Below the pieces are notes generated by a model. The model was not told the DNA's origin and did not search any database. It saw only the letters and a program-made list of their open reading frames with translations. DNA of 43,681 bases from positions 1 through 43,681 of the forward strand of contig MEWP01000042.1 in assembly GCA_001775395.1 (NCBI GenBank), written 5' to 3'. This DNA is from a candidate division Zixibacteria bacterium RBG_16_53_22 (GTDB lineage: Bacteria; Zixibacteria; MSB-5A5; UBA10806). Below, one piece after another: positions 1 through 43,681 of the stretch. A program made the translations under genes and the position numbers. Every line of letters begins with the position of its first letter. The first letter of the stretch is position 1.

Positions 1-2
1 CG

Positions 3-1556
3 GCATGGTTTGGCCTGGCCGCGCTCTCATTCCCGGTCAGTGGCGATGCTCTCTATGTCCATCTTGGCTTGCCAAAGTTGTATGCCCAGGCGGGCAAGAT
101 GTTTTTCACACCCGGAATCCTGTTCTCCGCCGGCCCTCGAGCCATGGAGATGATAACTACCGGCTTCTATTACCTTGGCCTCGAGCGCGGCCAACAGTTT
201 TTCATTGTCATTATTGCGGCCGTGCTGATTCTCTCGATTTACCTGAGAACCGCCGATTTCGGCGCTAAGGGTTTATACGCCGCTTTGATTTTCATTTCAG
301 TTCCCATCGTGATAACCCAGGTGACCGGTTCCAAGAATGATTTCCTGCTCTGGGGGCTTTCGTTTTTCGCCTGCCTCAAGTTCATCGATTTCAGGCAAAC
401 CGGGAAAATGACATCCCTGCTGTGGTCGGCGGTTGGTGTCGGCCTGGCCGCGGGAACCAAAGCTATCGGCCTGGGGCTTTTGGGCGCCCTGACAGCGGTT
501 ATTCTATACGAGGCCGTGCTGGGAAGAAACACATTTCGGCATCTTGGCCTATTCCTTGTTGTCGCAATCGCGGTTCTTTCCCCCTGGTATATTTACTCGT
601 GGGTTGTCACCGGTAATCCGGTATTTCCTTTTTTCGATAATATATTTCACTCCCCCATGACCAACCCGACATTCGAGCGGTTCAACGCTTTTTTGGCAAT
701 CGAGCGGATACCGCCTAATATTGTCAATCTGATTCTATCGCCGATCAGGATAATTTTCGAGCCGGAATTATACGATGGCCGGCTGGGATATACGCTTATT
801 CTTTTCCCATTCCTTCTTATATTCACCGCAAAAATACCCCATAAGCTCAAATTCGCAGTCGGCATTTCGGTCGTGTTTTACCTGATTTGGTTTTTCGGAT
901 TCGCCGTTGCGCGATTCCTCCTGCCGGCCGGTCCACTTCTGGCAATTGCGGGGGCATATTTTATCGGTCGAACCGGCGAGATATCGAAAGCACTCAGATT
1001 GGCAGCCCTGATCTCACTCTGGGTGGCGGTCATGCTTCCGATTCCGGGGGTGATCAGGGATACGGGTCCTCGGGCCTTGTCGGTCATAAAGGGCACGCCA
1101 AGATTCGAATTCCTGCGCGATTTCAGGGCGCTTGACCCATATCAGACCGAGAGCGGAGAGAAGGGCGTCGCGATGCCTTATATCGATTGCTGGCAGACTG
1201 TCAATGATAAGTCCTTCGAGAGTTCCAGGGTTGGTATACTGACTTCATTTGTCACTCGCGCCGACGGTTACTACCTCGACCGCGAATTCGTTTACTTAAA
1301 TCCGTCCGAGCAAGTTCAGTACGACTTTATACGAAATCGGGATTACGATGATATAGCGCGCGCCTTAACACGGCTCGGTATCACTCATGTCGTTATTGAC
1401 AGCGTCGTAGCGTGGCAGTTTGCGCCCGGCTCGGCATGGGCGGAAATCCCTGGTTTCGAGCAGTTTTCCGGAGGCGTGACAGCCCTAATTTCATTTTGCA
1501 ACGAACGCGGCGAATTGATCTTCAGCGACAGCCGCTATCGACTCTATAGGCTTTAG
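3..1556 (+). CDS. GT-C type membrane glycosyltransferase, 5' truncated
   Basis: The reading frame is open from base 3, so the true start lies outside the window and about 517 residues are visible. The first visible residues include 'GDALYVHLGLPK', which resembles the acidic first-loop motif of GT-C (family 39/ArnT/RgtA-like) transferases that use polyprenyl-phosphate sugars. Many hydrophobic segments follow (such as 'FIVIIAAVLILSIYL' and 'FLVVAIAVLSPWYIYSW'), and the last roughly 150 residues are soluble and probably periplasmic. The protein is expected in the inner membrane, transferring sugar to lipid, polysaccharide or protein; the acceptor cannot be told from sequence. It is not part of the dcw operon, since 461 bases and a promoter separate it from mraZ. 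A related polytopic protein of unknown function is the main alternative. Confidence 0.7.
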   Translation, partial: AWFGLAALSFPVSGDALYVHLGLPKLYAQAGKMFFTPGILFSAGPRAMEMITTGFYYLGLERGQQFFIVIIAAVLILSIYLRTADFGAKGLYAALIFISVPIVITQVTGSKNDFLLWGLSFFACLKFIDFRQTGKMTSLLWSAVGVGLAAGTKAIGLGLLGALTAVILYEAVLGRNTFRHLGLFLVVAIAVLSPWYIYSWVVTGNPVFPFFDNIFHSPMTNPTFERFNAFLAIERIPPNIVNLILSPIRIIFEPELYDGRLGYTLILFPFLLIFTAKIPHKLKFAVGISVVFYLIWFFGFAVARFLLPAGPLLAIAGAYFIGRTGEISKALRLAALISLWVAVMLPIPGVIRDTGPRALSVIKGTPRFEFLRDFRALDPYQTESGEKGVAMPYIDCWQTVNDKSFESSRVGILTSFVTRADGYYLDREFVYLNPSEQVQYDFIRNRDYDDIARALTRLGITHVVIDSVVAWQFAPGSAWAEIPGFEQFSGGVTALISFCNERGELIFSDSRYRLYRL

Positions 1557-1960
1557 CATCAATTCACATTCTTGTCGGCTTCGACATACCGCGAAAGCCG
1601 ATACCCTGACTCTTTTCGTACCTGACAATGCGCTCTATCAGTGGTTTTCGGAGATGCAGATAAATTTCCGCTATGATTTCAAAATCAGTGTATAAATGAG
1701 CAGTATAATAACAATAAATGATGCTATTCACTTCAAATTTGGGAATAATTCGTTGGCACTTCAATATATGATGCTTAGTTTTCCCCTGCCCGTATGATGG
1801 TTGTCGTCGTAATTTTTTGGTATATAAAAAGATACGAATTATCGTAATTACGCCCTCCAACGCGCCAACCCTGATTTGACGCTCATCTAATTTACTCATG
1901 CCGCCTATTGGCCCTATGGCGATAGTAGATAATAATCTATGGCAAAATAATAATTTTCGC
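1557..1960. other. AT-rich intergenic spacer upstream of the dcw promoter
   Basis: About 400 bases without a gene I can support. The stretch is clearly richer in A and T than its neighbours. A 155-codon minus-strand frame (1564-2031) crosses it, but its 5' end would run over the mraZ promoter, operator and start. I recognise no family in its translation and see no convincing ribosome-binding site. It could hold a decayed gene fragment or upstream promoter elements for the cell-wall operon. Confidence 0.4.
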
Positions 1961-1989
1961 TTGACTCCGATGGAAAATTGTGGCACTAT
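1961..1989 (+). promoter_or_regulatory. Probable promoter of the dcw operon (extended -10)
   Basis: TTGACT (1961-1966) is followed after 17 bases by CACTAT (1984-1989), preceded by TGG, which gives an extended -10. The hexamer is weak, but the TG extension and near-perfect -35 compensate. Transcription would begin near 1996, leaving a leader of about 22 bases before mraZ. The position coincides with the MraZ box array, as expected for an autoregulated operon. Confidence 0.55.
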
Positions 1990-2010
1990 ATGGGAAATTG
2001 TGGGTGAAAG
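1971..2010 (+). promoter_or_regulatory. MraZ operator: four TGG boxes with exact 10-bp period
   Basis: Four consecutive decamers begin with TGG, at 1971, 1981, 1991 and 2001; the last two begin TGGG, and the first and third share the ending AAATTG. MraZ proteins are known to bind direct TGGG-type repeats spaced about one helical turn apart upstream of their own gene. Here the array covers the -10 element, the predicted transcription start and the edge of the mraZ ribosome-binding site, so bound MraZ should block the operon. Confidence 0.75.
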
Positions 2011-2017
2011 GGCTAAC

Positions 2018-2461
2018 TTGTTCGCGTTCAAAGGTACTTATTACAATTCGGTCGACCATAAAGGTCGAATGAGCATTCCGGCTAAGTTCCGCGACATGAC
2101 CGATTCACCCTCGGGCGACCATTACGTCCTGGCTCGAGGATTTGACGGATGCCTCTATCTCTATCCTCTCGAGTCGTGGCTTCGGGTCCAGCAGAAGATC
2201 GCTGAACTCAAAACCATCTCGGATCGCAGGGCCCGTTACTTCATGCACACATTAATCGGCCAGGCGGCTGATGTCAAGCTCGATAAGCTTGGCCGGATAA
2301 TGATCCCGCAGATTCTGCTCGATCTGGCGGGAATAAAAAAGGACGTAGTCGTAATAGGCGTCCTGGACAAGATGGAACTTTGGGATCCGGAGATACTCAA
2401 GAAGTATGAGGATAATCAGCCGGAATCCTATGAGGATGTGGCAGGGCAGCTTCTTATTTGA
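2018..2461 (+). CDS. mraZ: MraZ transcriptional regulator of the dcw operon
   Basis: A 147-residue protein, the usual MraZ length. It has the two AbrB-like half-domains, seen as 'DHKGRMSIPAKFR' near residue 13 and 'LDKLGRIMIPQ' in the second half. It is a DNA-binding repressor of the division and cell-wall operon and usually forms a ring-shaped multimer. I chose the TTG at 2018 because the family starts with M-F-x-G-x-Y, and here translation gives 'MFAFKGTYYN' with GAAAGGG five bases upstream. Longer in-frame starts reach back to 1898, but they would place the coding region across the operator. The stop overlaps the TTG start of rsmH. Confidence 0.93.
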   Translation: MFAFKGTYYNSVDHKGRMSIPAKFRDMTDSPSGDHYVLARGFDGCLYLYPLESWLRVQQKIAELKTISDRRARYFMHTLIGQAADVKLDKLGRIMIPQILLDLAGIKKDVVVIGVLDKMELWDPEILKKYEDNQPESYEDVAGQLLI

Positions 2462-3363
2462 ACATGAGCCACGTCCCCGTCATGGCAGGCGAAATAGCCG
2501 AGATATTCGCGGCGGTGCCGGACGGGATATTTATCGACGCCACCTTTGGACTGGGTGGACACTCAGCAGTAATCAGTAAAAGCTTTGGCCGTAAATTTCG
2601 AATAATCGGAATCGATCGCGACCCGGAAATGCTCGCTCGGGGCGGAAGCGATCTTCCGGAAAACATAAAAACACGGCAGATGAGATTTTCCGAGCTGCCG
2701 GCGTTCATTGAAAACAGCAAGATCTCGTCGATCTCTGGCGTCTTGTTCGACCTGGGGCTGAATTCGGCCCAGCTCGACGATGAGGCGAGAGGCTTCTCCT
2801 TTACTCATCCCGGGCCGATCGACATGCGCTTCGACCGCACCTCGGGGCCAACCGCAGCCGAGCTCATCGCGAAAACCAGCGAGAGCGACCTGATCCGCAT
2901 TCTCAAGGAATACGGCCAGGAAAGGCAAGCGCGGGCCATCGCCCGGGCGATCGTCAGAGAACGGCCAAACGATACGCAATCCATGGCGTTGCTTATCAAA
3001 GGGGTCGTGGGGCCGCAAAGGTTCACTAAATCGGCGGCGCGCATTTTCCAGGCGCTGCGGATATACGTGAATCGCGAACTGGAGGAGTTGAAAACTGCGC
3101 TTTCGGGCGTGGCGCCGCTTGTCGATACCGGAGGGCGACTGGCGGTCATCTCCTATCACTCGCTCGAGGATGGAATTGTCAAACGACAATTCCTCCTTGA
3201 TTCGGGAAAGTGTTTTTGCGGCCCCGCCGAGCCCAGATGCGTATGCGGCAAAAGGAAAATTCTCAAGATCATGACCAGGAAACCTCTAACGCCCGCGCTT
3301 GAGGAGATGGAACGCAATCCCAGGGCCAGGTCGGCCAAACTTCGCTATGCCGAGAGGATCTAA
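2458..3363 (+). CDS. rsmH: 16S rRNA (cytosine(1402)-N4)-methyltransferase
   Basis: RsmH (MraW) methylates N4 of C1402 in the ribosomal P-site region of 16S rRNA using SAM. The sequence shows 'HVPVMAGE' at the N-terminus, the SAM-binding 'DATFGLGGHS' at residues 27-36, 'DLGLNSAQLDD', 'SYHSLEDGIVKRQF', and the cysteine-rich stretch with CFC and CVC near residues 255-265 common in this family. At 301 residues the length is normal. The TTG at 2458 overlaps the mraZ stop (TTGA) and has an AGGG 11 bases upstream; the ATG at 2464 is an equally possible start, two codons shorter. The gene overlaps ftsL by 17 bases. Confidence 0.95.
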   Translation: MNMSHVPVMAGEIAEIFAAVPDGIFIDATFGLGGHSAVISKSFGRKFRIIGIDRDPEMLARGGSDLPENIKTRQMRFSELPAFIENSKISSISGVLFDLGLNSAQLDDEARGFSFTHPGPIDMRFDRTSGPTAAELIAKTSESDLIRILKEYGQERQARAIARAIVRERPNDTQSMALLIKGVVGPQRFTKSAARIFQALRIYVNRELEELKTALSGVAPLVDTGGRLAVISYHSLEDGIVKRQFLLDSGKCFCGPAEPRCVCGKRKILKIMTRKPLTPALEEMERNPRARSAKLRYAERI

Positions 3364-3781
3364 AAAGAAAAGAAGAAGCGTCAGGCGCTTGGCGCTTGTA
3401 ACATTGATACCGGCGGTGGCGCTGGGGCTGGCGCTTTCCTGGGTATGGAAATCCAACCAGGTCAAGGATTATTACAAGAGGCTCAAGAAGCTCGAAACCG
3501 AAAGGGTCGATTTAATTTCGGAGAATATGCGTTTCCGCGCCGCCCTGGTCGACCTCAAATCGCTCTCGCGCATCCATGCCGTCGTCACTCGTGAATTCGG
3601 CCTGACACAAAACGTTTCGGAACGGATATTCCTGGCCGATCCTGTCAAGCCTGAAAAAAGGCAAAGCAAAATCGATTTCGCGGGCGAAATGGAAATGCCC
3701 GATTGGCTCGAGACAGCCGTCATCGGTTCCGGGCGGATAAGAGCCGAACAACCTGCGGACTCTGGAAAGAAAGCGGACTAA
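3347..3781 (+). CDS. ftsL: FtsL-like divisome protein
   Basis: A 144-residue bitopic membrane protein: a very basic cytoplasmic N-terminus ('RGSKKKRRSVRR'), one transmembrane helix at about residues 13-31, then a heptad-rich coiled coil ('YYKRLKKLETERVDLISENMRF') and a polar tail. FtsL proteins are poorly conserved, so the call rests on topology, size and position between rsmH and ftsI. It should join FtsQ in the periplasmic FtsQLB complex that activates FtsWI. I chose the ATG at 3347 inside the end of rsmH because translation from further upstream (3299) would only read rsmH in another frame. The tail after the coiled coil is longer than in E. coli FtsL. Confidence 0.8.
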   Translation: MPRGSKKKRRSVRRLALVTLIPAVALGLALSWVWKSNQVKDYYKRLKKLETERVDLISENMRFRAALVDLKSLSRIHAVVTREFGLTQNVSERIFLADPVKPEKRQSKIDFAGEMEMPDWLETAVIGSGRIRAEQPADSGKKAD

Positions 3782-3784
3782 CGG

Positions 3785-5752
3785 ATGATTACCCGTCAGT
3801 CAATCAACAAGAACGGACGATTAATAATTTTCATCATAGCGTTATTCTGGCTCGTCTTCGTCGCCAGGGCGATACAGGTCCAGATTATTGACGGCGCCAA
3901 ATTTCGCGAATATGCCGACCGGCAGCAAAAAGATACGATGCCGCTGGCCGCCAGGCGGGGCACAATCTACGATTGTAGCGGCCGTCCCCTGGCCTATGAT
4001 ATCGAGGCCAAGACCTACACCGTCAATCCCCGGTATATGAGCAGTCAGGACAGCGCCGCCATGAAATTGTCCAAAATAACCGGCAAGTCGAAAGCGTATT
4101 GGCTGGAGCGCTTCAGGAAACGGCCCGGTTTCCTGATGGTGGCGCGCAGGGTTTCGCAAGAGCTGGCATATAAGCTCGATAATTCCGATATTCAGACTCT
4201 GAAATCCCGCGGCGAGACACAGCGCATATATCCTTACGGCGATCTGGCCGCCGAGGTCATCGGCCGCACCGACGCCGATAACAAGGGGATCTCGGGTCTC
4301 GAAAAATTCTATGACAACGTCCTGGCCGGCGTCGATGGCAAATCGATTTACCTGAGGGACGCTTACGGCAAGCAGGTCACCGCCTGGGAGCATACGCTCG
4401 TTTCCCCCGTGAATGGCTCCGACATCTATCTCGCTCTCGACGTCAATCTGCAGGAGATTGTCGAGGAAGAATTACGTGCCGAGCTCGATTCATGTGGGGC
4501 CAAGTGGGGCACGGCGGTCTTCATGGATGTCAAGACCGGCGGCGTCTTGTCCTGTGCCACGGTTGAGACCAACCCCGGTTTCAAACGCGCCCGGGCCATC
4601 GTCGACATGAACGAGCCGGGTTCAACCGCCAAGCTGATTCCTCTGGCGACGGTGTTCGAGGAGAATATTTTCGAACCCAATGACATTATCGACGTAGAAG
4701 GCGGTAGTTATGTCCTCGGCAAGCATGTCATTAGAGATGACCATGCTCATAATCTGCTGAAGTGCTCGGAGATCGGCGTTTACTCATCGAACATAGGCGC
4801 CGCCAAGCTCGGCTTGAGGGCGGGCGCGGAACATATCTACAAGACTCTGGCTCAGTTTGGATTCGGCACCAAGACCGGCATTGACTTCCCGGGAGAAACG
4901 CCCGGGCTCCTTTACAAACCCGAAACCTGGACCAGGCACAACCTGGCTATCATCTGTTTCGGGTACGGAGTAACGGCCAGCGCGCTCCAGATCGTCAGGG
5001 CCTACGGAGTCGTAGCCACCCGAGGCGAGCTCTTGAAGCCTTATTTCGCAACCGCAAAGGTGACAGCCGATAGCGTCGAACAAATCCTCAACTCCAAGGT
5101 GGTGGTCAGAAAAGTTCTTGGCGAGCGAACCTTGCGAATACTGGACGACATCTTCCGAGATGTCGTTCAAATTGGCACTGCCAAGAAGGCGATTGACGAT
5201 ATCTGCATAATTGCCGGCAAGACCGGCACCGCCAAGCGCCTTAAGGAAGGCGGGGGGGGATATGAGGCCGGCAAGGCTTTGGCCTCTTTTACCGGTTATT
5301 TCCCGGCCGATGATCCCAGGGTGGTCGGAATAATAATGTTCGACGAACCCAAAACAAGTGTCTACGGCGGCGAGATTTCGGCGCCGGTGTTCAAGAATAT
5401 CGCCAAACGCTATGGTTTGATGCCGGGCAATAATATGTTCGTCAACTACAGGCCCAAACCCAGGGACGAGAAGATGCGCCTAATCAACGCCGGCGGCAAC
5501 AAAGCCAGGATCGTCAAACTTTCGGAGAATCGGCCTATCAACAAGGTTGGCGAGGAGAAAGGCAAGCAGATCGTTGGGGGCGGATTCCACGACTTCAGGG
5601 GACTTACGGTCAGGGACGCCATCCGCAAGGCGAAATCATTGGGAATTGGCTGCAAGGTCACGGGTTCGGGCAGGATCGCCACTCAAAACCCGGCGGCTGG
5701 CGCGGATACGACCGGTGTTGCGCAAGTCGAGCTTGTCGGTGAAATGCAATGA
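3785..5752 (+). CDS. ftsI: Septal penicillin-binding protein (FtsI/PBP2x type) with PASTA domain
   Basis: A monofunctional class B transpeptidase of 655 residues that cross-links peptidoglycan at the septum. It has an N-terminal membrane anchor (residues 12-30), a pedestal domain with 'RRGTIYDCSGRPLAYD', and the three active-site motifs: S280-T-A-K, S334-S-N and K479-T-G. Residues from about 600 form a single C-terminal PASTA domain ('GLTVRDAIRKAKSLGI'). PASTA is typical of PBP2x and SpoVD in Gram-positives but also occurs in many FCB bacteria. It lies three bases after ftsL and overlaps murE by four bases (ATGA). Its partner glycosyltransferase would be FtsW in the same operon. Confidence 0.95.
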   Translation: MITRQSINKNGRLIIFIIALFWLVFVARAIQVQIIDGAKFREYADRQQKDTMPLAARRGTIYDCSGRPLAYDIEAKTYTVNPRYMSSQDSAAMKLSKITGKSKAYWLERFRKRPGFLMVARRVSQELAYKLDNSDIQTLKSRGETQRIYPYGDLAAEVIGRTDADNKGISGLEKFYDNVLAGVDGKSIYLRDAYGKQVTAWEHTLVSPVNGSDIYLALDVNLQEIVEEELRAELDSCGAKWGTAVFMDVKTGGVLSCATVETNPGFKRARAIVDMNEPGSTAKLIPLATVFEENIFEPNDIIDVEGGSYVLGKHVIRDDHAHNLLKCSEIGVYSSNIGAAKLGLRAGAEHIYKTLAQFGFGTKTGIDFPGETPGLLYKPETWTRHNLAIICFGYGVTASALQIVRAYGVVATRGELLKPYFATAKVTADSVEQILNSKVVVRKVLGERTLRILDDIFRDVVQIGTAKKAIDDICIIAGKTGTAKRLKEGGGGYEAGKALASFTGYFPADDPRVVGIIMFDEPKTSVYGGEISAPVFKNIAKRYGLMPGNNMFVNYRPKPRDEKMRLINAGGNKARIVKLSENRPINKVGEEKGKQIVGGGFHDFRGLTVRDAIRKAKSLGIGCKVTGSGRIATQNPAAGADTTGVAQVELVGEMQ

Positions 5753-7254
5753 ACTTTATCCTGATGAACGAAAAAACCAAATCCAAGTATGCTACGACTG
5801 TCGGAGCCCTATTCCTGGGCCTCGATGTCAAAATACCGGCGCCAATCGAAAATATCGAGGTCAACGGCATAAAAAATGACTCGCGACAGGTTAATCTGGG
5901 CGACCTGTTTGTGGCGGTTCCCGGCTCGTCTCTTGACGGGCGGGCGTATATCGGCGAGGCCTCGTCGCTGGGCGCCTGTGCCATACTGACATCGCCAGGA
6001 ATCGAAATCAAGGCCGATATCCCCGTCATCATGACCGGCAATCTGCGTTCCGTCATTGCCGCGATTGCCGACCGTTTCTACCGCAATCCCACCTCGAAAC
6101 TTAAGGTGGCCGGCGTGACCGGCACTAACGGTAAGACGACTGTCACATACCTTTTGGCCGGAATCTTCGAAGCGGCCGGTCAGAAGTGGGGCCGGATCGG
6201 AACTACCTCTTATGACCTCGGCGGTCAATTGATCCAATCGGGCAATACCACCCCCGGCTCGATCGACCTGCAGCGTTATTTCGCCACCATGGTGGAGCGT
6301 GATCTCGCGGGATGCGCCATGGAGGTCTCCTCGCACGCTCTTCACCAGGGCCGCTGCCAGGCCGTCAATTTCGCCTCCGCGACTTTCACCAATTTGAGCC
6401 AGGATCATCTCGATTATCACAAAGATATGGAATCATATTTCGAGGCCAAGGCGATGCTGTTCGACACGGCCCCGGTGGCCATCATCAATATCGATGACAT
6501 CCGTGGCAGGAAGCTGGCCGCTCGCGCCAAAGGAAAGGTGATAACCTTCGGCGCCGAGCGAAAGGCCGACCTGCGGTACCGGGTCAAGAGCGCCGACATG
6601 CACGGCTCGAAGATGGAATTCGAATATGAAGGCAGCAAGGTCGCATTCGATTTTCCGTTGCCGGGATGGTTCAATCATCAAAACGCGGCCGCCGCTGCCA
6701 CCACGGCGATAGCCTTGGGTCTGTCGCTCAATAGCGCAGTTGAGGGGCTCCAGAGTCCGCCGGCGGTGCCAGGGAGACTGCAGGCGGTCAAATTGGGTCA
6801 GCCCTTCGGCGTATATGTCGATTACGCTCATACGCCTGACGCGCTGGAAAAGCTGCTCAAAAGCGTGCGGCAATTCCATCCCAAAAACCTGCGCATCGTA
6901 TTTGGCTGCGGCGGCGACCGTGACAAATCCAAAAGGCCGATAATGGGCTCGGTGGCCGCGGAACTGGCCGATATAGTTTATGTCACGTCCGACAACCCCC
7001 GCACGGAACAGCCGGCGGCGATTATCAAAGACATAGTGAAGGGCATTTCGGATAAGAAACGCCTTCAGGTAATCGAGGACCGGGCGCAGGCGATCAAAGC
7101 CGTCCTCTCGCAGGCTATGGACGGCGACATTGTCGTGATCGCCGGCAAGGGGCATGAGGATTATCAGATAGTCGGTACGGTCAGGAAGTTCTTCTCCGAT
7201 ATCGAGGTGGCAAAAGCGATCTTAAACAAGATGAGTTATGGAAATAATGGTTGA
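5749..7254 (+). CDS. murE: UDP-MurNAc-L-Ala-D-Glu:meso-DAP ligase
   Basis: Cytoplasmic Mur ligase adding the third residue of the stem peptide. The ATP-binding motif 'VTGTNGKTT' is at residues 123-131, and the Mur signature and C-terminal 'GKGHED' (466-471) are intact. The substrate loop reads 'SDNPRTE' with D415-N-P-R418, the pattern of meso-diaminopimelate-adding enzymes as opposed to lysine-adding ones; this agrees with dapF at 40550. The ATG at 5749 overlaps the ftsI stop and has GGTGA seven bases upstream; a second ATG at 5764 lacks a ribosome-binding site. At 501 residues it is normal size. It overlaps murF by 17 bases. Confidence 0.97.
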   Translation: MNFILMNEKTKSKYATTVGALFLGLDVKIPAPIENIEVNGIKNDSRQVNLGDLFVAVPGSSLDGRAYIGEASSLGACAILTSPGIEIKADIPVIMTGNLRSVIAAIADRFYRNPTSKLKVAGVTGTNGKTTVTYLLAGIFEAAGQKWGRIGTTSYDLGGQLIQSGNTTPGSIDLQRYFATMVERDLAGCAMEVSSHALHQGRCQAVNFASATFTNLSQDHLDYHKDMESYFEAKAMLFDTAPVAIINIDDIRGRKLAARAKGKVITFGAERKADLRYRVKSADMHGSKMEFEYEGSKVAFDFPLPGWFNHQNAAAAATTAIALGLSLNSAVEGLQSPPAVPGRLQAVKLGQPFGVYVDYAHTPDALEKLLKSVRQFHPKNLRIVFGCGGDRDKSKRPIMGSVAAELADIVYVTSDNPRTEQPAAIIKDIVKGISDKKRLQVIEDRAQAIKAVLSQAMDGDIVVIAGKGHEDYQIVGTVRKFFSDIEVAKAILNKMSYGNNG

Positions 7255-8626
7255 AAAGAAAACGATTCTTTTCACCCTGCGTGAGGTCGGTGAAATCCTG
7301 GGGTCAATTTCGGAGGGGGATCCCGGATTTCACCGCGCCTCGATTCATGGTGTCAGTACCGACAGCCGAACCATCCATCAGGGCGAGCTCTTCATCGCCA
7401 TAAAGGGCGCAACCTACGACGGACACGCTTTCCTGGCACAAGCCATGGTGAAAGGCGCCGTTGCCGCAGTCGTGAACCGGGACGAGGCCGAGAGGAGGGG
7501 CCTCACCGGGCCGGAATACCTCGCAGTCGACGATACGTTGTTTGCCCTGGGCGAGCTCGCCCGACATTATCGCCAGAAAATGCCGGCTGCGATTACGGCA
7601 GTGACTGGCTCGAACGGCAAGACCACCGTGAAAAATCTCATTTACGAAATCATTTCGACACATTCCCCAGCCTTGAAATCGCAGGGCAACTTCAACAACC
7701 TTATCGGCCTGCCGCTCTCCATATTCCAGCTTGGGGAAAAGCACAAATTCGCCGTATTCGAACTTGGCATGAGCGCCAGAGGCGAAATCCTCAGGCTCAG
7801 CCAAATTTCCCAGCCGGATATTGGAGTCATCACCAATGTCGGCCCCGTGCATCTGGAGTTCCTCAAGACCATCGACCAGGTCGCCGAGGCCAAGCTTGAA
7901 ATCATCGAGGGTATCAGAGGATCGGGAACACTCGTCATCAACGGTGACGATGAGAACCTGAAACGGAGGATCGGTCATATCAAACCGGCTCTGCTGAAAT
8001 TCGGCCTGGAGGATGATAACGACTTCAGGCCCGCTGGTCTTCGATTCGACGATGCCAGGATGCCCTCATTCAGCGTTGACGGCCATGAAATCTCGGTCAG
8101 AATGCCGGGCCTGCATAACGTCTACAACGCCCTGGCGGCATATGCTGTGGCCAGGACGCTTGGTGTCGATGGGCGAGCCGCGGCTGCTGCCATCAGCGCC
8201 TTCCACGCGGAGGGTATGCGCTCGGAGGTCGTCAGCCATCATGGAATAACGATGATAATCGATTGCTATAATGCCAATCCCGCCTCGATGAATTACGCGC
8301 TTGAAACGCTCTCGCAGATGAATTGCGTCGGGCGACGCATCGCCGTTTTAGGCGATATGCTGGAGCTCGGGGAGCAGAGCGCGCAGTATCATGAGGAAAT
8401 TGGCCGCCTGGCCGGGGAGCTCGGCATCGACTACATTTTCGGATTTGGGCTTCACGCCAAATATATAACGGACCGCTTCGGAAGCGGCGGCCGGCATTTC
8501 GAAAGCAAAGAGGGGCTGTCTAAAATACTTCTGGAGACCATTAAGACTGGAGACGTAATCCTTTTCAAGGGCTCTCGGGCCATGGCGCTTGAAGAGGTAG
8601 TGGATACACTGAAGAAATCGCTTTAA
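7238..8626 (+). CDS. murF: UDP-MurNAc-tripeptide:D-Ala-D-Ala ligase
   Basis: MurF attaches D-alanyl-D-alanine to the tripeptide precursor in the cytoplasm. The sequence shows the N-terminal domain with 'GVSTDSRTIHQGELFIAIKG', the P-loop 'TGSNGKTT' at residues 123-130, the central 'NNLIGLPLSIF' and 'TNVGPVHLEF', and the C-terminal 'DCYNANPASM' and 'LGDMLELG' motifs. The length (462 residues) is typical. The start ATG lies inside murE; an alternative ATG three codons later (7247) is possible. The dipeptide substrate requires a D-Ala-D-Ala ligase, which is not encoded in this operon. Confidence 0.97.
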   Translation: MEIMVEKKTILFTLREVGEILGSISEGDPGFHRASIHGVSTDSRTIHQGELFIAIKGATYDGHAFLAQAMVKGAVAAVVNRDEAERRGLTGPEYLAVDDTLFALGELARHYRQKMPAAITAVTGSNGKTTVKNLIYEIISTHSPALKSQGNFNNLIGLPLSIFQLGEKHKFAVFELGMSARGEILRLSQISQPDIGVITNVGPVHLEFLKTIDQVAEAKLEIIEGIRGSGTLVINGDDENLKRRIGHIKPALLKFGLEDDNDFRPAGLRFDDARMPSFSVDGHEISVRMPGLHNVYNALAAYAVARTLGVDGRAAAAAISAFHAEGMRSEVVSHHGITMIIDCYNANPASMNYALETLSQMNCVGRRIAVLGDMLELGEQSAQYHEEIGRLAGELGIDYIFGFGLHAKYITDRFGSGGRHFESKEGLSKILLETIKTGDVILFKGSRAMALEEVVDTLKKSL

Positions 8627-8627
8627 A

Positions 8628-9713
8628 ATGCTATACTATCTTCTCTATCCTCTCAGTAAGTATATCTCGGGTTTTAACCTTTTCAAGTATATTACTTTTC
8701 GCATGGCATACGCCACAGTCACGGCCATGTTGATAAGCTTCATTTTCGGGAATCTCTTCATAGAAATGCTCCGGCGCAATCAGGTCAAGGAAAGTATCAG
8801 GCGTGACGGTCCTCGGACGCATCTGGCCAAGGAGGGCACTCCCACGATGGGAGGCCTGCTAATACTTATATCCATCGTCATCCCAACCATCTTCTGGGCC
8901 GACCTCGGCAACAGGTATATCCAGCTAATGTTGCTGGTCACGCTCTGGATGGGCGGCCTGGGTTTCATGGATGATTACCTCAAAGCCAAGAGGCATCAGC
9001 GCAAGGGCATGGTGGCCAGGAAAAAATTCGTCGGACAGGTGCTGATAGGCTTGATTCTGGGGGTCCTGCTATATCTATATCCTCCCGACCCCAACTTCAC
9101 AACCTCGACCGACCTGCCATTTTTTAAAAATTACTATCTCGATTTCGACTTTCTCTATATACCCTTTGTGATTCTCGTGATTACCGGGGCATCCAACGCG
9201 GTCAACCTTACCGATGGCCTCGATGGACTGGCTATCGGTCTGGTCGGTATATGCGCCCTGGCCTTCGCCATGCTGTGCTATGTGACAGGCCGCGTCGATT
9301 TCTCGGGTTACCTCGATATCCAGTATCTCCCCAGCGCCGGCGAACTGGCGATTTATTGCGGCGCCATGCTGGGGGCTTGTCTGGGATTCTTATGGTTTAA
9401 CGCTAACCCTGCCAGGGTATTCATGGGCGATACCGGCGCGCTGGCTCTTGGCGGCGCCCTGGGGGCGCTGGCTCTGCTTGTCAAAAAGGAAGTCCTGCTG
9501 GTAATTCTGGGCGGCATCTTCGTCCTGGAGGCCGCCTCTGTCATAATACAAGTGTTATATTTCAAGGCAACCGGCAAGCGAGTTTTCAAGATGGCGCCGT
9601 TGCACCATCATTTCGAGCTTATGGGATGGAAAGAGCAGCAGGTCGTAGTCAGGTTCTGGATCGGAGGAGTGATCTTCGCGCTCTTGACATTGAGCACGCT
9701 CAAGATCAGGTGA
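8628..9713 (+). CDS. mraY: Phospho-MurNAc-pentapeptide translocase
   Basis: MraY transfers phospho-MurNAc-pentapeptide to undecaprenyl phosphate, making lipid I at the inner membrane. It is a 361-residue polytopic protein with about ten transmembrane helices. Hallmarks are 'RxDGPRTHLAKEGTPTMGG' (59-76), the catalytic Asp pair in 'GFMDDYLK' (D115, D116), 'NAVNLTDGLDGL' (190-201), 'FMGDTGALALGG', and the histidine cluster 'PLHHHFELMGW' near residue 326. It starts one base after the murF stop and ends one base before murD, so it is translationally coupled on both sides. Confidence 0.98.
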   Translation: MLYYLLYPLSKYISGFNLFKYITFRMAYATVTAMLISFIFGNLFIEMLRRNQVKESIRRDGPRTHLAKEGTPTMGGLLILISIVIPTIFWADLGNRYIQLMLLVTLWMGGLGFMDDYLKAKRHQRKGMVARKKFVGQVLIGLILGVLLYLYPPDPNFTTSTDLPFFKNYYLDFDFLYIPFVILVITGASNAVNLTDGLDGLAIGLVGICALAFAMLCYVTGRVDFSGYLDIQYLPSAGELAIYCGAMLGACLGFLWFNANPARVFMGDTGALALGGALGALALLVKKEVLLVILGGIFVLEAASVIIQVLYFKATGKRVFKMAPLHHHFELMGWKEQQVVVRFWIGGVIFALLTLSTLKIR

Positions 9714-9714
9714 T

Positions 9715-11073
9715 ATGGCCCCGGATTTGAAAGGAAAACGCGTCTCTATAATTGGCGCCGGCAAGAGCGGCGTTTCGACCGCCGTGGTCGTCATGTCGCT
9801 CGGCGGGGTGCCATTTGTCAGCGATAGCGCCCAGATCAACGACGCTACCCTGGCCCAGCGCTTGCAAACGCTGGGAATCGCACTCGAGACGGGCGGCCAC
9901 ACGGAACGGGTCTACGATTGCCAAATAATGGTGGTCAGCCCCGGTGTCGCGGCTGATGCCGAGGTCGTAGTCGGCGCCAAGGGGAAAGGCATCCCTGTCT
10001 GGCCCGAAATCGAGCTGGCGTTCCAGCTCTGCGGCGGCCGGGTGATCGGTATCACCGGCTCCAATGGCAAGACTACCACCACGGCTCTGGTGGGTGAGAT
10101 ATTGAAGAATGCCGGATTCGCGACTTTCGTTTGCGGCAATATCGGTTTTCCGTTCATCGACATCGCGCAAAAAGTGCCGCCCGACGGGTTTGCGGTGGTC
10201 GAGCTATCCAGCTTCCAAATCGAGCAAATCGTCGAATTCAGGCCCGATATCGCGGCTTTCCTCAACGTCACGCCCGATCATCTGGACCGTCACAAAGATC
10301 TCGAGACTTATACCGCCGCCAAGATGAGAATTTTCGAAAATCAAACCTCCGGCGACGTCGCGGTGGTTAATTATGACGACCTGACCTTGCGCAAGAAATC
10401 GGTGGCCATCAATGCTCGCCGACGATGGTTTTCCGTTGGGAATCGCCTCGAGGATGGGATTTGGGCTGTGCCCGATGGCGAGGTCTTTGTCGACGGAAGC
10501 GAGCTCATGAAAGCCGCTGAGATCAAGATCAAGGGCGAGCATAATCTTTCCAACGCCTGCGCGGCCATAGGCGCTGCCCTGGCCGCCGGAGCCTCAAAGG
10601 AAATTATCGTTCAGACGCTGAAGTCGTTCGCCGGGGTGGAACACCGGCTGGAACCAGTAAGGCTCATTGGAGGGGTGAGCTTCATCAATGATTCCAAGGG
10701 GACCAATGTCGATTCGGTCTTCTGGGCGCTCAAGGCTGTCCCTGCCCCGGTTATCCTGATCGCCGGAGGCAAAGACAAGGGCGGCGATTTCAGCGTCCTG
10801 AACGAATTCATATCGCAAAAAGCAAAACTCGTTGTTCTGATCGGCCAGGCCACTCCCAAGATCGAACAAACCTGGAAAGACCTGACCAGGTGCGTGCGGG
10901 CCGGATCAATGGAGGATGCTGTCCGAACCGCATATTCCAACGCCGCCGACGGAGATACTGTCCTCCTTTCGCCCGGATGCGCCTCGTTCGACATGTTCGA
11001 CAACTATGAACATCGTGGCAGAGTCTTCAAGAGTGCCGTCATGGAGCTCGAGGAGAAGGGGGTAACCCGGTGA
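9715..11073 (+). CDS. murD: UDP-MurNAc-L-alanine:D-glutamate ligase
   Basis: MurD adds D-glutamate to UDP-MurNAc-L-Ala. It has the N-terminal Rossmann motif 'IIGAGKSG' (12-19), the ATP-binding 'TGSNGKTT' (114-121), 'ELSSFQIEQ', 'NVTPDHLDRHKDLETY', 'GVEHRLEPV', 'NDSKGTN' and the C-terminal 'LLSPGCASFDMFDNYEHRG', which are all diagnostic. At 452 residues it has the usual length. The downstream ftsW start (GTG) overlaps its stop. Confidence 0.97.
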   Translation: MAPDLKGKRVSIIGAGKSGVSTAVVVMSLGGVPFVSDSAQINDATLAQRLQTLGIALETGGHTERVYDCQIMVVSPGVAADAEVVVGAKGKGIPVWPEIELAFQLCGGRVIGITGSNGKTTTTALVGEILKNAGFATFVCGNIGFPFIDIAQKVPPDGFAVVELSSFQIEQIVEFRPDIAAFLNVTPDHLDRHKDLETYTAAKMRIFENQTSGDVAVVNYDDLTLRKKSVAINARRRWFSVGNRLEDGIWAVPDGEVFVDGSELMKAAEIKIKGEHNLSNACAAIGAALAAGASKEIIVQTLKSFAGVEHRLEPVRLIGGVSFINDSKGTNVDSVFWALKAVPAPVILIAGGKDKGGDFSVLNEFISQKAKLVVLIGQATPKIEQTWKDLTRCVRAGSMEDAVRTAYSNAADGDTVLLSPGCASFDMFDNYEHRGRVFKSAVMELEEKGVTR

Positions 11074-12203
11074 AAGCTCTCCTGGAACGCCATCCCGACA
11101 AGGTCATGATGCTCTCGGCCATGGCCCTGACCATGATAGGCCTGATTGTTATCTATTCGTCGTCCGGGCCGTTCTGCCAGTTTTTCAAACCTCCCAGACC
11201 GACCTGGTACTTCCTGATGCGGCAGTCAGCCTGGGCGCTGGCCGCGGTGGTGGCCATGTACATAGCCTATCGCTTGAATTACCATGTCATAATAAAGCTC
11301 TCGCCAATCCTGATGATTCTCTCGCTATCCGGCCTGCTGGCAGTATTGATAGTCTCCTCTTCGGATATCAAGCGCTGGATCTATGTCGCGGGATTCACAT
11401 TTCAGCCATCGGAGTTTTTCAAATTCGCGCTGGTGGCCTTCATGGCGAAAATGGTAGCCAGGAACGCCAGGCAGGAATTTACTCCAAGACGATATATCGC
11501 CGTGATCGCAGCCTTTGCGCTGGGGGCGGCTCTCATCATCAAGGAGCCTGACCTGGGTACCACGGCCCTTGTTACGGGAGTGGCGGCACTCATGCTTTTT
11601 CTGACCGATGTCCCCAAAAGATATATCGTCATCATCGCCCTGTCGTTTTTTGCCGTCGCCTCGTTTCTGGTATTGGGCCTCGGCTACGAAATCGACCGCG
11701 TGCAGCAATACGGCATAACGCTGAAAGACCCATTCAATCCTGAGGCCAGCTATCAGACCAGGCAATCGCTTGTCAGCCTGGGGTCGGGCGGCATTATCGG
11801 CCGCGGATTGGGTAATGGCGCTCAGAAGCACCTCTACCTGCCGGAGCGCCACACCGATTTTATCCTCTCGGCCGCCGCGGAGGAGGGCGGGTTCGTTTTT
11901 GTCATGGTGATTCTGGCGTTTTATGGCCTTATCGCCTGGTCGGGTTACCGGATCGCGAAAACCGCGATAGATATCGAGGGTTCGTTTTTGGCCTGGGGCA
12001 TCTTGCTTTTCATAATGCTCCAGGCGATTATAAATATCAGTGTCGCCATGGGCATTTTCCCGGTGAAGGGTATGACGCTGCCATTTTTAAGTTATGGGGG
12101 CTCGTCTCTGCTGGTCTGCTCTGCCGGAGTCGGTATGATCGCCTCGGTCGCCAGGCGGTCCCGATCACCGCGGCATTACCTGATGCGATTCAAGAATCGA
12201 TGA
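11070..12203 (+). CDS. ftsW: FtsW septal peptidoglycan glycosyltransferase (SEDS)
   Basis: A 377-residue polytopic SEDS-family protein that polymerises lipid II at the septum together with FtsI. Family landmarks are 'GLIVIYSSS' near the N-terminus, 'FTFQPSEFFKFALVAFMA', 'IKEPDLGTTALV', 'YQTRQSLVSLGSGGIIGRGLGNG', 'QKHLYLPERHTDFILSAAAEEGG' (contains the catalytic-region Asp of the large loop) and 'GMTLPFLSYGGSSLL'. The start is a GTG overlapping the murD stop (GTGA) with a GAGGAGAAGGGGG ribosome-binding region just upstream. Position between murD and murG favours FtsW over RodA. Confidence 0.96.
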   Translation: MKALLERHPDKVMMLSAMALTMIGLIVIYSSSGPFCQFFKPPRPTWYFLMRQSAWALAAVVAMYIAYRLNYHVIIKLSPILMILSLSGLLAVLIVSSSDIKRWIYVAGFTFQPSEFFKFALVAFMAKMVARNARQEFTPRRYIAVIAAFALGAALIIKEPDLGTTALVTGVAALMLFLTDVPKRYIVIIALSFFAVASFLVLGLGYEIDRVQQYGITLKDPFNPEASYQTRQSLVSLGSGGIIGRGLGNGAQKHLYLPERHTDFILSAAAEEGGFVFVMVILAFYGLIAWSGYRIAKTAIDIEGSFLAWGILLFIMLQAIINISVAMGIFPVKGMTLPFLSYGGSSLLVCSAGVGMIASVARRSRSPRHYLMRFKNR

Positions 12204-13327
12204 TGGATGCGAGGCGGCCACCGCGATCAGGAGGACAAATCCGGGTCCTATTCGCGGGAGGAGGCACCGGCGGGCATCTGATGCCGGCCATCAATATTGC
12301 GATCGAGCTTCGGCGGCAGGACAGTCAATTGCAGGCGCTTTTTGTCGGCAGAAAAGACGGAATGGAAAAGGCGATTGTCGAGAAGTTCGGTTTCGAAATC
12401 AGAGAGATAGAAATCGCGGGGCTCAAGCGAAACCCGCTCGGAATCGTGCGGTTTATTCATAAATGGAGAAAAGGCCTTTCCCAGGCAAAGCGCATCATGG
12501 CGGAATTTAAGCCCGCCCTGGTTGTCGGCACCGGGGGATATGTCTCGGCCCCTGCCGTGAGGGCGGCCCGAAAGGCGGGAATACCTGTCTTCCTGCAGGA
12601 GCAAAACAGCCTGCCGGGATTGGCGACGAGGACACTCAGCAGATATGCTGAAAGGGTGTTCATCGCATATGAGAACGCGACGAGATATATCGACAAAGGG
12701 AAATGTCAACTCGTGGGAAATCCGGTTCGCCCGGATCTTCTCGATGCCGACCGTGATAAGTCATATGCCGAATTCGGCCTGGACTATGCCAAAAAGACCT
12801 TGCTTGTTGTCGGGGGAAGCTCCGGCGCCAGGGGTGTGAATTATTCTATGCTCGACATCATCCGGTCAAACAAAATTACCGATTCCTGGCAAGTCCTTTG
12901 GCAGACAGGCCAGAAAGACTATATTGATATATCGCAGGCCCTGGCCGAATTGCGGTTTTCCGGTAAACACCTGGCGTTCATCTTCAACATGCCGGCCGCT
13001 TATGCCGTTGCCGACCTGATCGTTTGCCGGGCCGGCGCCATGACACTGGCCGAAATAGCCGTCTGGGGCTTGCCGTCAATACTGATACCGTACCCATACG
13101 CGACCGGCGATCACCAAACCCGCAATGCCATGGCGTTCGCCGCCTCCGGGGCCGCGATTGTAATACCAGAATCCGAAATGGTCGAAAGGCTGCCGGTGGT
13201 TTTGTCGGAACTGATGACAGATGACCAGAAAAGAAAATCGATGGCTGCGGCGGCCAGGGCCCAGGCCAAACCCGATGCGGCTGGCATCATTGCAAAATCG
13301 ATTTTGGAAAGAATAAATGCGGTTTAA
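12200..13327 (+). CDS. murG: Lipid I N-acetylglucosaminyltransferase
   Basis: MurG (GT28) transfers GlcNAc from UDP-GlcNAc to lipid I at the cytoplasmic face of the membrane, giving lipid II. It has '[13 protein letters not shown]' at about residues 18-30, '[17 protein letters not shown]', 'LQEQNSLPG', the donor-site '[12 protein letters not shown]' and '[26 protein letters not shown]'-type acceptor and donor helices (written here as RAGAMTLAE then PSILIPYP). The length of 375 is slightly long because of a roughly 12-residue basic N-terminal extension. The start ATG overlaps the ftsW stop, and the 3' end overlaps murC by 11 bases. Confidence 0.96.
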   Translation: [375 protein letters not shown]

Positions 13328-14690
13328 GAGAATAAAAAATCTTCATTTCGTAGGAATCGGCGGAACCGGCATGTGCGGTATCGCCGAGGTGCTCCATAAC
13401 AGCGGCTATAAGATCACCGGCTCCGACCTCAAGAAAACCGAAACCACCGAACATCTCGAGGGGCTGGGAATCAAAATACTTTACGGCCACGAGGGCGCCA
13501 ATGTCGCGGGTTCCGATGTCGTCGTGATTTCCTCCGCTGTGACCGATGACAATCCCGAGGTGATCGCCGCCCACGAGCAGAAAATCCCGATCATCCGCCG
13601 CGCCGAGATGCTTTCCGAGCTCATGCGTATGAAGTTCTCCGTGGCTGTGGCCGGCACCCACGGCAAGACCACAACCACGTCACTGGTGGGTCATATCCTG
13701 CGCGCCGGAGGCCTGGACCCAACTGTCATAGTCGGCGGCCGGGTCCTGGGTGTCGGGAGCAATGCCTATCTCGGCAAGGGCGAATACCTGGTGGCAGAGG
13801 CCGATGAGTATGATCGCTCAATCACGAAATTTTTCGCCACCATTGCGGTTATCACCAATGTCGAGGCCGAGCACATGGAGTGCTACCGCGATTTGGATGA
13901 CCTCTATAACTGCTTTACCGAGTTTGCCAACCGCGTTCCATTCTTTGGGACGGCCATTCTCTGCATCGATGATTCCGGCATCAAGACGATCGAGCCGCGA
14001 ATTACCCGACCAATGATCACATATGGCCTTTCTGCAGCCGCCGATTTCTCGGCCGTGAATGTGGCATTCGACGAATCTGGCATAAAATTCACACTGACGC
14101 AAAAGGGACGCCGGGACGGAACGGTGGTTTCGCCACTCTACGGGTATCACAATGTCAGAAATATTTTGGCCGCTTTGGCGGTTGCCCACGACCTCGAAAT
14201 TCCGATGAAGAAAGCCATTGATGCGGTCAGGACATTCACCGGTGTGGGTCGCCGGCTGGAGCTGGCCGGTGAGGCGCGCGGTGTAAAATTCTATGACGAT
14301 TACGGCCATCATCCAACCGAGATCAAAACAACGCTTCAAGGCCTGCGCAACGTGTTCGACGGCCGCGTGGTGGCGGTCTTCCAGCCCCATCTCTTCAGCC
14401 GAACCCAGCGCATGTTCAAGGAATTCGGCGGCTCCTTTTTCGATGCCGATCTGCTTTTTGTCCTCGATGTTTTCCCGTCGCGCGAGAAGCCGATAAATGG
14501 AGTCTCCGGCAAATTGGTGGTCGAATCGGCCAGGGACCAGGGACATGGCTCCGTCAATTATGTGGAGGATAAAAGCGCGCTTCCGGTTCAAATCGTGAAA
14601 CATCTGAGGCCCGGCGACCGCGTGGTTTTGTTCGGCGCCGGCGATATTAATCGCTTGACTCGAAAAATAATCGAGATGATGAAAGAATAA
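13317..14690 (+). CDS. murC: UDP-N-acetylmuramate:L-alanine ligase
   Basis: First Mur ligase of the stem peptide. The N-terminal 'HFVGIGGTGMCGIAEVL' Rossmann motif, the P-loop 'AGTHGKTTT' (112-120), 'EADEYDRS', 'TNVEAEHMECY', 'GVGRRLE', 'DDYGHHPTEI' and 'FQPHLFSRT' are all characteristic. At 457 residues it has normal length and is not fused to MurB or Ddl, unlike some MurC proteins. It starts inside murG, and its stop shares one base with the ftsQ start (TAATG). MurB, which makes its substrate, is not in this operon and must be encoded elsewhere. Confidence 0.97.
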   Translation: MRFKRIKNLHFVGIGGTGMCGIAEVLHNSGYKITGSDLKKTETTEHLEGLGIKILYGHEGANVAGSDVVVISSAVTDDNPEVIAAHEQKIPIIRRAEMLSELMRMKFSVAVAGTHGKTTTTSLVGHILRAGGLDPTVIVGGRVLGVGSNAYLGKGEYLVAEADEYDRSITKFFATIAVITNVEAEHMECYRDLDDLYNCFTEFANRVPFFGTAILCIDDSGIKTIEPRITRPMITYGLSAAADFSAVNVAFDESGIKFTLTQKGRRDGTVVSPLYGYHNVRNILAALAVAHDLEIPMKKAIDAVRTFTGVGRRLELAGEARGVKFYDDYGHHPTEIKTTLQGLRNVFDGRVVAVFQPHLFSRTQRMFKEFGGSFFDADLLFVLDVFPSREKPINGVSGKLVVESARDQGHGSVNYVEDKSALPVQIVKHLRPGDRVVLFGAGDINRLTRKIIEMMKE

Positions 14691-15415
14691 TGTTGAAAAT
14701 TTTCCTGAAGCTCGTAGTATTGATTCTCTCGGTGGCGGGGGGGCGCCTTGCCTATGATAAGGTGCTCGATCTGCCGCTGTTTGACTTGGAAACTGTGACT
14801 GTTGCCGGAAATAGCGCTATGCCGGTTGATTCGATCCTGACAATCACCGGGCTCGAGAGGGGAAAATCGATATATAAGCAGGATCTGAAATACGCGGTCT
14901 CGAATCTCATGCGCCAGCCCGGCGTTATCGAGTGCTCGATCCGTCGCGGACGCGTATCCTCCATCGAGGTCGACGTCAAGGTCGCCGAACCTGCGTTGTT
15001 GGTCAACGGAGGCGAACTCTGCGCCCTCTCGCGCGAGGGCATGATCCTGCCGATGAGATCTGACATGCCGGTGCTGCCCCTCGTTTCCGGCCGCCGATTC
15101 GCCCACGTTCGAAATTTCGACCGCGTCAAGGACCCCGATGTCGCATATGCGCTTGGTGTCTATGACGCTTTGATTGCAGTCTCGCCCGGATTAACTGCCC
15201 GTCTTTCAGAAATAAATTTCAGAGGTGACAAGGCCATTCGCCTTTACTTTTCGCCTGCCGGCACGATGGTGCTCCTGAACAAAAGCGACATCCAGGATAG
15301 TATCAAGCGCCTGGCCGCCCTCGAAAAATCGGGCATGATGGCCGATACCGTCGTGCTCGATCTCCGTTTCGGCCCGGTCATGATAGAATCCAATGCCGGC
15401 GAGGGAGTCCTTTAA
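14690..15415 (+). CDS. ftsQ: FtsQ/DivIB divisome protein
   Basis: A 241-residue bitopic membrane protein: one N-terminal helix (about residues 3-20) followed by a POTRA domain (about 30-100, with 'FDLETVTVAGNSAMPVDSIL' and 'GKSIYKQDLKYAVSNL') and the FtsQ beta domain with 'LCALSREGMILPM' and a late 'VVLDLRFGPVMIES'. FtsQ links early FtsZ-ring proteins to FtsL/FtsI/FtsW. Start and stop codons each overlap a neighbour by one base (TAATG at both ends). There is no room for murB or ddl between murC and this gene. Confidence 0.92.
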   Translation: MLKIFLKLVVLILSVAGGRLAYDKVLDLPLFDLETVTVAGNSAMPVDSILTITGLERGKSIYKQDLKYAVSNLMRQPGVIECSIRRGRVSSIEVDVKVAEPALLVNGGELCALSREGMILPMRSDMPVLPLVSGRRFAHVRNFDRVKDPDVAYALGVYDALIAVSPGLTARLSEINFRGDKAIRLYFSPAGTMVLLNKSDIQDSIKRLAALEKSGMMADTVVLDLRFGPVMIESNAGEGVL

Positions 15416-16647
15416 TGGCGCGCAACGGGAAAATTATTACCGGCCTCGATATCGGGACCACCAAGATCGGCGTCGTTGTCGCCGAGCCGACAGAATCATG
15501 TACTTTCAGGATACTGGGTATCGGCAATGCCCCGGCCGAGGGATTTAAAAAGGGAGCGGTCGTCGATTTCGAAAAGACGGTCGACTCGATCAGGCAGGCC
15601 ATTGACGATGCCGAGATGGTTTCGGGCCGGAAAATAGAATCGGCATTCGTGGGAATCTCGGGCGATCATATCAAAAGCATCAACAGCCGCGGTGTCGTGG
15701 CTATTGGCAAGACGGGCGGCGAGATAATGCCGGGCGATATCGATCGCGCCCTCCAGGCCGCCAAATCGATCTCGATCCCGGCCGACCGGGAGATAATACA
15801 TATTCTGCCGCAGACCTTTATTGTCGATGAGCAGGGCGGTATCAAAGATCCGGTGGGTTTTACCGGCTCCCGGCTCGAGGTCGATGTTCACGTCGTCACC
15901 GGCTCGGTGACCGCGATCCAGAACATCCTCAAATGCATCGACAAGTGCGGCATCAATATCGACGAGCTGGTGCTGGAGTCGCTGGCCTCCAGTTACGCTG
16001 TGCTTCAGAAAGACGAGATAGACCTGGGTTGCGTGGTCATCGATATCGGCGGCGGGACCACCGATATCGTCGTTTTCCAGGACGGCGCCATCAAGCATAC
16101 GGCCGTCATCAGCATGGGCGGCAAAAACGTCACCAGCGACCTGGCCATCGGGCTGCGTACCCCCCTCGACAAAGCCGAGCAGCTCAAATGCGCCCACGGC
16201 TCGGCTCTCTCGATGCGGGTCGATGCGGCCGAGATGGTGCTGGTGCCGGGTGTCACGGGCCGGGAATCAAAGCAGGTCTCGCGTTCGGTCCTGGCCTCGA
16301 TAATAGAGCCCAGGATGGAGGAGCTCTTCTCGCTGGTGGCGCGGGAATTGAAAAAGAGCCAGATAACGGAGGCTCCCGCGGCCGGCGTAGTCCTGACAGG
16401 TGGCGGGTCTCTGCTCGATGGTACTGCGGATCTGGCCGAGCAGATATTCGATCTTCCGGCAAAACCGGCGGCGCCGCATAATTATGAAAACAGCTCCGAA
16501 TTCAATCCCGGCCCGGCCTTTGCCACCGGCGTCGGGCTCATTCATTACTCCCTGTACCGGCAGGAGGCCGGCGTGAGCAAGACAAAAGGGAAGGGCATGT
16601 TGAGAACTGTCGAGAAAATAAAAAAATGGTTGAATGAATATTTCTAA
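15415..16647 (+). CDS. ftsA: FtsA, actin-like membrane tether of the Z ring
   Basis: FtsA anchors FtsZ filaments to the inner membrane and recruits later division proteins. The actin-fold phosphate loops are 'TGLDIGTTKIGVVVAE' (9-24) and 'DIGGGTTD' (210-217), with 'VLTGGGSLLDG' as the adenosine motif. The final 15 residues (LRTVEKIKKWLNEYF) form an amphipathic helix with a basic face, the usual membrane-targeting element. At 410 residues the size is normal. It starts at the ftsQ stop and is followed by a 78-base gap before ftsZ, the only real gap in the operon. Confidence 0.96.
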   Translation: MARNGKIITGLDIGTTKIGVVVAEPTESCTFRILGIGNAPAEGFKKGAVVDFEKTVDSIRQAIDDAEMVSGRKIESAFVGISGDHIKSINSRGVVAIGKTGGEIMPGDIDRALQAAKSISIPADREIIHILPQTFIVDEQGGIKDPVGFTGSRLEVDVHVVTGSVTAIQNILKCIDKCGINIDELVLESLASSYAVLQKDEIDLGCVVIDIGGGTTDIVVFQDGAIKHTAVISMGGKNVTSDLAIGLRTPLDKAEQLKCAHGSALSMRVDAAEMVLVPGVTGRESKQVSRSVLASIIEPRMEELFSLVARELKKSQITEAPAAGVVLTGGGSLLDGTADLAEQIFDLPAKPAAPHNYENSSEFNPGPAFATGVGLIHYSLYRQEAGVSKTKGKGMLRTVEKIKKWLNEYF

Positions 16648-16725
16648 GAGATCCGACCTTGAAGTAGTCGGAGGGGAAAAGGCCTCGGCCTCGAGTGGCC
16701 CGGCATTCGAAAGGAAGGACTAAAC

Positions 16726-17880
16726 ATGATCTTCGAGTATGATTTCAACGATGGAGCAAGATCGAAAATGAAAGTCGTGGGGGTCGGAGGGGCCGGCGGC
16801 AACGCCATAAACCGTATGGTCCACTCCGGTTTTTCGGGCGTCGAATTCATTTCGATCAACACCGACGCGCAGGCGTTGGAAGGCTCTTTCGCCGATACCA
16901 AGGTCCAGATCGGCCGAAAGCTCACGCGCGGCCTCGGCGCCGGAGCCGATCCGGAAATCGGGCGTAAAGCTTTCGAGGAAGATCCGGAATCGACTCGGCA
17001 GGCCCTCTCGGAATCCAATATTGTCTTCATCACGTGCGGCATGGGAGGCGGTACCGGCACCGGGGCATCCCCGATGGTGGCCCGGATGGCCAGGGAAATG
17101 GGCGCCCTCACGGTCGGGATTGTGACAAAGCCATTCCTATTCGAGGGCTACAAGCGAATCTCGCAGGCCGAGGCCGGTATCCGACAAATAAAGGAATTTG
17201 TCGATACGCTTATTATTATCCCCAATCAGAGGCTCCTGTCGGTGGTCGACAAGCACACCTTATTAACCGATTCTTTCATGAAAGCCGATGAGGTGCTCCT
17301 CTCCGCCACCAAAGGAATATCGGATCTTATTACAGTCCCCGGCCTGGTCAATGTCGATTTCGCCGATGTCAAGACAATCATGCGGAATGCCGGCGAGGCC
17401 ATCATGGGGACCGGCGTGGCCACGGGTGAGAACAGGGGAGAGATAGCCGCTCAAATGGCCTTGCATTCGCCGATGCTGGAAGAGGCCTCGGTCGAGGGCG
17501 CGCGCGGCGTCTTGATCAATATCACCGGTGGACCCGACATGACCCTCGAGGACATCCAACTCGCCTCTGAGACCGTGTACGAGGCGGCCGGCACGCAGGC
17601 CAACGTCATTTTCGGCGCTGTCATTGATCCGGCCATGTACGATAGGATTTTCGTAACCGTCATCGCCGCCGGATTCGAACGCAAGGAGGTTTATGCCGGC
17701 GAGGCCCTGCAATCGGTCAACCTGTTCGGCGAGGCAGTGACGCCCGGGAAGGTCAAGAAGATGCGCCCCAAGCGACAAATTTTCGACAAGATAACCTCGG
17801 ATACTTTCGTCCCCGAAAATGAGAATTTCAAGGTCCCGACAGTCGACCGCTATGGCCTTTCCACCGAGGCGACGCTGTAG
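16726..17880 (+). CDS. ftsZ: Cell-division GTPase FtsZ
   Basis: Tubulin homologue that forms the cytokinetic ring. The GTP-binding signature 'GGGTGTGA' is at residues 107-114, and the T7 loop N209-x-D-x-x-D214 that completes the GTPase site of the next subunit is intact. The ribosome-binding site AAAGGAAGG lies eight bases before the ATG. The globular domain ends near residue 318; a linker of about 45 residues follows. The C-terminal peptide reads '[10 protein letters not shown]' (368-377), compared with the usual D-I-P-x-F-L-R, so the FtsA/ZipA-binding tail is diverged. The gene closes the dcw operon. Confidence 0.97.
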
Positions 17881-17907
17881 GAACCAGAATCAATTGAAAA
17901 ATCCAAG

Positions 17908-17930
17908 CCGGGGACATAATGAGTCCCCGG
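17908..17930 (+). repeat. 8-bp stem hairpin just after ftsZ
   Basis: CCGGGGAC (17908-17915) pairs with GTCCCCGG (17923-17930) around a 7-base loop. No T-run follows, so it is not a standard intrinsic terminator. It may protect the 3' end of the ftsZ message or pause polymerase ahead of the stronger terminator at 18082. Confidence 0.5.
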
Positions 17931-17984
17931 TGAGGTTGATGACAAACCGGTAATAAATTGAGTTGAGGTGTCGGGTAATTTAAT

Positions 17985-18012
17985 GTAGGGGCGTATGGCG
18001 ATACGCCCCTAC
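17985..18012. repeat. Perfect 12-bp inverted repeat (REP-like palindrome)
   Basis: GTAGGGGCGTAT (17985-17996) and its exact complement ATACGCCCCTAC (18001-18012) flank a GGCG loop. There is no T-run. The form (GTAGGGGCG...CGCCCCTAC) is like dispersed extragenic palindromes seen in many environmental genomes. A nine-base half-copy (GCCCCTACA) occurs at 33737-33745. Confidence 0.6.
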
Positions 18013-18081
18013 AACATGCAAAATTGTCATTTCCAAGTATCGAGATTTTTCCTCATCAAAGTCATTTTGTCAACAGCCTGG

Positions 18082-18109
18082 CCGGGGGTTTAATAAATCC
18101 CCGGTTTTT
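18082..18109 (+). terminator. Intrinsic terminator of the dcw operon
   Basis: CCGGGG (18082-18087) pairs with CCCCGG (18099-18104). The stem extends to ten pairs through a G-T wobble and three A-T pairs, with a 3-base loop. Five T residues follow directly (18105-18109). It is the only plus-strand element after ftsZ with both a strong stem and a T-run. Confidence 0.8.
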
Positions 18110-18167
18110 GATAGTTCGCATCTTGTCGAGGATTTTCTCCGATTGCTGACCGGGTAGGAGCATAAAC

Positions 18168-18193
18168 AAAAAGCCGGGCTTGTGAAACCCGGC
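18168..18193 (-). terminator. Intrinsic terminator of the minus-strand KOW gene
   Basis: Read on the minus strand, GCCGGG (18193-18188) pairs with CCCGGC (18178-18173) around a 9-base loop, followed by five T residues (18172-18168). It lies 43 bases beyond the stop of the gene ending at 18236 and faces the ftsZ terminator. Confidence 0.75.
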
Positions 18194-18235
18194 CTTTAAG
18201 TCAACTGCAGGCGAAAAGACTGCAAGCTTTGAATA

Positions 18236-19366
18236 CTATTCCAACATCTCGACATTGGCCCTGGGTATGATCGACCGCTTGCCGTCCTCGAATTCCACCT
18301 CCAGCACCCTGGCTTTCGATTCGGATTCCAGAATCTGCAGTTGCGGCGGCAAATTGGTGACCTTCCCCAGCCGACCGAAATATGGCTGACGTATGACCCT
18401 TACCGGCGAGCCAATCGTCAGGCCGGGATTCTCCACTTCTTTTTCAAGTGCCTTACCGATATCGGCGATGGCCTCCATTTTAGGGACGACCACCTCGGGA
18501 CGAATAACGCCCGCCCGAATCTGGGTTGCGCCGTTTATGCAGGCCTCCTGGCCTTCGTGACGACGCAGCAGGTCGAATGTCTTTTGAGCCATCATAATCT
18601 CGCCGAAACCCTCGGTAACCACCAGGGTGACACCCTTGTCCTCGTTGCCCGTGATAGCAACTCCCAAATCATACCCCAGAAAATCGCGCAGGTCCTTGTC
18701 GTTGAATCCGCCGACTACTATTCCGACTGCGCCGACCTCAATCGCCTTGCGCAGTCCCTCGGCGGTTATCATGCATCCGCCCACCACGACGTGGCCTTTG
18801 CAGGAGGAATCGAACTCCTTTTCGGTGAGGATCTCATTGTTGCTCTTCGACAGCATCTTGATCGGGCCGTGTGTCTCGGGGCCAATCCCGAAGATACCCT
18901 GAACGAAACTGCCCCGGGTGGTGACCTCCACGCCCTCGGCCTCGAAAATCTGTGTCACCATGCCGTTGAGATATGCTTTGACCTCGATTGGAATGGGGGA
19001 GCCGCGCAGGAGCACCTGGCCGGTAATTGAGGAGACATTTTCGATTGTGCTGGAGATTTTGGCCTTGGCGGTCGAGGAAAACAACCCGAAAAACGATTTC
19101 GACCTGGCGATGACCTCGCCCTCCTCGACATGCTCCCCGACCTTCTTAATCATGGCCTCGGACACGTCCTGCGGCGGTATGCCCAGGATATTGGCTACGT
19201 TGACAGGTTCGACTACTCCGGGAAGCTCGGTGCGGGCGACCACTGTATCGGAGGTCACGCGATCGCCTTTTTTGACAACGACCTGGCCCTTAAGCGGCAG
19301 GATCCGCTTCTTTGCAATCGTCATCATTTCTGTGACTTTCAGGCCCGGAGTATATGCATGAGCCAT
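18236..19366 (-). CDS. Unrecognised multidomain protein with hybrid-motif and KOW-like domains
   Basis: 376 residues, no signal peptide or membrane helix, so cytoplasmic. I do not recognise a named family. Residues about 20-145 carry two 'V-x-x-GDxV' style segments ('VKKGDRVTSDTVVAR' at 31-45, 'GEHVEEGEVIAR' at 77-88) and 'KAYLNGMV', resembling the barrel-sandwich hybrid folds of biotinyl/lipoyl-like and RnfC-like domains. Residues 160-285 look alpha/beta ('KGHVVVGGCMITAEGLRKAI', 'GAVGIVVGGF'), with two cysteines at 189 and 198. Residues 319-376 look like a KOW/Tudor-type barrel ('GSPVRVIRQPYFGRLGKV', then 'VLEVEFEDGKR'), a fold often found in ribosome- or RNA-polymerase-binding proteins. ATG start with GAGGT upstream; monocistronic with its own promoter and terminator. 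Confidence 0.75.
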   Translation of the reverse strand: MAHAYTPGLKVTEMMTIAKKRILPLKGQVVVKKGDRVTSDTVVARTELPGVVEPVNVANILGIPPQDVSEAMIKKVGEHVEEGEVIARSKSFFGLFSSTAKAKISSTIENVSSITGQVLLRGSPIPIEVKAYLNGMVTQIFEAEGVEVTTRGSFVQGIFGIGPETHGPIKMLSKSNNEILTEKEFDSSCKGHVVVGGCMITAEGLRKAIEVGAVGIVVGGFNDKDLRDFLGYDLGVAITGNEDKGVTLVVTEGFGEIMMAQKTFDLLRRHEGQEACINGATQIRAGVIRPEVVVPKMEAIADIGKALEKEVENPGLTIGSPVRVIRQPYFGRLGKVTNLPPQLQILESESKARVLEVEFEDGKRSIIPRANVEMLE

Positions 19367-19425
19367 AGAGCTTACCTCGTTATTCTAAATCCTCGACCAT
19401 CGACATTTTCCCAAAATAGAAAAAC

Positions 19426-19454
19426 TATATAATAAAAGCCCATTTGGAACGCAA
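19426..19454 (-). promoter_or_regulatory. Probable promoter for the KOW-domain gene
   Basis: On the minus strand TTGCGT (19454-19449) is followed after 17 bases by TATATA (19431-19426). This gives a leader of about 50 bases before the ATG at 19366. It is a fair but not perfect sigma-70 match in an A/T-rich gap. Confidence 0.5.
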
Positions 19455-19497
19455 GCTCAATTAAGGCTGTCCCTTAGCTGTGCATACTCAAGAGCAT

Positions 19498-20208
19498 CTA
19501 CTCGGTATTCTTCCTATAAATGGCGATTATATTTCCCATGAGGCTTTGCAAGTCGAGCTTTTCAAACAGCCGCATTAATGCGAATGAAACCGTAAACATG
19601 ATCCGGTTTTGAGTGAGGACGTCCTCCACCATTATGATTTTTTCCGGATGAAGTTTGCCGATCTGTTTCTTAAAACAAGAGGGTCTGTTGAATTTATAAA
19701 AGGTCCGGAAAACGCCCGATGGGATATCATCAAATAGCCATCTTAACAGCCGTTTCTTTATCCCAAAAGGAATAAGCCGCGAGGCCGCGACCAGCGGATT
19801 GGCCTTGTTGGTGGTTTGCAGCAACAGCACACCCGAGGATTTCAGCACTCGGTCGATTTCGGCCAGCACCGTTCGCGGAGCCTTCAAATGCTCGAGAACA
19901 TATCGGCTTGTAATGAAATGGAAGCTTTCATCTTTGAAAGGCAAGCTCTCACCTTTAGCCAGGCAATAAGCCTCATCGGGTTGCAACGACAATCCCTTAG
20001 GCTTCTCGACATCTACTCCGACCGCCAGGTCAGCCCCCGGCTGCTCCCTGATCCAGATATTCGAACCAGCCCCGATATCGAGCCAGCTCGGGCATCTCCG
20101 AACGTTCTCGAGAACCAGATCGGTATAGATTTCCCAACTAAAACGGTATCCGGGACATGTCGATTTCAATCGGGCGCGCAGATTCTCGATCGATGATAAA
20201 TCGGTCAT
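19498..20208 (-). CDS. Class I SAM-dependent methyltransferase
   Basis: 236 residues of the Methyltransf_11 type. Motif I is 'WLDIGAGSNIW' (about 39-49), the ribose-binding acidic residue is in 'AVGVDVEKPKG', motif II in 'ESLPFKDESFHFITSRYVLEHL', and motif III in 'VLKSSGVLLLQTTN'. The C-terminal part is hydrophobic and basic ('FGIKKRLLRWLFDDIP'), as in small-molecule, lipid or sugar methyltransferases. The substrate cannot be told. The ATG at 20208 has an AGG just upstream. The gene stands alone, 131 bases from the KOW gene and divergent from the tRNA-tig operon. Confidence 0.8.
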   Translation of the reverse strand: MTDLSSIENLRARLKSTCPGYRFSWEIYTDLVLENVRRCPSWLDIGAGSNIWIREQPGADLAVGVDVEKPKGLSLQPDEAYCLAKGESLPFKDESFHFITSRYVLEHLKAPRTVLAEIDRVLKSSGVLLLQTTNKANPLVAASRLIPFGIKKRLLRWLFDDIPSGVFRTFYKFNRPSCFKKQIGKLHPEKIIMVEDVLTQNRIMFTVSFALMRLFEKLDLQSLMGNIIAIYRKNTE

Positions 20209-20320
20209 ATATTACCTGAACCGGGTCTTGGGGAACCGGGCCGTTCCCAAAATACTAAAAACGATGTATCCCGCCAGTAATATTTGCCGTATTAACGGGT
20301 TATAAGAGGATGTTTGGGGC

Positions 20321-20349
20321 TTGACGAATATTGCTTTTGTGGGTATTAT
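20321..20349 (+). promoter_or_regulatory. Promoter for tRNA-Leu and probably tig-clpP-clpX
   Basis: TTGACG (20321-20326), a 17-base spacer and TATTAT (20344-20349): both hexamers match the consensus at five positions. Transcription should start about 20356, a few bases before the tRNA 5' end. No separate promoter is visible in the 37 bases between the tRNA and tig. Confidence 0.75.
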
Positions 20350-20360
20350 GCAATTCTGAA

Positions 20361-20442
20361 GCGAAAGTGGCGGAACTGGCAGACGCGCTGGACTTAGGAT
20401 CCAGTCCCGCGAGGGGTGAGGGTTCAAATCCCTCCTTTCGCA
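20361..20442 (+). tRNA. tRNA-Leu (anticodon UAG)
   Basis: The acceptor stem GCGAAAG (20361-20367) pairs with CTTTCGC (20435-20441), with discriminator A at 20442. The anticodon stem CTGGA/TCCAG encloses the loop CTTAGGA, giving anticodon TAG at 20395-20397, which reads CUN leucine codons. A long variable arm (about TCCCGCGAGGGG) marks it as class II, and the T arm GAGGG-TTCAAAT-CCCTC is perfect. The 82-base gene does not encode CCA, so CCA must be added enzymatically. Confidence 0.96.
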
Positions 20443-20479
20443 TTGTATTAATAATGGCAATATTAGATTGGAAAACCAA

Positions 20480-21811
20480 ATGAGCCCAACCGACGAATCG
20501 GATAATATCGATAACACCTCGGATACCGAGACCGCCGATGCCGACCTGGAGGGGATGAAGGTTAATTTGCGCGACGGCCAGGCCTGGGCCCGCTTCCTCG
20601 AAATCGAGCTCCCCGCGGAGAATGTAAACTCCCTATTTGCCTCGACGTTCGAGGATTATCGCAGAAAGGCCAAAGTCCCCGGTTTCAGACCGGGTAAGAC
20701 CCCCGCCGGAATAATAAGACAGCGCTACGGGTCCGATATCAGGCAGGACGTGTTTGAAACGCTCGTTCCCCGGGCATACGAGAAAGCTCTTATTCAAATG
20801 AATCTGGTTCCACTCAATCCGCCCAAGCTCTCCGATGTCCAATTCGAGGAAGGCCGGCCGCTCAAATTCAAAGCCGAATTCGAGGTTCGCCCGGTCGTAA
20901 CGCTGAACAAATATACCGGTTTCAGGGTGGAAAAGAGCATACCACAGATCGGCGAAAAAGAAGTCGACGATTCCTTAAACTACCTCCGCGAACGCCTGGC
21001 CGAGTATCACCCGGTGCAGCGGCCGACCGAAAACGGCGACATGGTGATAGTCGACATGTTTAAGAAGCACGACAAATTCGGGCGACTTAAAGAGGACAAA
21101 CTCGAGAATGTCGAGATCAATCTCGGAAGCAAGGGCCTCCTGGAGGAATTTCAGCGTGGCATCCCGGGAATGAGGATTGGCGAGATGAAAGATATCTCGG
21201 TTAAATACCCGCCCGATTATTACGACACCAATCTCGCCGGTGACCAGATACTCTACATGGTCATCGTCAAGGAAATAAAGAAGAAGGTCCTGCCGGAACT
21301 TAACGACGAGTTTGCCACCAAGGTCTCCAGATCGCAGAATCTGGCAGAGCTGCGGGATAAAATGCGCGAAAGCCTGAAGCGCCAGGCGCAGGAAGACGCC
21401 ACCAAGCAGATGCGAAACGAAATCATCAAGCGGATTATTGACAGCAATCCTCTCGATGCCCCCATTTCGCTGTTGGACAACTACCTCGATGGCATCGTCG
21501 AGGATTATAAGCAGCGCGGCGCCGCGGTCGACGAACCGGCTATTCGCAGTGAATACCGCTCCCTTGGCGAAAATCTCATCAGATGGGGTTATCTCTATTA
21601 CGAAATCGCCAGGAAGGAGAATATCAAGATCGACGCTGACGATCGCAAGAAGTGGGTCGAGAATTTCGCCAGGACTTATAACATGACCGAGGAGGAGGCC
21701 CGCGAGCGGCTGGGCCGCGCCAGGAAGCTCGAGGATATCGATGACTCGATTCTCGAATCGAAGGTTTTGCAGTTCATTATTGATAAATCGGAGATTTTAA
21801 CATCTCAATAG
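20480..21811 (+). CDS. tig: Trigger factor, ribosome-associated chaperone and prolyl isomerase
   Basis: Trigger factor binds near the ribosomal exit tunnel and shields nascent chains. The ribosome-binding signature 'GFRPGKTP' is at residues 68-75; an FKBP-like prolyl isomerase domain follows (with '[11 protein letters not shown]' and '[17 protein letters not shown]'), then a helical C-terminal substrate cradle. I chose the ATG at 20480 (GGA seven bases upstream) over a TTG at 20468. An acidic N-terminal tail of about 24 residues, rich in D, E, S and T, precedes the usual start of the family. Adjacent clpP and clpX complete the common tig-clpP-clpX order. Confidence 0.95.
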
Positions 21812-21824
21812 ATGGGAGCTTGAA

Positions 21825-22412
21825 ATGACACTCATTCCAATGGTCATCGAAACCACCGGCCGCGGAGAAAGAGCCTATGATATCTACTCGCGGCTCTTGA
21901 AGGATAGGATAGTCTTCGTCGGCACGCCGGTCGACGACTCTATCGCCAACCTTATCATAGCCCAGCTCCTCTTCCTCGAGGCCGAGGATCCCGATAAGGA
22001 TATATTCCTCTATATCAATTCCCCCGGGGGCTCGGTCACGGCCGGGCTGGCCATCTACGATACCATGCAGTATATCAAGCCCGACGTCAATACTACTTGT
22101 GTCGGTATGGCTGCCTCGATGGGAGCGGTGCTACTGGCTGCCGGACAGAAGGGGAAGAGGGCCGCGCTTAAGAATTCCAAGATCATGATTCACCAGCCCT
22201 GGGGGGGAATCCAGGGGCCCGCGACCGATATTGAAATCCACGCCAAGGAGATCATCAGGACCAAGAAGCAGATGAATGAGATCCTGGCCAAGCACACCGG
22301 CCAGCCAATCGAGAGGATCGAGGCTGACACCGACCGTGATTATTTCATGACCGCCGATGAGGCCAAGGCTTATGGTCTGGTCGACGAGGTCTACGAGAGG
22401 AAGATCAGGTAG
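21825..22412 (+). CDS. clpP: ATP-dependent Clp protease proteolytic subunit
   Basis: Serine protease that forms the double-heptamer chamber degrading substrates unfolded by ClpX. The triad is S98 ('[11 protein letters not shown]'), H123 ('MIHQPWGG') and D172 ('DTDRDYFM'); '[20 protein letters not shown]' is also diagnostic. At 195 residues it is of typical size, with a short N-terminal propeptide-like segment before '[10 protein letters not shown]'. GGGAG lies six bases before the ATG. It begins 13 bases after tig and ends four bases before clpX. Confidence 0.98.
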
Positions 22413-22416
22413 GTCA

Positions 22417-23682
22417 ATGTCGCCCAAGGGCAGAAAAGACGGCGAAGTAGAGAATGAAAAACGATGCGGATTCTGCGGGCGACCCGCCTCGCAGGCTCTG
22501 CGTATTTTTACCGGGGGCGGCGTTCTCATCTGCGAGGACTGCGTCAGAGTCTGCTACGAGGCGCTGGAGGTCGAAAAAAGCCGGCCGCCTGAATTTGATT
22601 TCGAACTCCCCAGGCCATCCGAAATAAAATCGTTCCTCGATAAGTACGTCATCGGACAAGAACAGGCCAAGAAAGTGGTCTCGGTTGCCGTTTATAACCA
22701 TTATAAGCGCATCTTCAAGCAGGATACCGGCCAATACGACGATGTCGAGCTTGAGAAATCGAACATTCTCTTGATCGGGCCGACCGGCACAGGCAAGACT
22801 CTTATCGCCCAGACGCTGGCCAAGCTCCTGCATGTGCCATTCACAATTGCCGATGCCACCGTTCTGACCGAGGCCGGTTATGTCGGCGAGGATGTCGAGA
22901 ACATCCTGGTGCGTCTGTTGCAGGCCGCCGACTATAATGTCGCCGCTTGCCAGAGAGGAATCGTTTATATCGATGAGATCGACAAGATCGCCCGGAAATC
23001 GGCCAACCCCTCCATCACCCGCGACGTCTCCGGTGAAGGTGTACAGCAAGGCCTTTTGAAGATCCTCGAGGGCACCATCTCGGCCGTTCCGCCGAAAGGC
23101 GGCAGGAAGCATCCCGAACAGGCCTTGATCAACATCGACACGCGCAATATCCTCTTCATCTGTGGCGGGGCCTTCGACGGGCTTGAAAAAATCATCGCCC
23201 GGCGCGTTGGACGCAAAGTGGTCGGCTTCAAGACCGAAAGTTATCCCCTCGGGCAGGGCATTGGCGAACTCATGGCGCACGCCGAAGACGAGGATTTCCT
23301 GGAATACGGCCTCATCCCCGAGATCATCGGCCGCCTGCCGGTTGTCTGCGCCCTGCACGACCTCGATAAGAACGCCCTCATCCGCATCCTGACCGAGCCT
23401 AAAAACGCCCTTATCAAGCAGTATCAGAAATATCTCGAGCTCGAGGACGTGGCCCTCGAGTTCGAGCCGGAGGCCCTCGATACCATTGTCGATATGGCCA
23501 TGAAGCGCAAGACCGGGGCCCGCGCTTTGCGCTCGATTCTGGAATCGGCCATGATGGAGATAATGTACGATGTGCCGTCGCTCGATGACGTCGCCGGCTG
23601 CGTCATTACCAAAGGGGTAATCGAGGGTAAATCCAGGCCGATTTTCTCATATAAGGGACGACGACGGAAAAGCGCAGGCTGA
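22417..23682 (+). CDS. clpX: ClpX AAA+ unfoldase of ClpXP
   Basis: 421 residues. The N-terminal zinc-binding domain has the cysteine pairs 'RCGFCG' and 'ICEDCV'. The AAA+ module shows Walker A 'GPTGTGKT', Walker B '[10 protein letters not shown]' and sensor motifs '[12 protein letters not shown]' and 'KTGARALR'. The ClpP-docking loop reads 'KVVGFKTE', a variant of the I-G-F loop. I chose the ATG at 22417, with AGGT just upstream and four bases after clpP; a longer in-frame start at 22357 would be inside clpP. It unfolds tagged substrates such as ssrA-tagged proteins and feeds them to ClpP. Confidence 0.97.
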
Positions 23683-23711
23683 ATCAAGCTATCCAACCAA
23701 AAAGCTCACTC

Positions 23712-23732
23712 CGCCTCTTGCGGCGTTTTTTT
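23712..23732 (+). terminator. Weak intrinsic terminator after clpX
   Basis: CGCC (23712-23715) pairs with GGCG (23722-23725), followed directly by seven T residues. The stem is short, but the T-run is good and the position, 30 bases after the clpX stop, fits the end of the tig-clpP-clpX operon. Confidence 0.55.
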
Positions 23733-23733
23733 A

Positions 23734-23762
23734 TTGCATTTTTGATTTGCCGGTCCGATAAT
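23734..23762 (+). promoter_or_regulatory. Promoter of the secreted-protein gene
   Basis: TTGCAT (23734-23739), a 17-base spacer and GATAAT (23757-23762). The leader would be about 70 bases, ending in a strong AAAGGAGAGGGAAG ribosome-binding site before the ATG at 23839. It directly follows the clpX terminator. Confidence 0.6.
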
Positions 23763-23838
23763 AATTAATAGTCGGACATCGTGCTCTTGCACCAGATAGA
23801 TTAGTTAAACATAAAACTATTAAAGGAGAGGGAAGCTC

Positions 23839-26046
23839 ATGTGCAATCGCTTTAGAGTTTTATCACTGGGGGTTGTTGTATCATTGTTGCTTTGTGGTGT
23901 AGCTCTTGCCGGGAATTACTCCGGCAGCGCCGCTGCATCAGGGAATTTTGAACAATTTCCGATTCTGCCTCTGGATAGCGGCGGACCGGACGCCTATGGG
24001 TATTATTTCATTGACTCCGGTGACAGCGCCTTTAACGCGCCGGAGTACAACTGGATCGAAATTTCAGGATACGGAACCGCCATTCCATTTGTAGCAGACG
24101 ACGAGAACCTGGGGCCGTTTTGGATCGGCTTCACTTTCAATTTCTATGGAGTCGATTTCCTGACTTTCAGAGCCTGCACCAATGGATGGGCCAGTTTTTC
24201 ATCGACTGGCAACAGCTGGACAAATGCAGCCATTCCAACCGCCACGGAGCCGAACAACCTTTTGGCGGTTTTCTGGGATGATTTGGATTTCGCGCTTGGC
24301 GGAGATGCCTTCTATTATTCAAACAATGTGGATACGTTGATAATCGAGTGGCAAGATGTCCCCTTTCATATAGGTGGCGGCATTGCATCTTGCGAGGCCA
24401 TTATCACGGCCGATGGTAATATCCTCTTTCAATACGACACGATTACCGGCGCCAATGATTCGCATACTATCGGGATCGAAAACCAGCCGGGAACGATCGG
24501 CCTGCAATATATTTACAATACCGCGCGCGATGAATCCGGGCAGGCGATTCTGTTTACCCGCACCGCGCCCGATTACGGCATCAAGAATGTTCTGGTTCTC
24601 GCCGCCGACGAGGCTTCCGAATATATCGCCTCCCTGACCCCATACGCCGACATCGGCACCGTCGATTATTTCGACGGCAGGACCGGAACTCCCACCCTGG
24701 GAAACCTGCAAAGTTATGACTGCGTGGTCGTCTGGACCAACTACCGTTTTCAGGATTCCATTGCCACCGGAAATGTCCTGGCCGACTATCTCGATGCCGG
24801 CGGCGGCGTCGTATTGCAGGATTTTTGCTTTTTTAGAGGATACGGCCTGGCCGGACGAATTATGTCGCAATACTCCCCATATCAAAAGGGAACGTCATTC
24901 CAGCCTCGAACGCTGGGAACCAACGATACCGGCCATCCTCTGATGGCGGGAGTCACCGCCCTTGTCGATTCGTATGCCGTTAATGTCACCCTTATCAATT
25001 CCCCCATCCTGGTTGCGTCCTACGGCGATGGCACACCGCTCGTGGCATATAATCCGGCCAATAAGCTGGTCGCGATTAACGCCTATTATGGGAATAATCA
25101 GCAAAACGGCGGCAATTTCATGGAGCTTTCACATAATGCCATCATTTTCGCGACCAACAGGCCGACCGACATACTATTCATTATCTCTGACGCCGAAGGC
25201 TCATCCGAGGCTCAAAGAGACCTTCTCGAATACTGGGATATTCAGGGAATCGATGTCTATAACGGCCGCATCGGCACTCCCTCACTAACTTTCCTGCAGC
25301 AATACGATGCCGCCGTTGTCTGGTCGAATTATGCCTTTAGCGATCCCACGATGATGGGTAACCGGCTGGCCGATTACCTCGATAGCGGAGGAGGTGTGGT
25401 TTTACTCCAATTCTGCTTTGCCATTAATTGGGAATTGCAGGGCCGAATCATGAGCAGCTACTGCCCGTATGCGGCCGGCGCCAACCGCCATGCGACAAGA
25501 ATCATGGGATGGTATATGCCCGGCCATTTCCTGATGACCGGCGTAAATGCTATCAGCGACTATTTCACCGCCAACGTTACGATTCAAAATGGCGGAGTCA
25601 CCGTGGCCTCTTGGGATGACAGCTCGCCATTTGTGGCCTACAATCCGAATAATCATATGGTGGCGATAAATGGCTACATAGGCGGCGCTCAGCAATTTAC
25701 GGGCGATATGATGATCCTGGTGCATAATGCCATCAATTACTCCAGAGGCACTACCGGCGTTGATGACGATGATATCCTGCCAGGCAAGTTCGAACTCGCT
25801 CAGAATTACCCCAATCCGTTCAATCCGACCACTACGATCGCGTTCGATATTCCGCGCGCTTCTCGTGTAACGCTCGAGATCTTCAATGTCCTTGGCCAGA
25901 GGGTGACTGTCCTGAATGACGGTGAGCTTGAGGCCGGACATCACACAATTTCGTTCGATGCGTCCGAGTTGGGGTCGGGAGTCTATTTCTACAGGCTTAC
26001 GGCCGGCGAGAATGCCCGCACCAAGAAGATGGTTATATTAAAGTGA
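23839..26046 (+). CDS. Secreted protein with duplicated GATase-like domains and type IX-like sorting tail
   Basis: 735 residues with a signal peptide (1-24, cut after ALA). Residues about 50-240 form a beta-rich domain ('WIGFTFNFYGVDF', 'NNLLAVFWDDLD') resembling the nidogen-like (NIDO) domains of surface proteins. Two copies of a domain of about 190 residues follow (249-440 and 444-635), each with an 'ADYLDxGGGVVL' elbow, a 'RIMSxYxPY' segment and a 'VAYNPxNxxVAIN' segment; the fold looks like class I glutamine-amidotransferase/ThuA but lacks an obvious Cys-His pair. The last 85 residues, with 'NYPNPFNPTTTI' and 'GVYFYRLTAGE', are a sorting/anchoring domain typical of FCB bacteria. No catalytic role can be assigned; extracellular binding or adhesion is likely. 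Single gene with own promoter and terminator. Confidence 0.85.
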   Translation: MCNRFRVLSLGVVVSLLLCGVALAGNYSGSAAASGNFEQFPILPLDSGGPDAYGYYFIDSGDSAFNAPEYNWIEISGYGTAIPFVADDENLGPFWIGFTFNFYGVDFLTFRACTNGWASFSSTGNSWTNAAIPTATEPNNLLAVFWDDLDFALGGDAFYYSNNVDTLIIEWQDVPFHIGGGIASCEAIITADGNILFQYDTITGANDSHTIGIENQPGTIGLQYIYNTARDESGQAILFTRTAPDYGIKNVLVLAADEASEYIASLTPYADIGTVDYFDGRTGTPTLGNLQSYDCVVVWTNYRFQDSIATGNVLADYLDAGGGVVLQDFCFFRGYGLAGRIMSQYSPYQKGTSFQPRTLGTNDTGHPLMAGVTALVDSYAVNVTLINSPILVASYGDGTPLVAYNPANKLVAINAYYGNNQQNGGNFMELSHNAIIFATNRPTDILFIISDAEGSSEAQRDLLEYWDIQGIDVYNGRIGTPSLTFLQQYDAAVVWSNYAFSDPTMMGNRLADYLDSGGGVVLLQFCFAINWELQGRIMSSYCPYAAGANRHATRIMGWYMPGHFLMTGVNAISDYFTANVTIQNGGVTVASWDDSSPFVAYNPNNHMVAINGYIGGAQQFTGDMMILVHNAINYSRGTTGVDDDDILPGKFELAQNYPNPFNPTTTIAFDIPRASRVTLEIFNVLGQRVTVLNDGELEAGHHTISFDASELGSGVYFYRLTAGENARTKKMVILK

Positions 26047-26062
26047 TTTCTTGTGATTGCTT

Positions 26063-26100
26063 GCCCCCGACGGTTTTGTTCGTCGGGGGCATTTTATTTT
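26063..26100 (+). terminator. Strong intrinsic terminator after the secreted protein
   Basis: GCCCCCGACG (26063-26072) pairs perfectly with CGTCGGGGGC (26081-26090) around an 8-base loop; ATTTTATTTT follows. It isolates the secreted-protein gene from engB. Confidence 0.9.
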
Positions 26101-26121
26101 CAATCTGATTTTCCAGAATCC

Positions 26122-26150
26122 TTGCACTGGGCGGTTTCGAGCCTTATAAT
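26122..26150 (+). promoter_or_regulatory. Promoter of engB-purA, close enough to give a near-leaderless mRNA
   Basis: TTGCAC (26122-26127), a 17-base spacer and a consensus TATAAT (26145-26150). The -10 ends only ten bases before the engB ATG at 26161, so transcription should start within a few bases of the start codon. No ribosome-binding site is visible. Confidence 0.7.
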
Positions 26151-26160
26151 TGTCCCCGGT

Positions 26161-26778
26161 ATGAAATACAATCAAGCCAGGTTCATAGGTTCCTTTCCCG
26201 ACTGGCGGCAGGCGCCCCGCGCCGGTCTCCCCGAAATAGCGATCGGCGGACGTTCCAATGTCGGAAAATCCTCGCTGATCAACTCCCTTCTGCGGCGCAG
26301 AAAACTGGCCCAGATTTCGAAAACGCCCGGCAAGACCAGGCTTCTAAACTATTACGAGATCCTCGACGAGAGAGGCAGGGAGGCTCTTAATTTTGTCGAT
26401 CTGCCCGGTTATGGTTACGCCAGGGTATCGTCAGAGATAAGAGGAAGCTGGAAGCAGCTCGTCGAGGAATATATCGAGAATTCCAGCAAGCTGCGCGGTT
26501 TCGTCCTCCTGGTGGATTCGCGCCGCGGCGTTGAAGATGAGGAAATACAATTGATCGAATACCTTCTCTCGAAAAGGCGACCGATCCTGCCTGTCCTGAC
26601 CAAAGCCGACAAGCTGACCCGGCAGGCGGAGATCGGTATAGTCAGGCAAACGGGTGAAGCGCTAAAACCGTTTGGGCAGGGTATTTGTGCGCCAGTTTTG
26701 CATTCCTCAGTTAAGGGGAGCGGAAACGATCTCATCTGGCGTTGGATCGATGAAAGGATACGTGATGCGGCCAAATAG
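26161..26778 (+). CDS. engB: Ribosome-biogenesis GTPase EngB/YsxC
   Basis: 205-residue TRAFAC GTPase required for large-subunit assembly. It shows G1 'GRSNVGKSS' (30-38), the G2-region 'TPGKTR' (55-60), G3 'DLPGYG' (80-85) and G4 'TKAD' (147-150). I chose the ATG at 26161, which gives the usual family N-terminus ('ARFIGSFPDW... LPEIAIGGRSN'); an upstream in-frame start at 26053 would run through the terminator and promoter. No Shine-Dalgarno sequence precedes it, consistent with a leaderless transcript. Its 3' end overlaps purA by 14 bases. Confidence 0.93.
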   Translation: MKYNQARFIGSFPDWRQAPRAGLPEIAIGGRSNVGKSSLINSLLRRRKLAQISKTPGKTRLLNYYEILDERGREALNFVDLPGYGYARVSSEIRGSWKQLVEEYIENSSKLRGFVLLVDSRRGVEDEEIQLIEYLLSKRRPILPVLTKADKLTRQAEIGIVRQTGEALKPFGQGICAPVLHSSVKGSGNDLIWRWIDERIRDAAK

Positions 26779-28048
26779 CACAGCCGTGCTCGGGCTTCAG
26801 TGGGGCGACGAAGGAAAGGGCAAAATAATCGATTTTCTGAGCGAATCCTCTGACGCCGTGGTCCGTTTCGGCGGCGGCTCCAACGCCGGCCATACCATCG
26901 TGATCGCCGGCGATAAATTCATCTTGCGCCTTCTTCCATCCGGCATTTTCCGCCCGAACAAGGTCTGCTGCATCGGCGCCGGTGTCGCCTGCGACCCCGA
27001 GGTGCTCGAGGCGGAACTTTCTGCCCTGCTGAAGCGCGGCGTGCTCTGTGACGGCCGCGTCTTCGTCGACTACGCCGCGCACCTGGTTCTCCCTATTCAC
27101 AAGGAACGCGATGGTTTCGAGGAGACCACGCGCGGCAAAGGAGCCATCGATACCACCCGGCGAGGAATCGGCCCGTCATATGCCGATAGAGTCTCCCGCA
27201 TCGGGATCCGCGTGGCGGACTTATTCGAACCGGCCCTCTTGCGCCAGAAAGCCGAAAACATCCTCCGTTTCCATCGCATATGCACCGGGCGGGCGACCGA
27301 AGTTTCGGAAAAGGAGCCGGCTGACCTGGTCTCATATCTCGAAAAATATCGAGCGCTTTTCGCCCCCTTGATGGCTGATGTCACGCCCACGGTCATGAAG
27401 CTTATCGATAGCGGCAAGGCCGTGTTATTCGAGGGCGCCCAAGGGTCACTCCTCGATATTGATTATGGCACATACCCTTACACCACCTCGTCGCATACCA
27501 CTATCGGCGGAATATTCACCGGTTTGGGATTGCCCCCGTCCTATCTGGGACGCGTGGTGGGTGTCATGAAATCGTATGTGACTCGTGTCGGCCAGGGCCC
27601 GTTCCCCACGGAGCTGTCGGATCAGGTCGGCGCCCAATTGCGCGACAAAGGTTTCGAGTTCGGCTCTGTCACTGGCCGGCCGCGGCGCACCGGTTGGCTC
27701 GATATGGTCGCTCTCAAACGCATGGTAAAACTCAACGGCGTCACGCAACTGGCTTTGACAAAGCTCGATGTCCTCGATGGCATGGCCGAAATCATGGTAT
27801 GTCAGGCATACGAGGTCGATGGCCAGCGACGTGACGATGTGGCCCCCAATCATCCCGATTTCCTCAAGGCCAAACCGATCCATACCAGGCTCGAGGGCTG
27901 GACCCGTGAGGTCGCCCACAAGACCAGCCTGGCCGAATTCCCGCCCCAGGCTCGGGCCTACATCGATTTTATCGAGCAGAAAACCGGCGTGCCAATTTTG
28001 CTCATATCAACAGGTTTTGGGCGGGAGGATACCATCTTGCTCGACTGA
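26765..28048 (+). CDS. purA: Adenylosuccinate synthetase
   Basis: PurA joins IMP and aspartate with GTP to make adenylosuccinate, the first committed step to AMP. Visible motifs are 'GLQWGDEGKGK' (10-20), 'FGGGSNAGHTI', 'TTRGIGPSYADR', 'EGAQGSLLDIDYGTYPYTTSS', 'GVMKSYVTRVGQGPFPTE', 'TGRPRRTGWLD' and 'STGFGREDTI'. At 427 residues it has normal length. The ATG at 26765, with AAAGGA seven bases upstream, gives the family N-terminus; a longer in-frame start (26672) is inside engB. It is translationally coupled to engB; no metabolic link between the two is evident. Confidence 0.97.
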   Translation: MRPNSTAVLGLQWGDEGKGKIIDFLSESSDAVVRFGGGSNAGHTIVIAGDKFILRLLPSGIFRPNKVCCIGAGVACDPEVLEAELSALLKRGVLCDGRVFVDYAAHLVLPIHKERDGFEETTRGKGAIDTTRRGIGPSYADRVSRIGIRVADLFEPALLRQKAENILRFHRICTGRATEVSEKEPADLVSYLEKYRALFAPLMADVTPTVMKLIDSGKAVLFEGAQGSLLDIDYGTYPYTTSSHTTIGGIFTGLGLPPSYLGRVVGVMKSYVTRVGQGPFPTELSDQVGAQLRDKGFEFGSVTGRPRRTGWLDMVALKRMVKLNGVTQLALTKLDVLDGMAEIMVCQAYEVDGQRRDDVAPNHPDFLKAKPIHTRLEGWTREVAHKTSLAEFPPQARAYIDFIEQKTGVPILLISTGFGREDTILLD

Positions 28049-28175
28049 ACCGGCGTTCTCGTCCGGGCAAAAGGCCCCCGCCACAAATCAAAGAGCATGC
28101 CGGTTAGCCTTTTCGTTCGCAAAAATATATTTCACGAATTTGCCGAAATTTCCGACAAATAATTATAGAATCGCC

Positions 28176-28204
28176 TTGTATTTGTTTGGCCCCCGTTATA
28201 TAAT
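28176..28204 (+). promoter_or_regulatory. Promoter of the thioredoxin-OmpA operon
   Basis: A consensus TATAAT (28199-28204) lies 17 bases after TTGTAT (28176-28181). Transcription would start near 28211, giving a leader of about 33 bases with GAGGGG before the ATG at 28244. Confidence 0.65.
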
Positions 28205-28243
28205 CCTTTTCCGCAAATCGTGAACAAGGCGAGGGGAATCAAA

Positions 28244-28573
28244 ATGGGCAAACCAAAAAGCGTAAATTGGGAGAATTTCGAAAACGAGGTCTTGAAATCG
28301 GATCGGCCTGTCCTGGTGGATTTCTGGGCTGAATGGTGCGTGCCCTGCAAATCTATCGCACCTGTAATCGATGAGCTGGCAAAAGAGTATAAGGGCAAGG
28401 TCGTCTTCGCCAAAGTCGACGTTGAGCGCAATCCGCAGGTTGCCTCTTTCCTGGGCATTCGAAGCATACCAACCATGATCATGTTCTCACAAGGCGAGGA
28501 GATGGAACGCCTGGTCGGAGCGCTCACCAAGAGCCATATTCAGAAAAAAATCGATCATTACGCGAATAAATAG
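28244..28573 (+). CDS. trxA: Thioredoxin with a WCVPC active site
   Basis: 109 residues, a single thioredoxin domain: 'VLVDFWAEWCVPCKSIAPVIDELA' around the redox pair C32 and C35, then 'FAKVDVERNP' and the cis-proline 'RSIPTMIMF'. No signal peptide, so cytoplasmic. The usual WCGPC is changed to WCVPC, which should alter the redox potential or partner choice. I chose the ATG at 28244 because GAGGGG lies directly upstream; a TTG/GTG-type start at 28220 would overlap this site. The OmpA gene follows after 20 bases. Confidence 0.92.
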   Translation: MGKPKSVNWENFENEVLKSDRPVLVDFWAEWCVPCKSIAPVIDELAKEYKGKVVFAKVDVERNPQVASFLGIRSIPTMIMFSQGEEMERLVGALTKSHIQKKIDHYANK

Positions 28574-28593
28574 CCCCGCGTCAAGGAGGGAAA

Positions 28594-30099
28594 ATGAATT
28601 ATAAGCGAATAATCGGCGCGTGCTTCTTGATCATTCTCATGGTATCGACCGCCGGTGCGGAATGGAATAGCAATTTCGGGCTGGGCGCCCGGGGGCCGTT
28701 CCTGGTTCCTCTTTTCAAAGGCTCCGACTACAGCGCCTTCAGGGGTTCATACGAACCTTACATGATGGGCTGGGACGGCGCCTTCGAAATCAAGTATGGC
28801 ATGCCCAGAAATTTCATCGTAAACCTCTCCATCGGCTACGCCACCACTTACGACGATACCACGGCGGTGTCCGATCAATCGTTCAAGATGAACAAATCGG
28901 AAAAGGCCTATACCCAGCTCAACGGCCTCTTGCTTGGCCTGACCGGCCAGTATTTCTTTATTCCGGAGGGCTCGGTGCAACCCTATGTCCTCCTCGGTGT
29001 CGGGCTGGATATGTGGTCTATGAAAACTCAGGTGGGTGGCGCCGGATATCCTTCGCCTCTCGGATCGAAATACAAATTCAGCGATCTCGGGCTGAAAGGC
29101 GGCGCCGGCATCAACTTCTGGGTAAATGAAAACTTCTCATTCGATATCCAGGGCAAATTGACATACGGCCTGACCAATATTTCCACAAGTGGTGATCCGA
29201 CCATATATGGTGACATGTCCGATTGGAAAAAGCGTCCCTTTGGAGGTTATCTTGAACCGTCGATCGGCCTGACCTACTTCTTCGGTGGAGCCCCGGACAG
29301 GGACAAGGATGGCATCAAGGATAAATTCGATCAGTGCCCGGATACTCCTGTCGGCGCCGTCGTTGACCAGTACGGCTGCCCACTCGATAGCGACCGCGAT
29401 GCCGTCTATGATGGTATCGATACCTGCTACGAGACGCCCCAGGGATGCGTGGTCGATATCACCGGCTGCCCGATCGATTCCGACAAGGACGGTGTCTGCG
29501 ATGGCCTCGACAAGTGCCCCGAATCACCCGAGGGTGTGGCGGTCGACGTTCGCGGGTGCCCGCTTGACGGTGATGGTGACGGCGTACCCGATTACAAAGA
29601 CCAACAGCCCGATACGCCCAAAGGCGCCCTGGTAGATGAAAACGGCGTGTTTTTGGATGGTGACACCGATGGCGTGCCCGATGGCATCGACAAATGCCCC
29701 GATACCGGGGTCGGAATCCTTGTCGATGAGTTCGGTTGCCCCAGGGCCAAACCCCTGACCGGCACGCTGACGCTCAATATTCAGTATGAATCCGGGTCGT
29801 TTGAGCCGGACGCCAAGGCCAGGTTCTCGCTCGATGAGTTGGCTGTGACCATGCAATCGTATCCGAACCTCAAAATCGAGGTCAACGGATACACTGACGC
29901 GCTCGGCTCCACTTCCGGTAACCTGCGGCTGTCGCAGAAGAGGGCCGATGCGGTCAAGGAGTATCTCGTAGGCCACGGCGTCTCACCGGATCGCGTTACC
30001 GCCCGGGGATTCGGCGAGGATAAGCCGGTCTCGGATAACGGCACCCCCGAGGGCCGTCAGAAAAACAGGCGTATCGAAATCGTGCCTGTCGGCCAATAG
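28594..30099 (+). CDS. OmpA-family outer-membrane protein with thrombospondin type 3 repeats
   Basis: 501 residues. A signal peptide (1-22, ending AGA|E) is followed by an eight-stranded-type outer-membrane barrel (about 23-231, ending 'IGLTYFF'). Five calcium-binding thrombospondin type 3 repeats follow, starting near D235, D265, D295, D325 and D355, each with 'DxDxDGVxD'-like loops and mostly a 'KCPDTP...GCP' cysteine pair. The C-terminal OmpA/MotB domain (about 395-501) has the peptidoglycan meso-DAP-binding helix 'GNLRLSQKRADAVKEYL' and 'RKNRRIE'-like end (here QKNRRIE). It links outer membrane to cell wall. Repeat 4 lacks both cysteines (Q338, V352). AAGGAGGG precedes the ATG. Confidence 0.95.
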   Translation: MNYKRIIGACFLIILMVSTAGAEWNSNFGLGARGPFLVPLFKGSDYSAFRGSYEPYMMGWDGAFEIKYGMPRNFIVNLSIGYATTYDDTTAVSDQSFKMNKSEKAYTQLNGLLLGLTGQYFFIPEGSVQPYVLLGVGLDMWSMKTQVGGAGYPSPLGSKYKFSDLGLKGGAGINFWVNENFSFDIQGKLTYGLTNISTSGDPTIYGDMSDWKKRPFGGYLEPSIGLTYFFGGAPDRDKDGIKDKFDQCPDTPVGAVVDQYGCPLDSDRDAVYDGIDTCYETPQGCVVDITGCPIDSDKDGVCDGLDKCPESPEGVAVDVRGCPLDGDGDGVPDYKDQQPDTPKGALVDENGVFLDGDTDGVPDGIDKCPDTGVGILVDEFGCPRAKPLTGTLTLNIQYESGSFEPDAKARFSLDELAVTMQSYPNLKIEVNGYTDALGSTSGNLRLSQKRADAVKEYLVGHGVSPDRVTARGFGEDKPVSDNGTPEGRQKNRRIEIVPVGQ

Positions 30100-30122
30100 A
30101 TTATTGACAAATGATTTCGCAT

Positions 30123-30153
30123 GGGCGGGGCCATCCGGCCTCGCCCGTTTTTT
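30123..30153 (+). terminator. Intrinsic terminator of the thioredoxin-OmpA operon
   Basis: GGGCGGGGCC (30123-30132) pairs with GGCCTCGCCC (30137-30146), with one G-T wobble and an ATCC tetraloop. GTTTTTT follows. Confidence 0.9.
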
Positions 30154-30159
30154 CATGTG

Positions 30160-30206
30160 CCGTCAGGTCCTCTGCCCCTGCCCTTGTGCGGGGTCAGACC
30201 TGACGG
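30160..30206. repeat. 47-bp imperfect palindrome
   Basis: CCGTCAGGTC (30160-30169) pairs exactly with GACCTGACGG (30197-30206). Inside, TCTGCCCC can pair with GGGGTCAGA through one bulge. The GGGGTCAGACCTGAC core resembles REP-type elements mobilised by Y1 transposases, although no transposase gene is in the window. Confidence 0.55.
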
Positions 30207-30612
30207 TGATTTCCTAATAAGAATGATTGATCTTCAGAAGTTGCCAATTGGGCAGGCGTGCGCAATCGCTCGGTTCCGTTGCGCGGGGAACGCCGGTTGC
30301 CGATTATGGGGACAGTTTGGGGATGTCGGGGGGAAGCCCCCGATCTACAGGAGATTTGGTCTTATTTCAGCGTTGATTTTCCCTAACCTTTATTGTTTCG
30401 GTTATCTCGTTCCCACGGATAAACCGTGGGGGGTCCGCGGACCACATTTTTCCCACAAGTCAGCAAGGACCGCCCGGGCGTAGAGTAATGTCCTTCCACT
30501 AATAAGGGGGGTAGAAAAGAAAATGCAAAATGTACATTCTTTCGATGTCAAGTCGTTGGGGGACAACATTTGAATTCTGCAGATTGAACCACAATTGATT
30601 TGCAGAATAAAG

Positions 30613-30686
30613 TAGGTCGGGTTTATCAAGTCCCGACGTTCTTTCGTCGGGACGGGGAAAGCCGACTCTTTTAGAAAATGTCCTAC
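30613..30686. repeat. 74-bp element with GTAGG/CCTAC ends and competing hairpins
   Basis: The stretch is bounded by GTAGG (30613-30617) and CCTAC (30682-30686). Inside, CCCGAC (30632-30637) can pair either with upstream GTCGGG (30616-30621) or, as part of TCCCGACG (30631-30638), with CGTCGGGA (30645-30652). The two stems exclude each other. No gene follows on the plus strand, so a miniature repeat is likelier than an attenuator. Confidence 0.45.
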
Positions 30687-30766
30687 ATCTTGACGCACAG
30701 GAAGATGCTGCCAGGATGGGTTTCTGGCCGCGCAGAATGCATATTCAGGATATCATAACCGGTCGT

Positions 30767-30808
30767 TGCCTCAGGATGTCGCCGGAAAAACGCTTCCATC
30801 CTGAGGCA
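30767..30808. repeat. Perfect 12-bp inverted repeat beyond the nadE-like gene
   Basis: TGCCTCAGGATG (30767-30778) and CATCCTGAGGCA (30797-30808) are exact complements around an 18-base loop, ending 12 bases past the stop of the minus-strand gene at 30821. It may act as an mRNA 3'-end stem, but no T-run follows on the minus strand. Confidence 0.6.
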
Positions 30809-30820
30809 TAAGTATAGGTC

Positions 30821-31780
30821 CTAAATCACAACCGGCGGCATCCGCAGATATTCGGTGGTGCGTTTTTTCTGGTTCAGGTCGTGCCAGACACGCTCCACCT
30901 GCTCTTTTTTCAGGCCCATGATCCTGGCCACTTCCTCCGAATTATACCCGCCCTCCAGCGCCAGCCATAGAAGGTCCATCATCTCGAATTTCAGCCCGAA
31001 GAAGAACTCCTCCTGGCTGACCTCGGATGGATATGTGTCGGTCGTAGGCGTCCGTTTCTGGATACCCTCGGGGATTCCCAGGTATTCGGCCAGTTGGAAA
31101 ATTTGAGTCTTGTAGAATTTGATTATTGGCATGATATCCGATCCGCCGTCGCCGAACTTGACAAAGAATCCCTGATCATACTCGTTCTTGTTGCCGGTGC
31201 CGATAACGGCGTAATTATGCGCCTCAGCAAAATAGTAGAGAGTCATCATGCGGATTCTCTGCTTCATATTGGAGGCCGCCACGATTTGCAGATAAGCTTT
31301 CAGGGGCAGACGCTTTTCCATCTTCTCGCCCGATGGTGATTCCACCGCCAACCGGTAGACGTTGAAGCGGTCTGAATCGAGGACATTGGTGGGCAGCACT
31401 ATCTTCGCCTTCCATCCCTCCCGCCAATCGGGGAAGACCTGCCGGAAAGCCGAGTCTCTGTAATGATAACAGCCGGCGCCTTTGAGCGCCTCGGTTATGT
31501 CTGTGACCTCATATTCATATCCGAACTTATCAGCCAGCTCGATGGCCAGAGCTTTGGAATCGGGAGAGGAATCCTTGTCGGGCATCAAGATACACAGCAT
31601 TTTCTCCGGCCCGAATGCTCGGGCGCATAGCGCCGCCACCACCGAGGAGTCTATTCCCCCGGATGTCCCCACGATGGCTCCATGTCGCTTGAATTTGACG
31701 AACACCTCATTTCGCAGATTCTCGACGATTTCGTTAACCGTCTTTTCGCAATTCAGTTTTATCAAATCTTTTGAGAACAC
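30821..31780 (-). CDS. nadE: NAD synthetase-like amidotransferase (NadE family, divergent)
   Basis: 319 residues without a glutaminase domain. The N-type ATP-pyrophosphatase loop 'SGGIDSS' is at 40-46, and 'GTGNKNEYDQGFFVKFGDGGSDIMPI' (split here as GTGNKNEYDQG then FGDGGSDIMPI) is the NadE signature for substrate and ammonia sites. The end 'QKKRTTEYLRMPPVVI' is also typical. Classical NadE adenylates a carboxylate (deamido-NAD) and amidates it with ammonia. This one is longer than minimal bacterial NadE, with a segment of about 50 residues ('CYHYRDSAFRQVFPDW...KMEKRLPLK') before the conserved 'MKQRIRMMTLYYFAE'. It is the last gene of an operon with an adenylate-forming ligase and a carrier protein, so either housekeeping NAD synthesis or amidation of another acid is possible. 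Confidence 0.82.
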   Translation of the reverse strand: MFSKDLIKLNCEKTVNEIVENLRNEVFVKFKRHGAIVGTSGGIDSSVVAALCARAFGPEKMLCILMPDKDSSPDSKALAIELADKFGYEYEVTDITEALKGAGCYHYRDSAFRQVFPDWREGWKAKIVLPTNVLDSDRFNVYRLAVESPSGEKMEKRLPLKAYLQIVAASNMKQRIRMMTLYYFAEAHNYAVIGTGNKNEYDQGFFVKFGDGGSDIMPIIKFYKTQIFQLAEYLGIPEGIQKRTPTTDTYPSEVSQEEFFFGLKFEMMDLLWLALEGGYNSEEVARIMGLKKEQVERVWHDLNQKKRTTEYLRMPPVVI

Positions 31781-31792
31781 CGTGAAAACTCC

Positions 31793-33331
31793 TTATTCGT
31801 TGATTGAGTCCTTGATGCGAACTCTCTGCACCTTGCCCGATTGTGTCTTGGGGAGCGAATGGGCAAATTGCACAAACTTCGGCACCTTGAAGGTCGGCAG
31901 GTTGCGGCTGCAGTGAATTATGATATCTTTCTCGGATACGACAAATCCATCCCGCAGGACCACTACGGCGCAGATCGCCTCACCCAATATCGGGTCGCGT
32001 CTGCCGACCACGGCTGTCTCCGCGACGGCTTCGTGCTCGAGTATGATCTCCTCGATCTCCTTGGGACTGATTCTGTGTGCCCCGGATTTTATCATCTCCG
32101 AGTTGCGTCCGACAATGAACAAATAGCCGTCTTCATCGGATTTGGCCAGGTCTCCCGTGTGAAGACCGTCGGCTTTGAGAACCCTTTGCGTCTCATCCGG
32201 GCGATTCCAGTATCCAACCATGATGTTTTCGCCCTCGGCCACTATCTCGCCTACGATCCCCGGCGTACAGGCGTTTCCTTCCTCATCGCGTACCGTGAGG
32301 GTCACACCGGGAATTCCCTTGCCGATTGAACCGAGTTTCTCGATCACCTTTTCATGTTCCAGGTACGAGAGACGCGCCGAGGCTTCCGTCTGACCATACA
32401 TGATAACAAGCTTAACATTCGGGACAGCCTCGATAAGCCTGGAAGTCAGGGCCGGCGCCATCGGCCCCCCGGCCTGGGTCATATAGCGTAGATGATTCCA
32501 GGTATATTTTTTGAAATTCGACCTGTTCATCAGAATCGCAAACGTCGTCGGCACCCCCGCAAAGCCGGTGACTTTCTCATTGGCCATCAACTCCAGTATG
32601 ACGTTGGGAAATGCGAATCTGGTATCGACTACGATTGTGCCCCCCACCCTCATATGGGTCAACAGAAGCGAAAGCCCATACGAGTAATAAAGCGGCAGAA
32701 TATCCATCACCTTGTCGTCGGCGGTAAGCTGGAGGTATTCTACGATGGAATCGGTGTTGGCCTCGAGATTGCGATGGGTCAGCATGACGCCCTTGGGGTC
32801 ACCGGTCGTCCCCGAGGTGTACATGACTGTTGCCAGGTCGCCGCCTTTTCGCGCCACCCCGGGGTTCTCCATATTGCCGCGTTCGAGGATTTCCTTGTAT
32901 TTTTCGACCGTTAGCTTATTCGCGCACTCGAGTTTGCCGTAATCGCCATCGGTGATCACAAGGTGAAGGTCGGGAAGATCACAGGCTAACTCGGCCAGAT
33001 GATGCAGCAGGTTGTGGCGGACGATGATCGCCGAGGCCGAACAATCGGAGAGGACAGAGCGCAGTATTCGGCTGGTGGTATCGGTGTTCAGCCCGACCAC
33101 GACTCCGCCCGCTTTCAATACCCCAAAAAAAGATATTACATAATCTATCGACGATTCCACCAGGATTCCGACGCGGTCGCCGGGGTTGATTCCTCTGGCG
33201 ATGAGGGAATTGGCCAGCTTGTTGGCGCCTTCGTCAAGCTGACGATAAGTCATCCTTTCGCCGAGGTTGACAACAGCTTCCTTGCCGGGAAACGACCGGG
33301 CGTTGAGCTCAAGAAATTGCTGTATTAGCAT
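31793..33331 (-). CDS. Class I adenylate-forming ligase (acyl-CoA/acyl-ACP synthetase type)
   Basis: 512 residues. ANL-superfamily motifs: P-loop 'YTSGTTGDPKGVMLTHRN' (171-188), 'YGQTEASARLS', 'GDLAKSDEDGYLFIVGRNSEMIKSG' (split GDLAKSDEDGY/VGRNSEMIKSG) and the catalytic lysine K500 in 'TQSGKVQR'. Such enzymes form an acyl-AMP and pass the acyl group to CoA or to a phosphopantetheine carrier. The ATG at 33331, with AAGGGG six bases upstream, lies inside the 3' end of the carrier-protein gene (23-base overlap), so the dedicated acceptor is likely that carrier. A longer start (33367) has no support. The acid it activates cannot be read from sequence. Confidence 0.9.
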   Translation of the reverse strand: MLIQQFLELNARSFPGKEAVVNLGERMTYRQLDEGANKLANSLIARGINPGDRVGILVESSIDYVISFFGVLKAGGVVVGLNTDTTSRILRSVLSDCSASAIIVRHNLLHHLAELACDLPDLHLVITDGDYGKLECANKLTVEKYKEILERGNMENPGVARKGGDLATVMYTSGTTGDPKGVMLTHRNLEANTDSIVEYLQLTADDKVMDILPLYYSYGLSLLLTHMRVGGTIVVDTRFAFPNVILELMANEKVTGFAGVPTTFAILMNRSNFKKYTWNHLRYMTQAGGPMAPALTSRLIEAVPNVKLVIMYGQTEASARLSYLEHEKVIEKLGSIGKGIPGVTLTVRDEEGNACTPGIVGEIVAEGENIMVGYWNRPDETQRVLKADGLHTGDLAKSDEDGYLFIVGRNSEMIKSGAHRISPKEIEEIILEHEAVAETAVVGRRDPILGEAICAVVVLRDGFVVSEKDIIIHCSRNLPTFKVPKFVQFAHSLPKTQSGKVQRVRIKDSINE

Positions 33332-33581
33332 ACGGCGCCCCTTTTTTCCTTTGGATATATTCGACAAGATTATTGATCGTATCCAGGTTATCGGGGGTCA
33401 ACTCCTCGTCAGCCACCGCAATTTTGAAATTTTCCTCGATAAAACCCACCAATTCCAACACTCCCGTCGAATCGATTACGCCCTTGTCGAATAGCGAGTC
33501 GGAATCGAGCAACTCATGGTTGCTTCTAGCCAGCATGAAATTATCGTAAATAAAACCCCGGATAGATGCCCTGATATCCAT
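33309..33581 (-). CDS. Acyl/peptidyl carrier protein
   Basis: A 90-residue phosphopantetheine-binding protein. The attachment site is S38 in 'LFDKGVIDSTGVLELVGFIEE', with helix 3 and 4 motifs 'VADEELTPDNLDTINNLVEYI' (shown as VADEELTPDNL). The D-S-T variant and the acidic composition suit a specialised carrier more than the fatty-acid ACP. The ATG at 33581 has GGGAG six bases upstream; the open frame runs further up to 33722 but that part has no ACP homology. It is first in the operon and overlaps the ligase gene. Confidence 0.88.
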   Translation of the reverse strand: MDIRASIRGFIYDNFMLARSNHELLDSDSLFDKGVIDSTGVLELVGFIEENFKIAVADEELTPDNLDTINNLVEYIQRKKGAPYANTAIS

Positions 33582-33744
33582 GTATTCTCCCAAAACTCTG
33601 GATTGATGCTGTGGGCGCTCGTCATTTTGGCGACCCAGTCTTAAAACCCCGCCGTCGCGTTGAAGGCGATAATCGCATGTCCTAAGGTAACTCTGGCGAT
33701 AACGACCCGATGTTAACTGCATCCATTTTGATTTTAGCCCCTAC

Positions 33745-33772
33745 AATTTATTTCGGCGGTTCGATTTGTCAA
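33745..33772 (-). promoter_or_regulatory. Possible promoter of the carrier protein-ligase-nadE operon
   Basis: Minus strand: a perfect TTGACA (33772-33767), a 16-base spacer and TAAATT (33750-33745, four of six matches). The leader would be about 155 bases. The 361-base gap 33582-33942 also holds the upstream region of the divergent ppiD-like gene; apart from a half-copy of the GTAGGGGC palindrome (33737-33745) I see nothing else in it. Confidence 0.4.
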
Positions 33773-33942
33773 CAGATATATTGGCCGGCCCGGCATGCGT
33801 CATAACTTCTTACGTTGCGGCAGGTTCCGAGCCCCTCCAGGAAGGCTGTTTAGTTTGTGCTTGCTTTATGCGATGCAGGCGTATATTTTGGTAAACTTCG
33901 GGGAATTTCACTGAAATTAAGGGAAGATGGAGAGATAACGAT

Positions 33943-35799
33943 ATGATGCAGACGATGCGAAATTCGGCCAAGATTATATTCTTTATCGTGCTCGTCACTT
34001 TTCTTGGCTTCATGGCCTATGGCGGATTGGTTTCCATTATATCCGGGCGCCGGATGGCCCGCGGACAGGGGGCTCCTCCGGGTGTGATCGGAGTAGTCAA
34101 CGGCCGGGATATCAGCGCTCTAAAATTCGAGGAGGAATACCGGCGGCGCCTCCAGGGCCTCTCGAAAGACGACCACGAACCGACCGACGACGAGATGGAA
34201 CAGGCCCGGAATGAAATTTGGAACAACATGACCACCATGACTCTCATCGAGCAGGAGGCCATGAATCATGGCGTCCTCGTCTCCGACAGGGAAGTGGCCG
34301 ACTATATGCGATACTCGCCCCCCCGGGATCTGCTCGAAACCCCGGAATTTCAGACCGAGGGGCAGTTCGACATAAACAAGTATCAAACCTGGCTGCAGCA
34401 AATGGCGCTGTCTTCCGATATAAGGTTTACCGAAATCCTGCAGGACCTGGAAACACAGATCAGAAACCAGCTCATTCTGGCGCGTATCCAGGATATTATC
34501 CTCTCCACCGTGAGAGTATCGCCGGTCGACGCCGAACGCGACTATGTCGAAAAAAACGAACAGGTAAAGGTCAGATATTTCTTTATCCCCAGCGGCGATT
34601 TCGACTCCACGATAACGACCGTGCCGGAAGCCGAGGCCAGGGCCAGATATGAAAAGGACAACGAGCAGTATAAGCAGCCCGAAACGGCGGTCCTCGATTA
34701 TGTGATTGTCCCGAAAGTCATGGGCGCCGAGGATTCGGCGGCGACCAAAAAAGAAATTTACGATATCCATGGGGAGCTTCAACGCGGAGCTGACTTTGCC
34801 GAGCTGGCCACGGCGCTCTCTCAGGACCCCGGTTCGGCCAAGAACGGCGGCGACCTCGGCTGGTTCGGCGAGGGCAGAATGGTAGCTGAATTCTGGAATG
34901 CCACTACCAGCCTGAAAAATATCGGAGATATCTCCCAACCATTCGTGTCGCAGTTTGGGTGGCACATCGTGAAGCTGACGGGAAAAAGAACAACCAGGGA
35001 TGATAAAGGTGTCGAAAAGCCGGAATACCAGGCCAGCCATATATTGATAAGGTCCGAGCCGACAGGGGCGACATTGGCCAACCTCGAGCAAAAAGCCAAC
35101 AATTTCAGAACGGATGCCGAGAGACTCGGCTTTAAAGAGGCCGCTCAGGAATACGGCCTGGCCGTTAGCGAGACAAAGCCATTCACAAGGGGAGCCCAGG
35201 TGCCGGGGATCGGCCAGTACCAGGACCTCAACAATTTCGCATTCGATGGCAAGATCGGAGAAATTTCGGAGGTCACCTCGGCCAGAAATGGTTACTACGT
35301 AAGTCACATCAACCGGCGAATTCCCGCCGGCATAACGCCGTTTGCCGAGGTCAAGGAGCGGATCGATACCCAACTGTTGCGCGAGAAACGCGCCGAAATG
35401 GCCCACCAAAAAGGTGAGGCATTAGCTGGCGAGTTATCGAAAGGCAAAACCCTCGATGATATAGCCGCCATAGCCGGCAAGCCGATTCAGGAGACGGATT
35501 ATTTCAGCCGCGTTCAATTCGTGCCCAAGATAGGAAGCGATCCCGATTTTATCGGAGCCTCCTTCAACCTGTCGCCATCGAATATCTATTCGAAATCGGT
35601 CAGGGCGCGAACCGGGGCCTACCTGATTCAGTATGTCGATAAACAAGCGGCCGATATGTCGGGATTCACCGCGGTATCAGACTCACTTGTCAACAGCATG
35701 GCGGACAGCAAGAATAGGGACCTCTGGAATAAGTGGCTTAATTCCTTGAAACAGAACGCCAAGATCGAGGATTACCGCCCGTCATATTATGGCAGTTAG
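33943..35799 (+). CDS. PpiD/SurA-like membrane-anchored periplasmic chaperone
   Basis: 618 residues. One N-terminal membrane helix (about 10-33) leaves the rest in the periplasm. Residues 45-200 match the SurA-N/PpiD chaperone fold ('GVVNGRDISALKFEEEYRRRLQ', shown as GVVNGRDISALKFEEEY). A parvulin-type prolyl isomerase domain lies at 250-347 ('YVIVPKV... GGDLGWFGEGRMVAEF... SQFGWHIVKLTGKR'), and a second, weaker parvulin-like unit starts at 'YQASHILIR' (362) and ends near 470. It probably helps outer-membrane and secreted proteins fold. GGAGAG precedes tandem ATG codons at 33943 and 33946. It overlaps the next small gene. Confidence 0.88.
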   Translation: MMQTMRNSAKIIFFIVLVTFLGFMAYGGLVSIISGRRMARGQGAPPGVIGVVNGRDISALKFEEEYRRRLQGLSKDDHEPTDDEMEQARNEIWNNMTTMTLIEQEAMNHGVLVSDREVADYMRYSPPRDLLETPEFQTEGQFDINKYQTWLQQMALSSDIRFTEILQDLETQIRNQLILARIQDIILSTVRVSPVDAERDYVEKNEQVKVRYFFIPSGDFDSTITTVPEAEARARYEKDNEQYKQPETAVLDYVIVPKVMGAEDSAATKKEIYDIHGELQRGADFAELATALSQDPGSAKNGGDLGWFGEGRMVAEFWNATTSLKNIGDISQPFVSQFGWHIVKLTGKRTTRDDKGVEKPEYQASHILIRSEPTGATLANLEQKANNFRTDAERLGFKEAAQEYGLAVSETKPFTRGAQVPGIGQYQDLNNFAFDGKIGEISEVTSARNGYYVSHINRRIPAGITPFAEVKERIDTQLLREKRAEMAHQKGEALAGELSKGKTLDDIAAIAGKPIQETDYFSRVQFVPKIGSDPDFIGASFNLSPSNIYSKSVRARTGAYLIQYVDKQAADMSGFTAVSDSLVNSMADSKNRDLWNKWLNSLKQNAKIEDYRPSYYGS

Positions 35800-36151
35800 G
35801 CCATTTAAGACATTCCTGATTATCTTGATTTTAATTGTGGCCGGGGTTGGCGCAATCTACATTGTCCAATCCCGGCGTCATTATACCCGTCGGATGCAGT
35901 ACGAACGGTTCGTATCGGCCTATGTGGCTCTTTCGATTGCGCGGGAAAAATATCCATCGTCCCCGGATTCGCTCTCGATGGCTTACGACAGCATCCTTGC
36001 CGCCCATGGGGTCGATTCCGCGTGGTTGAGCAGTTTCGCCGCTTCCTTGTCGGCAGATATTCACCAGAGCTCGCGGATCTGGGATAAAATAGTCGCACGG
36101 CTTGACTCTCTGAGGACTGCTTCGCAGCCCGATTCGACAAATACGAATTAA
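35789..36151 (+). CDS. Small membrane-anchored protein, DUF4296-like
   Basis: 120 residues: one N-terminal helix (about 7-26) then a helical domain outside the membrane. The stretch 'AYDSILAAHGVDSAWLSSF' followed by 'IWDKIVARLDSL' resembles the DUF4296 pattern of FCB lipoproteins (helix with I-x-x-x-x-G-V-[ST]-x-x-x-F, then I-Y-x-x-V-x-x-x-L), but here a membrane helix without a lipobox cysteine replaces the lipid anchor. The start overlaps the 3' end of the ppiD-like gene by 11 bases, suggesting a joint role in envelope protein folding. The stop overlaps the stop of yraN on the other strand. Confidence 0.7.
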   Translation: MAVRPFKTFLIILILIVAGVGAIYIVQSRRHYTRRMQYERFVSAYVALSIAREKYPSSPDSLSMAYDSILAAHGVDSAWLSSFAASLSADIHQSSRIWDKIVARLDSLRTASQPDSTNTN

Positions 36152-36516
36152 TCTTCGTCCAGGAAGAAGGCGCCTTCGAAATGCGTAATTTCGGGAGGTT
36201 TCCCGCGTGGCCATAGAATCGAGATCACGTCGAACCGCACCTCCTCGGGGGGTGTTTCGAGAGCAGACAGGTATTGCGATGCCGCCGTTGCCAGCCGTCG
36301 CCGTTTGGTCTTGTTGACCCTGGCCTCAGGTGGCCCGAATAGTTCGCTTCTGGAGCATTTGACCTCGACGAAAACCAGGCAGCCGCCCTTTCCGGCAACG
36401 AGATCGAGCTCATAATTCTTGTACCGCCAGTTGACGGCTCTTATTTCGTAACCGTTCGCCCGAAGATAAGACGCGGCAACTCGTTCGGCCGCCGCGCCGG
36501 TCTGACGCTTGTTAAT
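36148..36516 (-). CDS. yraN: UPF0102 (YraN) nuclease-fold protein with an ATT start
   Basis: 122 residues translated from ATT at 36516-36514. The family pattern is clear: 'QTGAAAERVAASYLRANGYE', 'NWRYKNYELDLVAGKGG', 'LVFVEVKCSRSELFG', 'KTKRRRLATAASQYL' and 'RFDVISI'. The E-x-D-L and E-V-K residues are the PD-(D/E)XK-like core. YraN proteins are thought to act on DNA, but their role is unsettled. There is no ATG, GTG or TTG before the conserved region: upstream in frame lie only GCA, AGG, AGA, GGG and then a stop. The ATT overlaps the TAA stop of the preceding gene (ATTAA), with GGGAGAAGGG directly upstream, so coupled initiation at AUU is likely. It is last in the operon. Confidence 0.85.
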   Translation of the reverse strand: MNKRQTGAAAERVAASYLRANGYEIRAVNWRYKNYELDLVAGKGGCLVFVEVKCSRSELFGPPEARVNKTKRRRLATAASQYLSALETPPEEVRFDVISILWPRGKPPEITHFEGAFFLDED

Positions 36517-36949
36517 TGCCCTTCTCCCTTATCAAATGCGATGCCGTCCAAACGACTGCGATTGCCAGGGTCACCCTGGCTACAATGATGACAAGGCCGT
36601 TGGCGCCCTGCGAGACAAAAAGAAGGGTGTCCTCGAAAACGGCGTGACACATGCCCAGAAAAAGCGCGATTAAAAACATCTGATTGCGGCCGATACGCCC
36701 GGAGTTCGATTCGCTTATCAGGACGCCCCCGCCGTAGGAGATACCGAATATGATCCCCGCCAATAAGGGGTATATTGATTCGGACTTGAATCCCAGGCGC
36801 CGGGCCAATGGATACACAGCCGATGTCAGCCGATCAAGCACCTTGAATTCCCTCGAGACCTCTAACACAATCATCAGCGGCACCACGATAGTGAAGACTT
36901 TGAATAGGAGCAGGAGTAAACCCGAGGCTGTGTCTATCAGGAATTCCAT
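36512..36949 (-). CDS. Nucleoside-recognition (Gate) membrane protein, SpmB-like half
   Basis: 145 residues, four or five hydrophobic helices. 'VFTIVVPLMIVLEVSREFKVL' near the start and 'LLAGIIFGISYGGGVLISES' (shown as AGIIFGISYGGGVL) in the middle are the signature of the nucleoside-recognition/Gate domain found in SpmA/SpmB, NupC-type carriers and FeoB. 'LGMCHAVFEDTLLF' is the conserved re-entrant-like motif. It pairs with the similar protein encoded four bases upstream, so the two probably form one inner-membrane complex. The transported or sensed ligand is unknown. The stop overlaps yraN. Confidence 0.75.
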   Translation of the reverse strand: MEFLIDTASGLLLLLFKVFTIVVPLMIVLEVSREFKVLDRLTSAVYPLARRLGFKSESIYPLLAGIIFGISYGGGVLISESNSGRIGRNQMFLIALFLGMCHAVFEDTLLFVSQGANGLVIIVARVTLAIAVVWTASHLIREKGN

Positions 36950-36953
36950 GATA

Positions 36954-37400
36954 TCAGGCCGGAATGATCAGGTTAAGGATCACACCGCAGATAAATGAAA
37001 ACGCCACCCTGGCCAAACTGATCCAGAGCGGTCGTGCGTTCATTTTGGCTAAGATGGCGCTTTCCATAATTTGTGAGTGGGAGACCCCCAGCATTATGGC
37101 CAAAATCGTGATTTGCCTGGCGGTAAGCTCCAGCCCGGCAATCACAGCCAGCGCCGCGTAGAGGTTGACAAATGAACCGGTCACATAGGCCAGCGCCGAT
37201 TCCCCCGGCAAGCCGAAATAGACCATGATCGGCTCGAATAAGCCGCTGACAAAATCTATTGCGGGGGTAAGTTTGAGCAGGGCCACAACTACGTAGACAG
37301 GTACCATTATGGCCGAAAGCTGAAGAAAGGCCCCGATCCCGCGCTTTACCCCAAGCGTCGCCGACGAATAAAGCCTCGCCTTATATGTGGCCTCGCTCAA
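36954..37400 (-). CDS. Nucleoside-recognition (Gate) membrane protein, SpmA-like half
   Basis: 148 residues with about four hydrophobic helices. It shows the same Gate-domain layout: 'LQLSAIMVPVYVVVALLKL', 'YVTGSFVNLYAALAVIAGL' and 'IMLGVSHSQIMESAILAKM', the last matching the motif G-x-S-H-x-x-x-E-x-x in SpmA-type proteins and the 'GMCHAVFEDTL' of its neighbour. The start codon is TTG (37400) with GGCGGA close upstream, 15 bases after the AroA-like gene. The two half-size Gate proteins likely assemble as a heteromer. Spore-maturation naming does not imply sporulation here. Confidence 0.75.
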   Translation of the reverse strand: MSEATYKARLYSSATLGVKRGIGAFLQLSAIMVPVYVVVALLKLTPAIDFVSGLFEPIMVYFGLPGESALAYVTGSFVNLYAALAVIAGLELTARQITILAIMLGVSHSQIMESAILAKMNARPLWISLARVAFSFICGVILNLIIPA

Positions 37401-37415
37401 GGTTCCGCCGGTTTC

Positions 37416-38789
37416 TCAATTGGATTGGTTGTTGACCAATCGGTCGAAATCATCCCAGAAGGAGGGATAACTTATCTGAACGCACTCCGCCCCCTTAATG
37501 ACCGACGGGCCTTTGGCAATTAAGGCCGCTATCGCAAAAGCCATGGCAATCCTGTGATCGCCAAATGTCTCGATTTCGGCGCCATTGAGCTCGGTTCCAC
37601 CATCGATTGCCAATCCGTCCTCCAACTCGCCCACCTTCACGCCCATTTTCCGCAGGTTGGTAGCAATGCTCTTGATACGATCCGTCTTTTGCAGGCGTAG
37701 CTCATAGGCATCGCGAATTACCGACGTTCCCTGGGCCGCCGCCGCCACGATCGCCATGACAGGCAACTCATCGATTATGCTGGGAATAAGCTCTCCCACC
37801 ATCCTTCGCCCTTTGATGCTGGCCGATTTTATCTCAATTGAACCGACCGGCTCGAATCCGTATTCGCCGGTCTGTTTGATCGTTATCGGAGCCTTCATCT
37901 TTTTGAGGACCTCCACAAATCCCAGCCTGGACGGGTTCAGCCCGATGTCATCGACCCGGATTTCGCTGCCCGGCACCAACAGCCCCGCTATGATGAAATA
38001 CGATGCCGAGGAAAGGTCGCCCGGAACAAGAAGCGGTTTGGGAATCGCCTTTTGCCCTCCCCTGATGGCGAACATGTCCCCTTTGATGTCAGGGGAGACG
38101 ATGCCGGCTGCCTTCTTGAACCGCTTCGTAAGCGGATCCTCGGTCGACTGCTTGGGTTCCACCCGGCTCTTTTTGACCCTGATCCCGAAATAGGCCGCCA
38201 GTCTTTCAAAATGGTCACGGCTGGGTATCCTCTCGATAATCTCGGTTACGCCGCCGGCCAATAATCCCGCCAGCAGCAGAGTGCCTTTGACCTGGGCCGA
38301 TGACACCGGCATGGCATAGCGGATTCCGTGCAACGGGCCGCCCTTGATCTTGAGGGGAAATTTGAAATTGTTTGATTCGAAGGATGCCCCCATCTGCTCG
38401 AGTGGCTCGATTACGCGGCGCATGGGGAGGCCGGCTATCATTTCGTCGCAAACAAGCTCGGATTCGAAATCGCAAGCCGACAGGATGCCGCACAACATGC
38501 GCCCCGCGGCAATCGACATCTTGACATCGACCGGCTCGGTTGGTTTGCTTATCCCGGCGATCCCCTTACCATGGATTATGGTTTTATTGTCCCGGTGTTC
38601 GATCTCGACACCGAGTTGGCCAAGACAACTTAAAACCGCCTGGGCCTCCAGGCCTGTTGAGAAATTTCCGATCTCGACCGGCCCGTCGCATATGGCGGCC
38701 AGGATAGCGGCCCGATGTGAGATGGCGCTATCGCCGGGGATTCGGATTGTCCCCTTTAGATTTTTCGTTGGGTTGATTACTTTGTCCAT
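37416..38789 (-). CDS. aroA: EPSP-synthase family protein (AroA-like) with replaced PEP-site residues
   Basis: 457 residues with the full two-domain enolpyruvyl-transferase fold. Retained: 'SSAQVK' (163-168), 'GDLSSASYF' (257-265), 'IIDELP' with D340, and 'GDHRIAMA' (410-417). Changed: the N-terminal P-G-D-K-S-I-S-H-R is P-G-D-S-A-I-S-H-R (S21, A22); G-N-[AS]-G-T-x-x-R is K-M-S-I-A-A-G-R (90-97); the arginine of the R-P-M motif is L121; R-V-K-E-[ST]-D-R is R-L-Q-K-T-D-R (365-371). These are residues that in known EPSP synthases hold or act on phosphoenolpyruvate. An insert of about 27 residues sits near 205-250. I checked the codons at the changed sites. It may not be a working EPSP synthase. 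In an operon after argS. Confidence 0.85.
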   Translation of the reverse strand: MDKVINPTKNLKGTIRIPGDSAISHRAAILAAICDGPVEIGNFSTGLEAQAVLSCLGQLGVEIEHRDNKTIIHGKGIAGISKPTEPVDVKMSIAAGRMLCGILSACDFESELVCDEMIAGLPMRRVIEPLEQMGASFESNNFKFPLKIKGGPLHGIRYAMPVSSAQVKGTLLLAGLLAGGVTEIIERIPSRDHFERLAAYFGIRVKKSRVEPKQSTEDPLTKRFKKAAGIVSPDIKGDMFAIRGGQKAIPKPLLVPGDLSSASYFIIAGLLVPGSEIRVDDIGLNPSRLGFVEVLKKMKAPITIKQTGEYGFEPVGSIEIKSASIKGRRMVGELIPSIIDELPVMAIVAAAAQGTSVIRDAYELRLQKTDRIKSIATNLRKMGVKVGELEDGLAIDGGTELNGAEIETFGDHRIAMAFAIAALIAKGPSVIKGAECVQISYPSFWDDFDRLVNNQSN

Positions 38790-38840
38790 TTCCTATGTCG
38801 CTGCGTGTGAAAGGTGAATCCGTGCCCCACGATTTTCGGC

Positions 38841-40553
38841 CTACATTATTTCCGGCGCTGTCAGGCCGAGTATTGTCAGGCCCGAGTGCAGAACATACCT
38901 GATGCTATCTATGAGCGCAATCCTTGATTCGGCCTTGCCGGCGTCGGCCGATATGATCCTATCATCGGGCGATTTGTATCTCTGATAATATGCGTTAAAC
39001 AGCCCGCATAATTCAAGCAAATAACTCGAAATATGAAAAGGCTCAAACTCCTCGGCGGCCTTGTCGATTATCTCGTGGAAATTGCCCAGTTTCTTGATAA
39101 TCGCGTATTCCTCCGGCAGAATCAGCAACGACGAATCGAACTTCTCGGATACGGCTCTGGCATATTTCCTTACAACGCTGCAGATTCTGGCATGGGTGTA
39201 TTGCAGATAAGGCCCGCTGTTGCCGCCAAAATCAAGCATCCTGTCCCAGTCGAACGATATATCCGTCTCACGCCGAAAGGCCAGGTCGGTGAACACCACG
39301 GCGCCGATTCCAACGGCGCGGGCGGTGCCTTCCGGGTCCGGCAGATCAGGCCTGCCTTTTCCGATAATCTCCCTGGCCAGCTTCACCGCCTTTGAGATGA
39401 CATCCTCGAGGAATACGATATTCCCCTTGCGAGTGGACATCATCTCGTCGCCGAGTTTCACCCATCCGAAACTGACATGATGACAGTCTTTCGCCCAGCT
39501 ACAGCCCAAAAGCTCCAGGACTTTAAATAGCTGCTGAAAATGCAGGGATTGGGCCACTCCCACCACATATAACATCTTATGAAATTTATAAGTTTCATTG
39601 CGATAAATGGCCGCCGCCAGGTCGCGGGTGGCGTAAAGCGTAGCATCATCGCTTCTTTTCACCAGCATCGGCTGCAGGCCAAACTTCTCCAGATCAACTA
39701 TGGTGGCCTCGCGGCTTTCTCTTAACAGCCCTTTATCATGTAGCAGCTTCTCGACCCGCGCATTCTTGTCGTTATAGAACGATTCGCCGGCCGTGGCCTC
39801 GAATTGTACTCTTAGCATGGCATAGATCTTGTCGAATTCCCGTTTGCTCAGGTCGGAGAACCTCTTCCACAACGCGAAATTCTCCGAGTCGGCTCCCTCC
39901 AGCTTGCGAAATTCCTCGCGCGCTTTATGGGTCAGCGATGGGTCCTTTTCTTCCTCCTGATGTATCCGAACATAGAGGTCATAGAGATGCTCGATCGGGT
40001 TTTCCTGAAGTATCCCATCATCGCCCCAGAGCTTATAGGCCAGTATGACTTTACCGAACTGCGTGCCCCAGTCGCCAAGATGATTGATGCCGACGACATT
40101 ATATCCCTGAAACAGGAATATCCGTTTCAACGCCGCGCCAATTACGGTCGACCTGAGATGCCCGATCCCGAACGGTTTGGCGATATTAGGCGATGAATAG
40201 TCTATCACCACAGTCTTGCCGAGCCCGATATCGCTCTTGCCGTAATTGTCGCCGCCCGCCCTGACTTCGCGGATTATTTCGGCGGCGATTTTTTCTCGCC
40301 GCAGGAAGAAGTTCAAATAAGGCCCGTTGGCCTGGACCCTTTCGACAAATTCGGTCGCCGTCATCTTGCCGGCTAATTCGGCGGCGATGGCCGCGGGAGA
40401 TTTCTTGTAGACGCGCGCCAGATGAAAACAGGGCAGAGCCAGATCGCCCATCTCCTCCGATGGCGGCGACTCGATCAAGCCGGTTAACTGCAATCTGTCG
40501 ACGCCGGTTGCGGCCGAAACCATCTCCGCTATATGGAATTTATATTGTCTCAA
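38841..40553 (-). CDS. argS: Arginyl-tRNA synthetase
   Basis: Class I synthetase of 570 residues charging tRNA-Arg. The N-terminal additional domain is followed by the HIGH-type motif in 'SPNIAKPFGIGHLRS' (121-135) and the KMSKS-equivalent 'MSTRKGN' (372-378), the form common in ArgRS that lacks the first lysine. The C-terminal anticodon-binding DALR domain includes 'GPYLQYTHARICSV' and 'FNAYYQRYK'. The start is TTG at 40553, overlapping the dapF stop (TTGA). A gap of 51 bases separates it from the AroA-like gene. Confidence 0.97.
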   Translation of the reverse strand: MRQYKFHIAEMVSAATGVDRLQLTGLIESPPSEEMGDLALPCFHLARVYKKSPAAIAAELAGKMTATEFVERVQANGPYLNFFLRREKIAAEIIREVRAGGDNYGKSDIGLGKTVVIDYSSPNIAKPFGIGHLRSTVIGAALKRIFLFQGYNVVGINHLGDWGTQFGKVILAYKLWGDDGILQENPIEHLYDLYVRIHQEEEKDPSLTHKAREEFRKLEGADSENFALWKRFSDLSKREFDKIYAMLRVQFEATAGESFYNDKNARVEKLLHDKGLLRESREATIVDLEKFGLQPMLVKRSDDATLYATRDLAAAIYRNETYKFHKMLYVVGVAQSLHFQQLFKVLELLGCSWAKDCHHVSFGWVKLGDEMMSTRKGNIVFLEDVISKAVKLAREIIGKGRPDLPDPEGTARAVGIGAVVFTDLAFRRETDISFDWDRMLDFGGNSGPYLQYTHARICSVVRKYARAVSEKFDSSLLILPEEYAIIKKLGNFHEIIDKAAEEFEPFHISSYLLELCGLFNAYYQRYKSPDDRIISADAGKAESRIALIDSIRYVLHSGLTILGLTAPEIM

Positions 40554-41392
40554 GGGGTGTATAATCCTGAAAACGCTATTTTTGTTTGGCCGACCTGATG
40601 AATCAGATTATCCTCGATATCCCATCGAGTAACAAGTGCCCCGCCCGGCATGACAACCCTGACATCCCCTCTGGTGAGCCCGAGCAAGCCGGTTATGACA
40701 GTGGCTGCCGCGGCGCCGGAGCCGCAGGCCGCAGTTGCCCCCGAGCCGCGCTCCCAGGGCACGACCGATATTCTGTTTTTCGATTCCACCCTGGTAAACA
40801 TCACGTTAACGCCGTTTTTGAATAACCGGTTTTTCTCTATCAGCAAACCTTCCGCCCGCCAGTCGAAATCGAAATTCTCGACCAAAATAACGGCATGCGG
40901 GTTCGACAGCGCCACGCAGTGAAGCGTGCGCCGGGCTCCTCTTACTTCGATTCTAATTCCCAGGCAATTGCCAACGTCGCCGGCAATGCCTATTTCGCGG
41001 CAGTCAAATGACGGCGATCCAAGATCCGCCCTGACGACCGCCGACCCGGCTTGAGCCTTAACAACCTCGATATTATAATCGCTCCAGCGCGTGAAAATGT
41101 CAAATTTCTTGTGCTTGCTCTTGTATGCCGCCCTCATGAAAAGGGCCATTCCCCGAAGCCCGTTGCCGCAGAATTTGGCCTCGGAACCGTCGCTGTTGAA
41201 AATCCGCATGAATGCCGACCCCGTTCCCAGCCTTTCAACAACGATCAGGCCGTCGGATCCGACACCCCGGCGACGATTGGAGATGGCGCGGGCCAATGAC
41301 CCCAGGCCGCAGGTTCTACGTGCGAGGGCGCCTTTGTCGACATAAATGTAGTCGTTACCGAGTCCCTCGATCTTTATAAAAGGTATGGGCAC
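40550..41392 (-). CDS. dapF: Diaminopimelate epimerase
   Basis: DapF converts L,L- to meso-diaminopimelate using a two-cysteine mechanism. C75 in 'FCGNGLRG' and C223 in 'GATAACGSGAAAA' are the catalytic pair; 'GLGNDYIYVD', 'RRRGVGSDGLI', 'SNPHAVILVE' and 'ERGSG' are further family motifs. At 280 residues it is normal. The start is a GTG at 41392, 12 bases after the aminotransferase stop. The product is the substrate of MurE encoded at 5749 and also the precursor of lysine. Confidence 0.95.
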   Translation of the reverse strand: MPIPFIKIEGLGNDYIYVDKGALARRTCGLGSLARAISNRRRGVGSDGLIVVERLGTGSAFMRIFNSDGSEAKFCGNGLRGMALFMRAAYKSKHKKFDIFTRWSDYNIEVVKAQAGSAVVRADLGSPSFDCREIGIAGDVGNCLGIRIEVRGARRTLHCVALSNPHAVILVENFDFDWRAEGLLIEKNRLFKNGVNVMFTRVESKNRISVVPWERGSGATAACGSGAAAATVITGLLGLTRGDVRVVMPGGALVTRWDIEDNLIHQVGQTKIAFSGLYTP

Positions 41393-41404
41393 TGCGAGAT
41401 ATCT

Positions 41405-42622
41405 TCAGTCCGCTTCTTTGACCACTTTCGCCAGGCGTTTTATGCCCTCGACAATGTTTTCCTCGGTGGCATTACAGAAATTAATGCGCAGGGTTGAATC
41501 ATCGGGCCTCTGGCTGAAAAAGTATTTGCCGGGAACATACGCGAGACCTGCTTTAAGAGCAACCGGCAGCATTTTCGAAGCCGAAATTCCATTCGGCAAC
41601 CTGACCCAAAGGAACAGACCGCCTTCGGGTTCGGTCCAGGTAGAGCCGTTATCGAGATACTTTCGAAGCGCATTGATCATGACATCGCGCCGACGGCCGT
41701 AGGCGTACTTGATCCTCTCGATATGTTCCTCGAGAGCGCCGTCTTTAGCGAACTCATAGACGACATACTGGGTGAAAGTCGTGCTGTGCAGGTCGCAGGC
41801 CTGCTTCATCTTCTCGCAAATCCCGATAAACTCCACGTCGGCCGCGATCCAGCCAACCCTCAGGCCGGGTGAGATGATCTTTGAGAAGGTGCCAAGCTGT
41901 ATGACGTGTTCCCCGCCCATGACCTTGAGCGACGGCACCGGGTTTCCCGAATAACGAAGCTCGCCGTAGGGGTTGTCATCGACTATTGGGACATCGTATT
42001 TTTTGGCCAGCGCGACCACGGCCTCGCGGCGCGATTTTGACATCGTAATTCCCGATGGATTCTGGAAATTGGGCACCAGATAGATGAAGACGGGCTTGTG
42101 CTCGCGTATTTTGTATTCCAGGTCATCGGGAAGCATGCCGCTGTCATCGGTCTTGACCGAGACGAAGTGAGCATCGTAAAACGAAAATGCCTGCAGGGCG
42201 CCGAGATAAGTCGGCTCCTCGGTTAAGACCACGGAACCGGGCTGGATGAATACCCGGCCGATAATATCGAGCCCCTGCTGAGAGCCCTGGGTAATCTGTA
42301 TGGCGTCAGGCGAAAAATCGAATCCGATTGTCGAAATGCGCTGGGCAATAAACTGCTTGAGCATGGGAACACCGGTGGTCAGCGAGTATTGAAGCGAATC
42401 CGGGCCATACTTCTCGAGCACACGAAGGCAGGCCTTTTGGATACCCTCGATAGGGAAAAGCTCCGGCGCTGGAAGTCCGCCGGCAAAGTTAATGACACCC
42501 GGTTTGGAGGAATCCTTGAGGATTTCTCTAATAATAGAGCTCTGGAGATTTTTGGCTCTTTCGGAAAATTGCCATCTATTCAATAGCTGCCCCACATGTT
42601 CTAATATATCGCCTTCAGACAT
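41405..42622 (-). CDS. PLP-dependent aminotransferase, LysN/ARO8-like (fold type I)
   Basis: 405 residues of the class I/II aminotransferase family. The PLP lysine is K248 in 'GTFSKIISPGLRVGW'; 'YLVPNFQNPSGITMS' (N188) and 'VDDNPYGELRY' are the cofactor-ring motifs; an arginine near the end in 'STLRINFCN' binds the substrate carboxylate. This subgroup contains 2-aminoadipate, aromatic and branched-chain aminotransferases. Position ahead of dapF makes an LL-DAP or lysine-related role thinkable, but the sequence is not of the DapL type and I cannot fix the substrate. I chose the ATG at 42622 over a GTG three bases earlier; AAAGGTGGG lies upstream of both. Confidence 0.88.
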   Translation of the reverse strand: MSEGDILEHVGQLLNRWQFSERAKNLQSSIIREILKDSSKPGVINFAGGLPAPELFPIEGIQKACLRVLEKYGPDSLQYSLTTGVPMLKQFIAQRISTIGFDFSPDAIQITQGSQQGLDIIGRVFIQPGSVVLTEEPTYLGALQAFSFYDAHFVSVKTDDSGMLPDDLEYKIREHKPVFIYLVPNFQNPSGITMSKSRREAVVALAKKYDVPIVDDNPYGELRYSGNPVPSLKVMGGEHVIQLGTFSKIISPGLRVGWIAADVEFIGICEKMKQACDLHSTTFTQYVVYEFAKDGALEEHIERIKYAYGRRRDVMINALRKYLDNGSTWTEPEGGLFLWVRLPNGISASKMLPVALKAGLAYVPGKYFFSQRPDDSTLRINFCNATEENIVEGIKRLAKVVKEAD

Positions 42623-42671
42623 CACTTAACCCACCTTTAAATACGTCAGAAACACTCTTAAATCCAGGGGA

Positions 42672-42699
42672 AAAATATGATGGAAAGGAGATAAGTCAA
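42672..42699 (-). promoter_or_regulatory. Possible promoter of the aminotransferase-dapF-argS operon
   Basis: Minus strand: TTGACT (42699-42694), a 16-base spacer and TATTTT (42677-42672). It lies just after the dinB stop and would give a leader of about 42 bases. Confidence 0.45.
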
Positions 42700-42712
42700 G
42701 GACAATCGGAGA

Positions 42713-43681
42713 TCAAAAAATCTGCTCTCCGGCGAAAAAAATTGACTCCTCGCCGTGCTTGTCCCTGAGACAATCAAGCACCTTGTCGACCCGTATTTTC
42801 TTATCGAGTGGATCGTATTCAATAAGGTTCTGCTCGGGATTCTCGGGGGTTTTCTTTTGCAGATTGGAGACGCCGACACCGATCAGCCTGATGGGGTGGT
42901 CGAGGAATCGGTTATCGAGCAACAGTTTGCGGGCGCAATGAAATATCTGTTGCTCGTTGTCGATATATCGCGATAGCGATATCGCTCTGGTCACTCGTTG
43001 AAAATCCGAACGCCTGACCTTGAGAGTCACGGTTCTGCCGACACACTTATGTTGCCTGAGTCTTCGAGAAACGCGGTCCGATAAATAAAGGAGAAGCCCC
43101 AATATGATCTTGCTATCGTTGGTGTCCCTGGCAAAAGTATGCTCGTGCCCCATCGATTTGGTGTTCGACTCCAAGTAGCTTTCCCGGACCTCATCGCCGT
43201 CATCGCCGTTTGCCATTTTATGAAGCGCTGTACCCATGATCCCAAACATCGCCTTGATTTTTGATTCTGGTGTCTTGGCAAGATCGCCTATGGTGTTTAC
43301 CCCTATTCTACGTAAAGCCTGCGCCGATTTCGGCCCCACGCCCCAGAGATGCTCAACCGGCATACCCCACAAGAATTGCCTTACCCTGTCGGGCGGAATT
43401 ATAGTGAGGCCATCGGGCTTGTTGAAAGACGAAGCCATCTTGGCCACGAACCGGTTTGGCGCTACTCCTACAGAAGCTGTCAGCCCGGTTGCATCTCTGA
43501 TATCCTTCTTGATAAGCCCGATCAAGTCTTCTATGTCATCGTATCGCTCGTGGATTCCCGTGATATCCGCAAACGATTCGTCGATCGAGACAGGCTCCAC
43601 GGCAGGCGAGTAGCGTTTGAGGATCTCCATCACCTGTACCGACATGTAGGTGTACTTGTCGCCGGAGGTGTCAATGAAAAC
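42713..43681 (-). CDS. dinB: DNA polymerase IV (Y family), 5' end outside the window
   Basis: The reading frame is open to the right edge, so about 322 C-terminal residues are visible. 'VEPVSIDESFADITG' is the Y-family catalytic motif with the Asp-Glu pair that binds metal; 'TGLTASVGVAPNRFVAKMAS' and 'VEHLWGVGPKSAQALRRIGVNTIGDLA' (finger and thumb HhH, quoted as LWGVGPKSAQALRRIG) follow, then the little-finger domain with 'MGHEHTFARDT' and 'TVTLKVRRSDF'. It performs error-prone translesion synthesis. The tail ends 'SIFFAGEQIF' without an obvious canonical beta-clamp motif. An ATG at 43645 is internal, not the start. Confidence 0.93.
   Translation of the reverse strand, partial: VFIDTSGDKYTYMSVQVMEILKRYSPAVEPVSIDESFADITGIHERYDDIEDLIGLIKKDIRDATGLTASVGVAPNRFVAKMASSFNKPDGLTIIPPDRVRQFLWGMPVEHLWGVGPKSAQALRRIGVNTIGDLAKTPESKIKAMFGIMGTALHKMANGDDGDEVRESYLESNTKSMGHEHTFARDTNDSKIILGLLLYLSDRVSRRLRQHKCVGRTVTLKVRRSDFQRVTRAISLSRYIDNEQQIFHCARKLLLDNRFLDHPIRLIGVGVSNLQKKTPENPEQNLIEYDPLDKKIRVDKVLDCLRDKHGEESIFFAGEQIF

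Follow-up and report, generated by a model that had tools for sequence, protein, structure and literature searches.

The AroA homologue encoded in the window, i.e. the whole stretch of 43,681 nucleotides that was analysed, has the fold of an EPSP synthase but not its catalytic residues. Our preferred reading, which we consider reasonably probable, is that this protein is a pseudoenzyme and that the AroA linked to argS in its class (AroA1), while still catalytic, already had a second role, in binding rather than catalysis. AroA1 is probably retained for this second, non-enzymatic job. In the following, AroA2 denotes a second AroA encoded in a compact aro operon. The window belongs to family f1, which together with f2 represents its order; G and L numbers denote genomes and loci.

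The open reading frame is intact, starts with ATG and encodes 457 residues. In profile searches it matched the aroA model TIGR01356 with 339 bits (cut-off 287) and PF00275 with 332 bits, and its identity to EPSP synthases of solved structure is 38-39%. Its AlphaFold model has a pLDDT of 93.5, with the EPSP synthase 3slh as the top PDB match (TM 0.90). Thus similarity to EPSP synthase extends over the whole length, in sequence as well as in fold. With the MurA model it scored 61 bits, far below the cut-off of 393. Sequence patterns fitted closely to the window protein retrieved only distant AroA of other phyla from the genome collection.

Alignment to E. coli AroA, used for numbering only, revealed the replacements K22 to S21, S23 to A22, N94 to M91, G96 to I93, T97 to A94, R124 to L121, K340 to Q367 and E341 to K368. 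The protein and the affected codons are located as follows.

37416..38789, minus strand: AroA1, probable pseudoenzyme, EPSP synthase fold with catalytic residues lost, 457 residues (profile, alignment, AlphaFold)
38724..38729, minus strand: codons of S21-A22, in place of the PEP/S3P-binding K22-S23 (alignment to E. coli AroA)
38508..38519, minus strand: codons of M91-S-I-A94, in place of the N-(A/S)-G-T loop (same alignment)
38427..38429, minus strand: codon of L121, in place of R124 of the RPM motif (same alignment)
37686..37691, minus strand: codons of Q367-K368, in place of K340-E341 (same alignment)

The same substitutions are apparent against the PDB chains 3rmt and 3tr1. All of these PEP-binding and catalytic residues (K22, S23, N94, G96, T97, R124, K340, E341) are lost in five out of five f1 genomes, and because the losses are common to all five they are not chance changes. 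R27, R100, Q171, D313, R344, H385 and R386 (E. coli numbering) are retained in the window protein; D313, H385 and R386 are additionally lost in its f1 relatives G003 and G004. The first-pass annotation had described an intact 457-residue EPSP synthase homologue with replaced PEP-site residues, and reading frame, profiles and alignment agree with this. Its claim that the GN(A/S)GT loop is replaced also stands, with a correction of register: the canonical GNSGT pairs with K90-M-S-I-A94, one residue before the MSIAAG quoted there.

A separate observation concerns the GDHR motif (window residues 410-413). In G003, G004, f6, f12 and f19 its catalytic His has become Pro and its Arg is variable. This replacement arose separately in several stripped lineages, as if the helix start were stabilised once catalysis is irrelevant.

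In the window's genome, which is 96% complete, AroA1 is the only AroA, besides a MurA-like protein on contig C110. Neither aroB nor aroC nor aroE was found there or in any of the nine genomes (9/9) of the order, two of them single-contig; the relatives are mostly draft assemblies, and these absences rest on the agreement between genomes and on the single-contig ones. The rest of the pathway that would accompany an EPSP synthase is thus not present in this genome. Since these three genes are missing and the only AroA is stripped, the window protein is not an ordinary EPSP synthase. The earlier claim that EPSP synthase function is gone is thereby supported, as far as catalysis can be judged from sequence. 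The search for a second aroA, which the first-pass annotation had proposed, found none; the reading as an ordinary EPSP synthase attached to that outcome nevertheless fails, since the remaining pathway is missing too. An annotated aroA is therefore no proof of aromatic prototrophy: the aroA model labels the window protein an EPSP synthase in a genome without the shikimate pathway.

The gene is part of a run on the minus strand, given here in the order of transcription.

41405..42625, minus strand: PLP aminotransferase of class I/II (profile searches and locus comparison)
40550..41392, minus strand: dapF (profile search and locus comparison)
38841..40553, minus strand: argS, immediately upstream of AroA1 in all degenerate loci in which that side was read
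36954..37400, minus strand: Gate-domain protein A, downstream of AroA1 (profile search and locus comparison)
36512..36949, minus strand: Gate-domain protein B (profile search and locus comparison)
about 36148..36480, minus strand: yraN-like gene, which ends the run (tblastn match with the YraN-like protein of G002 at 54% identity)

AroA1 begins 51 bases after the end of argS and thus is argS-linked. The first-pass annotation named the neighbours (aminotransferase, dapF, argS, two Gate proteins) correctly; the yraN-like gene, which was missing from the list of open reading frames, follows them and closes the run. In f3, f8, f9, f11, f17 and f18 the same site is occupied by a large aromatic cluster, with the order trp genes, argS, (tyrA), aroG, aroA, aroE, (Gate A, Gate B), aroK, aroB, aroQ, of which variations exist. 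The window arrangement reads as this cluster minus all aromatic genes but aroA, AroA1 and argS being adjacent because the intervening genes were deleted. The position of argS, and in some families also of the two Gate membrane proteins, inside a trp/aro cluster (L078, L079, L110, L112, L119, L120 and others) is an unusual setting for a tRNA synthetase gene.

To place the window protein, about 110 genomes of the class were compared. Judged by its residues, AroA1 appears to be of catalytic type in pathway-bearing families, whereas loss of the pathway or presence of AroA2 goes along with a stripped AroA1. Stripped or partly stripped AroA1 directly follows argS in f1, f2, f4, f5, f6, f7, f12, f15 and f19. 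The pathway is lost in the window's order, f4, most of f5, f12 and most of f19; a second aro operon with AroA2 exists in f6, f7, f15, one f5 genome and one f19 genome. Wherever aroC occurred together with a stripped AroA1 in the genomes read, a separate AroA2 was present (e.g. G013, G026, G037, G106); the f6 and f7 assemblies are more fragmented and yielded complete or partial AroA2. The AroA1 proteins of f6, f7 and f12 are highly divergent and were first detected as weak matches beside argS; that of f12 has 16% identity to solved structures, yet it models as an EPSP synthase fold. In f10, f13, f14 and f16 both AroA1 and the pathway are lost. The f13 argS locus without AroA1 (L134) still has dapF-argS-Gate A-Gate B (f10, f14 and f16 loci: L130-L136).

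The second operon of f5, f6, f7, f15 and f19 is compact, with tyrA-aroA-aroE, several with aroC, and then aroK-aroB-aroQ (L073, L076, L127, L128, L129, L185). The compared AroA copies of these loci group together in the tree, which may reflect horizontal replacement.

Catalytic residues were lost repeatedly. The ArgS tree requires six changes among the live, stripped and absent states of AroA1, and in the AroA1 tree the stripped f15 is sister to the live f3. A single clade of stripped AroA1, i.e. one paralogue, was rejected (AU p = 0.003; f1, f2, f4, f5, f15 and f19 tested), with long branches as a caveat. Exact origin counts are unsure; parsimony suggests about four origins, namely f1/f2/f4/f5, f15, f19 and f6/f7/f12. 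A phylum-level search found no second class for comparison.

Two segments outside the active site set AroA1 apart.

38076..38174, minus strand: AroA1-specific insertion, residues about 206-238, not found in AroA2 or in the compared outside-class AroA
38112..38138, minus strand: core motif of the insertion, D218-PLTKRFKK (alignment and conservation)
37803..37814, minus strand: AroA1-enriched basic loop K326-G-R-R329, found in live and dead AroA1 and mostly absent from AroA2

The insertion amounts to 20-30 extra residues in 61 of the 61 AroA1 compared, live or dead: the segment comprises 43-56 residues in these (53 in all f1 members) and 24-27 in six AroA2, nine outside-class AroA and E. coli. 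Thus it is limited to the argS-linked copy. Nor is it present in the best-matching EPSP synthases of the PDB: in 3rmt, three residues stand opposite query positions 209-239. In the AlphaFold model a helix (219-227) is predicted in the insertion with low confidence. The motif is roughly D-x-x-x-basic-basic, with the clade forms DELxRRL, DPRKK, DRREQLL and TLEGRLAK. In the most eroded lineages it stands out: DELxRRL is the best-conserved 7-residue window of the protein in f6/f7/f12, and DPxDPR(K/R) is the second best in f19. In the less eroded f1/f2 and in the live f3 and f9/f17/f18, many other segments are conserved at least as well. Only in some families does the insertion bear a clearly positive net charge. 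Position 329 is basic in 95% of family-weighted AroA1 vs 19% of others, and the KGRR loop occurs in all f1 members (its first residue is masked in one alignment row), as expected of the AroA1 group. R359 was dropped as an AroA1-specific residue; it occurs in other AroA of the same type, e.g. the Coxiella enzyme.

The first-pass annotation had suggested a new reaction or a regulatory role on a shikimate-phosphate-like ligand. A new reaction would be catalysed in a remodelled pocket. In f1 the equivalents of R27, Q171 and R344 are indeed invariant and S169 is S/T, and L121, Q367 and K368 are fixed and could mark a new site. However, other f1 pocket positions vary freely (K22: S/G/A/N; T97: A/I/P/S), the residues lost in G003 and G004 include the catalytic D313 and R386, and f6, f7, f12 and f19 retain hardly any ligand residues, with family-specific replacements. 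The 14 ligand columns, invariant (identity 1.00) in live AroA1 of f3, f9 and f18, have an identity of 0.60 in f1 vs 0.71 over all columns, and of 0.31 vs 0.38 in f19. The columns of the old site thus drift in stripped AroA1, which makes a new reaction in the same pocket less likely; this suggestion was not supported, and we regard such a neofunctionalised enzyme as unlikely. In f2 the ligand columns are above average (0.82 vs 0.68), in line with an early stage of loss: most catalytic residues are kept there and the Gly-Thr of the loop is changed. Weak residual or altered activity is possible, in f2 above all.

It is quite unlikely, too, that the protein has become a sensor or regulator and still binds a small molecule resembling S3P. 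The S3P phosphate contacts are partly retained in f1 and f2, but without aroB and aroE no S3P can be made, and the S3P residues are gone in other stripped lineages.

A remnant of the lost pathway that decays slowly and awaits deletion would explain the missing pathway, the eroded catalytic residues and the complete loss of the gene in some families. Against this stands strong purifying selection: for the pair G003/G004, the one unsaturated pair on which the estimate mainly rests (synonymous sites are saturated in other pairs), dN/dS was 0.077 for AroA1, 0.082 for argS and 0.129 for dapF, and live AroA of other families gave 0.07-0.11. The AroA1 protein is better conserved than the argS product in every f1, f2 and f5 pair tested, and less conserved in f12 (0.14 vs 0.05). 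Moreover, AroA1 frames have stayed open in nine deeply diverged families (about 40 genomes), and the gene was retained while aroB, aroC and aroE were all lost. The selection data largely refute slow decay, which is very improbable, and uphold the first-pass statement that the gene is not decaying. Loss of catalytic residues under purifying selection marks the window protein as a probable pseudoenzyme. In the AroA1 gene of G002 (L061, 9846-11192) a short internal stretch reads as unknown residues. That the window protein is an ordinary EPSP synthase with unusual active-site residues is scarcely conceivable: it is the sole aroA of its genome and passes the aroA model, but the equivalents of K22 and E341 are both lost, and no genome of the order has aroB, aroC or aroE.

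The reading that we prefer, a pseudoenzyme with an older second role, would account for these data as follows. The ancestral AroA1 would have been catalytically active as an EPSP synthase, its gene lying with argS in a supercluster for aromatic amino acids. Its second role would reside in the class-specific insertion between the two halves of the protein and perhaps in the basic loop of the second half. We infer three things here: the insertion is the element that functions, its role is binding, and this role is older than the catalytic loss. When the pathway was lost, or AroA2 took over catalysis, the active site would have become free to erode while fold, insertion and basic loop stayed. AroA2 could not have supplied the second role because it lacks the insertion, and the role would thus keep fold and insertion under selection. 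What counts against a second role is that the clade f10/f13/f14/f16 lost AroA1 entirely; the role would therefore be dispensable. The clade-specific forms of the motif, its unexceptional conservation in f1/f2, f3 and f9/f17/f18, the uneven charge of the insertion and the reliance of dN/dS mainly on one pair weigh against it as well.

Gene order and basic charge lead to the guess that ArgS or a tRNA is the partner. In that case AroA1 might use the insertion to dock onto ArgS or its tRNA and serve the translation machinery as a structural or regulatory partner, which is possible but doubtful. If true, AroA1 would be bifunctional in families with a working pathway and link aromatic synthesis to arginine charging. 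ArgS is the constant neighbour, yet the two genes became adjacent through deletion of those between them. A covariation test found no ArgS columns that distinguish the AroA1-less clade f10/f13/f14/f16 and thus gives no support for ArgS as the partner. Nor does the aminotransferase follow AroA1 in its occurrence, since it is kept in most of that clade. Together, these two results indicate no partner.

EPSP synthase is the glyphosate target and among the best-studied enzymes. Literature searches for pseudoenzyme or moonlighting forms of EPSP synthase, or for a link to ArgS, gave nothing relevant; we came across neither a dead form that is retained nor a second role. Repeated catalytic loss with the same extra segment kept amounts to a natural experiment that separates the catalytic from a hidden role and narrows the candidate region to about 30 residues.

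Compared with EPSP synthase (TIGR01356/PF00275), the window protein is alike in fold, length, domain order and most structural motifs. It differs in lacking the PEP-binding and catalytic residues and the pathway, and in having the extra insertion and the basic loop. With MurA, the UDP-GlcNAc enolpyruvyl transferase, it has the superfamily fold in common but matches far more weakly. In aromatic amino-acid supraoperons trp and aro genes are clustered, as they are here; the difference is that argS, and in some families the Gate genes, lie inside the cluster. Some pseudoenzymes persist by serving other proteins as partners or regulators, and AroA1 resembles these in its dead active site, conserved fold and retained gene.
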